Shown here: piece after piece, positions 1 through 64,000 of the stretch
Layout of the letters: each line of letters begins with the position of its first letter
How positions within the stretch are numbered: the stretch's first letter is position 1
Assembly: GCA_017535785.1 (NCBI GenBank)
Contig: JAFXTN010000003.1
Coordinates: 1-64,000 of the forward strand
Length of the DNA: 64,000 bases
Origin: Butyrivibrio sp.
Lineage (GTDB): Bacteria > Bacillota > Clostridia > Lachnospirales > Lachnospiraceae
Direction: 5' to 3'
The notes under the pieces: generated by a model
The model's input: only the letters and a program-made list of their open reading frames with translations
What the model was told of the DNA's origin: nothing
Database searches by the model: none
Translations under genes and position numbers: made by a program

Positions 1-603
1 GCTATCGAGAAGGCACAGCAGCTTGGTGCTAAGCCTGTAACATGTTCAGATTCGACAGGTTGGATCTATGATCCCGAAGGAATCGACGTTGAGCTTCTTA
101 AGGAGATCAAGGAAGTTAAGAGAGCACGTCTTACTGAGTACGCTGCTGCTAGAAAGTCAGCTGAGTACCACGAAGGTAAGGGTGTATGGTCAGTTAAGTG
201 TGATGTAGCTCTTCCTTGCGCTACACAGAACGAGCTCCTTCTTGAGGATGCTAAGCAGCTTGTTGCTAACGGCGTTCAGGCTGTATGTGAGGGTGCTAAC
301 ATGCCTACATCTATCGAGGCTACTGAGTATCTTCAGGCTAACAAGGTTCTCTTCATCTGTGGTAAGGCTTCAAATGCAGGTGGTGTTGCTACATCAGCTC
401 TTGAGATGTCACAGAACAGTGAGAGACTTTCATGGAGCTTCGACGAGGTTGACTCTAAGCTTAAGCAGATCATGGTTAACATCTACCACAGCATCGACGA
501 TGCAGCTAAGAAGTACGGCATGGAAGGCAACTATGTTGCTGGTGCTAACATCGCAGGCTTCCTTAAGGTTGCAGAGGCTATGAAGGCTCAGGGTATTGTT
601 TAA
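1..603 (+). CDS. gdhA: NADP-specific glutamate dehydrogenase, C-terminal part (5' end outside window)
   Basis: This is the last 200 residues of a hexameric glutamate dehydrogenase, the enzyme that interconverts 2-oxoglutarate plus ammonium and glutamate in the cytoplasm. The frame is open from base 1. It contains the nucleotide-domain stretch CDSTGWIYDPEGID, then ALPCATQNEL, CEGANMPTSIEA and the C-terminal NAGGVATSALEMSQNSER block, all typical of the GdhA family. The gene ends TAA and is followed 25 bases later by a strong intrinsic terminator, so it is the last gene of its transcript. Codon use is strongly biased (CTT, GTT, GCT, AAG), as in highly expressed genes. Start and catalytic lysine region are not in the window. 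Confidence 0.96.
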   Translation, partial: AIEKAQQLGAKPVTCSDSTGWIYDPEGIDVELLKEIKEVKRARLTEYAAARKSAEYHEGKGVWSVKCDVALPCATQNELLLEDAKQLVANGVQAVCEGANMPTSIEATEYLQANKVLFICGKASNAGGVATSALEMSQNSERLSWSFDEVDSKLKQIMVNIYHSIDDAAKKYGMEGNYVAGANIAGFLKVAEAMKAQGIV

Positions 604-627
604 TAAGCACACATCTATATATAAAAA

Positions 628-658
628 GAGGCTGTCGCATTTTGCGACGGCCTTTTTT
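628..658 (+). terminator. Intrinsic terminator of gdhA
   Basis: GGCTGTCGCA (630-639) pairs with TGCGACGGCC (643-652) over a three-base loop with one G-U wobble, and a run of T follows. It lies 25 bases after the gdhA stop codon. Confidence 0.9.
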
Positions 659-728
659 GTCGACTAATTGCATACGCGCATAATCGTAAATGTTTGTTTT
701 CGGCTGCGGTGTGACTTTCATTAGCTCA

Positions 729-785
729 AAAACAGGGATATGCTTCATTTCACGTTGTTCAGAAAAATCAGCATATCCCTGTTTT
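729..785. repeat. 16-bp perfect inverted repeat with 25-base loop
   Basis: AAAACAGGGATATGCT (729-744) is the exact reverse complement of AGCATATCCCTGTTTT (770-785). A-rich and T-rich flanks mean it could terminate transcription from either side. It abuts the stop codon of a minus-strand coding remnant, so it may be that lost gene's terminator. The loop is long for an ordinary terminator. Confidence 0.75.
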
Positions 786-888
786 ATTCGCTATGAAACT
801 CATCATCCTCGTCCGAGAACAGCACATTTTCGATTAGCTGCGTATACAATAGTTCTACAATAAAAGACTCGTCGTAATTATGCGGCAA
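784..888 (-). pseudogene. Possible C-terminal remnant of a lost gene
   Basis: Read on the minus strand, a short frame ends with an acidic tail FSDEDDEFHSE and a TAA stop, preceded by amphipathic residues that look like genuine protein (DESFIVELLYTQLIENVL). An in-frame stop lies just upstream; the only start would be TTG at 888 behind AGAGG. At 34 codons it is either a tiny gene or, more likely, the surviving end of a deleted gene. The family is not recognised. Confidence 0.3.
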
Positions 889-925
889 CCTCTCTTTTTA
901 TGAAATACAAAAAGAAAATAATCAG

Positions 926-954
926 TTGAACACATATTGATAATATGATAGAAT
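926..954 (+). promoter_or_regulatory. Promoter of the 1030 gene
   Basis: TTGAAC (926-931) and TAGAAT (949-954) are separated by exactly 17 bases. Transcription would start near 961, giving a leader of about 70 bases before the start codon at 1030. Confidence 0.7.
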
Positions 955-1029
955 TATTGCGAAACTGTTGCATATATCTATAAGGGGGATTAGCAAAAAA
1001 ACAGAGCTTATAAAGGAAAGGAGAAACAA

Positions 1030-1593
1030 ATGATGAGAAAAAAAGGAATGCTACTGGCTGCATGTGTTATGAGCGTGTTAACTTTTGCGGTGACGGGGCT
1101 TGCTGGATTAAGAGGTATTGGGAAGGTAGAGAGTGTCGAGACTATGGAATATACCATGGAGAGAAATGAATTGTTTTATGTAAAAGGAAGTATTGTTCCG
1201 GATTGCAAAACTCTAGAAGACTTTGTTGAAAGCATTTCACCCGGCTCGTATCTGACAACTATTTATGTTAAGGATTATGATGGATTGGTCCTCTTGGTAT
1301 CGAATGATGGTATTAATCACGCGGGAGGATTTGGTTATTTTAAGGAAACACATATATATGTAGAGGATAAAAAAGATGGCGTAAGATACCTTGGCAAACT
1401 TGTATCAGAAGATCTTATAGGAAAGAGTGATGGGATGATCTTTGCGCGTTTGCATGGTGTCAATGGGGATATATACGAAAGATACGCTGTTACCCCTAAC
1501 GGAAAAAACATGAGATATTATGGAACTGCAGATGTTACAACTGCAAATCCGAAACCTATTCCACTCTTTAAAAAGCCATATAAAAGTTATTAA
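1030..1593 (+). CDS. Small secreted or membrane-anchored protein, family unknown
   Basis: This 187-residue protein starts with a basic N-terminus and a hydrophobic segment at about residues 7-28 (LLAACVMSVLTFAVTG), which reads as a signal peptide or anchor. The rest is a soluble, mixed beta-rich domain with no recognised motif and ends in a basic tail. The start has AAAGGAG (1017-1023) six bases upstream. Its own promoter lies at 926-954 and its own terminator at 1607-1647, so it is monocistronic. The base composition is more A+T-rich than gdhA. No function is proposed. Confidence 0.75.
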   Translation: MMRKKGMLLAACVMSVLTFAVTGLAGLRGIGKVESVETMEYTMERNELFYVKGSIVPDCKTLEDFVESISPGSYLTTIYVKDYDGLVLLVSNDGINHAGGFGYFKETHIYVEDKKDGVRYLGKLVSEDLIGKSDGMIFARLHGVNGDIYERYAVTPNGKNMRYYGTADVTTANPKPIPLFKKPYKSY

Positions 1594-1606
1594 TTATCAG
1601 TGTATT

Positions 1607-1647
1607 TGTCCTTTGTGATCGCATTGCGGTTACAAAGGACGTTTTTT
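1607..1647 (+). terminator. Intrinsic terminator of the 1030 gene
   Basis: GTCCTTTGT (1608-1616) pairs with ACAAAGGAC (1632-1640). Six further pairs including two G-U wobbles extend the stem inward, and a T run follows from 1642. Confidence 0.88.
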
Positions 1648-1665
1648 ATGTTTTGTATGGGAGAA

Positions 1666-2181
1666 TTACAAAAATTCATCGTGATTATGCGACAGCCTTT
1701 TGTACACGATACCGCCGATGATACCGATGAGGACTCCGCTGACGACACCGGTTATCCAGAGGATTGGGAGATACCAGATGATGAAGCCGGTGTTTAACAT
1801 GAGCATTGCGACGATTATCTGGCCGATGTTGTGAGTTATACCGCCGGCGGCACTGACACCGACAGGGCTGAATTTATTGCATCTTTTAAGAAGGATCATG
1901 ATAAGTGTACTTAGGATTCCGCCTGCAAGTGAAAACCAAAGGCTCATCACGGTGCCAAATAAAAGTGATACAACGAGTATCCTTATGAGATTTATAAAGA
2001 ACGCGCTTTTTTCTCCAAGCACATATAAAGCTACGACCACAACGATGTTGGTAAGTCCGAGCTTCATTCCGGGTACTGCGAAGAACGCCGGGATCTGAAG
2101 CTCGACATAGCTAAGTATCATTGCGAGTGCAGCAAATATTCCGTATAAAGTTATCTTACTTGTCTTAGTGCTGTTATTCAT
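1666..2181 (-). CDS. Gx transporter family membrane protein (HepT component I-like)
   Basis: The 171-residue protein has about five hydrophobic segments and the composition of the Gx transporter family, which databases often label heptaprenyl diphosphate synthase component I. The conserved features are the N-terminal LYGIFAALAMILSYVE segment, PGMKLGLTN, and the SAAGGITHNIGQI stretch. Members are small membrane proteins, thought to be the membrane part of a transporter for a quinone or precursor, but substrates are not established. It lies 30 bases after the NusG-II gene on the same strand and is probably co-transcribed from the promoter at 2638-2667. Such pairs are frequent in Clostridia near electron-transport and ApbE genes. 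Confidence 0.85.
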   Translation of the reverse strand: MNNSTKTSKITLYGIFAALAMILSYVELQIPAFFAVPGMKLGLTNIVVVVALYVLGEKSAFFINLIRILVVSLLFGTVMSLWFSLAGGILSTLIMILLKRCNKFSPVGVSAAGGITHNIGQIIVAMLMLNTGFIIWYLPILWITGVVSGVLIGIIGGIVYKRLSHNHDEFL

Positions 2182-2211
2182 TTACGTTTCCTTGGCAGAT
2201 AATAATATCTT

Positions 2212-2595
2212 TTAACCGACTACTGCGTCGTATTCTTCCTCGCTTGAATCACCGCGTATCTCGATCACGACCTTATTGGGAAGACAGATGATCGACTGTC
2301 CGACTTTGCTGATCTTTCCCATGTTCACGCACAGCTTATCGGGGCATGACGCCGATTCAAGATAGGCTTCGCCGTTTTCTATGACAAGAACGTTGCTTCC
2401 TCCGTGGTATCCGTCTATAACAAATCTTGTATCCTCATAAAGTGAAAAAGACTTAACGTCCTTTCCGTCAACGCTGATGACAACAGTGCTTCCGTGCTTT
2501 TGGGAAAGCAGAAGAACAAGCATGAGCGCTCCGGATAACAACAGGAGAGCAGCGATAAGCAATATGTCGTTTTTGGTGAAATATCTTTTTATCAT
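2212..2595 (-). CDS. NusG domain II-containing membrane-anchored protein
   Basis: I take the start at 2595, giving 127 residues: a short basic N-terminus, one membrane helix (about residues 9-31) and an extracellular NusG domain II (Pfam NusG_II). That domain carries the typical CPDKLCVNMGKISKVGQSIICLPNKV stretch, including the paired cysteines. The open frame runs back to 2784, but a clear minus-strand promoter lies inside that extension at 2638-2667, so the longer form cannot be made from it. The ribosome site (AGGAT, about 12 bases upstream) is weak. Domain II here is unrelated to transcription; in such proteins it is an exported domain next to Gx-transporter genes. Confidence 0.82.
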   Translation of the reverse strand: MIKRYFTKNDILLIAALLLLSGALMLVLLLSQKHGSTVVISVDGKDVKSFSLYEDTRFVIDGYHGGSNVLVIENGEAYLESASCPDKLCVNMGKISKVGQSIICLPNKVVIEIRGDSSEEEYDAVVG

Positions 2596-2637
2596 AAATA
2601 ATGAACGATCCTGTTTCGTATAATTTGATCCTAATAC

Positions 2638-2667
2638 AGTATAGATGTTTTTTGATGATGCTGTCAA
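2638..2667 (-). promoter_or_regulatory. Promoter of the NusG-II/Gx-transporter operon
   Basis: On the minus strand, TTGACA (2667-2662) and TATACT (2643-2638) are separated by 18 bases. This is close to a perfect housekeeping promoter and fixes the gene start at 2595. Confidence 0.85.
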
Positions 2668-2699
2668 AACCAGGCCCTTGCGCGCTTTGCAATTTTTCC

Positions 2700-2727
2700 T
2701 TGCAATTTGGTCCTGTTCATGTATAAT
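2700..2727 (+). promoter_or_regulatory. Promoter of the coiled-coil surface protein, divergent
   Basis: TTGCAA (2700-2705) and TATAAT (2722-2727) are separated by 16 bases. Transcription would start near 2734, leaving a leader of about 128 bases that contains the dyad at 2757-2774. Confidence 0.6.
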
Positions 2728-2756
2728 AAATTTTCGTCGGAGTTCTTTCGACATAT

Positions 2757-2774
2757 CTTGGATGATCGTCCAAG
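2757..2774 (+). promoter_or_regulatory. Dyad in the leader of the 2862 gene
   Basis: CTTGGA-TGATCG-TCCAAG is an 18-base inverted repeat with six-base arms, about 25 bases after the likely transcription start. It could be a repressor site or a small leader hairpin. No family is assigned. Confidence 0.4.
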
Positions 2775-2861
2775 AAAATTCCACTTATTTATTTAATACA
2801 GCGGATGTCTTAGGTCTATTCTTATGCCCTTTTTGCATTCGCTGAAGCAGAAAGGATGTAT

Positions 2862-4925
2862 ATGAAGTTAAGAGAAAAATGGGAAAAACAAAACAATTCG
2901 ATCAAGCTACTACTTAGGAAACTAAAGAGGCACGACACTCGAGTAGTTGCCGCAGCAGTAGTGATCGCGACTATCCTTTGCGGAGGGCTGATCTATATCA
3001 GTACACCTGTTGTTACCGCTAATGCGCAGGAGAAATTCGAGGAATCCGAGCGCGAATCCAAGGAGGCAACAACACAGAAGCTGGACGAGCTTCACGATTT
3101 CCTCACTGAGATAGATAAGGGCATATCAGATAACAATGACACCATAAAGTCATTTTCAGATAAGAAGACAGATGATGAGAGCGATAAATACAAGAACATC
3201 GTAAATGAGAAGGCGGGAGCTCTTTCGGGAAATCTCAATACGATACATGACAATATAAGCGACACTCAGTCAAGGATCGACAGCTTGAAAGAGATGATCG
3301 ATGCCGGAAACAAGGCTGATAAGGAAAAGATCGCTTCGGAGTTTGCGCAGGTAAATACTGAGCTTGAGAAGCTTAACAAGGATTATCAGGATACCAAGAA
3401 TAAGACAACGGATCTCATGGACGAGATCAAGAAGGCTGTGAACAGCGGAAATGACAGCATTTCAAAAGAGTCTTTGGCGCAATACGAGGAGCTTCTTAAA
3501 AAGCTTTCCTCCTTCAACAGTGATATGGAGGAGAACAGCAAGGATCTTCTTTCAAAGAGCGAGATCAAATTCGATGAGCTTGCAAGTAAGATTTCCGATC
3601 TGGAAGATGAGCTAGACAAAAGAAATAAAGAAGCAATCGAGTCTAACGAGAAGGGCTTTACTGAGATCACAAACAATTTTGATCAGCAGTTTAATGATTA
3701 CGGTAGCAAGGTAACTACCGACATAAACGGAGTTAAGGAATACATAAACACAAAGACAACTGAAGTAAACGACAAGCTCGACCAGGTTTTTTGGCGTGTG
3801 AGTAATGGAAAAAAGCTATTGGCATCCGCATTGCTCACAAAGGGAGTTAAAATCAACGAGGATGCCACGTTTACTGAATTTGCCAAAGCTATACAGAACA
3901 TTCCCCAGAAGATGGTACTTGATTCAGGGGAGACCGCAGCAGAGATCGTATATGAATATCATTATCATAAAGATGGAAAAGGAAGAACCGTCAACGCCAA
4001 TCTTGTAAGCGCTGCCTACAAGGGCGGCTGCTACAATACTCCTGTCTATCACAGACATACGGATAGCTGTTATAAGACAGTGGATGAGTATTTGATCACG
4101 ACCAAGAAGAGCGTTGTGGACAGAGGCTGGGTCAAGGACGATCCGGACGGAGGCGCCAATAACAGATATCGTTGCAATCATTGCGGAGCTGAGTTTGTAA
4201 GTAACAACGAGCGTCATTATGAAAGAGTATATTCAATGCAAGAGGTTATAGACAGAGAAGGAAAGGTCATGGAAGTAAATCAGAAAAGAGTTCTTTCATG
4301 CAACAAGCAGGACGGACAGCTTGAAGGTTATGCACCAAACTGCGGCTTTGCCCACGGACAGGTTGCTTCGGCGCATCTTAAGTTCCAGGGAAAGAACGCC
4401 AAGTACAATACTTCCGTAGCTGCGATAAATACTTCCAACGCAGTAAGTACAGCTAATCTCAGATCAACCAGAAGCCTTAATATTCTCAGTCTTGTCGGAG
4501 CAGACTTTGGAAGAGGCGATGATGCGGATGATACTGATGAGGAAAAAGATAATGCTCAAAGCCGGGCTCCTGTAGCACCAAGCGAAGCGGTTTCGATAAG
4601 CACGGCAGTATCCGGCGATGAGAATAATTCTCAAGATAATTCCGGACATGATACAGACGGGGATGGCGGCACTAATGAGAATAGCATAAGTAAAGATATA
4701 GCTCCGAGCGAACCTACAAATGACACTATGTCTGTTAGCACGTTTGCTTCAAGCAGCGAGGAGCTTCCCGAAAATGCTGAGGCTACTGATGACTCTTCAC
4801 CTTCAACCGTCGATGCTTCCGGAAACAGCGATTCTTCCGGTTCCTCCGTCGATGCGAACGTCACAGAACCTACAGCTTCTCCTCATGAAAATGATGAAGC
4901 ACATGATGAAAGTACGGGCGATTAA
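2862..4925 (+). CDS. Membrane-anchored coiled-coil surface protein with Cys/His domain
   Basis: This 687-residue protein has about 25 basic cytoplasmic residues, one membrane helix (about 27-48) and a long external coiled coil (about 55-310) rich in Lys, Glu, Asp and Ser. Next comes a domain of about 150 residues with many Cys and His (GCYNTPVYHRHTDSCY, CNHCGAEF, and a later pair of Cys). The last 150 residues are a Ser/Asp/Glu-rich low-complexity tail. The ATG at 2862 has AAAGGA five bases upstream, whereas an ATG at 2856 overlaps that site, so 2862 is preferred. The GCY..PVYHxHT pattern resembles a motif I associate with Lachnospiraceae tail and surface proteins. A structural or sensory role at the envelope is likely; exact function is unknown. 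Confidence 0.75.
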   Translation: MKLREKWEKQNNSIKLLLRKLKRHDTRVVAAAVVIATILCGGLIYISTPVVTANAQEKFEESERESKEATTQKLDELHDFLTEIDKGISDNNDTIKSFSDKKTDDESDKYKNIVNEKAGALSGNLNTIHDNISDTQSRIDSLKEMIDAGNKADKEKIASEFAQVNTELEKLNKDYQDTKNKTTDLMDEIKKAVNSGNDSISKESLAQYEELLKKLSSFNSDMEENSKDLLSKSEIKFDELASKISDLEDELDKRNKEAIESNEKGFTEITNNFDQQFNDYGSKVTTDINGVKEYINTKTTEVNDKLDQVFWRVSNGKKLLASALLTKGVKINEDATFTEFAKAIQNIPQKMVLDSGETAAEIVYEYHYHKDGKGRTVNANLVSAAYKGGCYNTPVYHRHTDSCYKTVDEYLITTKKSVVDRGWVKDDPDGGANNRYRCNHCGAEFVSNNERHYERVYSMQEVIDREGKVMEVNQKRVLSCNKQDGQLEGYAPNCGFAHGQVASAHLKFQGKNAKYNTSVAAINTSNAVSTANLRSTRSLNILSLVGADFGRGDDADDTDEEKDNAQSRAPVAPSEAVSISTAVSGDENNSQDNSGHDTDGDGGTNENSISKDIAPSEPTNDTMSVSTFASSSEELPENAEATDDSSPSTVDASGNSDSSGSSVDANVTEPTASPHENDEAHDESTGD

Positions 4926-4990
4926 ATAAGGGGCCGTATAATGGAAGCCAAAGTCTGACAGAGCCAGTTATCACCGTCGTTTCACGCTCC

Positions 4991-5019
4991 TTGACATTTA
5001 GGCGGCAGGTCAATAGAAT
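4991..5019 (+). promoter_or_regulatory. Promoter of the G3E GTPase operon
   Basis: TTGACA (4991-4996) and TAGAAT (5014-5019) are separated by exactly 17 bases. The start point would be near 5026, about 50 bases before the first gene. Confidence 0.8.
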
Positions 5020-5040
5020 AGATTTTGTTGTAGTGTTATT

Positions 5041-5057
5041 GCGCAATTGAATTGTGC
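5041..5057 (+). promoter_or_regulatory. Operator-like dyad before the G3E GTPase genes
   Basis: GCGCAATT-G-AATTGTGC is a 17-base inverted repeat with one G-T mismatch, 15 to 31 bases after the predicted start of transcription. Its place fits a repressor site; a metal-responsive repressor is a guess from the gene content, and it does not match the Bacillus Zur box. Confidence 0.4.
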
Positions 5058-5074
5058 GGAATGGAGCAAAAGAA

Positions 5075-6388
5075 ATGACAAAGATAGATATTATTTCAGG
5101 TTTCCTTGGTGCCGGAAAGACGACACTTATAAAGAAGCTTTTAAAGGAAGCTTTGAACGGAACAAAAGTAGTTCTTATCGAGAATGAGTTCGGTGAGATC
5201 GGAATAGACGGCGGATTCTTAAAGGAATCCGGAATCGAGATAACAGAGATGAATTCAGGATGTATCTGCTGCTCACTCGTAGGAGATTTCGAGACAAGCC
5301 TTAAGCAGGTTATGGAGCAGTATTCACCTGAGAGGATCCTTATCGAGCCTTCCGGAGTTGGTAAGCTTTCAGATGTTATGAGAGCTATCCAGAATATCGC
5401 GGATGCAGATGACAATATGGAACTCAACAGTGCAGTTACAGTTGTAGACGTATCCAAGGCTAAGGTTTATATCAAGAATTTCGGTGAGTTCTTCATTAAT
5501 CAGATCGAGAATGCGGGAACTATAATCCTTACAAGAACAGACAAGGCAGATCAGGCCAAGATAGAGCAGGCGGTTGAGCTTATCAGACAGCACAATCCCA
5601 AAGCTACTATAATAACAACTCCTTTAGCTGAGATCACAGGTAAAGAGATCCTTGATACATTCGAGGGCAACAATGATCTTGAGGCAGAGCTTCTTAAGCT
5701 TGTTATGGAAGAAGAGGAGCATCACCATCACCACCATCATCATGGAAGTCACAAGATCGTTGCCGAGGATGGCTCTGTAGTTTACAGCGCACATCACGAT
5801 GACGACGATGAGGATGAAGACGAGCATTGCTGCTGCCACCATCATCACCATGATGAGGATGAGGAAGAGCACGAGCATCACTGCTGCCATCACCACCATG
5901 ATGACGATGATGAGGAAGAGCACGAGCATCACTGCCACCATCATCACCATGATGACGAGGATGAAGAAGAGCACGAGCATCACTGCTGCCATCATCACCA
6001 CGATGATGAGGATGAAGATGAGCACGAGCATCATTGCTGCCATCACCACCACGATGATGAGGATGAAGATGAGCACGAGCATCATCACCATCACCACCAT
6101 CATGACGCAGCTGACGTATTTACAAGCTGGGGAATGGAGACACCCCTTAAATATACTAAGGAAGAGATCGAGGGAATGCTTTCTAAACTTGAAGACGAGG
6201 AGACATTCGGTATCGTTCTTCGTACAAAGGGTGTTGTTCCTTCTACAGACGGTGCATGGATCGAGTTTGACTATGTTCCCGGTGAAGCTGAAGTCAGAAC
6301 AGGTTCAGCCGATGTTACAGGTAAGTTCTGCGTAATAGGTTCACAGCTCAATGAAGCTAACCTTGAGAAGTTATTCCGCAGATTATGA
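5075..6388 (+). CDS. G3E (CobW-like, COG0523) GTPase with His/Asp/Glu/Cys-rich repeat insert
   Basis: This 437-residue protein belongs to the G3E P-loop GTPases that deliver or handle transition metals such as zinc, nickel or cobalt. It has Walker A GFLGAGKTT (about 9-17) and the family metal site GCICC (Cys 63, 65, 66). Residues 216-343 are almost wholly His, Asp, Glu and Cys, built from a 17-residue unit encoded by an exact 51-bp repeat. A short CobW C-terminal domain follows. The ATG at 5075 has GGAG eight bases upstream; the longer frame from GTG 5054 lacks a site. The next gene, also G3E, starts 15 bases downstream. The insert suggests metal storage or buffering as well as transfer. Confidence 0.88.
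   Translation: MTKIDIISGFLGAGKTTLIKKLLKEALNGTKVVLIENEFGEIGIDGGFLKESGIEITEMNSGCICCSLVGDFETSLKQVMEQYSPERILIEPSGVGKLSDVMRAIQNIADADDNMELNSAVTVVDVSKAKVYIKNFGEFFINQIENAGTIILTRTDKADQAKIEQAVELIRQHNPKATIITTPLAEITGKEILDTFEGNNDLEAELLKLVMEEEEHHHHHHHHGSHKIVAEDGSVVYSAHHDDDDEDEDEHCCCHHHHHDEDEEEHEHHCCHHHHDDDDEEEHEHHCHHHHHDDEDEEEHEHHCCHHHHDDEDEDEHEHHCCHHHHDDEDEDEHEHHHHHHHHDAADVFTSWGMETPLKYTKEEIEGMLSKLEDEETFGIVLRTKGVVPSTDGAWIEFDYVPGEAEVRTGSADVTGKFCVIGSQLNEANLEKLFRRL
5819..6090 (+). repeat. 51-bp in-frame tandem repeat in the G3E GTPase gene
   Basis: The segment GAGCACGAGCAT recurs at 5867, 5918, 5969, 6020 and 6071, exactly 51 bases apart, with a diverged first copy near 5819. Each unit encodes about 17 residues of the type EHEHHCCHHHHDDDDEE. 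Silent differences between copies show the repeat is not brand new. Confidence 0.9.
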
Positions 6389-6402
6389 TAAGGAGAAATA
6401 AA

Positions 6403-7344
6403 GTGAAACCCGTATATATAATCAATGGTTTTCTTGACAGCGGAAAGACAGACTTTTTCCGATATACGATCAACCAGCCTTATTTCAGAACAAGAGGTAA
6501 GACTCTTCTTATCGTCTGCGAAGAGGGTGAGAACGAATACGAAGAACCCCTTCTTAAGGCTACCAATACAGCTATCGAGATGATCGAGAACGAAGAGGAT
6601 TTTACTCCCGAAGCGCTTGTTGCACTTGATGCCAAGTACGATCCGGAGAGGATCCTTATAGAATACAACGGAATGTGGAACTTCAAGAACATGAGACTTC
6701 CCATCATGTGGAAGCTTGAGCAGCAGATCACTGTTATTGACGCATCAAGCTTTGAGCTTTATTTCAGCAACATGAAGTCTCTTCTTGCAGAGCAGATCCG
6801 TAATTCAGATCTTATTTTGTTCAACAGATGCGATAGGATCAAAGACCTTGCTTCCTATAAGAGAAATGTAAAGGCAATAAACCAAAAGGCAGATATCATA
6901 TTTGAAGACAGAAACGGCGAAGTAGACGTTACTCTCGATGAGGATCTTCCTTTTGACTTAAACAGCGATCCTATCGAGCTTAATAACTACGGCTACGGCA
7001 TGTTTTACATTGACGGCCTTGATCATGTAGACAGATATGTGGGTAAGAACGTTAAGTTCAAGGGAATGGTGCTTATTCCGCCGGAATTCCCTAAGGGAAG
7101 ATTTGTTCCCGGCAGAATGGCAATGACTTGCTGTGCCGAGGATATGCAGTTCCTTGGATTTGCATGCGACTATGATAAGACAGACGAGCTCAATGAGAAG
7201 GATTGGGTTCTTGTCACAGCCAAGGTCGTTAAAGAGTATGTGCCTGAGTATAACGGAGAGGGCCCTGTACTTAAGGCTATATCTGTAGAGAAGACAACGG
7301 CACCTGAATATCCTATCATTGATTTTTCTAATCCCGCGCAGTGA
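6403..7344 (+). CDS. Second G3E-like GTPase fused to a YcgQ/DUF1980-like C-terminal domain
   Basis: This 313-residue protein begins with a P-loop of the G3E type (NGFLDSGKTDFF) and continues with a CobW-like fold, including NSDLILFNRCD as a nucleotide-specificity stretch. The usual CxCC metal motif is not seen. From about residue 205 the sequence resembles the C-terminal domain of YcgQ/TIGR03943 proteins: VGKNVKFKGMV, FVPGRMAMTCCAEDMQFLGF, and DWVLVTAKV. In Bacillus that family is a zinc-regulated partner of a permease. The GTG at 6403 has AAGGAG seven bases upstream, so I prefer it to ATG 6385, which overlaps the previous stop. Co-transcribed with the His-rich GTPase, it probably works with it in metal handling. 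Confidence 0.8.
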   Translation: MKPVYIINGFLDSGKTDFFRYTINQPYFRTRGKTLLIVCEEGENEYEEPLLKATNTAIEMIENEEDFTPEALVALDAKYDPERILIEYNGMWNFKNMRLPIMWKLEQQITVIDASSFELYFSNMKSLLAEQIRNSDLILFNRCDRIKDLASYKRNVKAINQKADIIFEDRNGEVDVTLDEDLPFDLNSDPIELNNYGYGMFYIDGLDHVDRYVGKNVKFKGMVLIPPEFPKGRFVPGRMAMTCCAEDMQFLGFACDYDKTDELNEKDWVLVTAKVVKEYVPEYNGEGPVLKAISVEKTTAPEYPIIDFSNPAQ

Positions 7345-7401
7345 TAGGCAGAGGATGCTTATAAAAGAACTATAAGAACGTGATATGAACAAGGGGGAGT
7401 T

Positions 7402-8430
7402 ATGTTCAATTATCTGCCGCTTCAGTGGCTTTTCTTATTTTATTTTTACTGTTTCTTTGGTTGGTGTTTCGAATCAACATATGTTTCAATATTACAAAAA
7501 CATCCGGTAAACAGGGGCTTTATGCGAGGCCCCTTTTTGCCATTGTATGGAAGTGGCGGGATAATGATGCTTGTCTTATCTAAGCCATTCTACGATAATA
7601 TCTTTCTTGTTTACCTTGCAGGCTGCATAGGAGCTACAGTGCTTGAGTATGTGACCGGAGTTACCATGGAGAGTCTTTTTAAGGTAAGATACTGGGACTA
7701 TTCTCACAAGTTCCTTAATTACAAGGGACATATCTGCCTTGAGTCCACTCTTTTCTGGGGCGTTCTGACGGTTGTATTTACCCGCTTTTTACAGGTTCCG
7801 ATAGAGCATGCTCTTTTATCTATCCCTTATAATATCCTTTCTGTTATCACTATGATCATTACGGTTTACTTTAGCTGTGATTTCATGGTTGCATTCAAGA
7901 TCGCTCTCGACCTCAGAGATGTGCTTATCTATATGGAGAAAGCTAAGGGTGAGATGCAGAGGATGCAGAAGAGACTGGATGTTATCATCGCCTTCAAGGG
8001 TGAAGAGGTTAAAGAGGGTCTTGAGGATGTCAAAGACGGCATCATCAGTACCGTGGACGGAATCAGTGAAAAGGCTGCCGATCTCGGTGATATGGCTCTC
8101 AATTTAGGAAGCGGTATAACAGGTGGAATATCTGAGAGATTGGATGCATTAAGTGACGCACTTGAAAGCTCTTTTGCCAAGGTAAAAGATAAAGTGTCTG
8201 TAAGCTCGGATCATATGGATAATTTCAGAGACGAGATCACGGAGCTTTATGCCAAGTACCGCATCATAAAAGACAGAATGACGCCCAAGCCTATCAAGAA
8301 TTTCTTTGACTGGTACAGAACACGTACTATCCTGGACAACCCTACGATGGTGTCCGAGAAGTTTAAGAGCAGTCTTGATGAAATGAGAGAGAGGGCTGAA
8401 AAGCTTACGAGAAGAAATAAAGATAAATAA
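7402..8430 (+). CDS. CmpB-type putative ABC-transporter permease with long cytoplasmic tail
   Basis: The 342-residue protein has four to five membrane helices in residues 1-165 and matches the ABC_trans_CmpB family (PF06541). Its signature stretches are FFGWCFESTYVSI, NRGFMRGPFLPLYGSGG, and EYVTGVTMESLF...YWDYS. The remaining 175 residues are charged, with amphipathic helices that probably form coiled coil (GEMQRMQKRLDVI; repeated SISEKAADLGDMALNLGSGI-like segments). No ATPase is adjacent, and the transporter label of this family is not proven. It starts 57 bases after the second GTPase gene with a purine-rich site (AAGGGGGAG) and ends at a bidirectional terminator. Confidence 0.82.
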   Translation: MFNYLPLQWLFLFYFYCFFGWCFESTYVSILQKHPVNRGFMRGPFLPLYGSGGIMMLVLSKPFYDNIFLVYLAGCIGATVLEYVTGVTMESLFKVRYWDYSHKFLNYKGHICLESTLFWGVLTVVFTRFLQVPIEHALLSIPYNILSVITMIITVYFSCDFMVAFKIALDLRDVLIYMEKAKGEMQRMQKRLDVIIAFKGEEVKEGLEDVKDGIISTVDGISEKAADLGDMALNLGSGITGGISERLDALSDALESSFAKVKDKVSVSSDHMDNFRDEITELYAKYRIIKDRMTPKPIKNFFDWYRTRTILDNPTMVSEKFKSSLDEMRERAEKLTRRNKDK

Positions 8431-8442
8431 AGATGATAAAAG

Positions 8443-8480
8443 AAAAAACCTCATGTCGGTGAGAAGACATGAGGTTTTAT
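8443..8480. terminator. Bidirectional terminator between the 7402 gene and rpsT
   Basis: AAAACCTCATGTC (8445-8457) pairs with GACATGAGGTTTT (8466-8478) over an eight-base loop. A run of A on one side and T on the other serve both strands. Confidence 0.9.
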
Positions 8481-8508
8481 TATTTCTTATATATTGTTCA
8501 AAGAACGA

Positions 8509-8772
8509 TCAAGCCATCTTGTTAACGGCAAGAGCGAGACGAGAAACTTTTCTAGAAGCTGTGTTCTTCTTGAAGATTCCCTTTGACTCAGCCTTATCGA
8601 TAGCAGCTGTAGCAACGAGGAGTGCCTTAGCAGCATCTTCCTTGTTACCTGCCTCGATAGCAGCTCTAACCTTCTTAATTTCTGTCTTAACTGCAGACTT
8701 GATCATCTGATTTCTATCAGCTTTTTTCTGACTAACAAGTACTCTCTTCTTGGCGGATTTAATATTTGCCAT
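8509..8772 (-). CDS. rpsT: 30S ribosomal protein S20
   Basis: The 87-residue basic protein starts MANIKSAKKRVLVSQKK and ends in SRKVSRLALAVNKMA, the standard bacterial S20 pattern. S20 binds 16S rRNA early in small-subunit assembly. The start at 8772 has GGAGG six bases upstream on the minus strand; a longer frame to 8805 is ignored. It is transcribed alone, divergent from lepA, as in many Firmicutes. Confidence 0.97.
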   Translation of the reverse strand: MANIKSAKKRVLVSQKKADRNQMIKSAVKTEIKKVRAAIEAGNKEDAAKALLVATAAIDKAESKGIFKKNTASRKVSRLALAVNKMA

Positions 8773-8857
8773 AGTTACCTCCAATTTATTTTCTAATATT
8801 GTCAAGTTCGTGTGCGCATTAAGCCGGACACGGACAGTTAATGCTCATACGGTAAAT

Positions 8858-8886
8858 AGTTTAGATGATATTGCCAAAACTGTCAA
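8858..8886 (-). promoter_or_regulatory. Promoter of rpsT
   Basis: On the minus strand TTGACA (8886-8881) and TAAACT (8863-8858) are separated by 17 bases, giving a leader of about 80 bases. Confidence 0.75.
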
Positions 8887-8992
8887 TAGATTTTTGTCCG
8901 GTGTCATGGTATCATATGAAGATGAAATCGCTCTGTAGCCTATAGGAAGGCAAGGTGCGATCGTATTTTGATCAGAGAGATGAGGTACATTT

Positions 8993-10801
8993 GTGGACCA
9001 GAGTAAGATAAGAAATTTTTGTATTGTTGCACATATCGATCACGGTAAGTCAACGCTTGCCGACAGAATGATCGAGAAGACCGGCGTTCTCACAATGAGA
9101 GAGATGACAAGCCAGGTCCTCGACAATATGGATATAGAGAGGGAGAGAGGTATCACCATTAAATCCCAGGCTGTGCGTATGATCTACAAGGCGCAGGATG
9201 GTGAAGAGTATACCTTCAATATGATAGATACTCCCGGACATGTGGATTTCGGATATGAGGTATCAAGAAGCCTTGCGGCATGCGACGGCGCTATCCTTGT
9301 CGTTGATGCTACTCAGGGAGTAGAGGCGCAGACACTTGCCAACGTATATATGGCTCTTGACCACGATCTTGATGTTTTCCCTGTTATCAATAAGATAGAT
9401 CTTCCAAGTGCCCAGCCCGATGAGGTCAAGGAAGAGATAGAGGATGTTATAGGAATTGAGGCGCACGACGCTCCGCTTATTTCCGCCAAGAACGGAATAG
9501 GTATCGAGGAGGTCCTCGAGGCAGTCGTTCACAAGATCCCCGCTCCTACGGGAGATCCGAACAAGCCGCTCACAGCGCTTATTTTCGACAGCATATATGA
9601 TTCATACAGAGGCGTTATCGTATTTGTAAGGATACGTGACGGCGTTATCAAGAAGGGCATGAAGGTCCGCTTTATGGCTACAGGCGCAGAGGCAGAGGTT
9701 GTAGAAGTAGGTTACTTCGGACCCGGAAGATTTATTCCAAGCGACGATCTTTCAGCAGGTGATGTAGGATATTTCACAGCTTCAATTAAGAACATCCAGG
9801 ATACCAGAGTCGGTGATACAGTCACAGATTCAGCCAATCCTTGCGCAGAGGCACTTCCCGGATATAAGAAGGTCATGCCCATGGTTTACTGCGGACTTTA
9901 TCCCGCAGACTCGGCGCACTATTCAGATCTTAGAGATGCCCTTGAAAAGCTGCAGCTCAATGATGCTTCTCTTTTCTATGAGCCCGAGACATCACAGGCA
10001 CTCGGTTTTGGATTCCGTGCCGGTTTCCTTGGACTTCTTCACCTTGAAGTGATCCAGGAGAGACTTGAGAGAGAGTACGACCTTAACCTTGTTACCACAG
10101 CGCCCGGCGTTGTTTATAAGGTTCACAAGAATGACGGAACTGTATTTGATCTTACCAATCCCACGAACCTTCCCGATCCCACTGAGATCGACTATATGGA
10201 AGAGCCCATCGTAAGCGGCGAGATCATGGTTACCACGGAATATGTCGGTGCGATCATGCAGCTTTGCCAGGAACGACGCGGCAAGTATTTAAGTACAGAT
10301 TATATAGAGCAGACCAGAGCTATTCTTAAATACGAGCTTCCTCTTAATGAGATCATCTATGATTTCTTTGATGCGCTCAAATCAAGATCAAGAGGTTATG
10401 CTTCTTTCGACTATGAACTCAAGGGCTATGAGAGATCTGAGCTTGTTAAGCTTGATATCCTCATCAACAGAGAAGAGGTCGATGCTCTTTCATTCATCGT
10501 TCACAAGGACGGCGCTTACGAGCGTGGACGCAAGATGTGCGAGAGACTCAAGGAAGAGATCCCGAGGCACCTTTTCGAGATCCCGATCCAGGCAGCAGTC
10601 GGCGGCAAGATCATTGCCAGAGAGACCGTTAAGGCTTACAGAAAAGACGTCCTTGCCAAGTGCTACGGCGGTGATATAACCCGTAAGAAGAAGCTTCTTG
10701 AAAAGCAAAAAGAAGGTAAAAAGAAAATGCGCCAGATCGGTAACGTTGAAGTACCGCAGGCAGCCTTCCTTAGCGTCTTGAAGCTTGACAGCGGAGACTG
10801 A
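8993..10801 (+). CDS. lepA: Elongation factor 4 (LepA), ribosome back-translocase GTPase
   Basis: The 602-residue protein has the family's normal length and the G1 motif [21 protein letters not shown] (G3) and NKIDLPSA (G4), followed by the EF-G-like domains and the LepA-specific C-terminal domain ([21 protein letters not shown]). LepA acts on ribosomes in the cytoplasm during translation or subunit assembly. The start is GTG at 8993 with GAGG about nine bases upstream. It is divergent from rpsT and followed directly by hemW, a common Firmicutes order. Confidence 0.97.
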
Positions 10802-10802
10802 T

Positions 10803-11945
10803 ATGTTTACTAACAAAGATTTGTCGATATATGTGCACGTTCCTTTCTGTGCACGCAAATGTCTTTATTGCGACTTTTTATCTTTTCAGGCGGAAAAAGA
10901 GCTGATATCAAGCTATTTTGAAGCTCTTTCCAAAGAGATCCGATCATATGCGGATACTTACAAAGACTATACGGTAAAGTCGGTGTTCTTCGGAGGAGGA
11001 ACGCCGTCCTTGCCTGATGCCGAGTATATCTGCGATATTCTTAAACTTTTACATTCCGAATTTAATATAACTGAGGACGCCGAGATCACGACAGAGTTAA
11101 ATCCCGGAACAGCCTCTTTTGACAAGCTTAAGGCATACAGAGCTGCCGGTATCAACAGACTCAGCATAGGCGCACAGTCTTTTGACGACAAGGAACTTAA
11201 GACGCTGGGAAGGATACACGACAGCGCCGCTTTTTACAAGACCTATGAGGATGCGCAGAGAGCCGGCTTCACCAATATCAATATCGATCTGATGAGCGCG
11301 CTTCCTGATCAGACCCTCGAGTCTTATCATTCGACTTTAAAAAAGGCAGTGGAGCTTAAGCCTTCGCATATTTCCGCATATAGTCTCATTGTTGAGGAAG
11401 GCACACCCTTTTTTGACATGGACCTTGATCTTCCGGATGAGGACACTGACAGGCTTATGTATCATGAGACCAAGAGGATCCTTGAAGAAGGCGGCTATCA
11501 CAGATACGAGATCTCCAATTATGCGTACGGAGATGGGGAAAAGAACGAGTGCTATCACAATAAAGTATACTGGGAACGCGGTAATTACTTGGGCTTGGGG
11601 CTCGGTTCATCTTCGATGATAGATAATGTGCGCTTTAGTAATATCACTGATATAATGGAATATATTAAGAGGCTTTCTGATTCCGAGAGTGTTGTTGAGG
11701 AAAGAGAAGAGCTCTCTGAGAAGGCCTGTATGGAAGAGTTTATGTTCCTGGGGCTTAGGCTCGTTAAGGGCGTTGATGCAGATCTTTTTTACAGGCAGTT
11801 CGGACAAAAGCTTGAGGACGTCTACGCAGGGCCGCTGATAAAGTACGAGACCCTGGGACTTATCGAGAGAGTGGGAAATAACCTAAGGCTCACCGAGAAG
11901 GGCTTTGATGTCAGCAATACGGTTATGGCGGAGTTTTGTTTTTGA
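10803..11945 (+). CDS. hemW: HemW-type radical SAM protein (heme chaperone / coproporphyrinogen oxidase-like)
   Basis: The 380-residue protein has the radical SAM site CARKCLYCDF (CxxxCxxC), the family extension FFGGGTPSL, and the later RLSIGAQSF and YEISNYA blocks, ending in a HemN-type C-terminal domain. HemW proteins bind heme or act in heme trafficking; many were mis-named oxygen-independent coproporphyrinogen oxidase. The start at 10803 has GGAG six bases upstream, two bases beyond the lepA stop codon. The frame could begin at 10785 inside lepA but lacks a site. Translational coupling to lepA is likely. Confidence 0.92.
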   Translation: MFTNKDLSIYVHVPFCARKCLYCDFLSFQAEKELISSYFEALSKEIRSYADTYKDYTVKSVFFGGGTPSLPDAEYICDILKLLHSEFNITEDAEITTELNPGTASFDKLKAYRAAGINRLSIGAQSFDDKELKTLGRIHDSAAFYKTYEDAQRAGFTNINIDLMSALPDQTLESYHSTLKKAVELKPSHISAYSLIVEEGTPFFDMDLDLPDEDTDRLMYHETKRILEEGGYHRYEISNYAYGDGEKNECYHNKVYWERGNYLGLGLGSSSMIDNVRFSNITDIMEYIKRLSDSESVVEEREELSEKACMEEFMFLGLRLVKGVDADLFYRQFGQKLEDVYAGPLIKYETLGLIERVGNNLRLTEKGFDVSNTVMAEFCF

Positions 11946-12006
11946 TCTAAATCAGGCAAAAGAGCCTTCGCAGGACTGAAAATAATATGGGGAAAAGGGG
12001 AACACG

Positions 12007-12600
12007 ATGAATTACAATTTCTTTGCACTTATTTCGAGAATGAAATATATAGACAGATGGGCACTTATGCGCAACACGAGGCAGGAGAATCTCTGCGAGC
12101 ATTCAATGGAAGTTGCCATGATAGCTCATGCTCTTTGTACCATAGGTAATGTGCGCTACGGCAAGCACCTTGATGCCAATAAGGCGGCGCTCATAGGGCT
12201 TTACCATGATGCTTCCGAGATCATCACGGGAGATATGCCCACACCTGTTAAGTACTTCAACAAAGAGCTTAAGAATGCCTACAAGGAAGTTGAGGCGATC
12301 GCGGACGACAAGCTTCTTGAGAAGCTTCCCGATGACCTCAGACCATCCTTTGAAGCTATATTTAATGCAGATGATAATGAAGATGAGAAATATATGAGAA
12401 GGCTTGTAAAGGCAGCGGACAAGCTGTCTGCGCTCATCAAATGTATGGCTGAGATAGGAGCCGGCAACAGTGAATTCAGGACGGCAAAAGAGAGTACTGA
12501 GAAGACCATAAGAAGTCTCTATCAGGAGCTTCCCGAGGTTCTTGATTTTGTAAATGAGTTCCTGTCTTCATACGGCAATACTTTGGATGAACTTACCTGA
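12007..12600 (+). CDS. YfbR-like HD-domain 5'-deoxynucleotidase
   Basis: The 197-residue protein has the HD phosphohydrolase metal-binding residues in order: ENLCEHSMEVAM (His), GLYHDASEIITGD (His-Asp) and a later Asp in VKAADKLSALIKC. This matches the YfbR family, which removes phosphate from deoxynucleoside monophosphates in the cytoplasm and affects dNTP pools. The start has AAAGGGG about seven bases upstream. It lies 61 bases after hemW on the same strand and before the promoter at 12607, so it may be the end of the lepA-hemW transcript. Confidence 0.9.
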   Translation: MNYNFFALISRMKYIDRWALMRNTRQENLCEHSMEVAMIAHALCTIGNVRYGKHLDANKAALIGLYHDASEIITGDMPTPVKYFNKELKNAYKEVEAIADDKLLEKLPDDLRPSFEAIFNADDNEDEKYMRRLVKAADKLSALIKCMAEIGAGNSEFRTAKESTEKTIRSLYQELPEVLDFVNEFLSSYGNTLDELT

Positions 12601-12606
12601 TTGTCA

Positions 12607-12635
12607 TTGATTTTTTGCATTCTTGGAATGATAAT
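12607..12635 (+). promoter_or_regulatory. Promoter of the HD protein / pilT pair
   Basis: TTGATT (12607-12612) and GATAAT (12630-12635) are separated by 17 bases, placing the transcript start near 12642 and the likely start codon at 12677 after a 35-base leader. Confidence 0.5.
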
Positions 12636-12676
12636 TATAAGTAATGAGAAGGTTTTTTTTGGAGGAGAAAGAGGGC

Positions 12677-13798
12677 ATGCTTTTTATTAAGTGTGATGAG
12701 TTACGACCGGGGATGAGGCTTGCAAGGCCGATCTATAGCAAGAAGGGAGCTCTTTTGTATGATAGGGCACACGTTCTTAAGGACATGCAAAGTATTGAGA
12801 ACATCAAGAACTTTGGCCTTATAGGTGTGTTTATCTTAGAGCCCGCGGAGCCTGTTCCGCCTATGACACAGGATGATATTGAATTTGAGCGGTTCCAGAC
12901 GGTCATGTACCACGAGATAATGGATGAGATGGAACATATCGTCAAGACCCATAAACAGGAGCGTTTCCCTAATATCTGTGCTCAGATAATCAAGAGCTAC
13001 GGTAATCTGAACAAGAAGATCACATTCCAACAGGCTCTTAGAAGTACGGAAGATTATATCTACAAGCATTCACTCAATGTCGGCATTTTAAGTGCCATGA
13101 TCTGCCATTCGCTCGGAGTATCGCTCTCCGACCAGAACGAGGCTGTTATGGCGGGAGTTATCCATGATATCGGTAAGCTTACATTAAGCGCGGAGCTTCA
13201 GTCCAAGCTTAATTGCACGCAGGAAGAGCTTTCTGTTATAGATGCTCACGAGGTTGCGGGATATCCCATTATTGATGATGCTTTTTCATTCCTTCCGAAT
13301 GTAAGACGTGCATGCAATCAGTCGAGAAAGATTCTCTATGATTATTGGAGAAACAATATAGTTGATACGAGTAAGGCTCTTATATCAGCCAAGGTGCTCG
13401 TTGTTGCGGGTATCTTTGATAAGGAAACGGCTGTGAGAGTTGACGATGCGCCTATTTCCGAGGTGCTTGTCATCAGAAGGATGATGCAGAGAAGCGATGT
13501 TTTCGATCACAAGGTGGTAAAAGCGCTTGTGGATTCACTTAACATCCTTGTTCCGGGCGTCAGCGTCGAGCTTAATACGGGTGAGAAGGCGCTTGTAATA
13601 AGGACCAATGAGGCTGATTTCCTTCGCCCTACAGTACTTAGCTTTAAGGATAATACAATTATCGACCTCTCCAACACGGGAGCGTATGGTAATCTCGAGA
13701 TAGTAGATATCATGAAAACAATGGACAACCGCTATATCATGGATACTTCCAAGATGAAAGCTCTTGGAATCACCGTTGATGAGCCTGAGTATGTCTGA
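12677..13798 (+). CDS. HD-GYP-like protein lacking the HHExxDGxGYP motif
   Basis: The 373-residue protein starts like DUF3391/HD-GYP proteins (FIKCDELRPGMRLARPIYSKKGALL) and has an HD domain with H163-D164 in VIHDIGKLTL and YIYKHSLNVGIL before it. The stretch IDAHEVAGYPIID follows. Where c-di-GMP phosphodiesterases carry HHExxDGxGYP, this protein reads CNQSRKILYDYW, so the GYP signature and several metal ligands are absent. It may be an inactive or altered HD protein that acts as a sensor or scaffold. I use ATG 12677, which has GGAGGAG ten bases upstream, rather than 12644. The stop codon lies 15 bases before the pilT start, so they form an operon. Confidence 0.8.
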   Translation: MLFIKCDELRPGMRLARPIYSKKGALLYDRAHVLKDMQSIENIKNFGLIGVFILEPAEPVPPMTQDDIEFERFQTVMYHEIMDEMEHIVKTHKQERFPNICAQIIKSYGNLNKKITFQQALRSTEDYIYKHSLNVGILSAMICHSLGVSLSDQNEAVMAGVIHDIGKLTLSAELQSKLNCTQEELSVIDAHEVAGYPIIDDAFSFLPNVRRACNQSRKILYDYWRNNIVDTSKALISAKVLVVAGIFDKETAVRVDDAPISEVLVIRRMMQRSDVFDHKVVKALVDSLNILVPGVSVELNTGEKALVIRTNEADFLRPTVLSFKDNTIIDLSNTGAYGNLEIVDIMKTMDNRYIMDTSKMKALGITVDEPEYV

Positions 13799-13812
13799 TG
13801 CAGAGGGGTACT

Positions 13813-14874
13813 ATGTCAAAGATTGAAGAGATCCTAAAAGAAGCCAAAGATAGAGGGGCGTCCGATGTTCATATCACGGTCGGTCTTCCTCCCAAAATGA
13901 GACTTAACGGCAATCTTATAGCAATGGACAACTATGACAAGATGATGCCTGCCGACACTCAGGAGATCGCGGAAGAGATCATGAATGAGAAGCAGAGGCA
14001 GAAGCTTGAAGAGAACGGTCAGCACGATATGTCTTTTTCCATACCCGGAGTAGGACGTTTCAGGCTTAATCTCTTTAGACAGAGAGGCTCTATCGCTATG
14101 GCTTTCAGAGTCGTTGCGACCAAAATACCCACTGCCGAGAGCCTTGGGATACCCGAGACTGTCATTGATCTATATATGAAAAAAAGAGGTCTCATACTCG
14201 TAACGGGACCTACGGGAAGCGGTAAGTCTACGACACTTGCTTCCATCATCGATATGATAAACAACAACAGGGAAGCTCATGTGATAACGCTTGAGGACCC
14301 TATAGAATTCACATATCAGCACAGACTCTCCATCGTTAACCAAAGGGAGATAGGAACGGATTCAAACAGCTATGCCAATGCGTTACGTGCGGCTTTGAGA
14401 GAAGATCCGGACGTAATCCTTGTCGGCGAGATGAGAGATCTTGAGACCATAAGCACAGCTATAACTGCTGCAGAGACGGGCCATCTGGTGCTCTCGACGG
14501 TTCATACCATCGGAGCATCCAATACGGTCGACAGACTTATCGATGTATTCCCTTCTCATCAGCAGCAACAGATCAGGATCCAGCTTGCGGGAGTTCTGGA
14601 AGCAGTCATTTCCCAGCAGCTCATTCCTTCAGCGGACGGCGTTTCAAGAAATGCCGCATTCGAAGTGCTACACGTAAACAGCGCTGTGAGAAACCTTATC
14701 CGTGAGGGCAAGTCTCACCAGCTCATAACTTACATGCAGACCTACAGAAAGCAGGGCATGATCACAATGGACGATGCAATACTCGAGCTTTACAGGGCAC
14801 AAAAGATCTCTCGCGAGATGGCTCTTCAGTTTGCTCAGGATCCCGAGACCATGCAGAATAAGATGCTTCGGTAA
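13813..14874 (+). CDS. pilT: PilT-type type IV pilus retraction ATPase
   Basis: The 353-residue protein is a secretion-superfamily ATPase of the PilT/PilU branch. It shows the N-terminal ASDVHITVGLPPKMRLNG segment, Walker A GPTGSGKST (about 132-140), the Asp box (HVITLEDPIEF), Walker B (VILVGEMRDLETI) and the His box (GHLVLSTVHT), with a C-terminal helical region. PilT powers pilus disassembly at the inner face of the membrane. The start at 13813 has AGAGGGG four to five bases upstream; an in-frame TTG or ATG further up is not needed. No other pilus gene is near; the partner is the HD protein in the same operon. comM and dprA follow 1 kb later, suggesting a competence link. Confidence 0.95.
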   Translation: MSKIEEILKEAKDRGASDVHITVGLPPKMRLNGNLIAMDNYDKMMPADTQEIAEEIMNEKQRQKLEENGQHDMSFSIPGVGRFRLNLFRQRGSIAMAFRVVATKIPTAESLGIPETVIDLYMKKRGLILVTGPTGSGKSTTLASIIDMINNNREAHVITLEDPIEFTYQHRLSIVNQREIGTDSNSYANALRAALREDPDVILVGEMRDLETISTAITAAETGHLVLSTVHTIGASNTVDRLIDVFPSHQQQQIRIQLAGVLEAVISQQLIPSADGVSRNAAFEVLHVNSAVRNLIREGKSHQLITYMQTYRKQGMITMDDAILELYRAQKISREMALQFAQDPETMQNKMLR

Positions 14875-14900
14875 GGCGCATGTTTCCTTGATCGTACATC

Positions 14901-14931
14901 AGAGCTTAGCTTTAACGCTAAGCTCTTTTTT
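14901..14931 (+). terminator. Intrinsic terminator of pilT
   Basis: AGAGCTTAGC (14901-14910) pairs perfectly with GCTAAGCTCT (14917-14926) over a six-base loop, followed by a T run. Confidence 0.92.
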
Positions 14932-14993
14932 ATTACTTTTCTGCAAGGAGCGGTCAACATCTGAATCAGAGAATGGCAGCGCTTTATCCCGCT

Positions 14994-15113
14994 CCTGCTT
15001 GGGCGTAGTTTATCAGCCGGAAAAGGATGGTCAATCCCAAAGCCGCTCCGCGGTGCGCTTTGCGCAGGATTGACAATTCTTTTTCTCGGCTGATAATTCG
15101 TTGATCAAGCAGG
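14994..15113. repeat. Nested long palindrome (three paired arms)
   Basis: Three perfect arm pairs nest around one centre: CCTGCTTG (14994-15001) with CAAGCAGG (15106-15113); TATCAGCCG (15011-15019) with CGGCTGATA (15087-15095); GTCAATCC (15030-15037) with GGATTGAC (15067-15074). The loop region (15038-15066) has smaller pairing. As RNA it would fold into one 120-base hairpin; as DNA it is a cruciform-type element or a degenerate mobile-element end. Confidence 0.8.
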
Positions 15114-15188
15114 AAAGGAATAATGTGGCAGAAATGCCTACGATGCGAGTGGGGGACTACGGGGCAGAATGCTGTTGGGTTCGCGGAA

Positions 15189-15734
15189 CCGTAAATATTC
15201 GGGTGGATTTACGGGAGCAAATTAAGTTTGGCGCTGCAACCCGTAAATTGCGAGGAGAGAATACGGGCCGGAATGAGTTTGGCACTGCAACCCGTAAATA
15301 GCGAGGGAAGATTACGGGCCGGAATGCGGTTTGGCACTGCAACCCGTAAAAAGTCGACAGATGCACCGCCTGAGAAGAAAAATAAGCGTAGCAGCGGTGC
15401 GGAAGTAGAGGAAAGCACCGCCTGAAAAGAAAAAAGAGCGTAGCAGCGGTGCGGAAGTAGAGGAAAGCACCGCCTGAAAAGAAAAAAGAGCATAGCGGCG
15501 GTACGAAAGTCGAGAGAAGTACCGCCTGGAGAGAAAAAAGAGCGTGGAGGCGGTGCGGGAGTAGTGAGATGCACCGCCTGAAAAGAAAAAAAAGCGTAGC
15601 GGCGGTACGAAAGTCGAGGAATGCACCGCCTGAGAAGAAAAAAGCGCGTAGCAGCGGTGCGAAAGTCGAGGAAGACACCGCTTGAGAAAAGGAACAAGCG
15701 TAGCGGCGGTAATTATTGCCGATTATATGCCGCC
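15189..15734. repeat. Array of 52-bp hairpin repeats, two sequence types
   Basis: Hairpin centres recur every 51-52 bases eleven times. Three units (centres about 15202, 15254, 15305) have arms of type CCCGTA/TACGGG. After a junction unit with one arm of each type (15343-15370), further units have arms of type GGCGGTGC/GCACCGCC. The CACCGCC arm starts at 15364, 15416, 15468, 15520, 15572, 15624 and 15676, each exactly 52 apart. Arms covary: GGCGGTAC pairs with GTACCGCC at 15497-15526, and AGCGGTG with CACCGCT at 15653-15682. Loops are 14 bases, purine-rich. Linkers are also conserved. Confidence 0.92.
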
Positions 15735-15819
15735 GGGAGGCAGTTTCGTTTTTGGTTCAGATATTTACAAATCCACCAAGATTTGATACATTATTCATCG
15801 TGATAATTCTTTAAGAAGG

Positions 15820-15842
15820 TCACTTCGTTCGAGGTGATTTTT
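15820..15842 (+). terminator. Small hairpin with T run before comM
   Basis: TCACTTCG (15820-15827) and CGAGGTGA (15830-15837) can pair, with a tight loop, followed by five T. It may end a transcript coming through the repeat array. Confidence 0.45.
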
Positions 15843-15904
15843 CCCAAGATTGATTTTTAAAAGACAAAAGGCTTGAACAATTAAAAAGAGAAAAGAGGAA
15901 GTAA

Positions 15905-17479
15905 ATGTTTAGTTCAATTACTTCGGGAGCCGTTAGGGGCATTGACTCTTACATTATGAAGGTTGAGGTCGATGTGTCGGATGGGCTGCCCGGATTCAAT
16001 ATGGTTGGCTTTATGAGCGGTGATGTGAAGGAGGCCGGCGCCAGAGTTAAGGTTGCGCTTAAGAACGTGGGATACAAGGTTCCTGTTGCTAAGATTACGG
16101 TCAACCTTTCACCTGCGGTTATAAGAAAAGAAGGAATTGTTGTGGACCTGCCTATTGCGGTTGGTATTTTGACAGCGACGGGAGATATCAAAGAGGAAGC
16201 GGTAAAAGACATCCTATTTCTTGGCGAGATAGGTCTTGATGGTGACATTCGTCCGATAAAGGGAACGCTTCCCATAGTTACTAAGGCTAAGAGCAAGGGA
16301 TACAAGACGATAATCCTGCCTAAGAAGAATGCCAAAGAGGGTGCGGTAGTGCCCGGTATGAAGATTGTGGGAATCAGTTCGCTTCAGGAAGTTATAGCAT
16401 ATCTGTCTGCGAACGAGAAGGAGCGCGACGAGCTTATTCCACCGACGAAGGTTGATATAAAGAGTCTTTTTACCGAAAAAGATATCTATGACGACAAGCT
16501 CGATTTTTCCGATATCAACGGACAGGCGGGAGCCAAAAGAGCTGCAGAGATAGCAGCAGCGGGCTTTCATCATATTCTTTTGGTCGGACCTCCCGGAACG
16601 GGAAAAAGCATGATAGCTAAGAGAATCCCGACGATACTTCCGCCGCTCTCCGAAGATGAGAGCATGGAGGTCACTTCGATCTATTCCGTTGCGGGAAGGA
16701 TGCCCGACAATAAAGCGCTCATTACAAAAAGACCATTCATGAGTACGCACCACATGGTGACGGAATCAGCGCTCGTGGGCGGCGGAGGCATTCCAAGGCC
16801 GGGACTTATATCCCTTGCGCACAGAGGAGTTCTTTTTCTCGATGAAATGGCGGAGTTTCCAAGATCGATCATAGACATGCTAAGACAGCCGATGGAGGAT
16901 AAGATCGTCAACATAACAAGGAGCAAGGGTAACTATACATACCCCGCGGATTTCCAATTGGTAGGCGCGATGAATCCCTGTCCGTGCGGATACTATCCCG
17001 ACAGAAACAAGTGCACCTGTCTTCCGCATGAGATCAAGAGATATCTTTCACACATTTCGGGGCCGATATTAGACAGGATAGATATAGTCGTGGAGGTTCC
17101 GAAGGTGGATATCGCCGATCTTTCAAGCAAGGTCAAAAGAGCCGGTGAATCAAGCAGGCAGATCCGCGAGAGGGTCATGAAGGCAAGGAGGATACAGCAA
17201 GAGCGATTCGCGGGAAGCGAGATTTCTTTTAACTCGCAGATGACTCCCAAGGAAATTGAGAAGTACTGTAAGCTTGGGACCGCAGAGCAGGCTTTTATGG
17301 AACAGTCCTTTTGCATGATGGACTTAAGCGCGAGGACCTATCACAAGGTGCTTAAGCTTGCGCGGACGATAGCGGATCTTGAGGGAGCGGCAAATATCGA
17401 AAAGGTGCATCTCATGGAGGCACTCAGCTATCGGATGTCCGACGGACAATATTGGAACAACAGAGAGGAAAGTGAATGA
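15905..17479 (+). CDS. comM: ComM/YifB-family AAA+ helicase (Mg-chelatase-like)
   Basis: The 524-residue protein is of the YifB/ComM family: an N-terminal Lon-like ChlI fold (AVRGIDSYIMKVEVDVSDGLPGFNMVG), a linker, then an AAA+ domain with Walker A VGPPGTGKSMIAKRIP (about 226-241), Walker B GVLFLDEMAEF and the MNPCPCGYY cysteine motif, and a C-terminal helical domain (SARTYHKVLKLARTIADL). ComM is a hexameric helicase promoting branch migration during integration of taken-up DNA. AGAGGAAG lies five bases before the start. It overlaps dprA by four bases, so both are one operon for DNA processing. Confidence 0.93.
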   Translation: MFSSITSGAVRGIDSYIMKVEVDVSDGLPGFNMVGFMSGDVKEAGARVKVALKNVGYKVPVAKITVNLSPAVIRKEGIVVDLPIAVGILTATGDIKEEAVKDILFLGEIGLDGDIRPIKGTLPIVTKAKSKGYKTIILPKKNAKEGAVVPGMKIVGISSLQEVIAYLSANEKERDELIPPTKVDIKSLFTEKDIYDDKLDFSDINGQAGAKRAAEIAAAGFHHILLVGPPGTGKSMIAKRIPTILPPLSEDESMEVTSIYSVAGRMPDNKALITKRPFMSTHHMVTESALVGGGGIPRPGLISLAHRGVLFLDEMAEFPRSIIDMLRQPMEDKIVNITRSKGNYTYPADFQLVGAMNPCPCGYYPDRNKCTCLPHEIKRYLSHISGPILDRIDIVVEVPKVDIADLSSKVKRAGESSRQIRERVMKARRIQQERFAGSEISFNSQMTPKEIEKYCKLGTAEQAFMEQSFCMMDLSARTYHKVLKLARTIADLEGAANIEKVHLMEALSYRMSDGQYWNNREESE

Positions 17480-18570
17480 TAAACAGCTTAACAGAAAATG
17501 ATTACGCGCTTTGGCTTTTTAACATAAGAGGGATCGGGAATAAAGCGATAGATAAGCTTCTTTGCGGAGACAGGACCTGTAAAGAGATCTACAGCATGGA
17601 TAAAAAAGAGCTTTCTATGATCCTTAGTCCCAAGCAGGTCGAATCACTTATGAAATCCCGCAATGTATGGGATTTTGAAAAGGAAAGGAGAAAGCTTGAA
17701 AATAATGGGATCAGATTCATCTCAAGGATAGACGATGAGTATCCCGAAAAGCTCAAGAATATAGCTGATCCGCCGTTTGCCCTTTATGTCAAAGGAAGAC
17801 TCCCCGATCCCGAAAGACCCTCCGTTGCGATCATCGGAGCAAGGATGTGTTCGGAGTATGGAAGATATATGGCAAGGCAGCTCGGAAGAGGACTGGCGTT
17901 TGCCGGAGTTCAGGTGATAAGCGGTATGGCGAGAGGAATAGACGGTATCAGCCAAAAGGCGGCGCTCCAGGCGGGAGGCCAATCTTACGGTGTCGTTGGA
18001 TGCGGAGTGGATGTCTGCTATCCCGATGAGAACAGAGATGTATATGAAGAGCTTTGTCTTAGCGGCGGTGTGATATCTGAGTTTCCACCCGGAACCGAAC
18101 CCAAGGCATCCTTTTTTCCCCTTAGGAACAGGATAATCAGTGCACTCTCAGATGTCGTGGTTGTCGTCGAAGCAAGGCGTAAATCCGGAACACAGATCAC
18201 GGTCGATACTGCTCTTGAGCAGGGAAAAGAGGTTTTGGCGTGTCCCGGAAGGCTGACGGACAGACTGAGCGATGGTTGCAATTACCTGATAAGCCAGGGA
18301 GCAGGAGTAGTTATCGATGTAAATGATGTCATAGACAGGCTTTGGCATGTGAAGAACAGGTCCGGTGTGCACGATCCTGAAGAGGCGCTTGAAACCGCGA
18401 TTCTTGAATCTGTTGACGTAATTCCGATTTCGGCTTCAGGCATATTGGAGATGATCTCGGACAAGGGGATCGATATTTCCGTTCCGGAACTCATGAAGAA
18501 ACTTTTTGACATGAGCAATATGGGAAAGATAGCACAAAATGGGGTTTATTTCTTAAAACGTGAGTTTTGA
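17476..18570 (+). CDS. dprA: DNA-processing protein DprA
   Basis: The 364-residue protein has an N-terminal helix-hairpin-helix/SAM-like region and the DprA Rossmann domain: VAIIGARMCSEYGRYMA, VISGMARGIDGISQKAAL, GVVGCGVDVCYPDENRDVYE and RNRIISALSDVVVVVEARRKSGTQITVD. A C-terminal winged-helix-like part follows (ISASGILEMISDKGIDISVPEL). DprA loads RecA on incoming single-stranded DNA during transformation. It starts at an ATG overlapping the comM stop. The usual next gene, topA, is absent here; the operon ends and a sugar operon begins. Confidence 0.95.
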   Translation: MINSLTENDYALWLFNIRGIGNKAIDKLLCGDRTCKEIYSMDKKELSMILSPKQVESLMKSRNVWDFEKERRKLENNGIRFISRIDDEYPEKLKNIADPPFALYVKGRLPDPERPSVAIIGARMCSEYGRYMARQLGRGLAFAGVQVISGMARGIDGISQKAALQAGGQSYGVVGCGVDVCYPDENRDVYEELCLSGGVISEFPPGTEPKASFFPLRNRIISALSDVVVVVEARRKSGTQITVDTALEQGKEVLACPGRLTDRLSDGCNYLISQGAGVVIDVNDVIDRLWHVKNRSGVHDPEEALETAILESVDVIPISASGILEMISDKGIDISVPELMKKLFDMSNMGKIAQNGVYFLKREF

Positions 18571-18586
18571 GCGTAAAATAGGGAAA

Positions 18587-18600
18587 CGTTACCGGTAACG
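18587..18600. promoter_or_regulatory. LacI-type operator, upstream copy
   Basis: CGTTACCGGTAACG is a perfect 14-base palindrome with the central CG step that LacI-family regulators prefer. It lies 86 bases before the -10 region of the sugar operon. Confidence 0.65.
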
Positions 18601-18672
18601 ATACCGAAAATCAAAAAAGTCAATATGCATTTTATATAAATTGACAAAGAAATAATCATAGAATGTGCTTTA

Positions 18673-18701
18673 TTGACAAAAAACCGTCTAGGTCATAAGC
18701 T
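18673..18701 (+). promoter_or_regulatory. Promoter of the sugar operon
   Basis: TTGACA (18673-18678) and TAAGCT (18696-18701) are separated by 17 bases, with a predicted transcription start near 18708. Another TTGACA at about 18642 lacks a good -10. Confidence 0.6.
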
Positions 18702-18712
18702 AATTTTAGAGC

Positions 18713-18731
18713 AACCGTTTGCGCAATAACG
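18713..18731. promoter_or_regulatory. LacI-type operator, downstream copy
   Basis: AACCGTTTGCGCAATAACG is an imperfect dyad around TTGCGCAA, just after the predicted transcription start, where a bound repressor would block the promoter. With the copy at 18587 it could form a loop. Confidence 0.5.
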
Positions 18732-18764
18732 TGCGAGCGGAATGTCAACTATGGAGGGTTTAAA

Positions 18765-19997
18765 ATGAAAAAGAGATTGGTTTCAGTTTTGATGGCTGCT
18801 ACAGTCTTAGCTACATTGTTTACCGGATGCGGTGGCAAGAAGAGCGATTTTGGTAGCGGAGAAGTTAAAGTTTGGGTTGCTGATAATGTTGTTGATTTCA
18901 CCAACAATCAGATCAATGAGTTTAAGAAAGCTCACCCCGAATTTGACGGATATACATTCAATGTTGAAGCTACAGGTGAAGGCGATGCAGCCGGCAATAT
19001 GATCACAGACGTTAAGGCAGGTGCCGATATCTATGTATTTGCTCAGGACCAGATCGCAAGACTTGTTTCAGCAGGAGCACTTGAGGAAGTTGAGCCTGAG
19101 AATGCCAAGAAGGTTAAGGCTGAGAACGACGCCGGCGCCGTTGCGGCAGCTACAGTTGGTGAGAAGCTCTATGCTTATCCCATCACTTCCGATAACGGAT
19201 ATTTCCTTTATTATGACAAGAGCGTTGTAAAGGATCCTTCAACACTTGAAGGCATCATTGCTGATTGTGAGGCAGCAGGAAAGAACTTCTACTTTGAAGC
19301 TAATTCCGGTTGGTATCAGACAGCATTCTTCTTCGGAGCAGGCGCTCAGCTCTCATATGAGACTGACGATGCCGGTAACTTCACAAAGTGTAATGCTTCT
19401 TATGCATCACCTGAAGGTGTTGTAGCGCTTAAGGAGATCATCGAGGTTACATCTTCAAAGGCTTTCAAGAACGGTTCAGCTATCAGCAATGCAACAGACG
19501 TTGGTGCTATCGTAGACGGAACATGGGATGCCGAGGCTGTTAAGGAAGTATTCGGTGACAACTACGCATGTTCTAAGCTTCCTTCATTCGAGGGAGCAGA
19601 CGGCAAGACATATCAGATGAGCGGATTTGGTGGATTCAAGCTTCTTGGTGTTAAGCCTCAGGAAGATGAGAACAAGCTCGCTGTATGTGATGCACTTGCA
19701 GAGTTCCTTTCAAGCGAAGAAGTTCAGCTTGCAAGATACGAAGCAGTTAACTGGGGACCTTCAAACCTCAAAGCTCAGCAGTCTGACGTTGTTAAAGCCG
19801 ATGTAGCTCTTTCAGCACTTGCAGATCAGCTTCAGTACACAATCCCTCAGGGACAGTATCCCGGAGAGTACTGGGATCTTGCTAAGTCACTCGGAGATTC
19901 TGTTATCGCAGGAGAGATCTCAGCAGCATCAAGTGATGACGATCTCAACAAGGCTCTTTCAGATTTCCAGACAACATGTGAGAGTTACGCTAAATAA
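18765..19997 (+). CDS. Sugar ABC transporter substrate-binding lipoprotein (family 1)
   Basis: The 410-residue protein has a lipoprotein signal peptide with lipobox LFTGC (Cys at about 22) and a family 1 extracellular solute-binding fold similar to maltose-type binding proteins (VKVWVADNVVDFTNNQINEF, DIYVFAQDQIARLVSAGALEEV, YAYPITSDNGYFLYYDKS). It is anchored outside the membrane and captures an oligosaccharide for the two permeases downstream. AGGAGG-like TGGAGGG lies eight bases before the start. Codon bias is strong, which fits high expression of binding proteins. The GH35 enzyme in the operon suggests a beta-galactoside ligand, but this is inference. Confidence 0.92.
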   Translation: MKKRLVSVLMAATVLATLFTGCGGKKSDFGSGEVKVWVADNVVDFTNNQINEFKKAHPEFDGYTFNVEATGEGDAAGNMITDVKAGADIYVFAQDQIARLVSAGALEEVEPENAKKVKAENDAGAVAAATVGEKLYAYPITSDNGYFLYYDKSVVKDPSTLEGIIADCEAAGKNFYFEANSGWYQTAFFFGAGAQLSYETDDAGNFTKCNASYASPEGVVALKEIIEVTSSKAFKNGSAISNATDVGAIVDGTWDAEAVKEVFGDNYACSKLPSFEGADGKTYQMSGFGGFKLLGVKPQEDENKLAVCDALAEFLSSEEVQLARYEAVNWGPSNLKAQQSDVVKADVALSALADQLQYTIPQGQYPGEYWDLAKSLGDSVIAGEISAASSDDDLNKALSDFQTTCESYAK

Positions 19998-20020
19998 TTA
20001 AACGGATAAAAAGACTATGT

Positions 20021-20047
20021 GGGCTCGGATTCGTAATGTTTCCGAGC
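20021..20047 (+). terminator. Intercistronic hairpin after the binding-protein gene
   Basis: GGCTCGGA (20021-20028) pairs with TCCGAGCC (20040-20047). No T run follows, so it more likely stabilises the upstream message or causes partial attenuation, giving more binding protein than permease. Confidence 0.65.
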
Positions 20048-20089
20048 CTATATAATAATTAAGAGCAATTAAAAGAAAAGGAGCTGAAT

Positions 20090-21466
20090 ATGGCACGGGG
20101 TACCAAGGAAAAGAAAAAGAACGCGCTTCTTTCAGGGTTAAGGGAGATAGGAACTACTTTTAAAGAAGGGGATATAAAGACCAGATTGTCATACTTTATA
20201 TTTGGTCTGGGTCCGATCCTCAGAGGGCAGATCCTCATAGGGGTGACGCTTTTGTTATGCGAGGTTTTGTTCATCGTATACATGGCGGCCTTTGGATGGG
20301 GATATCTTTCCAAGATAACTACTCTCGGAACGACTTTGACACATAAGGTTGGAAGAAAGACAGTATACGGAGACAACAGTTTTCTTATCCTGCTGTTCGG
20401 CGTCCTTAGCGTGTTTGCGGTTATGGCGCTGATAGCTGTCTGGTATCTGAATGTAAAAGAGAATCGCAAAGAGGAGCTTTTGCTAAAAGAAGGAAAGACT
20501 CTTCCTACGAATAAAGCCGTCTTCATGTCTCTTTTTGATGAGAATTTCCATAAGACACTTCTCGCCATTCCGGTGACGGGAATTTTTGTGTTTACAGTGC
20601 TTCCCATAGCATTTATGATCCTCGTCGCGTTTACCAACTACGACAAGAATCATCAGTCGCCATCCAATCTTTTTACCTGGGTAGGACTTGATAACTTTAA
20701 GAATATCTTATCTTTCGGAACTCAGGGAATGGGCTCTACTTTCGTAAGAGTTTTGGCATGGACACTTGTGTGGGCATTCCTCGCAACGTTCGTTGACTAT
20801 TTCCTCGGACTTGGAGTTGCAATGCTCATCAATAAAAAAGGAATCAAATTCAAAAAACTGTGGAGAACGATCCTGGTACTTACCATTGCCGTTCCGCAGT
20901 TCGTATCTCTTTTGTACATCATGAGATTGTTTGCACCCGACGGACTTATAAACGGATACCTCATTAAATGGGGACTCATAAAGAGCTATATTCCGTTCTG
21001 GGCGGATCCGATGCTTGCAAGGATAACTATCCTGGTAGTAAATATCTGGATCGGAATTCCTTACATGATGCTCATCACAACGGGTATTCTCATGAATATC
21101 CCCGAGGACCTTTATGAGAGCGCAAGGATAGACGGAGCCAGCGGATGGCAGATGTTTAGACGTATCACGCTTCCATACATGATGTTTGTAACAGGTCCTT
21201 ATCTGCTTACCCAGTTTACGGGTAACCTCAATAACTTTAACGTAATCTATCTTCTCACTCAGGGAAGACCGCAGTCCATGAGTCTTAAGGGCAACGCGGG
21301 CAATACGGATCTTCTTGTTACATGGCTTTATAAGATGACCGTAAACGAGACCAATTACAAGATGGCAGCCGTAATAGGAATCATGGTATTTATCGTTACC
21401 GCCGTGGTTATGTTATCTGTTTACAACAGGCTTCCGTCTGTACGTGATGAGGAGGGATTCCAATAA
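20090..21466 (+). CDS. Sugar ABC transporter permease, MalF type
   Basis: The 458-residue membrane protein has an N-terminal region with two extra helices and a charged stretch (about 1-150), then the six-helix permease core. The EAA loop that contacts the ATPase reads YESARIDGASGWQMFRRITLPYM (about 341-363). The FTNYDKNHQSPSNLFTWVGLDNF segment is typical of MalF-like permeases. It lies 92 bases after the binding-protein gene and overlaps the next permease by one base (TAATG). The start has AAAGGAG seven bases upstream. Confidence 0.93.
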   Translation: MARGTKEKKKNALLSGLREIGTTFKEGDIKTRLSYFIFGLGPILRGQILIGVTLLLCEVLFIVYMAAFGWGYLSKITTLGTTLTHKVGRKTVYGDNSFLILLFGVLSVFAVMALIAVWYLNVKENRKEELLLKEGKTLPTNKAVFMSLFDENFHKTLLAIPVTGIFVFTVLPIAFMILVAFTNYDKNHQSPSNLFTWVGLDNFKNILSFGTQGMGSTFVRVLAWTLVWAFLATFVDYFLGLGVAMLINKKGIKFKKLWRTILVLTIAVPQFVSLLYIMRLFAPDGLINGYLIKWGLIKSYIPFWADPMLARITILVVNIWIGIPYMMLITTGILMNIPEDLYESARIDGASGWQMFRRITLPYMMFVTGPYLLTQFTGNLNNFNVIYLLTQGRPQSMSLKGNAGNTDLLVTWLYKMTVNETNYKMAAVIGIMVFIVTAVVMLSVYNRLPSVRDEEGFQ

Positions 21467-22317
21467 TGAAAAAGAAAAGAGCGATCGAAAATGCAGTGAC
21501 CTATGCGGTCCTAATAATCATAAGTATCATATGGCTGTTCCCGTTTGTGGGACTTGTGCTTCAGAGCTTCAGAAGCTATGCCACAGAATACGGCGGAATG
21601 GTCAACTATCTTGTGCCTAAATCATTTTCGCTAGATAACTATAAATTCCTGTTTTCGGGAGAGACCAATTATGTAAGATGGTATGCCAATACGCTTATTA
21701 TCGCGTTTTTTGTGGCACTCTTCCAGACTATCATCATTCTCTGTGTAAGCTATGCGCTTTCAAGAATGAGATTTACGGGACGTACATTCCTCATGAAATT
21801 CTGGCTTATACTCGGAATGTTCCCCGGCTTCCTTACCATGATATGTCTGTACTTCCTTTTAAAGCAGTTCGGACTCACTCAGGAAGGTGCGGTTCCCGGA
21901 CTTATCCTTGTATCTATAGCAAGCTCCGGAATGCAGTATTATGTCTGCAAAGGCTTTTTTGATACTATTCCGAAGGCGCTTGATGAAGCCGCAAGGATTG
22001 ACGGAGCTTCAAGAGCAAGGATCTTCGTTTCCATGATCCTTCCTATAATCAAGCCCATCATTATCTACACCGCACTGGTAGCATTTATGGCACCTTGGTG
22101 CGACTACGTATTTGCTTCTTATGTAGCTTTCGGACATGATCCCAGCTACAACGTAGCGGTTGCGATGACAAGATGGGTATGGACCAATGACTACCAGGGT
22201 TATTTCACAAGATTCTGCGCCGGTGGCGTACTAATATCAGTTCCTGTAACTTTGTTGTTTATGTTCCTTCAGAAGTACTATGTTGAAGGTGTTACGGGCG
22301 GTGCCGTTAAAGGCTGA
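21466..22317 (+). CDS. Sugar ABC transporter permease, MalG type
   Basis: The 283-residue protein has six membrane helices and the EAA loop LDEAARIDGASRARIFVSMILPIIKP (about 177-202). The first helix (ISIIWLFPFVGLVLQSF) and the MalG-like middle (FLMKFWLILGMFPGFLTMICLYFLL) are as expected. With the MalF-type protein it forms the membrane channel. The operon has no ATPase, so a shared MsmX/MsmK-type ATPase elsewhere in the genome must drive it. Confidence 0.94.
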   Translation: MKKKRAIENAVTYAVLIIISIIWLFPFVGLVLQSFRSYATEYGGMVNYLVPKSFSLDNYKFLFSGETNYVRWYANTLIIAFFVALFQTIIILCVSYALSRMRFTGRTFLMKFWLILGMFPGFLTMICLYFLLKQFGLTQEGAVPGLILVSIASSGMQYYVCKGFFDTIPKALDEAARIDGASRARIFVSMILPIIKPIIIYTALVAFMAPWCDYVFASYVAFGHDPSYNVAVAMTRWVWTNDYQGYFTRFCAGGVLISVPVTLLFMFLQKYYVEGVTGGAVKG

Positions 22318-22359
22318 TAGAACCTCAGGCACTTGCTTCGTCCCCCACGAGGTAATGAT

Positions 22360-23379
22360 ATGTCCGGTAAAAAGATCACGATATCAGATATCGCCAATGC
22401 CCTGGGAATCTCAAAGACAACGGTCTCAAGAGCTATCTCCGGAAAAGGAAGGATAGGCTCGGGTACCAAGGATAAGGTGATGGATTATGTGGAAAAAAAT
22501 AACTACGAGCCCAATATGATGGCAAAGGCGCTTGCCAATCAGAAGTATTCAGGTAATCAAAGGACTTATAATCTGGCGGTTGTCTGGCCTGATGACTACA
22601 GCGCCATGGAAATCCCGTTTTTCCAAAAGCTCATCGTAGGTATTGCAGAGATCGCAGCTAATTACGGCTATGACATCATGCTCACGATGGCAGCGGAAGA
22701 CAATATCACCGGTCTAAAGAGAATAGTCGAAAACCACAAGGTTGACGGAGCTATCCTCACAAGAACGCTTGTTGACGATGTTCCTGCGGTTTACTTAAAG
22801 GAGCGCGGCGTTCCGTTTGTGGTTGTCGGAAGCACGGATTATCAGGACATACTATGGATAGACAATGATAACTATGATGCGTGCGTGGAGCTTGTCGAAT
22901 ATCTTTTGGGAAAAGGCCTGACAAGGCTTGCTCTCATAGGAGGCTCCAAGAACCATATAATCACAAGGACAAGGTTTAAGGCATTTCGCGATGCGCATGA
23001 GAAGATCGGACTTAAGATCGACGAGGGAATAGTCTATCTTGATATCGAGAACACGCAAAAGCTTGATGATGCGATAAAGGACATCTTTAAGAAGGATGTC
23101 GAAGGCATTGTCTGTATGGATGACGGATTTGTCGGAGAAGTGCTGGCAAAGTGCTCGGAAGCGGGAGTTCGGATCCCTGAAGATATCAAGGTTGCATCTT
23201 TTTATGACAGCACCTTTTTGGAAAATTCAATACCTTCTGTCACATCACTTCGCTTTAACGACAGGAACCTGGGAGCTGTCACGGCGTCAGCTCTTATAAG
23301 GAGCATAGAAGGTGAGACGGTTTCAAGCCAGAGACTTAAGAACCACGAGATCATGCTTCGAAAGAGCACAGAGTGCTGA
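22360..23379 (+). CDS. LacI-family transcriptional regulator of the sugar operon
   Basis: The 339-residue protein has the LacI helix-turn-helix at its N-terminus (ITISDIANALGISKTTVSRAISGKGRIG), the hinge region, and a periplasmic-binding-like sugar-sensing domain (AVVWPDDYSAMEIPFFQKLIVGIAEIA...GLTRLALIGGSKNHIITRTRFKAF). ATG 22360 has ACGAGGT seven bases upstream, while the longer frame from TTG 22333 has none. It lies within the operon it presumably represses through the palindromes at 18587 and 18713, a self-controlling arrangement in which sugar releases it. Confidence 0.93.
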   Translation: MSGKKITISDIANALGISKTTVSRAISGKGRIGSGTKDKVMDYVEKNNYEPNMMAKALANQKYSGNQRTYNLAVVWPDDYSAMEIPFFQKLIVGIAEIAANYGYDIMLTMAAEDNITGLKRIVENHKVDGAILTRTLVDDVPAVYLKERGVPFVVVGSTDYQDILWIDNDNYDACVELVEYLLGKGLTRLALIGGSKNHIITRTRFKAFRDAHEKIGLKIDEGIVYLDIENTQKLDDAIKDIFKKDVEGIVCMDDGFVGEVLAKCSEAGVRIPEDIKVASFYDSTFLENSIPSVTSLRFNDRNLGAVTASALIRSIEGETVSSQRLKNHEIMLRKSTEC

Positions 23380-23421
23380 TCTTTTCGTAAACTTTTTTGA
23401 TGAATTTGATGAGGTTATTTT

Positions 23422-25611
23422 ATGCATATAGATAAAGACTCCAAGATTTCTTTTGACCCCGTAAGCCTTCTGGTGGACGGAAAGCGCTGGTACCCCATGA
23501 TGGGCGAGATGCATTTTTCAAGATGCCCCAAAAAGTATTGGGAGCAGGAACTTCTTAAGATGAAGGCCGGCGGTATAGATATAATTTCGCTTTATGTTAT
23601 CTGGATACACCATGAGGAGATCCAAGGAAAATTTGATTTTACGGGCGACAGGGATCTGAGAGAGTTCCTTGAGACCGTTAAGAAATGCGGCCTTTACAAC
23701 GTACTTAGGATAGGTCCGTGGGCACACGGCGAAGCCAGAAACGGAGGATTCCCCGACTGGCTTTTAAAGGACGGAGAAGAAAACGGCTATGAAGTGAGGA
23801 CCGACGATCCCAAGTATCTTGCGCATGTAAGGACTTTCTATGAAAAGACCTTTGAGCAGGTGAAAGGTCTTTTTATCAAGGACAACGGTCCTATAATAGG
23901 CATCCAGATTGAAAACGAATACGGACACTGCGGCGGAAAGACCGGAGAAGAAGGCGAGCAGCACATGAGAACTCTAAGGAATATGGCCTGGGAGATCGGT
24001 TTTGATGCGCCTTTATATACGGCAACCGGCTGGGGCGGAGCTGTTACGGGCGGAATGGTCCCTGTTATGGGCGGATATTGCGAGGCTCCGTGGGATCAAA
24101 GACTCACTGAGATCGAGCCAAGCGGCAACTATATTTTTACGAGAGAGAGAAACGATCACAATATAGGTTCCGACTACGGACTCGGCGTCGGCATCACATT
24201 TGATCAGGATAAATTCCCGTTCCTTACGGCTGAGCTCGGCGGAGGACTTCAGGTGACACATCACAGAAGACCTATCGCGACAGGGCTTGATACTGCTGCG
24301 ATGACAATGACCAAGATAGGCTGCGGCGCCAATCTCCTTGGATATTATATGTATCACGGCGGAACCAATCCGAAGGGAAAACTTACGACTCTTCAGGAGA
24401 CGAGAGAATCAGGCTACCCCAACGATCTTCCCGCATATTCCTATGACTTTAATGCTCCCCTTAGAGAGTACGGTCAGATGGAGGATACCTACAGAGAAGT
24501 CAGGATGATCGCAAGCTTTATACATGATTTTGGCGATGATCTCTGCGACATGCCTTATACGGAGCAGCCGGGCAATCCTCTTAAGCCCACAAATCTAACG
24601 GATCTTCGTACTTCCGTAAGATACAAGCAAAGAAAAGATTCCAAAGGAAATGCGTATAACAGCGGATATCTTTTTGTAAATAATTATCAGAGACGTTATA
24701 AGATGGCGCTCCACAAGGATATAGCGCCGACGGCGTACAAAGAGGACGGAACCGAGCTTGCTTCTTTTGCCAAAAGAGATATCGCGGACGGAGACTTTTT
24801 CTTTTACCCGTTCGGAATGCCTCTTGGCGACAAAGCGCTCATCTCGATCGACGCTACGCCCCTTTGCATCGTGAATGACATAGACGGAAAGGGAAGTAAG
24901 GGCTATGTCTTCTATACGGATACAGACAGAGAGGTTGCTTTTGATATAGAGGGTGATATGGAAGGAAACAAGATCATCATCCTTACAAGGAGCGAAGCTC
25001 TGCGCTCATCCAAGATCGTAGTTGGAGGAAAGGAGCATCTTATCATCTCTGACGCCGAGCCTATTACAGGTGCTGACGGCAAAGTGAGCCTCTATCTTAA
25101 CGTTGAAAACGGTGATAGCATAAAGCCTTCATTCAGGGCTTATCCGGAGCTTAAAAAGACACCGGATAAATTTGGATTAAGTAAAAAGAGTGATGCTTCA
25201 AACACCTTTGCAGACGGAGATGCGCTTGCGTTATATGAGTGCAAGGAAGCGTTCAGTAATGATGCGACGGCTTCATTTGACTTTGAGGATGGAAAGGGCC
25301 GCATAAAGATAAACGGCAAAGTGCCTCAGATGAACGAGCTTTTCATGCATATGACCTATGCGGGAGATTCAGGCGAGATAAAGCATAACGGCGAAGTTAT
25401 AGCTGATAATTTCTATACGGGACAGAAGTGGGAAGTAGGTCTCGACAGATTTATGGGCGATAACGGATGCGCTGCGTTTGAGATAGATATAAAGCCTCTC
25501 AACGAGGGAGATAAGATCTATTTGCAGGAGTGGCCTAAGATGGATAAAGGCACCGCTTGCAGGCTTGAGAGTATAGAATTATTTGCTCAATATCGTATCA
25601 ATATTTACTAA
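23422..25611 (+). CDS. Glycoside hydrolase family 35 beta-galactosidase
   Basis: The 729-residue cytoplasmic enzyme has a GH35 (beta/alpha)8 domain in the first 330 residues: GEMHFSRCPKKYWEQELLKMKAGGIDIISLYVIW, RIGPWAHGEARNGGFPDWL and IGIQIENEYGHCGG with the acid/base Glu. The nucleophile Glu is probably the one in PFLTAELGGGLQ. The C-terminal 370 residues are beta-sandwich domains. No signal peptide is present, so it cleaves terminal beta-galactose from imported oligosaccharides. GAGG lies eight bases before ATG 23422. It follows the regulator gene by 42 bases and ends the operon. Confidence 0.92.
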   Translation: MHIDKDSKISFDPVSLLVDGKRWYPMMGEMHFSRCPKKYWEQELLKMKAGGIDIISLYVIWIHHEEIQGKFDFTGDRDLREFLETVKKCGLYNVLRIGPWAHGEARNGGFPDWLLKDGEENGYEVRTDDPKYLAHVRTFYEKTFEQVKGLFIKDNGPIIGIQIENEYGHCGGKTGEEGEQHMRTLRNMAWEIGFDAPLYTATGWGGAVTGGMVPVMGGYCEAPWDQRLTEIEPSGNYIFTRERNDHNIGSDYGLGVGITFDQDKFPFLTAELGGGLQVTHHRRPIATGLDTAAMTMTKIGCGANLLGYYMYHGGTNPKGKLTTLQETRESGYPNDLPAYSYDFNAPLREYGQMEDTYREVRMIASFIHDFGDDLCDMPYTEQPGNPLKPTNLTDLRTSVRYKQRKDSKGNAYNSGYLFVNNYQRRYKMALHKDIAPTAYKEDGTELASFAKRDIADGDFFFYPFGMPLGDKALISIDATPLCIVNDIDGKGSKGYVFYTDTDREVAFDIEGDMEGNKIIILTRSEALRSSKIVVGGKEHLIISDAEPITGADGKVSLYLNVENGDSIKPSFRAYPELKKTPDKFGLSKKSDASNTFADGDALALYECKEAFSNDATASFDFEDGKGRIKINGKVPQMNELFMHMTYAGDSGEIKHNGEVIADNFYTGQKWEVGLDRFMGDNGCAAFEIDIKPLNEGDKIYLQEWPKMDKGTACRLESIELFAQYRINIY

Positions 25612-25632
25612 AAAGAAGTATAATATTAGTAA
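25605..25632 (+). promoter_or_regulatory. Hairpin with -10 element between the GH35 and GGDEF/EAL genes
   Basis: TTACTAA (25605-25611) pairs with TTAGTAA (25626-25632), and TATAAT (25619-25624) lies between them, without a clear -35. This can be a weak terminator of the sugar operon, a promoter for the next pair, or both. Confidence 0.4.
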
Positions 25633-25672
25633 TAAATTTTGTGGCTGAATGCTTTTATGTCGAGGGCCAAGC

Positions 25673-27625
25673 ATGCATTATAATTATTACTTTGATATAT
25701 GTGCCTTATGTACATTAGCAACGATCGCAATAACCTCTCTGTCCAGAAGGCGGGTTCTCGCTTACAGACAGAGGGCTTACTCGTTGCTTTTTTTTGCTGT
25801 CTGCTTATCGACATTTTCAGAGTGTGTTGAGTCTACGCTCCAGCTTCATCCCATAAATGCACCTTGGTACAATCCGCTTGAAATGGTGTGCGGTTCCTTG
25901 TATTTCCTTGCACACTTGGGATCGGGTGTCTGCTATCTTTTGTATATCATGTCGGTCCTTGATATCTTTTTTGATCCAAGGTCTTTAAAAGGCTTCTTTG
26001 GTCTGTATTTTGGTATTTCTTTCGGAACCTTGCTTGTTATCATCAACTGGTTCCATCCGATACTTTTCCATTACACCAAGGAAGGTCTGTATCAAAGAGA
26101 TGCGCTCATTTTCCTTTTCTACCTTATCGCGTTTTACTACATGGGCTTTGGCATCGTTCTGGTCCTTAAATACGATAAGCTGATGAGGTTAAAGACCAAG
26201 GTGATAGTTCTTGCGTACGTGGGACTCACTCTTTTCGGGATCTTTTTCCAGTACTTCAATCCGGATATCCTTATCGAGAATTTCTACAGTGCGATCAGTG
26301 TCGCACTTGTATTCATAACGCTTCAAAACCCCGGAGAGCTTGTTGACGAGAACCTGAATATCCTCAACAGAAAAGCTTTTTTTGAGGGGCTTGATCTTAA
26401 GATAAAAAGAAATAACCCTTATTACACTGTCTTTGTTTCAATCGACAATGTCAGGGCGCTCAGCTCTGAGATCGGTTACGTTCAGGCTCAGGCGGTACTT
26501 AAGAGGATTGCCGATTATCTTAAGCGCGCAGGTAAAAAAGAGCTCAGACTCACAACCTATACCTACAGATATTCGGATTACGTTTTTGCCATAATGGTCC
26601 ACTCCGATAGCGGTAAGAAGGCACAGGCTCTGGCAGAGAGACTTGCGGAGAGAACAAAGAAGTCCTTCGAGGTATCAGGAATGACGATCAAGATCGACGG
26701 ACACTGCTTCGTCATGAATTATCCGGAGCACTATAAGAGCGCTGCGGAGCTTATGGCAAAGGTAGATCTGATAACGGAAGAGATCTCGGATCTTGCGGAT
26801 ACTGTTGTTGATGTAAGTACATTTAACCACGGGGAAAAGATGCTTCTTAGGGACTATGATTTTATTGCAAGGGAAAACCTTGATGCCAAGAAGGCTGTGG
26901 TCAGGTTCCAGCCTCTTTTGTCCAAGATTTATAAGATAAACTATAACGCCGATGCGATATGTTTTTTCTATGACAGCAACGGCGAAGAGATCGATATGAG
27001 AAATCACATCCCGGATATAGGAACGACTCAGACTTTAATGGAAGCCGACGAGTATGTCCTTCGCATGGCCGCAAGGTCACTCGCGTTCTGGAACGGTGGT
27101 GACAAAAACGGCAAGTACAGAGCTGTTGTCGGAATGTGTCAGGGTGAGATCTCGAGAAACGACTTTGTGAGAAGAGTAAAGAGGATCCTCAGGGAAGAAA
27201 AGGCCGAGGCATCATGGATAAGTCTTAAACTGTCCGAAACCTGCCTTACCACAATGAATACGATAGCAGAGAGAAATATCAAGATGCTCGGGGATCTCAA
27301 GGTTTCGATAATCGTAGACAGATTCGGAAGCGGATACGGCAATCTCTCCAAGATAATCTCGCTTCCCATAATGCAGGTAAACATTGCTCCGGATGTTATC
27401 AGAAACGCGATCGGTTCGGAGCCTATGTATAAGCTGGCGCAGGGCATCGTCAATCTTTTCCATGATATCAGTATCTTTGTGTGTGCTTCCGATATCAGGA
27501 CCAAGGAGGAAAAAGAGATGGCGGAGAGCCTTGGATGTGATTATCTTATAGGCGACTATCTCGGAAGACCTATGAACGACAGCTCTTATGTCAGATTTAT
27601 CGACGAATATTTTGAAAAGGGATGA
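25673..27625 (+). CDS. Membrane GGDEF/EAL-like protein with both catalytic motifs lost
   Basis: This 650-residue protein has about seven N-terminal membrane helices (1-220), a GGDEF-like domain (about 225-370) and an EAL-like domain (about 395-645). The GGDEF site is replaced by RYSDYVF, the EAL tripeptide region reads FQPLLSKIYKINYNADAICFF, and the metal-binding DDFGSGYS is VDRFGSGYGN; the last Glu site is CASDIRTKEE. It should therefore neither make nor break c-di-GMP, but could bind it or regulate the partner. The ATG at 25673 has GAGGG six bases upstream. It sits directly before a closely related, EAL-intact gene. Confidence 0.85.
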   Translation: MHYNYYFDICALCTLATIAITSLSRRRVLAYRQRAYSLLFFAVCLSTFSECVESTLQLHPINAPWYNPLEMVCGSLYFLAHLGSGVCYLLYIMSVLDIFFDPRSLKGFFGLYFGISFGTLLVIINWFHPILFHYTKEGLYQRDALIFLFYLIAFYYMGFGIVLVLKYDKLMRLKTKVIVLAYVGLTLFGIFFQYFNPDILIENFYSAISVALVFITLQNPGELVDENLNILNRKAFFEGLDLKIKRNNPYYTVFVSIDNVRALSSEIGYVQAQAVLKRIADYLKRAGKKELRLTTYTYRYSDYVFAIMVHSDSGKKAQALAERLAERTKKSFEVSGMTIKIDGHCFVMNYPEHYKSAAELMAKVDLITEEISDLADTVVDVSTFNHGEKMLLRDYDFIARENLDAKKAVVRFQPLLSKIYKINYNADAICFFYDSNGEEIDMRNHIPDIGTTQTLMEADEYVLRMAARSLAFWNGGDKNGKYRAVVGMCQGEISRNDFVRRVKRILREEKAEASWISLKLSETCLTTMNTIAERNIKMLGDLKVSIIVDRFGSGYGNLSKIISLPIMQVNIAPDVIRNAIGSEPMYKLAQGIVNLFHDISIFVCASDIRTKEEKEMAESLGCDYLIGDYLGRPMNDSSYVRFIDEYFEKG

Positions 27626-27627
27626 CC

Positions 27628-29586
27628 ATGGACGAACTGTTTAGACCACATAATTTAGAATTAGTCCTAAACATGGCCGCCTTTGTTCTTGTTGTGATAA
27701 CGCTCATCATCCATTATTCGGAAGAGGATTATTACGGCAAGCAAAGACGTATATTCGGCATGCTCATTTTTTACGTTTTGTTTGTTAATATCGTCGGCGG
27801 ATTGCATAATCTGTGGATCGCATCCGATTGGGCCAAAGCACTTATAAGCTATAGATTTAACTGTTTCATGGCAGTTTTGGAAAAGGCGGGAATGTATCTT
27901 ATCGCGATCGTTTCGATGGGCTATCTGCTAACGCTCTTTAGGATCGAACTTGATAGGTGGTGGAAGGCTGTTATCGTTTTTGTTCCCTCCACATGCTCTA
28001 TTATCTTAAGCTTCTCTGCGATGTTTACAAGAGACGTATTTTACTTTGATGCCAAAGGAGATATGCACTTTACGACTCCAGCATCCGGTCTCATCAACAT
28101 CTCGGCGGCGCTGTATTTAGTCTTAGCCGCATATATTATTTTCAGATACTATAAGACGGTAAGCAGTGAGAAAGCGATCGTTCTTATCGCGTATTACATT
28201 ATGATGGCGGTGGGCGTTCCGCTTAAGATCTTATTCTGCTCTTATGCGCCGTTTGAATTCTGCACTTCGCTTGCGCTTCTTTTGTGCGTGTACACCTTCC
28301 AAAATCCCAGCGAGTTCATTGAGAGAATGTCTGGAACGGGAACAAGGAATGCGCTTAATTTCGCGGTTTATACAGATCTTTTGCAGAAAAAAAGATTCAC
28401 CGTATTCGGTATCAATATCGACAGGCTCCCTGAGATACTTGGAAGCGAATCGGTTGAGGCTTCATCCAATCTTCTTTCTCAGTTTGCGTCGTATCTTAGA
28501 AGGATATATCCCGATGCTTCGCTTTTCTATCCGGAAGACGGTATGTTCATGATGTTTCTTGAAGACATCAATCCCGATGATGAAGTTATAGAAGGACTTG
28601 CAGAGCAGATAAGAAGAAGGTTTAAAGATCCCTGGAAGCTTAAAGGGGAAGATATCAGATTTACCGAGAGCCCTTTTGCTATAGGATTCCCCGATGAAGT
28701 CGGAGATATGGATAAATACAGGGAAGTAAGAGATGAGATGAAGAAGATGCTCATCCGTCAGAGCAGAGAGGTTTTAAGAGTTTCAGACCTTAATCTAAAG
28801 TACGCAGAGCATGATAAGAAGATCGACAGCATAGTTAGAAGGGCCGTTGAGAACGGACTTTTGGAGGTTTACTATCAGCCTATCTATTCGCCGCTTACGG
28901 GTAAGTTTGACACCTGTGAAGCGCTTGTCAGACTGCGCGATCATCAATTCGGATTTATTTCTCCCGCCATCTTTATCCCGATAGCGGAGAGAAACGGAAC
29001 TGTACTTGGAATAGACAGATTTGTACTCAGCTCTGTCTGTGAGATGCTTGCAGCGACCGATGTCCTTGATCTTGGCATCAAGTATGTTGAAGTCAATCTC
29101 TCGGTTGTCGATTGTATCCAGACAAACCTTGCTGACAGCGTTCTTAGCACCTTGAAGAAATTCCGCATAGGTACCGACAAGATCAACTTCGAGATCACAG
29201 AGACCTGGGAAAAAGAGATCACGTCTGTAGTTGACGATAATGTCAAAAAGCTTACGGATGCGGGAATCGCTTTTTCCATGGATGATTTCGGAAGCGGTTA
29301 TTCCAATGTGACAAGGATAGCGACGGTGCCCGTCAATCTCTTTAAGCTTGATAAGAGTATTGTGCAGGCAGCGTTTGAATCGGAAGTATCATATATGGTA
29401 ATGATCAATATGATAAAGATAATAAAGTCCCTCGGAAAAGAAATCGTGGCAGAGGGAGTTGAGACAGGTGAACAGGCCAAGCAGCTTATAAGACTTGGAT
29501 GCGATCACATCCAGGGATTCTTCTACGCAAGGCCCATGCCCGAGGCACAGTTCATCGAATTCTTGAAGGAGCATAATTTCTCATGA
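27628..29586 (+). CDS. Membrane c-di-GMP phosphodiesterase (intact EAL, degenerate GGDEF)
   Basis: The 652-residue protein has seven or so N-terminal helices (about 12-225), a degenerate GGDEF domain (FYPEDGMFMMFLED in place of the active site) and a complete EAL domain: VYYQPIYSPLTGKFDTCEALVRL (EAL near 432), VNLSVVDC, INFEITETWEK, FSMDDFGSGYSNVTRI (near 549-564), VNLFKLDKSIV and IVAEGVETGEQA, ending HIQGFFYARPMPEAQF. It should hydrolyse c-di-GMP to pGpG at the membrane. ATG 27628 has AAAAGGG six bases upstream and lies two bases past the previous stop. The pair is probably one operon and arose by duplication. Confidence 0.93.
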   Translation: MDELFRPHNLELVLNMAAFVLVVITLIIHYSEEDYYGKQRRIFGMLIFYVLFVNIVGGLHNLWIASDWAKALISYRFNCFMAVLEKAGMYLIAIVSMGYLLTLFRIELDRWWKAVIVFVPSTCSIILSFSAMFTRDVFYFDAKGDMHFTTPASGLINISAALYLVLAAYIIFRYYKTVSSEKAIVLIAYYIMMAVGVPLKILFCSYAPFEFCTSLALLLCVYTFQNPSEFIERMSGTGTRNALNFAVYTDLLQKKRFTVFGINIDRLPEILGSESVEASSNLLSQFASYLRRIYPDASLFYPEDGMFMMFLEDINPDDEVIEGLAEQIRRRFKDPWKLKGEDIRFTESPFAIGFPDEVGDMDKYREVRDEMKKMLIRQSREVLRVSDLNLKYAEHDKKIDSIVRRAVENGLLEVYYQPIYSPLTGKFDTCEALVRLRDHQFGFISPAIFIPIAERNGTVLGIDRFVLSSVCEMLAATDVLDLGIKYVEVNLSVVDCIQTNLADSVLSTLKKFRIGTDKINFEITETWEKEITSVVDDNVKKLTDAGIAFSMDDFGSGYSNVTRIATVPVNLFKLDKSIVQAAFESEVSYMVMINMIKIIKSLGKEIVAEGVETGEQAKQLIRLGCDHIQGFFYARPMPEAQFIEFLKEHNFS

Positions 29587-29595
29587 TTAAAAACA

Positions 29596-29624
29596 TTGCA
29601 AAGGTTTGTTTATAAGTGTAAAAT
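29596..29624 (+). promoter_or_regulatory. Promoter of hisS
   Basis: TTGCAA (29596-29601) and TAAAAT (29619-29624) are separated by 17 bases. The leader is only about 28 bases, so no T-box is possible. Confidence 0.65.
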
Positions 29625-29657
29625 TTATGCTTGATCATACGATAAGGAAGGTTAGAA

Positions 29658-30950
29658 ATGGCACTTATTAAAAAACCCGTTACCGGAATGAAGGATATAC
29701 TTCCTTCAGAAATGAAACTCAGAGATTATTGCATAGGTATCATCAAGAAAACTTATGCTGAATTTGGATTTACATCTATAGAGACTCCCTGCGTAGAGTC
29801 ACTTGCCAACTTGAACAGTAAACAGGGCGGCGAGAACGAGAAGCTTATCTTTAAGGTAATGAAGCGCGGAGAGAAACTCAATCTTGCAGAGGCAAAGGAA
29901 GAAAACGATCTTACGGATTCAGGTCTTCGCTATGACCTTACGGTTCCGCTCGTTCGTTTTTATGCCAATCATGCCAATGAACTTCCGGCACCTTTCAAGG
30001 CACTTCAGATGGGAAATGTGTGGAGAGCTGACAGACCTCAGAAGGGTAGATATCGTCAGTTCATGCAGTGCGATATAGATATTTTGGGAGAGGCAAGTAA
30101 CCTCGCTGAGATCGAGCTTATACTTGCTACGACAACTACACTCGGAAGACTCGGCTTCAAGGACTTTAAGATCCGTATCAACGACAGAAAGATCTTAAAG
30201 GCTATGGCTGCATACAGCGGATTCACAGAGGATCAGTATGACGATGTGTTCATTATATTAGATAAGATGGACAAGATCGGTCTTGAGGGTGTTGAAGAGG
30301 AGCTTAAGAAGTACCTCGGAGGTGGAGAGATCTCTTCCGATGCCAAGGACATCGAGAAGATCGGGAAATATACAGAGCTCTTTAAGATCATTGAAGGAAA
30401 GAACGGCGTGGAAGCGATAAGCATTCTTTCCGACAAGCTCGGAGACTTCCTTGAAGAAGACGTAAGAGAAGGCTTAAAAGAGATCATCAACAGCGTTGAC
30501 GGAACCAAGACAGCGCAGTTTGAAATGGTATTTGATCCCACACTTGTACGTGGAATGAGCTATTATACAGGAACAATATTTGAAGTATCAATGCCTCAGT
30601 ATGGCGGAAGCTGCGGTGGCGGCGGAAGATATGACAAGATGGTAGGTAAGTTCCTCGGACAGGACACACCTGCATGCGGCTTCTCAATAGGATTTGAGCG
30701 TATCATCATGATCATGATGGACGAGGGCTTCAAGATCCCCGGCGAGAGTTCCAAGGTTGCTTTCCTTATAGAAAAAGGAATCCGCGGAGAGAAGCTTCAG
30801 GAGATCATATCCAAGGCACAGAAGGACAGAGCGGACGGAAAGCAGGTTCTTGTCGTTCGTATGAACAAGAACAAGAAATTCCAGAAGCAGCAGCTTACCG
30901 AACAGGGATATGAGGAGTTCGAAGAGTTCTACAACAATCCTATCGGTTAA
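29658..30950 (+). CDS. hisS: Histidyl-tRNA synthetase
   Basis: The 430-residue class II synthetase has motif 2 (GNVWRADRPQKGRYRQFMQCDIDILG, about 117-142) and the histidine-specific loop LVRGMSYYTGTIFEV. Motif 3 is FSIGFERIIMIMM, followed by a C-terminal anticodon-binding domain that is shorter than usual and ends FEEFYNNPIG. It charges tRNA-His in the cytoplasm. AAGGAAGG lies seven bases before the start. The next gene starts 28 bases later. Confidence 0.95.
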   Translation: MALIKKPVTGMKDILPSEMKLRDYCIGIIKKTYAEFGFTSIETPCVESLANLNSKQGGENEKLIFKVMKRGEKLNLAEAKEENDLTDSGLRYDLTVPLVRFYANHANELPAPFKALQMGNVWRADRPQKGRYRQFMQCDIDILGEASNLAEIELILATTTTLGRLGFKDFKIRINDRKILKAMAAYSGFTEDQYDDVFIILDKMDKIGLEGVEEELKKYLGGGEISSDAKDIEKIGKYTELFKIIEGKNGVEAISILSDKLGDFLEEDVREGLKEIINSVDGTKTAQFEMVFDPTLVRGMSYYTGTIFEVSMPQYGGSCGGGGRYDKMVGKFLGQDTPACGFSIGFERIIMIMMDEGFKIPGESSKVAFLIEKGIRGEKLQEIISKAQKDRADGKQVLVVRMNKNKKFQKQQLTEQGYEEFEEFYNNPIG

Positions 30951-30977
30951 GGGGTATCTTTTACAGGAGGAAAGTGT

Positions 30978-32249
30978 TTGAATATTCATGTGATCAGGGT
31001 CATAATACTGATCGTGCTGATACTTTTATCTGCATTCTTTTCATCGGCAGAGACAGCATTTATGACCGTGAACAGAGTCAAGATCAAGGCGCTTCTTGAC
31101 GAAGGCAACAAGAGAGCCGGTAAGGTTCTTAAAATATGTGAAGATACGCAGAAGATGCTTTCTGCGATCCTTATAGGCAACAACATCGTTAACTTGAGTG
31201 CTTCTGCGCTCATGACCGTGTTTGTGACAGATCTTTTCGGAAGCTTTGCCATCGGACTCGGAACAGGAGTACTTACACTCGTGGTCCTTATCCTGGGCGA
31301 GATCATTCCCAAGACGGTCGCTACAGCTTATGCGGAGAACATGGCGTTGTGGTATGCCGGCAGTATTCTTTTCGTAATGGCTGTCATGCATCCTCTTTGC
31401 TTTGTGATCAACGGCATTGCGACTGCGATCCTCAAGCTCTTTAGGGTCGATACCACAAGCAGACAGTCAATGACGGAGAACGAGCTCAAGACCTACGTTG
31501 ACGTAAGCCACGAGGACGGTGTCATAGAGAGCGGAGAGAAGGAGATCATCTACAACGTATTTGATTTCAGTGACGCTCTTGCCAAGGACATCATGATCCC
31601 AAGGATCGATATGAGTTGTGTGAGCTCCGATGCTGATTACAGCGAAGTCATGAGAGCCTTCAAGGAAGATATGTACACCAGGATCCCCGTTTACGACGGA
31701 AGCGATCAGGACAATGTCATCGGACTTATAAACGTCAAGGACCTTATCCTTATCAAGGATAAAGAGAACTTCAAGATAAAAGACCATCTGAGAAAAGCTT
31801 ATTATACATATGAGTATAAAAAGACATCGGATCTTTTGATGGAGATGAGGGAAAAGACCCAGAACGTCGCATTCGTGCTTTCCGAGTACGGAACGACGGT
31901 CGGCATGATCACTCTTGAGGATCTTCTTGAGGAGATCGTCGGAGAGATCAGGGATGAGTACGATCTTGATGAAGCTGAGCTTATCAAGGACCTCGGCGGC
32001 AACAGATATCTTGTTGAGGGTAACATGAAGCTCACGGATATCAACGATGCGCTCGGAACAGAGCTTGCGTCGGAGGACTACGATTCCATCGGCGGACTTA
32101 TGATCGAGAATCTTGACAGACTTCCCAGATACGGCGAGACAGCCACTTTGGACAGCGGCATCACGCTTACAGCGCGCGGTATCAAGAGAAATCGTATTAC
32201 AAAAGTCCTTCTTGTGGTAAATAAACCCAAGGAAGAAGAAACGCTTTAA
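30978..32249 (+). CDS. CorC/HlyC (CNNM-like) membrane protein with DUF21 and CBS domains
   Basis: The 423-residue protein has a DUF21 transmembrane domain of three to four helices (about 1-140), two CBS domains (about 200-330; IMIPRIDMSCVSSDADYSEVM, VAFVLSEYGTTVGMITLEDLLEEIVGEI) and a C-terminal CorC_HlyC domain (RYLVEGNMKLTDINDALGTEL). Such proteins are linked to magnesium or cobalt efflux; the old label hemolysin is misleading. The start is TTG at 30978 with a perfect AGGAGG seven bases upstream. It follows hisS by 28 bases. Confidence 0.92.
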   Translation: MNIHVIRVIILIVLILLSAFFSSAETAFMTVNRVKIKALLDEGNKRAGKVLKICEDTQKMLSAILIGNNIVNLSASALMTVFVTDLFGSFAIGLGTGVLTLVVLILGEIIPKTVATAYAENMALWYAGSILFVMAVMHPLCFVINGIATAILKLFRVDTTSRQSMTENELKTYVDVSHEDGVIESGEKEIIYNVFDFSDALAKDIMIPRIDMSCVSSDADYSEVMRAFKEDMYTRIPVYDGSDQDNVIGLINVKDLILIKDKENFKIKDHLRKAYYTYEYKKTSDLLMEMREKTQNVAFVLSEYGTTVGMITLEDLLEEIVGEIRDEYDLDEAELIKDLGGNRYLVEGNMKLTDINDALGTELASEDYDSIGGLMIENLDRLPRYGETATLDSGITLTARGIKRNRITKVLLVVNKPKEEETL

Positions 32250-32264
32250 TAATTCAAAAATATA

Positions 32265-32273
32265 TGGTATACT
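32265..32273 (+). promoter_or_regulatory. Extended -10 promoter of the SCIFF gene
   Basis: TGGTATACT is an extended -10 element (TGnTATACT) 63 bases before the SCIFF start. The -35 region is poor, as is usual for such promoters. Confidence 0.55.
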
Positions 32274-32335
32274 AGGACGACGAAAAAACTCGAAAAACGT
32301 TATTATATATCACGTTTTCAAGTAGGAGGCATATT

Positions 32336-32482
32336 ATGAAGCACGTAAAGTCATTGGTTACAAGAAATCTTAAAGAGTCTATGAAGAAGGGCGGATGCGG
32401 CGAGTGCCAGACATCATGCCAGTCAGCTTGCAAGACTTCCTGCACAGTAGGAAACCAGAGCTGCGAGCAGCTTAGCAAATAA
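32336..32482 (+). CDS. scfA: SCIFF ranthipeptide precursor (six cysteines in forty-five residues)
   Basis: This 48-residue gene is a SCIFF precursor, a ribosomally made peptide nearly universal in Clostridia. It starts MKHVKSLVTRNLKESMKKG and has six cysteines at 21, 24, 28, 32, 36 and 43 in the C-terminal half. The linked radical SAM maturase joins Cys sulfur to non-neighbouring residues by thioether bonds. AGGAGG lies six bases before the start. A strong hairpin (32514-32537) separates it from the maturase gene. The role of mature SCIFF is linked to quorum sensing or metabolism in some clostridia, but is not settled. Confidence 0.96.
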   Translation: MKHVKSLVTRNLKESMKKGGCGECQTSCQSACKTSCTVGNQSCEQLSK

Positions 32483-32513
32483 TTTGCAAAGAATTATCGG
32501 GTAGACGTTTAAC

Positions 32514-32537
32514 GGGCAGCGACCTCGGCCGCTGCCC
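32514..32537 (+). terminator. Attenuating hairpin between SCIFF and its maturase
   Basis: GGGCAGCG (32514-32521) pairs perfectly with CGCTGCCC (32530-32537). The T tract after it is weak and broken, so it should allow partial read-through, giving much more peptide than enzyme. Confidence 0.75.
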
Positions 32538-32569
32538 TATGTTTTCGCTTACCCCTACTAGGAGATTTT

Positions 32570-34000
32570 ATGATTCACGCTTATAGGAACAACGGCTACA
32601 ACATTGTTCTTGATGTAAACAGCGGATCGGTTCACGTTGTTGATGATGTAGTTTTTGATCTTGTTACGATCGTAGAGGAGAAGCTTAAAGTAAAGTTCGG
32701 GACGGCGGCAGCACCCGAAGATGAGACAACAGTTTCAGAAGACCTTAAAGATTTTCTTTACACAGATATTTTGAAAGATACGGATATTTCATCGAGATAT
32801 TCCGAGGATGATATCAAGGAAGCTATCGAGGAGCTCTTGGAGCTCAGAGCATCACAGGTTCTTTATACGGACGATGTATATGAGAATTATGTTGATGATT
32901 TCCAGAACAGAGAGACGGTAGTTAAGGCACTTTGTCTTAACATCGCTCACGACTGCAACTTAAGATGTAAGTACTGCTTCGCTGATGAAGGCGAATATCA
33001 CGGCAGGAAGGCTCTTATGAGTGAAGAGGTCGGAAGGGCGGCACTTGATTTCCTTGTCAAGAATTCGGGAGGCCGTAGGAACCTTGAAGTAGACTTCTTT
33101 GGCGGCGAACCTCTCATGAACTGGGAAGTAGTCAAGAAGCTTGTTGAGTACGGAAGAAGCCTTGAAAAGGAATATGACAAGAACTTCCGTTTTACGCTCA
33201 CTACCAACGGTACGCTTCTCAATGATGAGATACTTGAGTTCGTCAATAAGGAAATGGGCAATATAGTTCTTTCCATTGACGGAAGAAAAGAAGTCAACGA
33301 TGCGATGCGTCCGAGACGAGGCGGTCAGGGCTGCTATGACGATATAGTTCCCAAGTACCAAAAGGTTGCTGAGAGCAGACACCAGCTCAGGTATTTCGTA
33401 AGAGGTACATTTACTCATAACAACCTCGATTTTTCAGAGGATGTCAAACATCTTGTAGAGCTTGGATTCAAGCAGATATCGGTTGAGCCCGTTGTAGCTA
33501 AGCCGGAGGATTGGTACTCATTCAAGGATGAGGATATTCCGATCATCTGTGAGGAATATGATAAGCTTGCCAAGTACTATATTGAGAGACACAAGGAAGG
33601 AAAAGGCTTTAATTTCTTCCATTTCAACATAGATCTTGAGGGCGGTCCTTGCGTAGCAAAGAGATTGTCCGGATGCGGATCGGGATGTGAGTATCTTGGA
33701 GTTACGCCATGGGGAGACCTTTATCCCTGCCATCAGTTTGTAGGTAACGAAGACTTTATCATGGGTAATGTATACGACGGTATCACAAGGAATGACATTC
33801 GCGACATGTTCAAGAAGAGCAATGTCTATTCAAGACCCGAGTGTGAAAAATGTTTTGCCAGATATTATTGCAGCGGCGGATGTGCTGCCAACGCATATAA
33901 TTTCAACGGGGATATCAATGCAACATATAAGCACGGATGTGAGCTTCAGAGAAAGCGAATTGAGTGTGCGATTATGATAAAAGCGGCTTTAGCCGAATAA
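32570..34000 (+). CDS. scfB: SCIFF maturase, radical SAM/SPASM thioether-forming enzyme
   Basis: The 476-residue enzyme has an N-terminal peptide-binding domain (about 1-110, MIHAYRNNGYNIVLDVNSGSVHVVDD), the radical SAM cluster site CNLRCKYCFA (CxxxCxxC, about 129-138), FFGGEPLMNWEVV and a C-terminal SPASM domain with Cys-rich stretches (CGSGCEYLGVTPWGDLYPCHQ, CEKCFARYYCSGGC) that hold auxiliary iron-sulfur clusters. The start has AGGAG six bases upstream. It lies directly downstream of the SCIFF gene and upstream of secDF, the usual Clostridia order, consistent with export of the mature peptide. Confidence 0.96.
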   Translation: MIHAYRNNGYNIVLDVNSGSVHVVDDVVFDLVTIVEEKLKVKFGTAAAPEDETTVSEDLKDFLYTDILKDTDISSRYSEDDIKEAIEELLELRASQVLYTDDVYENYVDDFQNRETVVKALCLNIAHDCNLRCKYCFADEGEYHGRKALMSEEVGRAALDFLVKNSGGRRNLEVDFFGGEPLMNWEVVKKLVEYGRSLEKEYDKNFRFTLTTNGTLLNDEILEFVNKEMGNIVLSIDGRKEVNDAMRPRRGGQGCYDDIVPKYQKVAESRHQLRYFVRGTFTHNNLDFSEDVKHLVELGFKQISVEPVVAKPEDWYSFKDEDIPIICEEYDKLAKYYIERHKEGKGFNFFHFNIDLEGGPCVAKRLSGCGSGCEYLGVTPWGDLYPCHQFVGNEDFIMGNVYDGITRNDIRDMFKKSNVYSRPECEKCFARYYCSGGCAANAYNFNGDINATYKHGCELQRKRIECAIMIKAALAE

Positions 34001-34030
34001 TAGCAATTATTTTATGGGAGGATCATTATA

Positions 34031-36328
34031 ATGAAACGCTTAAAGTGGATTCCTGCGCTGATCATTATGTTAGCTCTTTTAGGGGGAATCGGTTATTCAG
34101 CAGTATTCGGACTCGGTGCGGATAAGTCAGGATCATTGGACAGCATCGACCTGGGTCTCGATCTCGCAGGTGGTGTAAGTATCACTTACGAAGTTGAGGG
34201 AGAAGAGAATCCTGACAAAGAAGATATGCAGGATACTATCTACAAGCTCCAGCAGCGTGTAGATGAGTACAGCACAGAGTCACAGGTATATCAGGAAGGT
34301 TCTAACAGGATCAATATCGAGATACCCGGTGTATCGGATGCCAACACTATCCTTAAGGATCTTGGACAGCCCGGTAAGCTCTATTTCATTGCACACCTTG
34401 ATAAGGACGGCAACGAGAACTATACATACCACTCAGGTATCACAACAGATGCTGACGGCAACATGGTTCTTGAAGAAGGCGTAATGCCCGGTTATCAGCT
34501 CAACAAGACAATCGACGAGCTTAAGGCAGACGGTTCTGTTATCCTTGAAGGTGAGAACGTAGCAGTATCTGAGGTAAAGGCTCAGCAGGATCAGTACGGC
34601 AATCAGGAGCCCGTTGTTTCTCTTGAGTTTAACGAGGCAGGTAAGGCTGCATTTGCTGAAGCAACAACTAAGGCTTTCAATAACAATAAAGATACTATCG
34701 GTATTTACTATGACGGAAGATTTATAAGTGTTCCCGCTGTTCAGGCACCTCTTACAGACGGTAAAGCCATCATCACAGGTGAGAAGTCATTTGAATCAGC
34801 TCAGAACCTCGCTACAATGATCCGTATCGGTGGACTTAAGCTTGAGCTTAAAGAGCTCCGTTCAAATGTAGTAGGTGCTCAGCTTGGATCAGAGGCTATC
34901 CATACATCACTTATTGCGGCAGCTGTCGGATTTGCACTTATTGCGATCTTCATGATCGTATTCTTCAGAATACTCGGTGTTTCAGCTACACTTGCACTTG
35001 CATTCTACAGCGGACTCATCGTATTCTTGCTTTCCGCATTTGATATAACACTTACACTTCCCGGTATTGCCGGTATCATCCTTTCAATCGGTATGGCGGT
35101 TGATGCCAACGTTCTTGTATTTGCAAGAATAAGGGAAGAGATCGCATCAGGTAAGGCTGTTGACGAGGCTAGAAAGAGCGGATACAACAAAGCCCTTTCA
35201 TCAATCCTTGACGGTAACATCACAACACTTATCGTTGCTATCGTTCTTAGAGCAGGCGGTACAGGACCTATCAAGGGATTCGCCGAGACACTCATGCTTG
35301 GTATCATCCTTTCAATGTTCACAGCACTTGTTGTAACAAGAGTGATCACTAATATTTTCTACGGTCTCGGACTTCAGAGCCCTGTCCTTTACGGTAAGGC
35401 TAAGCCCGTTAAGGTATTTGATTTCGTTGGAAAGAGAAAGCTCTTCTACGCGATCTCTTGTATCGTTATCGCGATCGGTATCGTATTTATGGCAGTCAAC
35501 TCTTCACAGGGTAAGGGTGCATTTAACTACAGCCTTGACTTCGTAGGCGGTACATCAACAAATGTTACTTTTGATAAAGAGTATTCTGTTTCTGAGATCG
35601 AGAATGATATCATTCCTGCGATCAAGGAAGCTTCAGGAGTTAAGGAAGTTCTTCACCAGAGAGTTTCCGGAACAAACCAGGTTATCTTCAAGAGCGCTAC
35701 AATGGATGTAGATCAGAGAAAAGCTGTTGAGCAGATGTTTGTAGATAAGTATGGTGTACCTGCAGATAATATTGCTGCTGAGACGATCAGCTCAACGATC
35801 AGTAGTGAGATGAGAGTAGATGCTATTAAGTCACTTCTCGTAGCACTCATCCTTATGCTCATCTATATCTGGATCAGATTTAAGGACATCAAGTTCGGTG
35901 CAGCTGCGATCATCGCTCTTGCACACGATGCACTTATAGTTATTGTTGCATATGCTATCTCAAGAATTTCGGTTGGTAACACATTCATCGCCGTAGTTCT
36001 TACTATCATCGGATATTCGATCAACGATACTATCGTTACATTCGACCGTATCCGTGAGAACCTTCACATTGCAACAGGTAAGAAGGAAATGGCTCAGCTT
36101 GTTAATAACAGCGTTTCACAGACTATCACACGTAGTTTGTTCACATCAGCTACAACCTTCTTCACAGTACTTGCTCTTTACATCTTCGGTGTAGCGGATA
36201 TCAAGATGTTCGCTCTTCCTCTTATGGTAGGTGTGATCTGCGGTACATATTCATCAATCTTCATCGCATCACCTATGTGGTTCGATCTTAGAACAAAGTT
36301 CAAGACATTCTTTGCTAAGAAGGATTGA
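34031..36328 (+). CDS. secDF: SecD-SecF fusion, protein-export membrane protein
   Basis: The 765-residue protein joins SecD (about 1-440) and SecF (about 465-760). SecD has one N-terminal helix, a large external P1 domain and five more helices; the hallmark DLGLDLAGGVSITYEV and GMAVDANVLVFARIREE are present. SecF shows YSLDFVGGTSTNVTF and GYSINDTIVTFDRIREN. SecDF uses the proton gradient to assist Sec translocation. GGGAGG lies ten bases before the start. It is 30 bases from the maturase gene; codon bias suggests good expression. A strong terminator follows. Confidence 0.96.
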   Translation: MKRLKWIPALIIMLALLGGIGYSAVFGLGADKSGSLDSIDLGLDLAGGVSITYEVEGEENPDKEDMQDTIYKLQQRVDEYSTESQVYQEGSNRINIEIPGVSDANTILKDLGQPGKLYFIAHLDKDGNENYTYHSGITTDADGNMVLEEGVMPGYQLNKTIDELKADGSVILEGENVAVSEVKAQQDQYGNQEPVVSLEFNEAGKAAFAEATTKAFNNNKDTIGIYYDGRFISVPAVQAPLTDGKAIITGEKSFESAQNLATMIRIGGLKLELKELRSNVVGAQLGSEAIHTSLIAAAVGFALIAIFMIVFFRILGVSATLALAFYSGLIVFLLSAFDITLTLPGIAGIILSIGMAVDANVLVFARIREEIASGKAVDEARKSGYNKALSSILDGNITTLIVAIVLRAGGTGPIKGFAETLMLGIILSMFTALVVTRVITNIFYGLGLQSPVLYGKAKPVKVFDFVGKRKLFYAISCIVIAIGIVFMAVNSSQGKGAFNYSLDFVGGTSTNVTFDKEYSVSEIENDIIPAIKEASGVKEVLHQRVSGTNQVIFKSATMDVDQRKAVEQMFVDKYGVPADNIAAETISSTISSEMRVDAIKSLLVALILMLIYIWIRFKDIKFGAAAIIALAHDALIVIVAYAISRISVGNTFIAVVLTIIGYSINDTIVTFDRIRENLHIATGKKEMAQLVNNSVSQTITRSLFTSATTFFTVLALYIFGVADIKMFALPLMVGVICGTYSSIFIASPMWFDLRTKFKTFFAKKD

Positions 36329-36355
36329 TAAGATTTTTGAATAACAAATAATAGG

Positions 36356-36400
36356 ACCCGGGAAATGCGTTCTTATAAGGACGGCGTTTCCCGGGTTTTT
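36356..36400 (+). terminator. Intrinsic terminator of secDF
   Basis: A long stem, ACCCGGGAAATGC (36356-36368) with the opposite arm GCGTTTCCCGGGT ending at 36396, precedes a T run. Confidence 0.9.
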
Positions 36401-36416
36401 GTAACGGTGCAAACAG

Positions 36417-36425
36417 TGTTATACT
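36417..36425 (+). promoter_or_regulatory. Extended -10 promoter of recJ
   Basis: TGTTATACT is an extended -10 element right after the secDF terminator and 41 bases before the likely recJ start. It lacks a clear -35. Confidence 0.5.
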
Positions 36426-36465
36426 GTTCATAATGGATTTTAATCAAACTACAGAGGTGTATTTC

Positions 36466-38289
36466 ATGGCGAAATGGATGATTGCCAATAAGAAAGCGGA
36501 TTTTGACGGATTGGCACGAGAATTTAATATAAGCAACATTACAGCGAGACTTATCGCAAACAGACTGATAAATTCCAAGGCCACGGAAAGCACAGATTGT
36601 ACAGTTCAGAGTGTAGACGACTATCTTAACGCAGGACCTTCTTTCCTGCATGATCCAAGACTTATGGCAGATATGGAAAAGGGCGCACAGATCATCCTTG
36701 ATAAGATCAAGGAAGGCGCCAAGATAAGAGTTATCGGAGACTATGATGTCGACGGTATCTGTTCTTCATATATTCTTTTATCCGGACTTCTTTTATTTGG
36801 AGCGGACGCAGACTGCGTGCTTCCCGATAGGATCAAGGACGGATACGGACTTAGTATAAAGCTTGTAGATGATGCTTTTGATGCGGGTGTCGATACGATA
36901 ATCACCTGTGATAACGGTATTGCCGCTTCGGAGCAGATAGCTCACGCAAAAGAAAAAGGAATGACGGTTGTTGTGACAGACCATCACGAAGTTCCTTTTG
37001 AAGAAGATGAGAGCGGTGAAAAGAGTCAGATCCTTCCGCCTGCGGAGGCTGTTATCGATCCAAAGAGAGCAGAGGGAGATTATCCCTTTAAGGAGATCTG
37101 CGGAGCTGTCGTTGCCTATAAATTCCTTCAGGTGCTTTCTGATATTTATAAGGACGCGGATGTGACTGATGAGCAGAGAACAGACTTTTTTACCGAGATG
37201 ATGATATTCGCAGGTATAGCAACTGTCTGTGATGTCATGGAACTCAAGGATGAGAACAGAGTCATAGTAAAGCAGTCGCTTAAGCTTATCAAGGATACGC
37301 ATAATCCCGGGCTTCAGGCTCTTATCAATGTAAACGGACTTGATGCTTCAAGTCTTTCCGGATACCACTACGGCTTTATCATAGGGCCCTGTCTCAACGC
37401 TACGGGTAGGCTGGACCTTGCCAATCGTGCGCTTTCTCTTTTTATGGAAAAAGACAGAGCTAAGGCGGCTACGATAGCAGGCGACCTCAAGAGTCTCAAT
37501 GACAGCCGCAAGGATAAGACCAAGAACGGCGTGGATGAAGCGATCGCGATCGTTCAGGAGGCTTCGGAAAAGAGCGGGCTTCCAAAGGTCATCGTTCTTT
37601 ATATGCCTGATGTTCACGAATCTATCGCGGGTATCATCGCAGGAAGGATAAAAGAGAAATACAACAGGCCTACGATAATACTGACTAAGGCTCTCGACGG
37701 AGGCGCCAAGGGATCGGGAAGGTCTGTTGATAATTATGATATGTATGAGGGCTTATCAGCTTGCAAGGAGCTTTTTACAAAGTTCGGAGGCCACAAGATG
37801 GCGGCTGGTTTATCGCTCCCTGTTGAGAATATAGATATCCTCAGAGATAGGCTCAATGAGGATTGTAAGCTTGAAGAAAAGGACTTTGAGCCGATCCTTC
37901 ATCTTGATATGGTAATGCCTTTAAATGCGGCAAGCATGGACCTTGTAAAAGAGTTTAAGAAGCTCGAGCCTTTCGGAACCGGAAATCCCAAGCCCTCTTT
38001 TGCGCAGAAGGACGTAGCTTTATTGTCCGGAAGGATTATCGGAAAGAACAAGAACTGCGGTAAATACAGAGTTACCGACGGCGGAAAGATATATGACATG
38101 ATGTATTTCGGTGACATGGAAAGATGGCACGATTTCCTAACTGAAAGATATGGACAGAGCATACTGGATGACTTGTATAATAAAGGTAAAGAAGACGGTA
38201 CTATCAAGGTGAGCATAGCTTACCACCCCGATATCAACTCCTATATGGGAAGAGAAAGTCTGCAGATCATAATGGAGGATTTCACCTGA
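36466..38289 (+). CDS. recJ: Single-stranded-DNA exonuclease RecJ
   Basis: The 607-residue enzyme has the DHH-family metal motifs: VIGDYDVDGICSSYILL (motif I), ITCDNGIAA (motif II), VVVTDHHEVPF (motif III), then VIDPKR and AGIATVCDVMEL, with a DHHA1 domain (ARIKEKYNRPTIIL... GSGRS, FGGHKMAAGLSL) and an OB-fold end. RecJ degrades single-stranded DNA 5' to 3' in recombination and mismatch repair. I use ATG 36466 with AGAGG eight bases upstream, not ATG 36433 which has no site. It has its own promoter and is followed by several hairpins. Confidence 0.94.
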   Translation: MAKWMIANKKADFDGLAREFNISNITARLIANRLINSKATESTDCTVQSVDDYLNAGPSFLHDPRLMADMEKGAQIILDKIKEGAKIRVIGDYDVDGICSSYILLSGLLLFGADADCVLPDRIKDGYGLSIKLVDDAFDAGVDTIITCDNGIAASEQIAHAKEKGMTVVVTDHHEVPFEEDESGEKSQILPPAEAVIDPKRAEGDYPFKEICGAVVAYKFLQVLSDIYKDADVTDEQRTDFFTEMMIFAGIATVCDVMELKDENRVIVKQSLKLIKDTHNPGLQALINVNGLDASSLSGYHYGFIIGPCLNATGRLDLANRALSLFMEKDRAKAATIAGDLKSLNDSRKDKTKNGVDEAIAIVQEASEKSGLPKVIVLYMPDVHESIAGIIAGRIKEKYNRPTIILTKALDGGAKGSGRSVDNYDMYEGLSACKELFTKFGGHKMAAGLSLPVENIDILRDRLNEDCKLEEKDFEPILHLDMVMPLNAASMDLVKEFKKLEPFGTGNPKPSFAQKDVALLSGRIIGKNKNCGKYRVTDGGKIYDMMYFGDMERWHDFLTERYGQSILDDLYNKGKEDGTIKVSIAYHPDINSYMGRESLQIIMEDFT

Positions 38290-38307
38290 ATTTGCGGGAA
38301 TCTGCGA

Positions 38308-38327
38308 GGAAATATGCGGATATTTCC
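38308..38327. repeat. Short inverted repeat after recJ
   Basis: GGAAATAT (38308-38315) and ATATTTCC (38320-38327) pair around a four-base loop. No T run follows, so it is not a standard terminator. Confidence 0.55.
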
Positions 38328-38340
38328 CCGTGAAAAAGAA

Positions 38341-38403
38341 AAATCCCCATAAAACCACAAAAACACACGCGAAGCGTGTGTCTGCGGTTTCTTATGAGGG
38401 GGA
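38341..38403 (+). terminator. Long hairpin downstream of recJ
   Basis: ACACACGC/GCGTGTGT with a GAA loop sits inside an outer pairing of AAACC with GGTTT and TCCCCATAA with TTATGAGGGG. The whole is a strong stem without a good T run. Confidence 0.6.
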
Positions 38404-38407
38404 GATA

Positions 38408-38440
38408 GTAAGTAAACGAGTTACTTACTTCTTGATTATT
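38408..38440 (+). terminator. Second hairpin downstream of recJ, before murE
   Basis: GTAAGTAA (38408-38415) pairs perfectly with TTACTTAC (38421-38428) over a five-base loop, followed by a T-rich stretch. Confidence 0.6.
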
Positions 38441-38571
38441 ATAATACCGTAAAAATATGAACAAAATGTGAAAAATCTATAAAAATTAGAATTAATCTTT
38501 TTTAACTAAAATAAGTGTTAAATTAATCGGTTAAATGAAATAATTTTAATCAAAAATGTGGAGGCTTTATT

Positions 38572-40059
38572 ATGAAATTAAGTGAATTGATAAGTGATAT
38601 TAAGTCACAAGTCACGGCGGGTAATTCTTCAGAAACCCTTGATCCATCTGCGATTGAGATCAAAAATGTTGTTAATGACAACAGGAAAATTGAAGAAGGT
38701 TCACTTTTTATTTGCATAAAGGGAGCCAATTTTGACGGACATTCATGTGCGACAGAAGCTTATGAAAAAAAAGCTGCCGCTATAGTTGTGGAACATGATG
38801 TTGAACTTCCGGCTGATTGCAAGATGGCGGTAGTAAGAGTAGACGATACCAGATATGCAATGGCGTTCATATCCGCAGCATATTTCGGACATCCCGCAAG
38901 TAAGCTCACTACTATCGGTATTACGGGAACTAAGGGTAAGACAACTACCACATATCTTATAAAGAGCATGCTCGAAAATGCAGGACACAAGGTCGGACTT
39001 ATCGGTACTATCGAAGTCATCATAGGTGATGAGCATATCCATGCTGAGAACACTACACCTGAGTCATACAATCTTCAGGAGTATATGGCCAAGATGGTAG
39101 AGGCAGGCTGCGACAGCGTTGTCATGGAGGTTTCTTCTCAGGGACTTATGCTTCACAGAAGCCAGGGCTTTATTTTCGATATAGGTATCTTTACCAACAT
39201 CGAGCCCGATCATATAGGACCTAACGAGCACAAGGATTTCGAGGATTATCTTAACTGTAAGAGCCTCTTGTTCAGGCAGTGCAAGATGGGAATATTAAAC
39301 GGAGACGATCCTCATGTTGAAGATATTTTGAAAGGCCACACATGTGAGGCTCAGACCTACGGCTTTTCAGAGGGCGTTGATATCAGAGCGATCAACCTTG
39401 CTTATATCCATAAGCCCGGCGAACTCGGAGTATTTTTTGACACCGAAGGTAGCATAAACATGCACGCCGAAGTCAGAACTCCCGGTAAGTTCAGTGTGTA
39501 CAATGCTCTTTGTGCGATCGCTGTTGCCAAGCACCTTGGCTGCAATGACGAGCAGATCGCAAAGGCACTTAAAGAGGCCAAGGTCAAGGGCCGTATAGAG
39601 ATGGTCAAAGTTTCCGATGACTTTACTCTTATGATCGACTATGCGCACAACGCTATGGCGCTTAAGAGCCTTCTTTCAACTCTCAAGGATTATCATCCGA
39701 ACAGACTTATCAGCGTCTTTGGCTGCGGCGGTAACAGAAGTAAGCTCCGTCGTTTTGAGATGGGCGAAGTCAGCGGAAAGTATGCGGACTTTACGATCAT
39801 CACTTCCGATAACCCGAGATTTGAGGAGCCTCTTGATATCATGAAGGATATCGAGACCGGAATGAATAAGACAGACGGTAAGTACATCATGATCGAGGAC
39901 AGAAAAGAAGCCATCCGCTATGCGATAAACAACGGTGAACACGGCGACATCATAGTTCTTGCTGGTAAAGGCCACGAGGACTATCAGGAGATCAAGGGTG
40001 TAAAATATCCCATGGATGAGCGTGATCTTATCGCTGATATACTTAAAGAACAGGCTTGA
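38572..40059 (+). CDS. murE: UDP-N-acetylmuramoyl-tripeptide synthetase, mDAP type
   Basis: The 495-residue Mur ligase has the three-domain pattern: N-terminal UDP-binding domain, central ATP-binding domain with GITGTKGKTTTTYLIKSML (Walker A), and C-terminal domain with FGCGGNRSKLRR. The TSDNPRFEEP motif contains DNPR, the signature of meso-diaminopimelate-adding enzymes. It adds the third amino acid to the wall precursor in the cytoplasm. TGGAGG lies seven to eight bases before the start. The A+T-rich stretch before it (38441-38571) has no obvious promoter. priA follows within about 50 bases. Confidence 0.95.
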   Translation: MKLSELISDIKSQVTAGNSSETLDPSAIEIKNVVNDNRKIEEGSLFICIKGANFDGHSCATEAYEKKAAAIVVEHDVELPADCKMAVVRVDDTRYAMAFISAAYFGHPASKLTTIGITGTKGKTTTTYLIKSMLENAGHKVGLIGTIEVIIGDEHIHAENTTPESYNLQEYMAKMVEAGCDSVVMEVSSQGLMLHRSQGFIFDIGIFTNIEPDHIGPNEHKDFEDYLNCKSLLFRQCKMGILNGDDPHVEDILKGHTCEAQTYGFSEGVDIRAINLAYIHKPGELGVFFDTEGSINMHAEVRTPGKFSVYNALCAIAVAKHLGCNDEQIAKALKEAKVKGRIEMVKVSDDFTLMIDYAHNAMALKSLLSTLKDYHPNRLISVFGCGGNRSKLRRFEMGEVSGKYADFTIITSDNPRFEEPLDIMKDIETGMNKTDGKYIMIEDRKEAIRYAINNGEHGDIIVLAGKGHEDYQEIKGVKYPMDERDLIADILKEQA

Positions 40060-40109
40060 TAAATACTATTTCGGGAAGAGATTCCCGGAAGATGCAAGGA
40101 GAGAGTTTA

Positions 40110-42368
40110 TTGACAGCATGTGAGTATGCAAACGTCATAATAGATATATCTCACGAGAAGGTAGACAGACCTTTTCAGTACAGGGTTCCCGAGAAGCTGC
40201 GCAGCAGTATCGATATCGGGGATCCTGTTTATGTGCCTTTCGGAAGGGGTAACAACAGAAGGAAAGGCTACGTTATTTCTTTTACCGACGAGGCCGATTG
40301 GGATCCCGCCAAGATCAAGGAGATAGAGGGGATCGATAAGGAAAACATCTCCGCTCAGGATATCTCGATAAGGCTTGCCGCGTGGATGAAGCATCACTAC
40401 GGATCGACGATGATCGCGGCACTTCGAACGGTTCTTCCTTCTTCCAAGAAACAAAACAGACAGGTCCACAAATACGTATCTCTTCGCCTTCCTTTAAGGG
40501 AAGCTACGGAGTATTACTACGAGTGCGTCCGCAAGAAGCAGGCGGCAAGAGAGAGGATTATAAAAGAGCTTTTGGATAATCCCGAAGATAGGATCCCGTA
40601 TGAGCTTATCACGGGAAAGCTCGGTGTTACCTCAGCTACGCTCAAAGCGCTTTCGGATAAAGGTATCATCAAGATAGACAGCGAGGAGTATTTCAGAAAT
40701 CCCATCGCGGCGTCTACAGACAGATATGGGAAAAAGACACTTAGCGACGAGCAGCAGGCTGTCGTAGATTCTTTTGTAAAAGATTATGATGCGGGAAAAA
40801 GAGATACCTACCTGATCCACGGGATTACGGGAAGCGGTAAGACGGAAGTCTATATCGCGCTTATCGATGATGTTATCAAAAGAGGAAAACAGGCTATAGT
40901 CCTCATTCCCGAGATCGCGCTTACATACCAGACACTCATGCGCTTTTACAGGCATTTCGGTGACAGGGTATCAGTCGTTAATTCATCGATGTCACCGGGT
41001 GAAAAATTCGATCAGATGGAGAGAGCAAGGACCGGAGATATAGATATCATCATAGGCCCGAGATCAGCTCTTTTTACTCCTTTTTCAAACCTCGGGATAA
41101 TCATTATCGACGAGGAACATGAGACGACTTATAAGAGCGAGACAATGCCCAAATACCATGCGAGGGAGACGGCGATCGAGCTGGCAAGACTTGTTCCGGA
41201 CGGAGCTAGTGTTGTTCTTGGTTCCGCGACGCCTTCGCTTGATTCCTATTACAAGGCTCAGACCGGGCAGTACAAGCTCTTTGAGCTTAATAAGAGACTC
41301 ACGGGCGGAACGCTTCCTTTTGTTGAGATCGCGGATCTGAGAGAGGAACTCAGAAAGGGCAATCGCTCTATCTTTTCCATAAGATTGCAGGAGCTTATCG
41401 AGGACAGGCTTTCCAAAAAAGAGCAGGTGATGCTGTTCATAAACAGAAGAGGTTACGCGGGCTTTGTTTCCTGCAGGGCTTGCGGCCATGTGTTTAAGTG
41501 CCCGCACTGCGATGTTGCGCTTTCGGAGCACAGGGGAGGACGCCTAGTCTGCCACTACTGCGGATATGAGGAGCCTGCCAAGAAGATCTGTCCTAAGTGC
41601 GGATCTAAGTTTGTTTCGTCGTTCAGGGCGGGAACTCAGCAGATAGAGGATGAGGTTAAAAAGTTCTGGCCGGATGCAAAGGTGCTCAGAATGGACGCGG
41701 ACACGACAAGGGCGAAGGGAAGCTACGAAAAGATATTGTCGGCATTTGCCAACAAGGAAGCAGATGTTCTTGTCGGAACGCAGATGATCGTAAAGGGACA
41801 TGATTTCCCGGATGTGACTTTGGTAGGTATCCTTGCAGCCGATATGTCGCTCTATGCTTCGGATTACAGGGCTAGTGAAAGGACGTTCCAGCTTCTTACG
41901 CAGGCAGCGGGAAGAGCGGGACGAGGAGAGAAGCCCGGAAACGTCATAATCCAGAGCTATCAGCCTGAGCACTACAGCATAATCACTGCGTCCAATCAGG
42001 ATTACAAGGCGTTCTACGAAGAGGAGATCGCATACAGGGATATACTTAGATACCCGCCGATATCGCATATGATGTGCGTTCAGGTGCAGAGCAAAAACGA
42101 AGAAGTCGGTATGCAGTTTGCAAACAGACTGAGGGCTCTCATGGAGCAGCAAAGGATCCAAAACGCCGTGTTCATCGGCCCCGCATTTGCTTCAGTCGGT
42201 AAGATAAACGATGTTTACAGGATCGCCGTTTACGTTAAGCTTGATGACTACGAGAAGCTTGTAGGACTTAAGGATTCTCTCGAGCAATATGTAAGAGAAC
42301 TTAGTGACGCAGGTAAGATAAAAGATATTTCTGTTCAATTTGATTTTGACCCCGTAAACGGGTATTGA
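40110..42368 (+). CDS. priA: Primosomal protein N' (PriA) helicase
   Basis: The 752-residue superfamily 2 helicase has the N-terminal 3'DNA-binding domain (YANVIIDISHEKVDRPFQYRVPEKL), Walker A GITGSGKTEVYIA, Walker B IIDEEHETTYKS and an insert with zinc-binding cysteines (CRACGHVFKCPHCDVAL, CHYCGYEEPAKKICPKCGSKF), followed by the second helicase lobe (DADTTRAKGSYEKIL, QMIVKGHDFPDVTLVGI). It restarts stalled replication forks. I place the start at TTG 40110 with AAGGAG eight bases upstream; ATG 40092 is an alternative adding six residues. It heads the conserved priA-def-fmt cluster, though a hairpin and promoter precede def. Confidence 0.94.
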   Translation: MTACEYANVIIDISHEKVDRPFQYRVPEKLRSSIDIGDPVYVPFGRGNNRRKGYVISFTDEADWDPAKIKEIEGIDKENISAQDISIRLAAWMKHHYGSTMIAALRTVLPSSKKQNRQVHKYVSLRLPLREATEYYYECVRKKQAARERIIKELLDNPEDRIPYELITGKLGVTSATLKALSDKGIIKIDSEEYFRNPIAASTDRYGKKTLSDEQQAVVDSFVKDYDAGKRDTYLIHGITGSGKTEVYIALIDDVIKRGKQAIVLIPEIALTYQTLMRFYRHFGDRVSVVNSSMSPGEKFDQMERARTGDIDIIIGPRSALFTPFSNLGIIIIDEEHETTYKSETMPKYHARETAIELARLVPDGASVVLGSATPSLDSYYKAQTGQYKLFELNKRLTGGTLPFVEIADLREELRKGNRSIFSIRLQELIEDRLSKKEQVMLFINRRGYAGFVSCRACGHVFKCPHCDVALSEHRGGRLVCHYCGYEEPAKKICPKCGSKFVSSFRAGTQQIEDEVKKFWPDAKVLRMDADTTRAKGSYEKILSAFANKEADVLVGTQMIVKGHDFPDVTLVGILAADMSLYASDYRASERTFQLLTQAAGRAGRGEKPGNVIIQSYQPEHYSIITASNQDYKAFYEEEIAYRDILRYPPISHMMCVQVQSKNEEVGMQFANRLRALMEQQRIQNAVFIGPAFASVGKINDVYRIAVYVKLDDYEKLVGLKDSLEQYVRELSDAGKIKDISVQFDFDPVNGY

Positions 42369-42375
42369 TGGGAAG

Positions 42376-42416
42376 ACCCCTGCTGTTATCAAAAAAATTT
42401 GATAATAGTGGGGGTT
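42376..42416 (+). terminator. Strong hairpin between priA and def
   Basis: CCCCTGCTGTTATCAAA (42377-42393) pairs with TTTGATAATAGTGGGG with two wobbles and one bulge. There is no clean T run, so it may only attenuate. Confidence 0.6.
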
Positions 42417-42428
42417 AAGCTTTATAAT
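42399..42428 (+). promoter_or_regulatory. Promoter of def-fmt
   Basis: TTGATA (42399-42404) and a perfect TATAAT (42423-42428) are separated by 18 bases. The -35 lies in the right arm of the preceding hairpin. Confidence 0.65.
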
Positions 42429-42463
42429 AAGCAGGAACACTATAATCAAAAAAGGAGGCCTAA

Positions 42464-42964
42464 ATGGCACTTAGAACTATAAGAGAAATCGGTGATGATG
42501 TACTTGTACGCCGTTGCAAAGAAGTAAAAGAAATAACACCCAGGATAAAAGAGCTCGTGGCAGACATGATAGATACCATGTATGAGGCTGAGGGAGTAGG
42601 ACTCGCAGCTCCTCAGGTAGGTATCCTTAAGAGAATTTTTGTTATCGATGTTTCTCCGGAAAGCGATACGCCTTTGGTATTTATCAACCCCGAGATCCTT
42701 GAGACAAGCGGAGAGCAGACAGGATATGAGGGATGCCTTTCCGTTCCCGGTAAATCCGGAATAGTTACAAGACCCAATTATGTAAAGGTCAAGGCTACCA
42801 ATCTCGAAGGCGAAGAATTTGTCATGGAAGGTGAGGAGCTCTTTGCAAGAGCCATCCTTCATGAGAACGATCATCTCGACGGTCATATGTATGTTGAGAA
42901 GGTTGAGGGCGATCTTATCAATAACGAAGATCTCATAGCACAGAGCGAGGAAGAGCAGCAATGA
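42464..42964 (+). CDS. def: Peptide deformylase
   Basis: The 166-residue metalloenzyme has all three motifs: GVGLAAPQVG (about 45-54), EGCLSVPG with the metal-binding Cys (about 87-94), and HENDHLDG (HExxH). It removes the formyl group from new proteins. AGGAGG lies six to seven bases before the start. It overlaps fmt by four bases (ATGA), as usual for this pair. Confidence 0.97.
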   Translation: MALRTIREIGDDVLVRRCKEVKEITPRIKELVADMIDTMYEAEGVGLAAPQVGILKRIFVIDVSPESDTPLVFINPEILETSGEQTGYEGCLSVPGKSGIVTRPNYVKVKATNLEGEEFVMEGEELFARAILHENDHLDGHMYVEKVEGDLINNEDLIAQSEEEQQ

Positions 42965-43926
42965 AGATAGTTTTTATGGGAACGCCGGACTTTGCGAGGG
43001 CAGCTCTTGAAAAGATCATAGAAGCGGGACACGAGGTTGTGCTTGTTGTCACTCAGCCCGATAAGCCAAAGGGCAGAAGCGGCGAGCTTCAGATATCCGA
43101 TGTAAAGGACTGTGCTATCAAGCATGATATCCCGGTTTTTCAGCCCGTTAAGATAAAAGAGGCTGACAATGTTGCATACCTTAAGGGAATTGAAGCAGAC
43201 ATCTATGTTGTTGCGGCATTCGGACAGATCCTTTCTCAGGAGATCCTTGATATCCCGAAGTTTGGTTGTGTAAACATACACGCATCGCTCCTTCCAAAGT
43301 ACAGAGGAGCAGCGCCCATACAGCAGTCCATCATTGACGGTGAACCTACTACCGGTGTAACCATTATGCAGATGGCGATAGGCATGGATACGGGAGATAT
43401 CCTCCTTCAGAGAGAGATACCTATAGACGAAAACGAGACGGGCGGCGGACTATTTGATAAGCTTTCCGACCTTGGTGCAGAGCTCATAGTAGAGGCACTT
43501 CCCAAGATCGAGAGAGGCGAGTTAACTCCCGTTCCTCAGGACGAAGCGCTTGCTACCAAATGCGGCAAGCTCTCCAAGAACATGGGCGAGATCGATTTCA
43601 GCAAGGATGCAAGGACTATCAGAAACCTCGTAAGAGGCCTCAATCCTTGGCCCAGCGCATTTTCACATCTTGACGGCAAGCTCCTTAAGATCTGGAAGGC
43701 GGATGTTTTAAGTTCTGAGCAGGTAAAAGAAATTTCGAACGGAGCAGGATCCATAGAAGGATCAGAGCCCGGAACGGTTGTATATACAGGAAAAGAAGCC
43801 TTTATCGTTTCTACGGGAAAAGATTTTCTTTCCGTGAGCGAAGTGCAGCTTGAAGGAAAAAAGCGCATGGCGGTCAAGGACTTCCTTCTTGGATACAAGC
43901 TTACAGCGGGTAGCAAGCTCTTTTGA
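42961..43926 (+). CDS. fmt: Methionyl-tRNA formyltransferase
   Basis: The 321-residue enzyme has the formyl-transferase N-terminal domain (KIVFMGTPDFARAALEKII) and the catalytic FGCVNIHASLLPKYRGAAPIQQSIIDG stretch with the conserved Asn, His and later Asp in MDTGDIL. A C-terminal OB domain ends MAVKDFLLGYKL. It formylates initiator tRNA. Its start overlaps the def stop. Confidence 0.97.
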   Translation: MKIVFMGTPDFARAALEKIIEAGHEVVLVVTQPDKPKGRSGELQISDVKDCAIKHDIPVFQPVKIKEADNVAYLKGIEADIYVVAAFGQILSQEILDIPKFGCVNIHASLLPKYRGAAPIQQSIIDGEPTTGVTIMQMAIGMDTGDILLQREIPIDENETGGGLFDKLSDLGAELIVEALPKIERGELTPVPQDEALATKCGKLSKNMGEIDFSKDARTIRNLVRGLNPWPSAFSHLDGKLLKIWKADVLSSEQVKEISNGAGSIEGSEPGTVVYTGKEAFIVSTGKDFLSVSEVQLEGKKRMAVKDFLLGYKLTAGSKLF

Positions 43927-43962
43927 CAGTAATAAAAAGTTAGTTGTAAAGGAGATGATCAT

Positions 43963-44670
43963 ATGTATTACGGACGTGGTTTATATGGATACGGTTTCGA
44001 TCCATTGTATATATTGGTTATCATCATGGGTATACTGTGCATGGTTGCCAGCAGCAGGGTATCTTCTGTGTACAAGAAATATGCAAGGATCAGAAATAGA
44101 AACAATGCTACCGGAGCACAGGTTGCCATGGAGATCCTTAGGAGAAACGGTATAAATGATGTCGCCGTAAGGCATGTTCCGGGTAATCTTACCGATCACT
44201 ACGATCCAAGGACCAGGACGGTAAATCTTTCGGATGCGACTTATGATTCACCGAGCGTTGCTGCGGTTGGTGTCGCGGCGCACGAGTGCGGTCACGTTTG
44301 TCAGCATCAGTTCGGATACCTTCCGCTTAAGATAAGAACAGCTATCGTGCCTGCCGCAAGTATCGGATCTAAGGCCGGCATCCCGATCCTTATTTTGGGA
44401 ATGTTCTTAAGCTTTCCGCTTCTTATCAAGATCGGTATCTGGGTATTTTCACTTGCGGTTCTCTTCCAGGTTGTCACACTCCCTGTTGAGTTTGATGCTT
44501 CAAGAAGAGCACTTGTGATGTTGGATGAATACGGTATCCTCGATCAGGAGGAGCTTGTGCATTCCAAGAAAGTTCTTTCGGCTGCGGCTATGACATATGT
44601 AGCAAGCGCAGCTTCAGCAGTTGTGCAGCTTTTAAGACTTGTATTGCTTAACGGCAGAAGACGAGATTGA
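43963..44670 (+). CDS. YugP-like neutral zinc metallopeptidase, membrane
   Basis: The 235-residue protein belongs to the YugP/Zn_peptidase_2 family (PF04298). It has an N-terminal glycine/tyrosine-rich segment and helix (about 10-28), the zinc site AAHECGHVCQHQF (HExxH near 106-110) and two or three C-terminal membrane helices. The substrate is not known. AAGGAG lies eight to nine bases before the start. It sits in its usual place after fmt; the normal next gene rsmB is displaced by the 3.8-kb insert. Confidence 0.9.
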   Translation: MYYGRGLYGYGFDPLYILVIIMGILCMVASSRVSSVYKKYARIRNRNNATGAQVAMEILRRNGINDVAVRHVPGNLTDHYDPRTRTVNLSDATYDSPSVAAVGVAAHECGHVCQHQFGYLPLKIRTAIVPAASIGSKAGIPILILGMFLSFPLLIKIGIWVFSLAVLFQVVTLPVEFDASRRALVMLDEYGILDQEELVHSKKVLSAAAMTYVASAASAVVQLLRLVLLNGRRRD

Positions 44671-44703
44671 CGGGATTTCATTACTAGAAGGACAAGGCGC
44701 GCG

Positions 44704-45516
44704 ATGAATGATAGTAATGTAATAGGGGCGATACTTGGCACGGAGCGAACAAATCTTTCGCTTACGATCAGCAAAGTATGTGATGGCCTTTGCAGTGCAT
44801 CAACATATAACAGATATGAAGGCGGCAAGATGCTGCCTGATAAGTTTATGCTGTCTGCGCTCCTTGAGAGAATGGGGAAAAATTCAAACAGAGTTTTGTA
44901 TACGGTAACCGATGAGGAACATAGACTTCTTGATATCAGAAAAAATATTTTGGAGTCCATTGAGAATGAAGATTCCGATAAGACAAGGCAATATCTTGAA
45001 GAGTATTCCTCTATTTCAAAAACAAGGAGCAAGAACATTCACAGGCAGCTCGAACTTGAGGTAAGTGGTGAACTGTGCCGAATGAAAAATGATACCAAAG
45101 GCGCAGTGTCTTTTTACAAGGAGGCATTTGAGCAGACTTGCAAGAAAAAGCTTGATGATATAGACAATTCGCTATATACGGTCAGAGAATTCGGACTATT
45201 GTATAAGATCGCAAGTATCAGTGATCATAATCTGCTTTTTAAGCTTGGTTATTTCCTTAAAAAGCTGAAGGATAATCATTATTTGAAGGTTGTTTATTAT
45301 GGTGAACTGATTTCGGAGCTGGTAAGTGAATCCGAGAACAGATGGATGAAGCAGGTGCAGCTTGAGTATATTGAGAGTGCATTGCAGTATAAGAGGCTTA
45401 TCAAACAAAGTAAAGGTGTGGTAAGACTTCTTGAGCTTAAGAAAAAATACGCCGGAGAGCTTAGCGAGGAAGAAGAGACAATACTTAAATTTGACGATCT
45501 TCTCGGCCGGAATTGA
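44704..45516 (+). CDS. HTH/TPR-type regulator 1, RRNPP-like
   Basis: The 270-residue protein has a divergent N-terminal helix-turn-helix (about 5-60; IGAILGTERTNLSLTISKVCDGLCSASTYNRYEGG) and a helical repeat C-terminal domain of TPR type (about 65-265). This two-part plan is that of Rgg/PlcR-like (RRNPP) regulators, which bind short exported peptides with their TPR domain. A protein only of XRE type cannot be excluded. AAGGAC lies eight bases before the start. A second, related regulator starts 17 bases after its stop. The region is visibly more A+T-rich than the flanking core genes. Confidence 0.7.
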   Translation: MNDSNVIGAILGTERTNLSLTISKVCDGLCSASTYNRYEGGKMLPDKFMLSALLERMGKNSNRVLYTVTDEEHRLLDIRKNILESIENEDSDKTRQYLEEYSSISKTRSKNIHRQLELEVSGELCRMKNDTKGAVSFYKEAFEQTCKKKLDDIDNSLYTVREFGLLYKIASISDHNLLFKLGYFLKKLKDNHYLKVVYYGELISELVSESENRWMKQVQLEYIESALQYKRLIKQSKGVVRLLELKKKYAGELSEEEETILKFDDLLGRN

Positions 45517-45532
45517 TGGGGAACAAGATGCT

Positions 45533-46447
45533 ATGAGCGTATACAAAAAATCTAAGTTATTAAAATCACATAGAGTTGAAAAGGGTTTCTCAAGAGAAAA
45601 GCTTTCCGAAGGAATCTGTGATATCACTACGCTCAAGAGATATGAAAATGAGGGGATGCTCCCAAGCGAGGATAACTACAGGCTGCTTCAGGAGAAGATG
45701 GGCGGAAGACCCGAGCAGATCATAATGTCTTATGATATGGGGCTCTTTGTTGATGGTGACAGATACGTTGAGTATGAGAATCTTTTGAATAATCAGAAGT
45801 ATGATGAGCTTCGTATGAAGATGCAAATACTTAAAGAGGGGCTGAAAAATGTAGAATCTGTTGAAAAAGAGCAGTTCCTTGCCAGGCTGGAAACTCTTAC
45901 TTATTATGACTATACAAAAGAGATGTTGGAGATCCAAGAAGGGTTATTAAAGAAATCCGTGCCTGATTATAAGGATGGAGAGTTTTCCATAACTCGTTTA
46001 TATAATGACACTGAGTTAAATCTTTTGAATGATATAGCCATAACGAATGATAAGATCGGTTGTACCGAAATGGCTGTAAAAATATTCGAAAAGCTAGATG
46101 TTTATCTTGAACAGGCTGAAGATAATAAGGACAGTATGATAGCTGTGAAGATATATTTCAATTATGCGAATACTCTTGGACTTAGCGGACAGTATGAGAA
46201 GTCTATAGAGATTTGCAAAAAAGGCATTGCGTTGGAAAAGAAAAACTCTTGTCAGGAGTTGTTATATGCATTGGTATTTAATATAGGCTGGCTATATGAT
46301 CAAATATGGATGGACAATCATGACGAGAAATATAAGAAGGCCGCCAAAGAATATGTGGGATTATCGTTGGCGCTGGCAAAATATTTTGATGAGTCTCCGA
46401 TCAATACACCAACGATAGAAGGATATTATAAAGAGAATTTCACCTAA
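45533..46447 (+). CDS. HTH/TPR-type regulator 2, RRNPP-like
   Basis: The 304-residue protein starts with a canonical XRE/Rgg helix-turn-helix (about 4-60; LLKSHRVEKGFSREKLSEGICDITTLKRYENEG) and continues with TPR-like helices (AMKIFEKLDVYLEQAE-type stretches; YFNYANTLGLSGQYEKSIEICKKGIALE; YKKAAKEYVGLSLALAKYFD). The ATG at 45533 is 11 bases after GGGG; the frame open from 45431 overlaps the previous gene and is not needed. It is convergent with the small peptide gene at 46564-46704, which shares its terminator. It is the likely peptide receptor of the pair. A+T-rich composition again suggests gain by transfer. Confidence 0.75.
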   Translation: MSVYKKSKLLKSHRVEKGFSREKLSEGICDITTLKRYENEGMLPSEDNYRLLQEKMGGRPEQIIMSYDMGLFVDGDRYVEYENLLNNQKYDELRMKMQILKEGLKNVESVEKEQFLARLETLTYYDYTKEMLEIQEGLLKKSVPDYKDGEFSITRLYNDTELNLLNDIAITNDKIGCTEMAVKIFEKLDVYLEQAEDNKDSMIAVKIYFNYANTLGLSGQYEKSIEICKKGIALEKKNSCQELLYALVFNIGWLYDQIWMDNHDEKYKKAAKEYVGLSLALAKYFDESPINTPTIEGYYKENFT

Positions 46448-46467
46448 GTTCTTTATATTACAAAATA

Positions 46468-46512
46468 AAAAACGCACCGTACATTGATAAGAATGTGTGG
46501 TGCGTTTTTTTT
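46468..46512. terminator. Bidirectional terminator between regulator 2 and the peptide gene
   Basis: AACGCACCGTACATT pairs with AATGTGTGGTGCGTT through a six-base loop, with an A run before and a T run after. It therefore serves both converging genes. Confidence 0.9.
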
Positions 46513-46563
46513 GATGTTTTTTCTCCCCCAACTATTCTATGAAAAAACATTTATTCAAATAGC

Positions 46564-46704
46564 TCAACGATGAGCGATAAGAATACAAGCTAACTCATAT
46601 TTTACCGGAGGAGGATAGATTCCTGCATCGGGCTCTTTGATTTTTGCTACGAGTCCAAGTACAAGTGTTGCAAGTAAAGCTGCTGAAACTAACATCTTTT
46701 TCAT
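46564..46704 (-). CDS. Small exported-peptide gene, candidate signalling pro-peptide
   Basis: This 46-residue frame begins MKKMLVSAALLATLVLGLVA, a basic start plus a hydrophobic core like a signal peptide, and continues KIKEPDAGIYPPPVKYELAC with a short tail ending HR. A perfect AAGGAG lies seven bases before the ATG (46717-46712), strong evidence that it is translated. It is convergent with two HTH/TPR regulators, the classic layout of RRNPP peptide pheromone systems in Firmicutes. It is not an AgrD-like peptide: no AgrB gene is near. It could instead be a small membrane or bacteriocin-like peptide. No family is recognised. Confidence 0.65.
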   Translation of the reverse strand: MKKMLVSAALLATLVLGLVAKIKEPDAGIYPPPVKYELACILIAHR

Positions 46705-46765
46705 ATCTTTTCTCCTTTCAGTGATTACTGATTAAGTATAATTATATTCATGATAATTCATATCA

Positions 46766-46809
46766 AAAGGGCGTATCGTGCAATAAAATTTGTACGAAAT
46801 ACGCCCTTT
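46766..46809. repeat. Long inverted repeat upstream of the peptide gene
   Basis: AAAGGGCGTAT (46766-46776) is the exact reverse complement of ATACGCCCTTT (46799-46809). Inside, CGTGCAA pairs with TTGTACG. It lies 60 to 105 bases upstream of the peptide start and may be an operator, a leader hairpin, or a terminator for divergent transcripts. Confidence 0.7.
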
Positions 46810-46862
46810 AAGAATATGGGGTATAGTGATAATGTTTTCATATAAAGATGGGTGAGAGGTAG

Positions 46863-46919
46863 CCAAGCGGTGATTATAATGGGGGTTAAGTCATTGCTTG
46901 GAGCTCTCATTTTTTTTGT
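46863..46919 (+). terminator. Hairpin with T tract, possible end of a small RNA
   Basis: CCAAGCGGTGA (46863-46873) pairs with TCATTGCTTGG (46891-46901) using two wobbles; a run of eight T follows at 46910-46918. No gene precedes it on this strand except across 46448, so it may terminate a small untranslated RNA. Confidence 0.5.
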
Positions 46920-46924
46920 CCTTT

Positions 46925-46957
46925 TTGAGAGTGGAAGTTTTCACTCTCTATTTTTTT
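46925..46957 (+). terminator. Second intrinsic terminator before the PPTase gene
   Basis: GAGAGTG (46927-46933) pairs with CACTCTC (46942-46948), followed by TATTTTTTTG. Confidence 0.75.
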
Positions 46958-47019
46958 GCCTGCTGTTAGGTTATACTTTAAAAAACAGATCAATGATTCT
47001 TGTATGAACGGTGATAACG

Positions 47020-47709
47020 ATGCAGATTTATATGATCGATGCATTAACTGAATTAAGTGACGAAAGATTCGAAGAAGCTTTGAAATATGTAGATGAGGCG
47101 CATAGAGATAAGATCATGCGCTTTCATTTTGATGCGGATAAAAAGAGATCTCTTGCGGGTCTTCTTTTATCTTTTTATGCGATCTCAAAGGACTTTGGGA
47201 TCGATCCTGAGGATATAACGTTTGATAAGAATAAGTACGGAAAGCCCTTTGTAAAAGGGCACGAGGATATTTTTTATAATATATCCCACTCGGGCGATCT
47301 TGTTGTATGTGCGACCTCCAAGAGCCCTGTGGGCATCGATGTTCAGGAGCATAAGAGCGCAGATTTAAAGGTTGCCGACAGATTTTTTTCCAAGGAAGAG
47401 ATAGCAGAACTCGCCGCCGTTTCAGATGTAGATCAAAAGAAAAAGCTTTTCTATGACATGTGGAGCCTTAAGGAAGCATATATAAAGTGCATAGGAATGG
47501 GACTTTCAAAACCCTTGAATGAGTTTGGAGTGGTTTTTAAGGACGGAAGATACAAGCTTTTGGAAGACGGCGTAAAGTCCGATGAATATTATTTTATAAA
47601 ATTTGACAGCGCAGAGGATTACAGTCTATGCGCATGCTCCAAAGACGGCTCTTTTCCGGAAGTGTGCAGAAAAGTGGGTTATGATGATATAATAGCTTTA
47701 TATCATTAA
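47020..47709 (+). CDS. Sfp-type 4'-phosphopantetheinyl transferase
   Basis: The 229-residue protein has the Sfp-family motifs: SLAGLLLSFYAIS, KYGKPFV with FYNISHSGDLVVCATS, then VGIDVQEHK (metal-binding Asp) and FYDMWSLKEAYIKCIGMGL (WxxKEA). Such enzymes transfer phosphopantetheine to carrier proteins of peptide and polyketide synthetases or fatty acid synthesis. No synthetase gene is near, so the target is elsewhere. ATG 47020 is preferred over GTG 47011. The gene follows two terminators and lies in the insert between yugP and rsmB. Confidence 0.9.
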   Translation: MQIYMIDALTELSDERFEEALKYVDEAHRDKIMRFHFDADKKRSLAGLLLSFYAISKDFGIDPEDITFDKNKYGKPFVKGHEDIFYNISHSGDLVVCATSKSPVGIDVQEHKSADLKVADRFFSKEEIAELAAVSDVDQKKKLFYDMWSLKEAYIKCIGMGLSKPLNEFGVVFKDGRYKLLEDGVKSDEYYFIKFDSAEDYSLCACSKDGSFPEVCRKVGYDDIIALYH

Positions 47710-47727
47710 AAAAGAGAGCAGAATTCT

Positions 47728-48510
47728 ATGAAACTGATTTTTATTAGGCATGGGGACCCTGACTATGTTAGGGATGGCCTTACGGAGAAAGGGAAGATCG
47801 AGGCTAAGGCGCTGGCCGACATGATAGAGCGCTACAATATCGATGAAGTCTATCAGTCCCCGCTTGGAAGAGCGGTTGAGACTGCAGAATATTCGCTGAA
47901 GGTGCTCGGCAAGAAGGTTACTACCTGCGAGTGGCTCCAGGAATTTCCCGCCCTTATAGACCCGAATCTTTCAGAAGAGGTTGTGAGGGCATATTCCAAG
48001 GATTTCAAGATCAATCCCGCGACAGGAAAATATGACAAGCACATAATCTGGGACATGCTTCCTTCTTATTACGGAAGTCACCCGGAGCTTTTCGATCACA
48101 ATGGTTGGAAAGATGCGCCGATACTTAAGTACAGCAACACCGTTGAAGTCTATGAGCATGTGACAAGCGAGTTTTCCAAGCTTTTGGAGTCATACGGCTA
48201 TGTGAGGGACGGCTACGCCTATAAGGTAAAAGAGGGCAACAATAAGACGATCGCGTTCTTTTGCCACTACGGAATAACGGGAGTCATGCTTTCATATCTT
48301 TGGCGCGTTTCACCTTTTGTTCCGCTTCAGTACATGGCGGTTGCGCCCACTTCTGTGACAGTGGTCGCTTCAGAGGAAAGAGAAAAAGGAATCGCTACAT
48401 TCAGAACTATTAGGGTGGGAGATATCTCGCACCTAAATATTGCAGGGGAGGAACCCTCATTTTCAGCCAGATTCTGCGAGAAATTCGAGAATGAAGATGA
48501 GAGGCACTAA
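47728..48510 (+). CDS. Histidine phosphatase family protein
   Basis: The 260-residue protein is of the phosphoglycerate-mutase/histidine phosphatase superfamily. The N-terminal catalytic motif is FIRHGDPDYVRDGLTEKG (His in RHG), then VYQSPLGRAVETAEY, and the second catalytic His is in FFCHYGITGVM. The substrate is unknown. It starts 18 bases after the PPTase gene and ends eight bases before rsmB, so all three could be co-transcribed. It is longer than typical members because of an insert in residues 85-165. Confidence 0.88.
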   Translation: MKLIFIRHGDPDYVRDGLTEKGKIEAKALADMIERYNIDEVYQSPLGRAVETAEYSLKVLGKKVTTCEWLQEFPALIDPNLSEEVVRAYSKDFKINPATGKYDKHIIWDMLPSYYGSHPELFDHNGWKDAPILKYSNTVEVYEHVTSEFSKLLESYGYVRDGYAYKVKEGNNKTIAFFCHYGITGVMLSYLWRVSPFVPLQYMAVAPTSVTVVASEEREKGIATFRTIRVGDISHLNIAGEEPSFSARFCEKFENEDERH

Positions 48511-48518
48511 TATCACAA

Positions 48519-49895
48519 ATGGCTAATATCAGAGAGATCGTTTTAAATATCCTAATTGAATATGATAAGGAGGGCAGCAAGAAAGCCGGACTTATAAAGG
48601 ATGTCCTTGAAAAATACGACTACCTTGAGACAAGAGACAAAGCGTTTATAAAAAGAATCTGCGATGGATGTATAGAGCGAAATATCCAGATTGATTACGT
48701 GCTCGATTCTTTTTCAAAGGTCGAAGTAAAAAAGATGCAGCCCTTCATCAGAAGCCTTATGAGAATGGGCGTCTATCAGATAATGTTCATGGATTCCGTG
48801 CCCGACAGCGCGGCTTGCAACGAGGCCGTAAAGCTTGCGCAGAAGCACAAGTTCACAGGACTTAAGGGTTTTGTAAACGGCGTCCTTCGAAATGTTTCAA
48901 GAAACAAAGACAACATCACATATCCCGATAAAGCGCTTAACGGCGGTGCGGATCATCTCTCCGTACTTTATTCCGTTCCCAAGTGGCTTTGTACCATGTG
49001 GCTTGGCGACTACGGCTTTGAAAGGACCGAGAATATACTTAAGTTCTTCCTAGAGCCAAGACCCACAGTCATCAGATGCACCACAACGGACACGGAAGAC
49101 GTTGCGAAATTAAAAAAAGAGCTCGAGGATGTGGGAGTTGTTGTAAGAGAAAACCCGATCCTTTCCTATGCGCTTGAGCTTGAAAAGACAGATAATATCA
49201 AATATCTTCCGGGCTTTGCCGAAGGAAGATTTGCAGTTCAGGATGTGAGCTCAATGCTCGTTACCGAGATCGCTGCTCCTTTAAAAGGACAGACCGTTAT
49301 CGATGTATGCGCCGCTCCCGGAGGAAAGAGCATGCACGCGGCGCAGATGGTAGGTGAGGAAGGAAAGGTCTTTTCACGTGACGTATCTGCCGCAAAGAAA
49401 GAACTTATCGCCGAAAACGCAGACAGACTCGGACTTAACAACATCGCTATAGAGACTGTTGATGCCAAGATACATGACGAGAACATGAAGGAGAACGGAG
49501 ATATCCTTTATCTCGACGTTCCTTGCTCAGGACTTGGCATAATAGGTAGAAAGAGCGACATCAAGCAGAATATCAGAAAAGAGAAGCTAAACGACCTCAC
49601 AAAGCTTCAGTGGGATATCGTAAAGGCTTGCTGGGACTACGTAAAGGTAAGCGGAACATTGATGTATTCGACATGTACCGTCAACAAGGCAGAGAATGAG
49701 CAGATGATCACCAAGATCTGCACCGATTTCCCGTTTGAGCCTGTGGACATCACTGATCTCATTCCTAAGTACATCCTCGATAATGACAGATACAACATAA
49801 AAGATACTGCGAAAAAGGGCTACATTCAGCTCCTTCCCGGAGAATTCGGAACCGACGGATTCTTCATCGCGAAGCTTAAAAGAGTTGATAGATGA
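48519..49895 (+). CDS. rsmB: 16S rRNA m5C967 methyltransferase
   Basis: The 458-residue enzyme has an N-terminal NusB-like RNA-binding domain (about 1-150; REIVLNILIEYDKEGSKK, RMGVYQIMFMDSVPDSAACNEAVKLA) and a C-terminal SAM-dependent domain. That domain carries VIDVCAAPGGKSMHAA, DVPCSGLGIIGRKSD and MYSTCTVN with the catalytic cysteines. It methylates C967 of 16S rRNA. GAGG lies about 13 bases before the start, and the gene is close to the preceding phosphatase. It belongs to the conserved def-fmt-rsmB cluster. Confidence 0.95.
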   Translation: MANIREIVLNILIEYDKEGSKKAGLIKDVLEKYDYLETRDKAFIKRICDGCIERNIQIDYVLDSFSKVEVKKMQPFIRSLMRMGVYQIMFMDSVPDSAACNEAVKLAQKHKFTGLKGFVNGVLRNVSRNKDNITYPDKALNGGADHLSVLYSVPKWLCTMWLGDYGFERTENILKFFLEPRPTVIRCTTTDTEDVAKLKKELEDVGVVVRENPILSYALELEKTDNIKYLPGFAEGRFAVQDVSSMLVTEIAAPLKGQTVIDVCAAPGGKSMHAAQMVGEEGKVFSRDVSAAKKELIAENADRLGLNNIAIETVDAKIHDENMKENGDILYLDVPCSGLGIIGRKSDIKQNIRKEKLNDLTKLQWDIVKACWDYVKVSGTLMYSTCTVNKAENEQMITKICTDFPFEPVDITDLIPKYILDNDRYNIKDTAKKGYIQLLPGEFGTDGFFIAKLKRVDR

Positions 49896-49896
49896 C

Positions 49897-50022
49897 GTGC
49901 TCGTACGAAACTCTTATTATCTTACGGTGACGTTTGGTATAGATACTTACGAGGCATATCTTAAGTGGTGTACCAAGGCCAAGAAGCTACTTGGGAAAAC
50001 TGTTATAAAAAAGAATATGTGA
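49897..50022 (+). CDS. Possible 41-codon frame between rsmB and rlmN
   Basis: A frame from GTG 49897 to TGA 50022 reads like a protein (SYYLTVTFGIDTYEAYLKWC, then a lysine-rich helix) and starts right after the rsmB stop. No ribosome site precedes it. It may be a small coupled gene or the surviving end of a lost one. No family recognised. Confidence 0.25.
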   Translation: MLVRNSYYLTVTFGIDTYEAYLKWCTKAKKLLGKTVIKKNM

Positions 50023-50024
50023 GA

Positions 50025-50030
50025 TATAAT
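50025..50030 (+). promoter_or_regulatory. Possible -10 box directly before rlmN
   Basis: TATAAT ends seven bases before the rlmN ATG. If used, the message would begin at or next to the start codon, which fits the absence of any ribosome site there. The -35 (GTTATA at 50002) is poor. Confidence 0.4.
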
Positions 50031-50037
50031 TATAAGT

Positions 50038-51099
50038 ATGAGTGAATTTATATTAGGTAAAGACAACAAAATAGACATCAAATCCCTTAACCTTGATGAG
50101 CTTTCTTCTTTCATCAAGAATATCGGCGAGCCTGCATTCAGGGCTAAGCAGCTCTATGACTGGATGCATGTAAAGAGAGCAAGAAACTACGATGAGATGA
50201 AGAACATCCCCAAGGCGCTCAAAGAAAAGCTTTCCGATAAGTGCAGCTACACAAGCCTTGAAGTAGTGCAGGTTCAGGAGTCTCACATAGACGATACCAA
50301 GAAATTTCTTTTCGGTCTCTATGACGGCAATGTTATAGAGAGCGTTTTTATGAAATATAAATTCGGAAACAGCGTCTGCATCTCGTCTCAGGTCGGATGC
50401 CGTATGGGATGCAGGTTCTGTGCTTCGACGATCGACGGCGTTGAGAGGAATCTTTTGCCCTCTGAAATGCTCGATCAGATTTATTCGATATCGGAATATC
50501 TCGGGGAAAAGATATCTCGAGTCGTTGTCATGGGTAGCGGAGAGCCGCTTGATAACTACGACAACCTTCTTAAATTCATAGAGCTTTTGTCGGATGAGCA
50601 CGGAATGAACCTCGGACAGCGCAATCTCACGGTTTCAACGTGCGGTATCGTACCCAAGATCTTGGAGCTTGCGGAAAAGAAGCTTTCCATAAATCTCGCA
50701 CTTTCGCTCCATGCTTCCAATAATAACAAGCGAAAAGAGCTGATGCCTATCGCCAATACCTACGATATACATGAGGTACTTGACGCCTGCAAGACCTATT
50801 TTGACAAGACAGGAAGGCAGCTTACCTTTGAATATTCACTTGTTTCGGGGGTAAATGATACCGATGAAGATGCATCGGAATTATCGGAATTGTTAAGAGG
50901 AATAAATTGTGTTGTTAATCTTATTCCCGTCAACCCCATAAAAGAGCGCGATTTCAGGCCTACAGACCGTTCGGGGGCATTGGCATTTAAGAATAAACTT
51001 GAAAAAAATCGAATAAATGTTACTATTAGAAGAGAAATGGGCAGGGATATTGATGGCGCCTGCGGACAACTTCGCAGGAGGCATTTGGAGGAGAAATAG
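50038..51099 (+). CDS. rlmN: Dual-specificity 23S rRNA A2503 / tRNA A37 methyltransferase
   Basis: The 353-residue radical SAM enzyme has the site CRMGCRFCAS (about 122-131), VVMGSGEPLDNYDN, the LALSLHASNN stretch and the C-terminal catalytic Cys in GACGQLRRR. It methylates C2 of adenosine in 23S rRNA and some tRNAs. The start at 50038 lacks a Shine-Dalgarno sequence, yet family comparison (short N-terminal SLNLDELSSFIKNIGEPAFRAKQLYDWM) supports it. It leads into the prpC-pknB-rsgA group in the usual order. Confidence 0.95.
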   Translation: MSEFILGKDNKIDIKSLNLDELSSFIKNIGEPAFRAKQLYDWMHVKRARNYDEMKNIPKALKEKLSDKCSYTSLEVVQVQESHIDDTKKFLFGLYDGNVIESVFMKYKFGNSVCISSQVGCRMGCRFCASTIDGVERNLLPSEMLDQIYSISEYLGEKISRVVVMGSGEPLDNYDNLLKFIELLSDEHGMNLGQRNLTVSTCGIVPKILELAEKKLSINLALSLHASNNNKRKELMPIANTYDIHEVLDACKTYFDKTGRQLTFEYSLVSGVNDTDEDASELSELLRGINCVVNLIPVNPIKERDFRPTDRSGALAFKNKLEKNRINVTIRREMGRDIDGACGQLRRRHLEEK

Positions 51100-51152
51100 T
51101 AACACCTGCTTATTTTGTTGATGAAAAAAGTTGATCCCCGGGGAGGAAGATT

Positions 51153-51911
51153 TTGTTAAAGACTTTTTCCGTAACGGATATTGGAAAAAAGCGAAAACTG
51201 AATCAGGACTATGTCTTTTCATCCGATAGTAAGATCGGAAATCTTTCCAACGTGTTTATCGTGGCTGACGGAATGGGAGGCCACAACGCCGGAGACTATG
51301 CGTCGAGGTACACCGTAGACACGATGGTTGAGGAAATCGAAAGGTCTTTTGAAAAGAGTCCTGTCAAGATATTGGAGAAGGCTATCAAGACCGCCAATAA
51401 GAAGCTCAGAGAGAAGGCTGCGGAGAATCCCAATCTTTTTGGAATGGGTACGACCGTTGTGGCCTGTACCGTGCTTGGAAGGTATCTTCAGGTCGCCAAT
51501 GTCGGAGACAGCAGGCTCTATGTCATCAATGATAAAATCACACAGATAACAAGAGATCATTCGCTGGTTGAGGAAATGGTCAGGATGGGCGGAATTGACA
51601 GGGAGACCGCAAGGACGCACCTCGATAAGAACATTATCACCAGAGCGATCGGTGCCACGAATACTGTGGACATCGACTTTTTTACGGTGGAATTAAATCG
51701 CGGAGACATTGTACTCATGTGCTCTGACGGACTTACCAACATGCTTGATGATGAAGAGATACGCATGATCGTGAGCGGTCAGAGAGATATTATAGAAAAA
51801 GCCCAGAAGCTGGTTGTTGCAGCAAACAATAACGGCGGCAAAGACAATATAGCCGTTATTTTGATCGAACCGTTTGCTGAAGAACGCGTGCGCGATGGAG
51901 GACTTGAATGA
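51153..51911 (+). CDS. prpC: PP2C-type serine/threonine protein phosphatase
   Basis: The 252-residue protein has the PP2C metal-binding motifs: SVTDIGKKRKLNQDY, VADGMGGHNAGDYAS, MGTTVVA, VGDSRLYVI, DIVLMCSDGLTNML and GGKDNIAVI. It reverses phosphorylation by the kinase encoded next. The start is TTG at 51153 with GGGAGGA about six bases upstream. The stop overlaps the kinase start by four bases, securing matched synthesis. Confidence 0.95.
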   Translation: MLKTFSVTDIGKKRKLNQDYVFSSDSKIGNLSNVFIVADGMGGHNAGDYASRYTVDTMVEEIERSFEKSPVKILEKAIKTANKKLREKAAENPNLFGMGTTVVACTVLGRYLQVANVGDSRLYVINDKITQITRDHSLVEEMVRMGGIDRETARTHLDKNIITRAIGATNTVDIDFFTVELNRGDIVLMCSDGLTNMLDDEEIRMIVSGQRDIIEKAQKLVVAANNNGGKDNIAVILIEPFAEERVRDGGLE

Positions 51912-53950
51912 TTAAGATAGGAATGGTGATCGGCGATCGCTATGAGGTGCTTGAGAAGATCGGTACCGGCGGAATGTCCGATGTGTATAAAGCCAAAGAT
52001 CATAAATTAAATAGACTTGTTGCGGTTAAGGTTCTTAAACAGGAGTTTTCCGAGAACGAGAACTTCGTGTCTAAGTTCAGAGTAGAAGCTCAGTCTACTG
52101 CCGGCCTTATGCATCCTAATATCGTTAACGTGTACGATGTCGGCGACGAGGATGGCATCAACTATATAGTCATGGAGTTAGTTGATGGTATCACTCTTAA
52201 GAAATACATCGAGAAAAAGGCTCGCCTTTCCGTTAAAGAGGCTGTCAGCATAGCGATCCAGGTTGCTATGGGACTTGAGGCTGCGCACAACAACAATATC
52301 ATCCACAGAGATATCAAGCCTCAGAATATCATGATTTCCAAGGACGGTAAGGTCAAGGTCACAGACTTCGGTATTGCAAAGGCTGCGACTAGTAACACCA
52401 TCACATCCAATGTTATGGGATCCGTTCACTATACATCACCCGAGCAGGCAAGAGGCGGCTATAGTGACGCCAAGAGTGATATCTATTCACTTGGTATCAC
52501 ACTCTTTGAGATGCTCACGGGCAGAGTGCCGTTTAACGGCGATACAACAGTAGCTATTGCTATCAAGCATATCCAGGAGGATCTACCCACTCCTGCGGAT
52601 TACAACGATGAGATTCCGATCAGTGTTGAGAAGATCGTTCTTAAGTGTTGCCAGAAGAGCCCTGACAGAAGATATCAGAGCGCTGCTGAGCTCATAACAG
52701 ACCTTAAGAGATCACTCATCACACCCGACAAAGATTTCGTTACACTTGCAGATCCCGATGAAGAGGGCGCTACAAGAGTAGATAGCGAAGAGCCTGTCGG
52801 AGGACATTTAGATACAGGAAGTATGCGTCTTTCAGAGACTGAGCAGATGAGACTCAGACAGGAAGCATACAAGGATCGTCGCGACGATTACGATGACTAT
52901 GAGCCCAGAAGAAGGAAATCTCAGAGGGAATACGAAGACGACATCGACGATGATTATTATTACGAAAGAGAGAGAGAAAGAAGAAGGAGCAGCTCTTTTG
53001 ATCCCCAGTCCGGTAAGCTCGAGAAGATGACTGTCGGAATGGCTATTTTCTCAGCCGTTATCATAGGTCTTATTGTTATCATGATAGTGGCAAAGGGAAT
53101 GGGATTATTCGGAAGCGAAGAAGAGGCTTCAGCAACAGCTTCATCCTCAGAACTTTCTTCAAATGAGGAAAAAGAGGATGCAAATGGCGGGATCACGGTT
53201 CCCGATGTTGCCGGAAAGTCTTATGCAGAGGCTAAGCTGATCCTTGTAGATGATAAGCACTTCAAGGTTGAGAAGGCCGCTGATACAGATAATAAAGAAC
53301 CCAAGGATACGGTTGTATCAACAAGCCCCGCAGCCGGCAAAAAGGCAAAAAGCGGCGATACAATTACCGTATATGTAAGTGACGGATCCAATTATCAGGC
53401 ATCCGCAGATAAAGAAGAAAAGGAAGATACCGAAGGAAAGGTAGCAGTACCCAATGTCATCGGTATGGATTCCGAAGAAGCTGTTATCACTCTTATAGAA
53501 GCAGGACTTGAAGAGGGAAGGACCACAGACGTCAATAACGATGATCCCAACCTTACAGGCAAGATCTGTGCACAGAGCGTTCCTGTAGGCCAGATGGTTG
53601 AAAAGGGCACTAAGATCCACTTAGAGCACTCTATCGGACCTGCTAATGTAAAGTACAGCTTTAAGGGCAGCATTGATGCTCCGCCCCCGGGAAAGGGCTA
53701 CACACCCGGAGTACCTGTCAGGGTAACACTCGTTGGATCGGACGGACAGTCTTTACTTAATACCGAGACGACGGAATTCCCTATAGCTAATCTTGAGTAC
53801 AATGATATTACTGCTCCTACAGGCAGGATATTATATAAATATACCGTGACAACTCCGGTTTCCACCAACCCTGAAACGGGCGAGCAGACCGGCGGCCAGA
53901 CCACGGAAGTTGTAGATGAAAAAGCAGTTACATTTAATCAGAGGAACTGA
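51908..53950 (+). CDS. pknB: PASTA-domain serine/threonine protein kinase
   Basis: The 680-residue protein has a cytoplasmic kinase domain (about 1-270; GTGGMSDVYKA, VAVKVL, HRDIKPQNIM, DFGIAKA, SPEQARGG), a charged juxtamembrane stretch rich in Asp, Arg and Tyr, one membrane helix (about 377-396) and an extracellular part. The outside has two PASTA domains (TVPDVAGKSYAEAKLIL; VPNVIGMDSEEAVITLIEAGL) and a beta-rich C-terminal region. PASTA domains bind peptidoglycan fragments, so the kinase senses the wall. It overlaps prpC by four bases and precedes rsgA by five. Confidence 0.95.
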   Translation: MIKIGMVIGDRYEVLEKIGTGGMSDVYKAKDHKLNRLVAVKVLKQEFSENENFVSKFRVEAQSTAGLMHPNIVNVYDVGDEDGINYIVMELVDGITLKKYIEKKARLSVKEAVSIAIQVAMGLEAAHNNNIIHRDIKPQNIMISKDGKVKVTDFGIAKAATSNTITSNVMGSVHYTSPEQARGGYSDAKSDIYSLGITLFEMLTGRVPFNGDTTVAIAIKHIQEDLPTPADYNDEIPISVEKIVLKCCQKSPDRRYQSAAELITDLKRSLITPDKDFVTLADPDEEGATRVDSEEPVGGHLDTGSMRLSETEQMRLRQEAYKDRRDDYDDYEPRRRKSQREYEDDIDDDYYYERERERRRSSSFDPQSGKLEKMTVGMAIFSAVIIGLIVIMIVAKGMGLFGSEEEASATASSSELSSNEEKEDANGGITVPDVAGKSYAEAKLILVDDKHFKVEKAADTDNKEPKDTVVSTSPAAGKKAKSGDTITVYVSDGSNYQASADKEEKEDTEGKVAVPNVIGMDSEEAVITLIEAGLEEGRTTDVNNDDPNLTGKICAQSVPVGQMVEKGTKIHLEHSIGPANVKYSFKGSIDAPPPGKGYTPGVPVRVTLVGSDGQSLLNTETTEFPIANLEYNDITAPTGRILYKYTVTTPVSTNPETGEQTGGQTTEVVDEKAVTFNQRN

Positions 53951-53955
53951 TACAT

Positions 53956-54873
53956 TTGAACAAAGGAAGAATTGTTAAAGGGATAGCCGGCTTTTACTAC
54001 ATAGAAACGGAAGACACCAAAATCTATGAATGTAAGGCAAAGGGCATCTTCAGAAAAGACAATATCAAACCGCTTGTCGGTGACGAGGTTGGCATCGACA
54101 TCATTGATGAAGAGAATAAGCTGGGTAATATTATCGAGATATTACCCAGAAAAAATCAGCTTATAAGACCGCCTGTTGCCAACGTTGACCAGGCGGTTAT
54201 TTTGTTTGCGATCGTTAAGCCGAACCCGAACTATAACCTCTTGGACAGGTTCCTTATCATGATGCGGCAGCAGAATCTCCCCGTTATCATCTGCTTTAAT
54301 AAGCAGGACATCGCGTCCGAGGAAGAGCAGAAAGAGCTCTATGACGCGTACGAGAAATGCGGCTACAAGGTTCTTTTTATAAGCGTCAAAGAGGAAAAAG
54401 GCCTTGATGAGTTAAAAGAGCTTTTGAAGGGCAAGACGACCACGCTAGCAGGCCCAAGCGGCGTCGGAAAGTCTTCTCTTTTGAACAAGCTGGTTCCCGA
54501 TGCGCAGATGCAGATAGGAGAGCTCAGTAGGAAGATCGAGCGAGGCAAGAACACCACAAGGCATTCGGAGCTCTTTTACGTAAAAGAGCTTTCTAAGGGC
54601 GGCGAGCACACCTTCGTAATAGACACACCGGGCTTTACTTCGCTTGGCATGTTTGATCTTACGACGGACAATCTCATGAATTATTATCCCGAGTTCGAAG
54701 CCTTTGAACCTGAGTGCCGATTCGGGGGCTGTTCTCACATCGCAGAGCCTGATTGCGGGGTCAAAAGAGCTGTCGAAGAGGGCAAGATCGCCAAGGTGCG
54801 ATACGACAACTACAAGATCCTCTACGAAGAACTTAAAAATTTAAAGCCCGACTACGGGAAGAAGACTAGGTAA
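53956..54873 (+). CDS. rsgA: Small ribosomal subunit biogenesis GTPase RsgA
   Basis: The 305-residue protein has the RsgA order: N-terminal OB-fold (KGIAGFYYIETEDTKIYECKAKG), a circularly permuted GTPase with ICFNKQDIA before GPSGVGKSSLLNKL and VIDTPGFTSLG, and a zinc-binding end CRFGGCSHIAEPDCGVK. It acts in late 30S maturation. Start is TTG at 53956 with AGAGGA about eleven bases upstream. The usual neighbours rpe and thiN do not follow. Confidence 0.95.
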   Translation: MNKGRIVKGIAGFYYIETEDTKIYECKAKGIFRKDNIKPLVGDEVGIDIIDEENKLGNIIEILPRKNQLIRPPVANVDQAVILFAIVKPNPNYNLLDRFLIMMRQQNLPVIICFNKQDIASEEEQKELYDAYEKCGYKVLFISVKEEKGLDELKELLKGKTTTLAGPSGVGKSSLLNKLVPDAQMQIGELSRKIERGKNTTRHSELFYVKELSKGGEHTFVIDTPGFTSLGMFDLTTDNLMNYYPEFEAFEPECRFGGCSHIAEPDCGVKRAVEEGKIAKVRYDNYKILYEELKNLKPDYGKKTR

Positions 54874-54877
54874 AAAC

Positions 54878-55453
54878 ATGAAGATATACATTACAAGACA
54901 CGGACAGACAGATTACAATAAGCAGGATCTCATGCAGGGAAGGAGCGACATCCCCCTTAATGAGATTGGAATAGCTCAGGCCGGAGCAACCAAAGAAAAG
55001 ATCGGTGACATTAAATTCGATGCCGTTTATTCAAGCCCCCTTATCAGGGCAGTGCAGACAGCTTCCGTTATAAGCGGACTTCCGCAGGAAGAGATCATAA
55101 AGGATGAGCGTATCATTGAGGCGGATTTTGGAAAGTACGAAGCCCGCAGCTACTTTAAAGTCGGACTTCCAATGACACTTTTCTGGACACATCCCGAGAT
55201 ATTCCCCGCTCCCAAAGGAGTAGAGAATATAGAGAGCATGATCACAAGAACTTCCGAGTTCCTAAAAGAACTTGAGCAGAAGGACTACGAAAACGTCCTT
55301 GTAGTCTGCCACGGCGGTATCATCCGTCCTATAAGAGGCTACCTTGAAGACGCCAAGCGCGGCTTCATCTGGCGCCCCAGACCACTCAACTGCGAAGTAT
55401 TCGTCTATGAATCAATAGATGGAAAGCATAGACTTGTTGAGGATATAAAATAA
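54878..55453 (+). CDS. Histidine phosphatase family protein (CobC/PhoE-like)
   Basis: The 191-residue protein has the catalytic motif IYITRHGQTDYNKQDLMQGRSDIPLN, VYSSPLIRAVQTASVI and the second His in VVCHGGIIRPIRG. It is close to small broad phosphatases of the phosphoglycerate-mutase family. The substrate is not predictable. It starts five bases after rsgA and is followed by a strong terminator, so it ends the operon. Confidence 0.9.
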   Translation: MKIYITRHGQTDYNKQDLMQGRSDIPLNEIGIAQAGATKEKIGDIKFDAVYSSPLIRAVQTASVISGLPQEEIIKDERIIEADFGKYEARSYFKVGLPMTLFWTHPEIFPAPKGVENIESMITRTSEFLKELEQKDYENVLVVCHGGIIRPIRGYLEDAKRGFIWRPRPLNCEVFVYESIDGKHRLVEDIK

Positions 55454-55461
55454 AAGCAAAC

Positions 55462-55507
55462 AAAGAACTCCACCTCAGAGATGATGAAGCAGGGTGGAGT
55501 TCTTTTT
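55462..55507 (+). terminator. Intrinsic terminator of the rlmN-rsgA operon
   Basis: AAGAACTCCACC (55463-55474) pairs with GGTGGAGTTCTT (55493-55504), followed by T. Confidence 0.9.
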
Positions 55508-55554
55508 ATGAAAAAATATTTAGAATAGTGGGGGCAAATGTTGTTTATGCTTTA

Positions 55555-57024
55555 TTATTGCAAAACTGCTACAGTTTCTTCGTCCTCAATGATATTGGTG
55601 GCAAATCCCAAAGGCTTGAATAACTGTTCAATTCTTAGGAAACCGGCTGTCTTTGCAGGCTCTTTATCAAGCATATCCAGACCGTCTTGGTATGCAGGAG
55701 CAGAGATATCAAAGGCGGGGATGAAAAGCACGTAGTGCTGATCATTGTAATTAAAGTGGCATCTCTTGGGAAGAGAGACCTGTTCGCAGAGATATCTTAT
55801 AAGCATAGGGTTCAGATCTATCTTTTTATCAAAATAAATATCAAGGATCTGCAGTGGAGTACCGGTTTGCTCTGCAAGAGAAGCTTGAGTCTGTGCCTGA
55901 GCCTGAATGCTGTTGATTGCATCCTGTGTAAAGTTTGGCGTAGCTATTCCCTGATCACTGTTTGATGAAGCAGAAGCGTTATTTGACGAACTATTATTAG
56001 CGGGAGCTTCTGCAATATTTGCTTTTGTGATCGTTATAGGTGTTGTACTGCCACCGGTTATTCCCGGAGTATTATTCTGATTTTCAATGGCAGAAATAAT
56101 AAGATGAAGATTTGCAGGAGTAACTGTCACGTTTCCGTTGAGATTCATAAGAGTTACAGTATAAGAACCGTCGGTATTTCTGGTCAGATTATATGCCAGC
56201 TGTCCAACTTCATTCATTCTTACGCCGTCATCTGTAATCTTGTAGCCGTCTTTTGCTGATATAGTAATTGTACCGCTTATAGGCTTAGCTTCTCCGTTCT
56301 TCTTAACCTGAACATATTCCTTATCATCGTGATCATTGTGGATGAATTCAGGTCTGCTGTATGTGATGTTTGCGTTATTCGCATCATTTATTGTTAAAGA
56401 GTGAAATTTGTTTGTATCTTTGATCTTACTCGGATCAAATTCGTTGTCAGAGTAGTTGTTTATAATTCTAATATAGGAGTCAGAATTGGTAGTTATAGTT
56501 CCGGAATAAAAATTGTTTATTATGATATCGCTTGAATTAGATGCGAAGGATGATGCATCCAAAACTTCTCCACCGTCGTTATTTATTATGGTTCCTGATC
56601 CGGAACTTGTAAATTTAACAATTCCACCTTGGTTATTGTTTTCAACAACATTGTAATTATCGTTGATCAGTCCGGAATTATTTCTTACAGTTCCGCGGTT
56701 GTTTTCTATTGTGGAATTTTCATTATTATTTTCTACATGATCATTATTTGTTAGGATATAGCCATTGTTTTCTTCGACGGTGCCGTTGTTTGTATTGATA
56801 CTTCCATCATTATTACCGACTGTACCGGCGTTTGTATCTAAGGATTGACCTTCTTCGACGTTGCCTCTTTCCCCGTCAGTTATATCCGGTATTGGTGTTG
56901 GAATTGTAACACCGTTTGCATGAGCTTCCGCCGGAGTGGTCATTGCTACTGTAATCGGAGCAATGAACAGCAGTGCACCGAGCGCTATTACAACCGACTT
57001 ATTAGTTTTTTTTTCCCTTTTCAT
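55555..57024 (-). CDS. Secreted Asn-rich repeat protein with unknown C-terminal domain
   Basis: The 489-residue protein has a signal peptide (KKTNKSVVIALGALLFIAPITVAMTTPAEA) and then about 150 residues of short Asn-rich repeats of type GTVxxNNGxIxTNNGxVExNN, likely a right-handed beta-solenoid. A middle beta-rich region follows, with an Ig-like segment (KPISGTITISAKDGYKITDDGV). The last 120 residues are a more globular domain (QASLAEQTGTPLQILDIYFDKKIDLNPMLIRYL) that ends YLCEQVSLPKRCHFNYNDQHYVLF and beyond. AAGGAGA lies about eight bases before the start on the minus strand. It is alone, facing the phosphatase gene. A surface or matrix role is a guess. Confidence 0.8.
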   Translation of the reverse strand: MKREKKTNKSVVIALGALLFIAPITVAMTTPAEAHANGVTIPTPIPDITDGERGNVEEGQSLDTNAGTVGNNDGSINTNNGTVEENNGYILTNNDHVENNNENSTIENNRGTVRNNSGLINDNYNVVENNNQGGIVKFTSSGSGTIINNDGGEVLDASSFASNSSDIIINNFYSGTITTNSDSYIRIINNYSDNEFDPSKIKDTNKFHSLTINDANNANITYSRPEFIHNDHDDKEYVQVKKNGEAKPISGTITISAKDGYKITDDGVRMNEVGQLAYNLTRNTDGSYTVTLMNLNGNVTVTPANLHLIISAIENQNNTPGITGGSTTPITITKANIAEAPANNSSSNNASASSNSDQGIATPNFTQDAINSIQAQAQTQASLAEQTGTPLQILDIYFDKKIDLNPMLIRYLCEQVSLPKRCHFNYNDQHYVLFIPAFDISAPAYQDGLDMLDKEPAKTAGFLRIEQLFKPLGFATNIIEDEETVAVLQ

Positions 57025-57128
57025 ACATTTTCTCCTTGAAATTATGATTAGCTGATTTCATATATATAGACACCGATAATCTCAAAATTCCTAAGTGACA
57101 TTTCAAATTTTTTGGATTTTTCATGGCA

Positions 57129-57164
57129 GAAAAAAACCTCCTTACCGGTTGTCCGGTAAAGAGG
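57129..57164 (-). terminator. Intrinsic terminator of mgsA
   Basis: On the minus strand CCTCTTTACCGG pairs with CCGGTAAGGAGG around a short loop, followed by a T run (A run at 57131-57136 on the plus strand). Confidence 0.88.
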
Positions 57165-57190
57165 GCACATATCATAGCAGAGCGCTTATC

Positions 57191-57667
57191 TTATTCTGTC
57201 GGAAGAGTCTCGGCTCTTTCTGCGATGTTCTGTTTGAAGTTTATGACATCGTGATCGTACTCTTCATCCATAAGTGTTGAGTTGATGAGGAAGTCCGCTG
57301 TCGCTTTGTTGTTTGCAAAAGGAATATCGTAAACCTGTGCGATCCTCATAAGAGCCTTTACGTCGGGATCGTGAGGAGCCGCTGTTAAAGGATCTGAGAA
57401 GAATACAACGAAGTCGATCTTTCCTTCCACTATCTTAGCACCGATCTGCTGATCGCCACCGAGAGGGCCTGAATTGTAGCCTCTTACCGGAAGGTCGGTT
57501 GCGTCTGTTATCATGCGGGCTGTAGTTCCCGTTCCGCACAGAAAATGCTTTTTAAGTGTATGAGCATTGGCTTTGCACCACTGAATGAGCTCTCCCTTTT
57601 TGCCGTCATGGGCGATGAGAGCGATAGTCTTTTGTCTTGGTATTGTAAGTGTTATAGTCTCTGACAT
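57191..57667 (-). CDS. mgsA: Methylglyoxal synthase
   Basis: The 158-residue enzyme has the family motifs IALIAHDGKKGELIQWC, LCGTGTTARMI (phosphate-binding), RGYNSGPLGGDQQIGA with the catalytic Asp, FFSDPLTAAPHDPDVKALMR and FANNKATADFLI. It converts dihydroxyacetone phosphate to methylglyoxal, a bypass under phosphate limitation. The ATG at 57667 has a perfect AGGAGG seven to eight bases upstream; the longer frame to 57709 is not used. It is monocistronic with its own terminator. Confidence 0.96.
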   Translation of the reverse strand: MSETITLTIPRQKTIALIAHDGKKGELIQWCKANAHTLKKHFLCGTGTTARMITDATDLPVRGYNSGPLGGDQQIGAKIVEGKIDFVVFFSDPLTAAPHDPDVKALMRIAQVYDIPFANNKATADFLINSTLMDEEYDHDVINFKQNIAERAETLPTE

Positions 57668-57746
57668 ATTAATTCCTCCTACTTGTCCAAAATACAACAA
57701 TATGGCCACTGTGTCAAAGCATTTATGAGCGTAAATGCGCCAAATT

Positions 57747-57775
57747 TTGACCTTTTTTGATTCAAAGCATATAAT
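57747..57775 (+). promoter_or_regulatory. Promoter of the 57785 gene, likely leaderless
   Basis: TTGACC (57747-57752) and TATAAT (57770-57775) are separated by exactly 17 bases. Transcription would start near 57782, three bases before the ATG. Confidence 0.75.
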
Positions 57776-57784
57776 ATTAGAACT

Positions 57785-58573
57785 ATGAAGAAATTATCAA
57801 ACAAGAGAAAAAAGAACTTAATAAAGATATACTTTACTACGCTTGCGATATTTATGGCCTGTGCCATTGGTCTTATAGGCTGCGGAATGTTGTTTACCGA
57901 AGCAATGGATGAAGATGATAAGGAAAAAGCATCAGAGTTTGTTTCTGATCTTTCCTCTGAGCTTAAGAGCTTTTTTGAGTATGAACCGGAAAAAGAACTT
58001 TCGCAGGAAGCAGACGCTGACGAAGATGACAGCACTGAGGGCTCCGATACTGCAAAGGCCAATGATCCGGCTGAAGCTCAGAAGGCTACTGATGCAGATA
58101 ATTCCGCCAAGGAGAGCGGAACCACCGGTTCCTCATCGCCATTTGGTGGCGGCATCTTAAAGAGCACCGCTGACATCAATCTTCACAGCGCCGACGGCGG
58201 TAAGAAGAATTATGTTTTCACTTACAACGGAACGGACTTTTCTGCGATCTACACTGCGGATAACTGGAAGGTAATAGATTCCTATCTGATCGATAACACC
58301 GAGGATATCACCATTATCTGTGAGGCACTTATCGCAGAGCATCCTATTCACGGAAGCGATATGCAGTCCTACAGAACAGCGGAAGATATGGCCTATGAGT
58401 GGGATCAGCATAACATTGCATACACCTTCCTTCCCGAAGGAAACAGGTGGAAAGAAAAGACCAAAGACGTTGATCTAAATCCTGCCGACCAGGGACTTTC
58501 ATTTGATGAGATCTACGAGAGACAGACAGGTAAGAAGATCACTATTGAAGAGATACTTAAGCATATAGGATAA
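57785..58573 (+). CDS. Membrane-anchored protein with acidic linker, family unknown
   Basis: The 262-residue protein has a basic N-terminus, a hydrophobic helix (about 14-36, IYFTTLAIFMACAIGLIGCGM) and a Glu/Asp/Ser/Thr-rich linker (40-115). An outer domain of about 140 residues follows (NLHSADGGKKNYVFTYNGTDFSAIYTADNWKVIDSYLID...). The LIGC is lipobox-like, so a lipoprotein is possible. There is no ribosome site, and the promoter places the transcript start almost at the ATG. It ends at a terminator, so it is alone. Family unknown. Confidence 0.8.
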   Translation: MKKLSNKRKKNLIKIYFTTLAIFMACAIGLIGCGMLFTEAMDEDDKEKASEFVSDLSSELKSFFEYEPEKELSQEADADEDDSTEGSDTAKANDPAEAQKATDADNSAKESGTTGSSSPFGGGILKSTADINLHSADGGKKNYVFTYNGTDFSAIYTADNWKVIDSYLIDNTEDITIICEALIAEHPIHGSDMQSYRTAEDMAYEWDQHNIAYTFLPEGNRWKEKTKDVDLNPADQGLSFDEIYERQTGKKITIEEILKHIG

Positions 58574-58576
58574 ATG

Positions 58577-58608
58577 TGGCAGGGTTAACCCCCTGCCATT
58601 CTTATTTT
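58577..58608 (+). terminator. Intrinsic terminator of the 57785 gene
   Basis: TGGCAGGG pairs with CCCTGCCA around TTAACCC, followed by a T-rich stretch. Confidence 0.75.
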
Positions 58609-58724
58609 TCCAAAACCGCAAGATAGGAGCGGGGCTTTCGCAAACCTCACTATGTATCCCGCATGGTGCCTACAATACAATGTATTCATACAAAACAACA
58701 TGTTTCAATTAAAGGAGGAACAGT

Positions 58725-60254
58725 ATGAATACCTTAAGTATTATTATTATCGCAGCAATTATTGCCGTGCTTCTTATCGTAGTGGCGGCAGGATATGTGA
58801 AGGCGCCTCCGGACAAAGCATTTATCATTTCAGGTATGCGGAGGGCGCCAAGAATCTTGATAGGTCGTGCAGGCGTCAAGATCCCGTTCTTTGAAAGAGT
58901 CGATAAATTGTATCTTGGACAGATGACGGTCGATATCAAAACAGAGCAGTCCGTTCCTACAAACGACTTCATCAATGTAAACGTTGATGCTGTTGCAAAG
59001 GTTAGGATCGGTACAAGCCAGGAAGCTATCCAGCTTGCAGCTAAGAACTTCCTTAACAAGGCTCCCGATCAGATCACTAATGACCTGAAGGATTCCTTAC
59101 AGGGTAACATGCGTGAGATCATCGGTACACTTGCTCTTAAGACTATCAACACCGACAGAGACAGCTTCTCAGATCAGGTTATGGAGAAGGCTTCAAGAGA
59201 TATGAACAAGCTCGGTATCGAGATCCTCTCTTGTAACATCCAGAATGTTACTGATGAGAACGGTCTTATAAATGACCTTGGTATGGACAACACAGCTAAG
59301 ATCAAGAAGGATGCCGCAATCGCGAAAGCACAGGCAGACAGAGACGTAGCAATTGCACAGGCTGAGGCCGACAAGGCAGCAAACGATGCAAGAGTTATTG
59401 CTCAGACCGAGATCGCAGAAAAGAACAACGCACTTGCCATCAAGCAGGCTGAACTTAAAAAGCAGGCTGATACCGCAAGCGCTGTAGCGGACGCAGCTTA
59501 TTCGATCCAGGAGCAGGAACAGCAAAAGACCATTCAGGCCGCAACTGTTAATGCACAGATCGCAAGAGCAGAACGCGAAGCAGAACTTAAGCAGAAAGAA
59601 GTTATCGTAAAGCAGCAGGAACTTGCAGCTGAGATCGAGAAAAAAGCCGATGCCGAAAAGTATCAGGCTGAGAAAAAAGCTGAGGCTGAACTTATTCAGC
59701 GTCAGAAAAAAGCTGAAGCTGCCAAGTACGAGCAGGAGCGTGAGGCTGATGCAAAGAAGGCTCAGGCGGAAGCTCAGAAATATGCTGCAGAGCAGGAAGC
59801 TTCAGGTATCAAAGCTAAGTACGATGCAGAGGCAGCAGGTATTGCAGCCAAAGGTAAAGCGGAAGCCGAAGCCATTAAGGCAAAAGGTATCGCTGAAGCC
59901 GAAGCAATGGAGAAAAAGGCAGAAGCCTATAAGAAGTACAACGGTGCTGCCATGGCTGAGATGATGATCAAGATCATGCCTCAGATGGCTGCTGAAATTG
60001 CAAAGCCTCTTTCACAGATCGACAAGATCAACATCTACGGAACAGGCGACGGATCAAATGGAGCAAGCCAGATTTCAGGAAATATGCCTATTGTTATGAA
60101 ACAGGTATTTGATACCATGTCAGAAGCTACAGGCGTTGATTTCACAGAGATCATGAGAGCCGGCACATATGATGCCAAGGTTAATAAGAACATTAACCTT
60201 AACGGCGCAGACGTAGACATCAAAGTTGATCCTAAAAAGTCTGAAGAAAAGTAA
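58725..60254 (+). CDS. Flotillin-like SPFH-domain membrane protein
   Basis: The 509-residue protein has one N-terminal helix (about 3-24), an SPFH/band 7 domain (about 25-200; YVKAPPDKAFIISGMRRAPRILIGRAGVKIPFFERVDKL) and a long Ala/Glu/Lys coiled coil (about 205-420) with repeated EA motifs. A C-terminal domain ends SEATGVDFTEIMRAG. This is the flotillin (FloT/YuaG) plan; such proteins form membrane microdomains and affect fluidity. A NfeD-like partner, common in other bacteria, is not adjacent. AAAGGAGG lies eight bases before the start. A terminator follows. Confidence 0.93.
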   Translation: MNTLSIIIIAAIIAVLLIVVAAGYVKAPPDKAFIISGMRRAPRILIGRAGVKIPFFERVDKLYLGQMTVDIKTEQSVPTNDFINVNVDAVAKVRIGTSQEAIQLAAKNFLNKAPDQITNDLKDSLQGNMREIIGTLALKTINTDRDSFSDQVMEKASRDMNKLGIEILSCNIQNVTDENGLINDLGMDNTAKIKKDAAIAKAQADRDVAIAQAEADKAANDARVIAQTEIAEKNNALAIKQAELKKQADTASAVADAAYSIQEQEQQKTIQAATVNAQIARAEREAELKQKEVIVKQQELAAEIEKKADAEKYQAEKKAEAELIQRQKKAEAAKYEQEREADAKKAQAEAQKYAAEQEASGIKAKYDAEAAGIAAKGKAEAEAIKAKGIAEAEAMEKKAEAYKKYNGAAMAEMMIKIMPQMAAEIAKPLSQIDKINIYGTGDGSNGASQISGNMPIVMKQVFDTMSEATGVDFTEIMRAGTYDAKVNKNINLNGADVDIKVDPKKSEEK

Positions 60255-60278
60255 ATAAAAAGCTTTGACATAATTTGG

Positions 60279-60330
60279 TGAACGGTGTACACTGACGTTG
60301 TTTCAGTGAACATCGTTCACTTTTTTTTGA
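60279..60330 (+). terminator. Intrinsic terminator of the flotillin gene
   Basis: GTGAACGGTGT with ACTGA pairs with TCAGT and ACATCGTTCAC across a loop, and eight T follow at 60322-60329. Confidence 0.85.
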
Positions 60331-60356
60331 CACCAATGTTAGCAATTGCTAACTGA
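60328..60356 (+). promoter_or_regulatory. Promoter of the ABC exporter operon
   Basis: TTGACA (60328-60333) and TAACTG (60351-60356) are 17 bases apart, with the palindrome at 60339-60354 between and over them. Confidence 0.6.
60339..60354. promoter_or_regulatory. MarR-type operator before the ABC exporter
   Basis: GTTAGCAATTGCTAAC is a perfect 16-base palindrome and fits the TTAGC-N4-GCTAA pattern bound by MarR-family repressors. It overlaps the spacer and -10 of the promoter, so binding would block transcription. The regulator is not in the window. Confidence 0.75.
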
Positions 60357-60391
60357 TATTTTTTATCATTATCAATAAGGAGGAGACTTAT

Positions 60392-62158
60392 ATGGGAGGT
60401 CAGACCAAAGAAAAGAATATATTGCATTATATATTCAAGTACGCCGGTATATATAAAAGTAAATATATAACCAGCATGATCTTTGCTTTTATCGGCGTTA
60501 TTTTTTCACTTGCACCATACATACTTATGGGCGAGGTAGTCAGGAACCTTGTAGGAGGGAACAAGGATTCCGGGTTCTATATCCACATGGCGATCTGTAT
60601 TGCCGCTTGTTGGATCCTAAGGATAATCTTTCACAACATATCAACCAACATATCACATAAGACCACGTTCAGACTTATCGGGAACGTCAGAAAAGCTCTC
60701 TGTGACAAGCTTTCAAGACTTCCGCTCGGAACGGTTCTTGATACACCTTCGGGAGCTATGAAGAACATCATCGTGGAGAGAGTAGATTCAACAGAGACAA
60801 CTTTAGCGCATCTTATTCCTGAGTTCACAGCCAATATCACTGCGCCTGTCATCATGTTCATCTTCATCATAAGACTTGACTGGAGAATGGCGCTTTGGTC
60901 ACTTGCAACACTTCCGATAGCTTTTGTGGCCATGGCTGTCATGTTCAAGGACTACGAGAGGCCTTTCAAACGCACGCAGGATACAACCAAAGCACTTAAC
61001 GATACTGCGGTTGAATACATCGGAGGAATAGAAGTCATCAAGGCATTCGGTAAAGCCGAAAGCTCATATGAGAGATTTGTTTCCGCGGCAAATGATAATG
61101 CGGCAAGCTTTGTTGACTGGATGAAGTCTTGCATTGTTCCCCATGCATTTGCTACGGCGATCGCGCCCGCTACACTACTTGCGGTCCTTCCTGTCGGAGC
61201 TCTTTACACCTTAAACGGAAGTCTGACGCTTGTTGATTTTATCAACATCCTTATCCTCGCTGCCGGCCTTGCATCACCTCTTATAGTAGCAATGGGCTAT
61301 AGCGATGATATCGGAAAGGCAACGGCTATATTTGGCGATATCGATAAGGTTCTTGAGGAAAAAGAGCTAGAGAGACCGGAAAGAAGTAAGGCTTATCCCG
61401 CAGATAACGGAATTGAGCTTAAAAACGTAAAGTTCGGCTACAAGGACGAAGAGGTTCTTCACGGGATCGATCTTGATATAAAGCCCGGAACCATTACCGC
61501 ACTTGTAGGTCCTTCAGGAAGCGGTAAATCCACCGTTGCCAGACTTATCGCATCACTCTGGGATACTGATGAAGGAAGCATCAAGATCGGAGGAGTTGAT
61601 ATCAAGGATATGTCTCTTTACGATTATAACAATATGGTCGCATACGTATCACAGGACAACTTCCTTTTCGATACAACGGTAAGAGAGAATATCAGGATGG
61701 GCAATCCAAAAGCCACCAATGCACAGGTTGAGCAGATCGCAAAAGACAGCGGCTGCTATGACTTTATCATGGGACTTGAAAAAGGCTTTGATACAGTAGT
61801 CGGAGGCTCAGGTGCTCATTTAAGTGGCGGTGAGAGGCAGAGGATCGCGATAGCAAGAGCTATGATGAAGGATGCCAAGATAGTGATCCTTGATGAAGCC
61901 ACTGCATACACGGATCCCGAGAATGAGGCTGTTATCCAGGCCTCGGTAGCAAAGCTCGTTAAGGACAAAACACTTATTGTCATCGCGCACAGACTTTCAA
62001 CTATCATTGATTCCGACAATATCGTTGTGATCAACAACGGAAACATTGAAGAAATGGGTACGCACAGCGAACTTCTTGAGAAGAAGGGACTTTACTCCAA
62101 GATGTGGGAAGCTCATATTTCCGCAAAGGACAGCGACTCGGAAGGAGGTGTGGCATAA
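60392..62158 (+). CDS. ABC exporter half-transporter 1 (permease-ATPase)
   Basis: The 588-residue protein has a six-helix ABC membrane domain (about 15-310) and an ATPase domain: GPSGSGKSTVARLI (Walker A, about 371-384), the signature LSGGERQRIAIARAMM and Walker B IVILDEATAYTDPENE. The ATAYTD form after the Walker B is typical of the IrtA/YbtP-like group that handles siderophores or small molecules, but the substrate is uncertain. AAGGAGGAGA lies eight to nine bases before the start. It overlaps the second half-transporter gene by one base (TAATG), so the two form a heterodimer. Confidence 0.93.
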   Translation: MGGQTKEKNILHYIFKYAGIYKSKYITSMIFAFIGVIFSLAPYILMGEVVRNLVGGNKDSGFYIHMAICIAACWILRIIFHNISTNISHKTTFRLIGNVRKALCDKLSRLPLGTVLDTPSGAMKNIIVERVDSTETTLAHLIPEFTANITAPVIMFIFIIRLDWRMALWSLATLPIAFVAMAVMFKDYERPFKRTQDTTKALNDTAVEYIGGIEVIKAFGKAESSYERFVSAANDNAASFVDWMKSCIVPHAFATAIAPATLLAVLPVGALYTLNGSLTLVDFINILILAAGLASPLIVAMGYSDDIGKATAIFGDIDKVLEEKELERPERSKAYPADNGIELKNVKFGYKDEEVLHGIDLDIKPGTITALVGPSGSGKSTVARLIASLWDTDEGSIKIGGVDIKDMSLYDYNNMVAYVSQDNFLFDTTVRENIRMGNPKATNAQVEQIAKDSGCYDFIMGLEKGFDTVVGGSGAHLSGGERQRIAIARAMMKDAKIVILDEATAYTDPENEAVIQASVAKLVKDKTLIVIAHRLSTIIDSDNIVVINNGNIEEMGTHSELLEKKGLYSKMWEAHISAKDSDSEGGVA

Positions 62159-63894
62159 TGATCGCAACACTCAGAAGATTCTTTAAGTTTTGCTCTGAAA
62201 AGAACAGAAAGAGATTTTATATAGCCCTTGTGCTCAGCATTGTTGCAGCTCTTTTGGGCGCGATGAAATATCCTGCAATGGGATATATCCTGATGAACTT
62301 TATTAACGGAACGATCAATAAGAAGGCGATACTTACCGGCTTTTTGATCATGACCATACCGCTTGCTCTTGAAGCAACGCTAAAAGGTTTTGCGACCATG
62401 CTGCAGTGCAGAGGCGGCTACGGAGAATGTGCGGATAAGAGGATCCATATCGCAGAGCATCTAAGATTTATCCCCATGGGATATTTCAATGAGAACAGCC
62501 TTGGACAGATCACTTCCGTGACAACCAATACAATGGAGGCTCTCGGTGATGTTGCGACCAGAGTTGTAATGGTGACGACACAAGGGATCCTCGGAACAAC
62601 TGTCATCATGCTCCTTATCTTTATATTTGACTATCGTATCGGACTTATCAGCATAGCCGGCATAATAATTTATGCTTTTATCAACTATGCAATGAGAAAG
62701 CACGGTGAGAAGATTTCAGCAAGAAAGATAGTTGCGGATTCAAACCTTGTTGCCAATATAATCGAATACATTCAGGGGATACCCGAAGTCAAGGCGTATA
62801 ATCTTATAGGAAATGCCCGTAAAAAGCTCAACTACAGCATAGATGAAGCGGCTAATGTATGCACGGATCTTGAGATTTCAGCCAATACTTTTGTCCCGTA
62901 TGAAAGAGGAGTCCTCAAGGTCACAGGCGTTGCGATAATGCTTGCGTCATGTCTTTTCTACATAAACGGAACCATGGATCTTGTGACGGCCATCATAATG
63001 ATGATCATGTCATTCCAGGTGTTTGACGGACTTGAGGCGACAGGAAGCTTTTCGGCACTTCTTCGAATTGTTGATATGTCGGTCGCAAGAGCAAATGATA
63101 TCCTTGCGATCAAGCCTATGGACATTGATGGCGATGATATAGTGGTCGAAAAGACCGATATCGATGTAGACAACATTGATTTTGCCTATGATGAAAAGAA
63201 GATCATCGATGACATCGCACTTTCCATTCCTTCGGGAACGAGCGCTGCATTTGTCGGACCTTCGGGCGGAGGCAAAACAACTCTTTGCCACCTTATAGCA
63301 AGATTCTGGGATGTGGATAAGGGCAAGGTAAAGCTCGACGGAAAAAATGTAAAGAAATATTCAATGAACTCACTTATGGGTAACTACAGCTTTGTATTTC
63401 AGAATGTATTTCTTTTCCATGATACGATCGCCAACAATATCCGCTTTGGTAAGCCTGATGCCACAATGGAAGAGGTAATAGCCGCTGCCAAGAAGGCATG
63501 CTGTCACGACTTTATCATGGCGCTTCCGGACGGATATGACACGATCATAGGAGAGAACGGAGCTTCGCTTTCGGGCGGTGAGAGGCAGCGTATCTCAATT
63601 GCGCGTGCCATCATGAAGGATGCACCTATAATCATCTTGGATGAGGCAACAGCCAACGTTGATCCCGAGAATGAAAAAGAACTCATGACTGCGATAAAAG
63701 AGCTGACGAAAGAAAAGACGATCCTTATGATCGCGCACAGACTTAAGACGGTAAAGAATGCCGATCAGATCTTTGTTGTCGATCAGGGAAAGATCGTACA
63801 GAGAGGAAAACACAGCGAACTCGCTGCTGAGGACGGAATATACAAGAGATTTATCGACTCGCGTCGTCAAGCGGTAGGTTGGAAGATTTCATAA
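62158..63894 (+). CDS. ABC exporter half-transporter 2 (permease-ATPase)
   Basis: The 578-residue protein has about six membrane helices (about 20-300) and an ATPase domain with GPSGGGKTTLCHLI (Walker A), signature LSGGERQRISIARAIM and Walker B IIILDEATANVDPENE. It pairs with the gene before it. ATG 62158 has GGAAGGAGGTG upstream; the frame open from 62104 lies within the first gene and is not used. Both signature and Walker residues look complete in each half, so both ATP sites may be active, unlike strongly asymmetric exporters. A terminator follows at 63910. Confidence 0.93.
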   Translation: MIATLRRFFKFCSEKNRKRFYIALVLSIVAALLGAMKYPAMGYILMNFINGTINKKAILTGFLIMTIPLALEATLKGFATMLQCRGGYGECADKRIHIAEHLRFIPMGYFNENSLGQITSVTTNTMEALGDVATRVVMVTTQGILGTTVIMLLIFIFDYRIGLISIAGIIIYAFINYAMRKHGEKISARKIVADSNLVANIIEYIQGIPEVKAYNLIGNARKKLNYSIDEAANVCTDLEISANTFVPYERGVLKVTGVAIMLASCLFYINGTMDLVTAIIMMIMSFQVFDGLEATGSFSALLRIVDMSVARANDILAIKPMDIDGDDIVVEKTDIDVDNIDFAYDEKKIIDDIALSIPSGTSAAFVGPSGGGKTTLCHLIARFWDVDKGKVKLDGKNVKKYSMNSLMGNYSFVFQNVFLFHDTIANNIRFGKPDATMEEVIAAAKKACCHDFIMALPDGYDTIIGENGASLSGGERQRISIARAIMKDAPIIILDEATANVDPENEKELMTAIKELTKEKTILMIAHRLKTVKNADQIFVVDQGKIVQRGKHSELAAEDGIYKRFIDSRRQAVGWKIS

Positions 63895-63909
63895 TAAATT
63901 ATGCGGAAA

Positions 63910-63945
63910 GGTCTTTAGGGAGTGGCAACCCTAAGGGCCTTTTTG
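63910..63945 (+). terminator. Intrinsic terminator of the ABC exporter operon
   Basis: GGTCTTTAGGG pairs with CCCTAAGGGCC with several wobbles, followed by TTTTT. Confidence 0.85.
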
Positions 63946-63948
63946 CTG

Positions 63949-64000
63949 TATAATATCTTTAAATATATGATCTGTTTCTTAAGCACGGAAAGGGTGAGCT
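63949..64000 (+). other. Leader of the next transcript, cut by the window end
   Basis: TATAAT at 63949-63954 follows the terminator and GAAAGGGTGAG near 63989 looks like a ribosome site. No start codon can be assigned inside the window. Confidence 0.3.

Follow-up and report, generated by a model that had tools for sequence, protein, structure and literature searches.

Our analysis indicates that a 64,000-nucleotide stretch of DNA from a rumen Butyrivibrio sp. (hereafter the window) likely carries a pheromone signalling system of the RRNPP type resembling PlcR-PapR, in which a receptor composed of two proteins, R1 and R2, would sense a small autoregulated peptide and would control an exchangeable biosynthetic slot. 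The parts of the locus that can be observed directly are its conservation, the co-occurrence of its genes, the family of R2, the synteny and the geometry of a palindrome. The initial annotation had described two tandem regulators converging on a 46-residue minus-strand open reading frame with an AAGGAG site, a signal-peptide-like start and a shared bidirectional terminator, and all of these elements are present exactly where it placed them. R1 and R2 are separated by 16 bases on the plus strand, the R2 frame starts at 45533, and 116 bases containing the terminator hairpin lie between the R2 stop and the end of the convergent gene. A scan of the whole window against Rfam gave 0 matches at the gathering threshold. 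The features of the locus are the following:

44704-45516, plus strand: R1, regulator with a first-module HTH and helical repeats, 270 aa (open reading frame; HTH_3 below cut-off; tree)
45533-46447, plus strand: R2, regulator with a second-module HTH and TPR (RNPP_C), 304 aa, PlcR-like (Pfam, PDB sequence, Foldseek)
46467-46510: terminator hairpin shared by R2 and the convergent gene (19-pair stem; T-run on the plus strand, T-run on the minus strand by inspection)
46564-46704, minus strand: candidate pre-pheromone gene, 46 aa, C-terminus ACILIAHR (open reading frame and five orthologs)
46712-46717, minus strand: AAGGAG, ribosome-binding site preceding the peptide gene (sequence)
46741-46746, minus strand: TATAAT, invariant -10-like box of the peptide gene (19 nt from the palindrome in five of five genomes)
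46766-46809: palindrome of 44 bp, candidate receptor operator (five of five genomes at fixed spacing)
46822-46833, plus strand: TATAGTGATAAT, candidate divergent -10 facing the slot (largely conserved in the five genomes; putative promoter activity)
46845-46917, plus strand: strong terminator-like hairpin with T8, ahead of the PPTase gene (-31.3 kcal/mol, z -4.56 over 46845-46925)
47011-47709, plus strand: 4'-phosphopantetheinyl transferase (PPTase; AASDHPPT_N and ACPS; Pfam, similarity, synteny)

R2 is a member of the RNPP_C/PlcR family by profile, by sequence and by fold. Its RNPP_C domain scores 27.7 bits, above the Pfam cut-off of 26.5, while HTH_3 (19.4 bits, cut-off 23) and TPR_8 (18.7 bits, cut-off 25.7) stay below theirs. 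The best PDB relative of a profile made from the five R2 orthologs is PlcR (2qfc, E 3.7e-7, residues 8-271), with designed TPR proteins coming next (E 6e-4 and weaker). AlphaFold2 gave a modest model of R2 (mean pLDDT 65.9, with 5 sequences in the alignment); its TPR part is good and residues 1-89 are poor, mostly with pLDDT under 50. The two best Foldseek matches of this model are structures of PlcR with the PapR peptide, 2qfc (E 2.5e-6) and 3u3w (E 6.2e-6), at a TM-score of about 0.5 and an rmsd of 9-11; of the 32 further matches with E <= 0.001, most are unrelated TPR proteins. Thus R2 combines an N-terminal HTH, with the PlcR alignment beginning at residue 8, and a C-terminal RNPP_C domain, and both regulators, with 270 and 304 aa, fall within the range of about 250-500 aa expected of RRNPP receptors. 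R2 does not belong to the Phr/Rap class, whose receptors are of the phosphatase type and lack an HTH, as it aligns to PlcR through the HTH part. In NCBIfam, no model above cut-off was found for R1, R2 or the peptide.

The case of R1 is different. Its HTH_3 score of 16.4 bits is under the Pfam cut-off of 23, although we counted it as an N-terminal HTH of the RRNPP kind; no TPR family was listed for it among the Pfam models, and its matches among PDB sequences were two designed TPR proteins and weak, unrelated ones. The structure model of R1 has a pLDDT of 61.5 and gave no Foldseek match at E <= 0.001. The expectation that the regulators carry a TPR groove thus held for R2, and R1 by itself is unproven as a receptor; its assignment comes from the tree described below.

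Relatives of R1 and R2 were searched for in the genus (61 genomes, E <= 0.001) and in the family (299 genomes, E <= 1e-12), where 6 genomes, the window's own included, gave a match. The long relatives that match R1 or R2 have about 580-890 aa in one chain. An HTH profile was made from the N-termini of seven tandem pairs (R1 and R2 included) and of six single-module relatives, and with it each of the 12 fused long relatives shows two HTH modules. A tree was made of 44 modules, with X503 and INlla21 omitted as near-copies; G240, the broken receptor pieces of G280:C18 (L095) and a receptor cut by a contig end (G038) are absent both from these modules and from the 27 receptors considered below. 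The R1 of the window clusters with first modules only (7 rows, support 99/95; with G280 8 rows, 97/90) and its R2 only with second ones (8 rows, 100/98), and tandem and fused forms are intermixed even within one genome (G326). The labels 'first' and 'second' change 4 and 3 times on the tree, against a mean of 14.5 for shuffled labels. Four of the 19 first modules (G272a, G272b, G025a, G025e) are not part of the main first-module branch, which has a support of 94/93 and also contains two single-module rows, and several rows of the tree are long branches. In five of the seven tandem pairs the upstream gene goes with first and the downstream gene with second modules. R1-R2 is best read as a split form of a two-module receptor, and the two proteins probably pair as a heterodimer.

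The peptide gene is convergent on R1-R2 in all four named relatives (X503, INlla21, Tb.RUG.513 and LB2008), and among 79 Butyrivibrio genomes the five that hold R2 orthologs (E <= 1.1e-180) are also the five that hold peptide orthologs (E <= 3.3e-21). These two counts are not independent tests because the genomes are related. A sixth genome (G078) has two distant relatives of R2 (E 2.6e-17 and 3.6e-11) and no convergent peptide gene by the rule given below. After the five orthologs, the next peptide match (E 0.0025) is limited to residues 1-20 and belongs to a 428-aa frame. Across the orthologs MKKMLV and CIL are invariant and the middle varies; the N-terminus, MKK followed by a hydrophobic core, is signal-like by composition. 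A small gene for a propeptide of 46 aa, predicted by its composition to be of the Sec type, is kept beside the receptor in five of five genomes. With the window as reference, dN/dS of the peptide is 0.16 against Tb.RUG.513 and 0.34 against LB2008 over 43-46 shared codons, and these codon changes point to purifying selection, in agreement with the earlier view that the peptide is translated. No Pfam family was found in the peptide at E <= 1; the NCBIfam model TIGR04429 (Phr_nterm) gave E 0.15 and 12.6 bits against a cut-off of 25, a mere hint. The genome encodes three SBP_bac_5 (Opp-type) proteins, and uptake of the peptide by Opp is putative.

The same arrangement recurs at other receptors. 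Our rule for a peptide gene called for a ribosome site, 25-75 aa, a basic start, a hydrophobic core and convergent orientation, with the peptide stop located from 60 bases inside to 400 bases past the receptor stop. Such a gene was found at 14 of the 27 receptors: at all five orthologs, at seven of 16 distant two-module receptors (G326a, G272a, G272b, G019, G053, G326b, G102) and at two of six distant single-module receptors (G001a, G001b). As a control, it was found at one of 188 other open reading frames of >= 200 aa from the same loci and three further stretches, a set that includes genes in the R1 position and frames of near-identical loci. This rule was not blind because similar rules had been applied earlier to most of these loci. 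The expectation that the regulators do not occur without the peptide gene thus held for the ortholog genomes (none of the five, from 79 searched) and for the named relatives (none of four); of the distant receptors, nine of 22 have a convergent exported-peptide gene and 13 of 22 do not by our rule. Some receptors without a convergent peptide gene adjoin exporter or RiPP-like genes, named by eye.

On the far side of the peptide gene lies the candidate operator. The length of the palindrome (44 bp) and its distance of 19 nt to TATAAT are constant in five of five genomes, and the hexamer 17 nt upstream of TATAAT is poor (CTTTTG or CTTTTA). The half-site GGGCGTATNNTGCAAT occurs without mismatch exactly once in each of the window's genome, X503, INlla21 and LB2008, namely in the palindrome, and the idea that the palindrome is a dispersed repeat was accordingly rejected at zero mismatch. 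With up to 2 mismatches, the half-site outnumbers its backward control in LB2008 (27 to 7) and INlla21 (15 to 6), where weaker extra half-sites may exist; neither the window's genome (4 to 9) nor X503 (10 to 11) has such an excess. As a bare inverted repeat the palindrome is unexceptional, and the case for it is built on conservation and geometry; its position fits an activator site beside the -35.

Beyond the palindrome, the content of the slot differs among strains, two of which hold different large clusters of an antibiotic type that the window lacks at this position. In LB2008 the slot opens opposite the peptide gene as a one-strand gene run of about 30 kb from accDA to the PPTase gene: accDA, thioesterase II, NRPS (C-A-PCP), PKS (KS-AT), NRPS (C-A-PCP twice), PKS (KS-ACP), NRPS (C-A-methyltransferase-PCP-reductase), an exporter, FabG/FabF/FabZ-like genes, an ABC transporter and, last, the PPTase gene, followed by three opposite-strand frames and then by PGM and rsmB. 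The domains of six of these proteins were assigned by Pfam and the remaining genes were named by eye; the LB2008 cluster itself may already be described. The Tb.RUG.513 contig C67 ends within accDA just past the peptide gene, and this end is identical over exactly 127 bases to the start of contig C15, which holds about 55 kb from accDA to PPTase with genes other than those of LB2008 and ends with the PPTase gene (57%), PGM and rsmB. The NRPS/PKS proteins of Tb.RUG.513 are 28-41% identical to those of LB2008 in the listed first-ranked BLAST matches, with some second-ranked ones down to 25%, and a PPTase relative closes the NRPS/PKS run in both strains. In the window, X503 and INlla21, the genes for PPTase, PGM and rsmB follow the palindrome after no more than a few hundred bases and there is no cluster, so that the signalling system is present without a cluster at the slot in three of five genomes. 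The ketoacyl synthase search gave one 415-aa protein each in X503 and INlla21 and none in the window's genome, which is 90.8% complete.

Twenty further genomes were examined at the PGM gene, and four of them contain slot marker genes. Three (G026, G035, G016) have ABC genes, named by eye, and a PPTase gene at the slot without R1-R2; the fourth (G033) has an accDA relative (84%), no matches to R1 or R2 and no palindrome, and accDA is therefore not tied to the cassette. In 15 of the 20 no slot marker was seen within about 9 kb upstream of PGM. One of these 15 (G013) has a PGM-type match of 32%, and the contig of G039 was too short. We do not claim a tie between the fused receptor of G019 and NRPS genes about 9 kb away, as other genes intervene. 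Since slot content differs among strains, the cassette frames a site of cluster gain, loss or replacement, and its position suggests that it may regulate the clusters found there. The T8 hairpin is present in the window, X503 and INlla21 and absent from LB2008 and Tb.RUG.513 in the alignment; with such a terminator-like hairpin before the PPTase gene, the present output in the window's lineage may consist of the peptide gene, of a short RNA or of targets at other places.

The cassette also appears to move between relatives. The window is 98.4-100% identical to X503 in the 250-base bins covering 45000-46749, against 96.0% and 95.2% in the edge bins and 76-91% farther out; compared with INlla21 the identity is 91-99% over 44750-46749 and 75-94% outside. 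High identity inside and low identity in the flanks points to a recent exchange of the region between relatives.

From this material we infer export and processing of the peptide, its binding, a heterodimeric receptor, activation, and control of the cluster or of the PPTase gene. The 46-aa pre-peptide would be exported by Sec and processed into a short pheromone from its C-terminus, around ACILIAHR, and this pheromone would be re-imported by an oligopeptide permease and bound inside the cell by a receptor of R1 and R2 acting together, most likely as a heterodimer. The loaded receptor would sit on the 44-bp palindrome and turn on the peptide promoter, whose -35 is poor, resulting in autoinduction; it would also turn on the divergent promoter toward the slot that holds the NRPS/PKS cluster and the PPTase gene in relatives. 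The lineage of the window would have kept the signalling cassette and exchanged it between relatives with the cluster absent. The pheromone interpretation of the initial annotation is in this sense supported, with peptide binding as a proposal only. A broader reading, to which we give even chances, is that Lachnospiraceae possess a class of two-module pheromone receptors, tandem or double-length and often accompanied by a convergent exported-peptide gene, and that in Butyrivibrio the receptor-peptide-operator cassette serves as an exchangeable control head for swapped, unrelated NRPS/PKS clusters and has also spread and been kept without a cluster, so that cluster-less strains would listen and signal.

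One might argue that R1 and R2 are separate homodimers with opposite or different roles (activator, repressor or orphan), still within an RRNPP-type system. The usual arrangement (PMC9765709) is one receptor gene and one pheromone gene, the profile alignment of R1 with R2 is confined to 57 columns of the HTH part, some single-module relatives (G001a, G001b) have convergent peptide genes of their own, and in two of the seven tandem pairs (G272a, G272b) the upstream gene is not among the first modules. However, the paired HTHs of every fused long relative argue for partnership, as does the division of the other five tandem pairs into first and second modules, and we hold separate homodimers to be rather doubtful. 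It is quite improbable that the small gene encodes an effector, a bacteriocin-like or membrane peptide under R1/R2, and not a ligand. Its hydrophobic N-terminus and Cys-bearing tail would suit such a product, and several receptor relatives adjoin exporter or RiPP-like genes (by eye), but among the window's open reading frames no biosynthesis, exporter or immunity gene is seen by eye directly beside the peptide gene, the ends of the peptide are conserved around a variable middle, and other receptors likewise have convergently placed peptide genes whose tails are dissimilar, a pattern that receptor-specific pheromones would produce.

The palindrome, in turn, might be a terminator or a leader structure and not an operator. 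Its long arms, which contain A- and T-tracts, resemble those of a terminator, a second, similar palindrome occupies the gap between R2 and the peptide gene in LB2008, and the ungapped arm score of 15/22 is equalled or beaten at >= 11 other centres in the window. Yet the genes on its two sides diverge, the palindrome is followed by an invariant TATAAT, and the 19-nt spacing is fixed in all five genomes though the distance from TATAAT to the ATG varies (36 nt in three genomes, 44 nt in two), which makes this explanation unlikely in our view. That the regulators and the peptide gene are decaying leftovers of a lost cluster, a neutral remnant, we find very improbable. The slot without a cluster in the window, X503 and INlla21 speaks for it, as does a search at E <= 1e-5 that gave no condensation domain in any of the three genomes, of which that of the window is 90.8% complete; the changes between the window and X503 are unskewed (synonymous to nonsynonymous, 1 to 2 in R2 and 0 to 1 in the peptide gene), though too few to tell. 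Against decay, R1, R2 and the peptide gene are all intact in the three genomes, the near-identity to X503 between diverged flanks marks a recent exchange, and between the window and INlla21 there are 2 synonymous and 0 nonsynonymous changes in the peptide gene and 23 to 2 in R2, which suggests that R2 is being kept with no cluster at the slot.

The two-protein, pheromone-responsive cassette that we prefer gives Butyrivibrio a concrete candidate ligand, receptor, operator and output for testing. If true, a receptor that joins two dissimilar HTH-TPR modules would add a new architecture to a well-studied family and would probe how a pheromone is read by asymmetric receptors. A control cassette conserved ahead of exchangeable NRPS/PKS clusters would likewise show how these can be swapped without rewiring, and could be used as a switch for natural-product genes that are silent in anaerobes. 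In the open-access literature searched, no description was found of RRNPP signalling in Butyrivibrio or Lachnospiraceae, or of an RRNPP receptor acting as a TPR heterodimer.

In PlcR-PapR of the Bacillus cereus group, a small exported peptide gene lies beside the receptor gene and the operator is palindromic. Our locus is similar in that R2 aligns to PlcR over both HTH and TPR, a small gene for a peptide with predicted export is adjacent, and a palindrome is the candidate operator. It differs in having two partner receptor genes (a single double-length chain in relatives) where PlcR-PapR has one, a peptide gene that is convergent on the opposite strand, and a peptide without a Pfam family (E <= 1) or an above-cut-off NCBIfam model. 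In NprR-NprX, too, an RRNPP receptor is combined with nonribosomal peptide genes: NprR is reported to control the kurstakin NRPS locus, PPTase gene included (PMC3325205); a correction concerning the krsABC mutant has been published (PMC5127582). Here such control is putative, and unlike NprR-NprX the receptor genes stand at the slot itself and the adjoining clusters differ between two strains. RRNPP_detector, in the accessible part of its description, restricts receptors to 250-500 aa, and Lachnospiraceae is not among the cluster-linked families named in that part (PMC10075063). Our locus is like its candidates with biosynthetic clusters in having a 250-500-aa receptor, an adjacent predicted Sec-type propeptide and a nearby cluster, whereas the fused receptors of about 600 aa would be skipped by its limit. 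A clostridial RRNPP receptor with a small peptide is also reported for Qsr/QssR of solventogenic Clostridium (PMC7376267, PMC7206700), a combination like the one proposed here. The Butyrivibrio locus is a real RRNPP-type one with unusual features: a two-module receptor that is probably split, a convergent peptide gene, a palindrome of fixed geometry and a variable slot.

Judged by sequence identity, positions 44750-46916 of the window are likely a recombination tract: this stretch, which spans the tandem regulators R1 and R2, the peptide gene, the palindrome and a hairpin, is 95-100% identical to the related Butyrivibrio strain X503, whereas its flanks show 76-91% identity. The hairpin is located as follows:

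46845-46917, + strand: strong hairpin with T8, 3' of the divergent promoter motif

It is common to the window, X503 and the related strain INlla21, and could possibly represent a short RNA or an insulating terminator. Strain LB2008 has the operator-like palindrome a second time, in almost perfect form, in the gap between R2 and the peptide gene (L033 5930-5975); at that place the window carries its terminator.

Among the receptor relatives in other genomes, an 890-residue protein (L090 11967-14639) carries a long additional C-terminal part besides its two HTH modules. A single Butyrivibrio genome, G025, harbors six relatives (L037, L040, L041, L042, L044 and L045), several of which adjoin exporter or RiPP-like genes (neighbours named by eye).

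Elsewhere in the window, a CobW-like GTPase gene (5054-6388; named by eye) contains a 51-base tandem repeat encoding segments rich in His/Cys/Asp/Glu, which perhaps serve as a metal store. Tandem repeats of 51-52 bases (15225-15710; matches 83-90%) are flanked by genes that by eye are pilT-like and ComM-like. Finally, the region 32336-34000 encodes a Cys-rich peptide of 48 residues, which we take to be SCIFF-like, followed by a maturase-like gene, presumably of the radical-SAM type.
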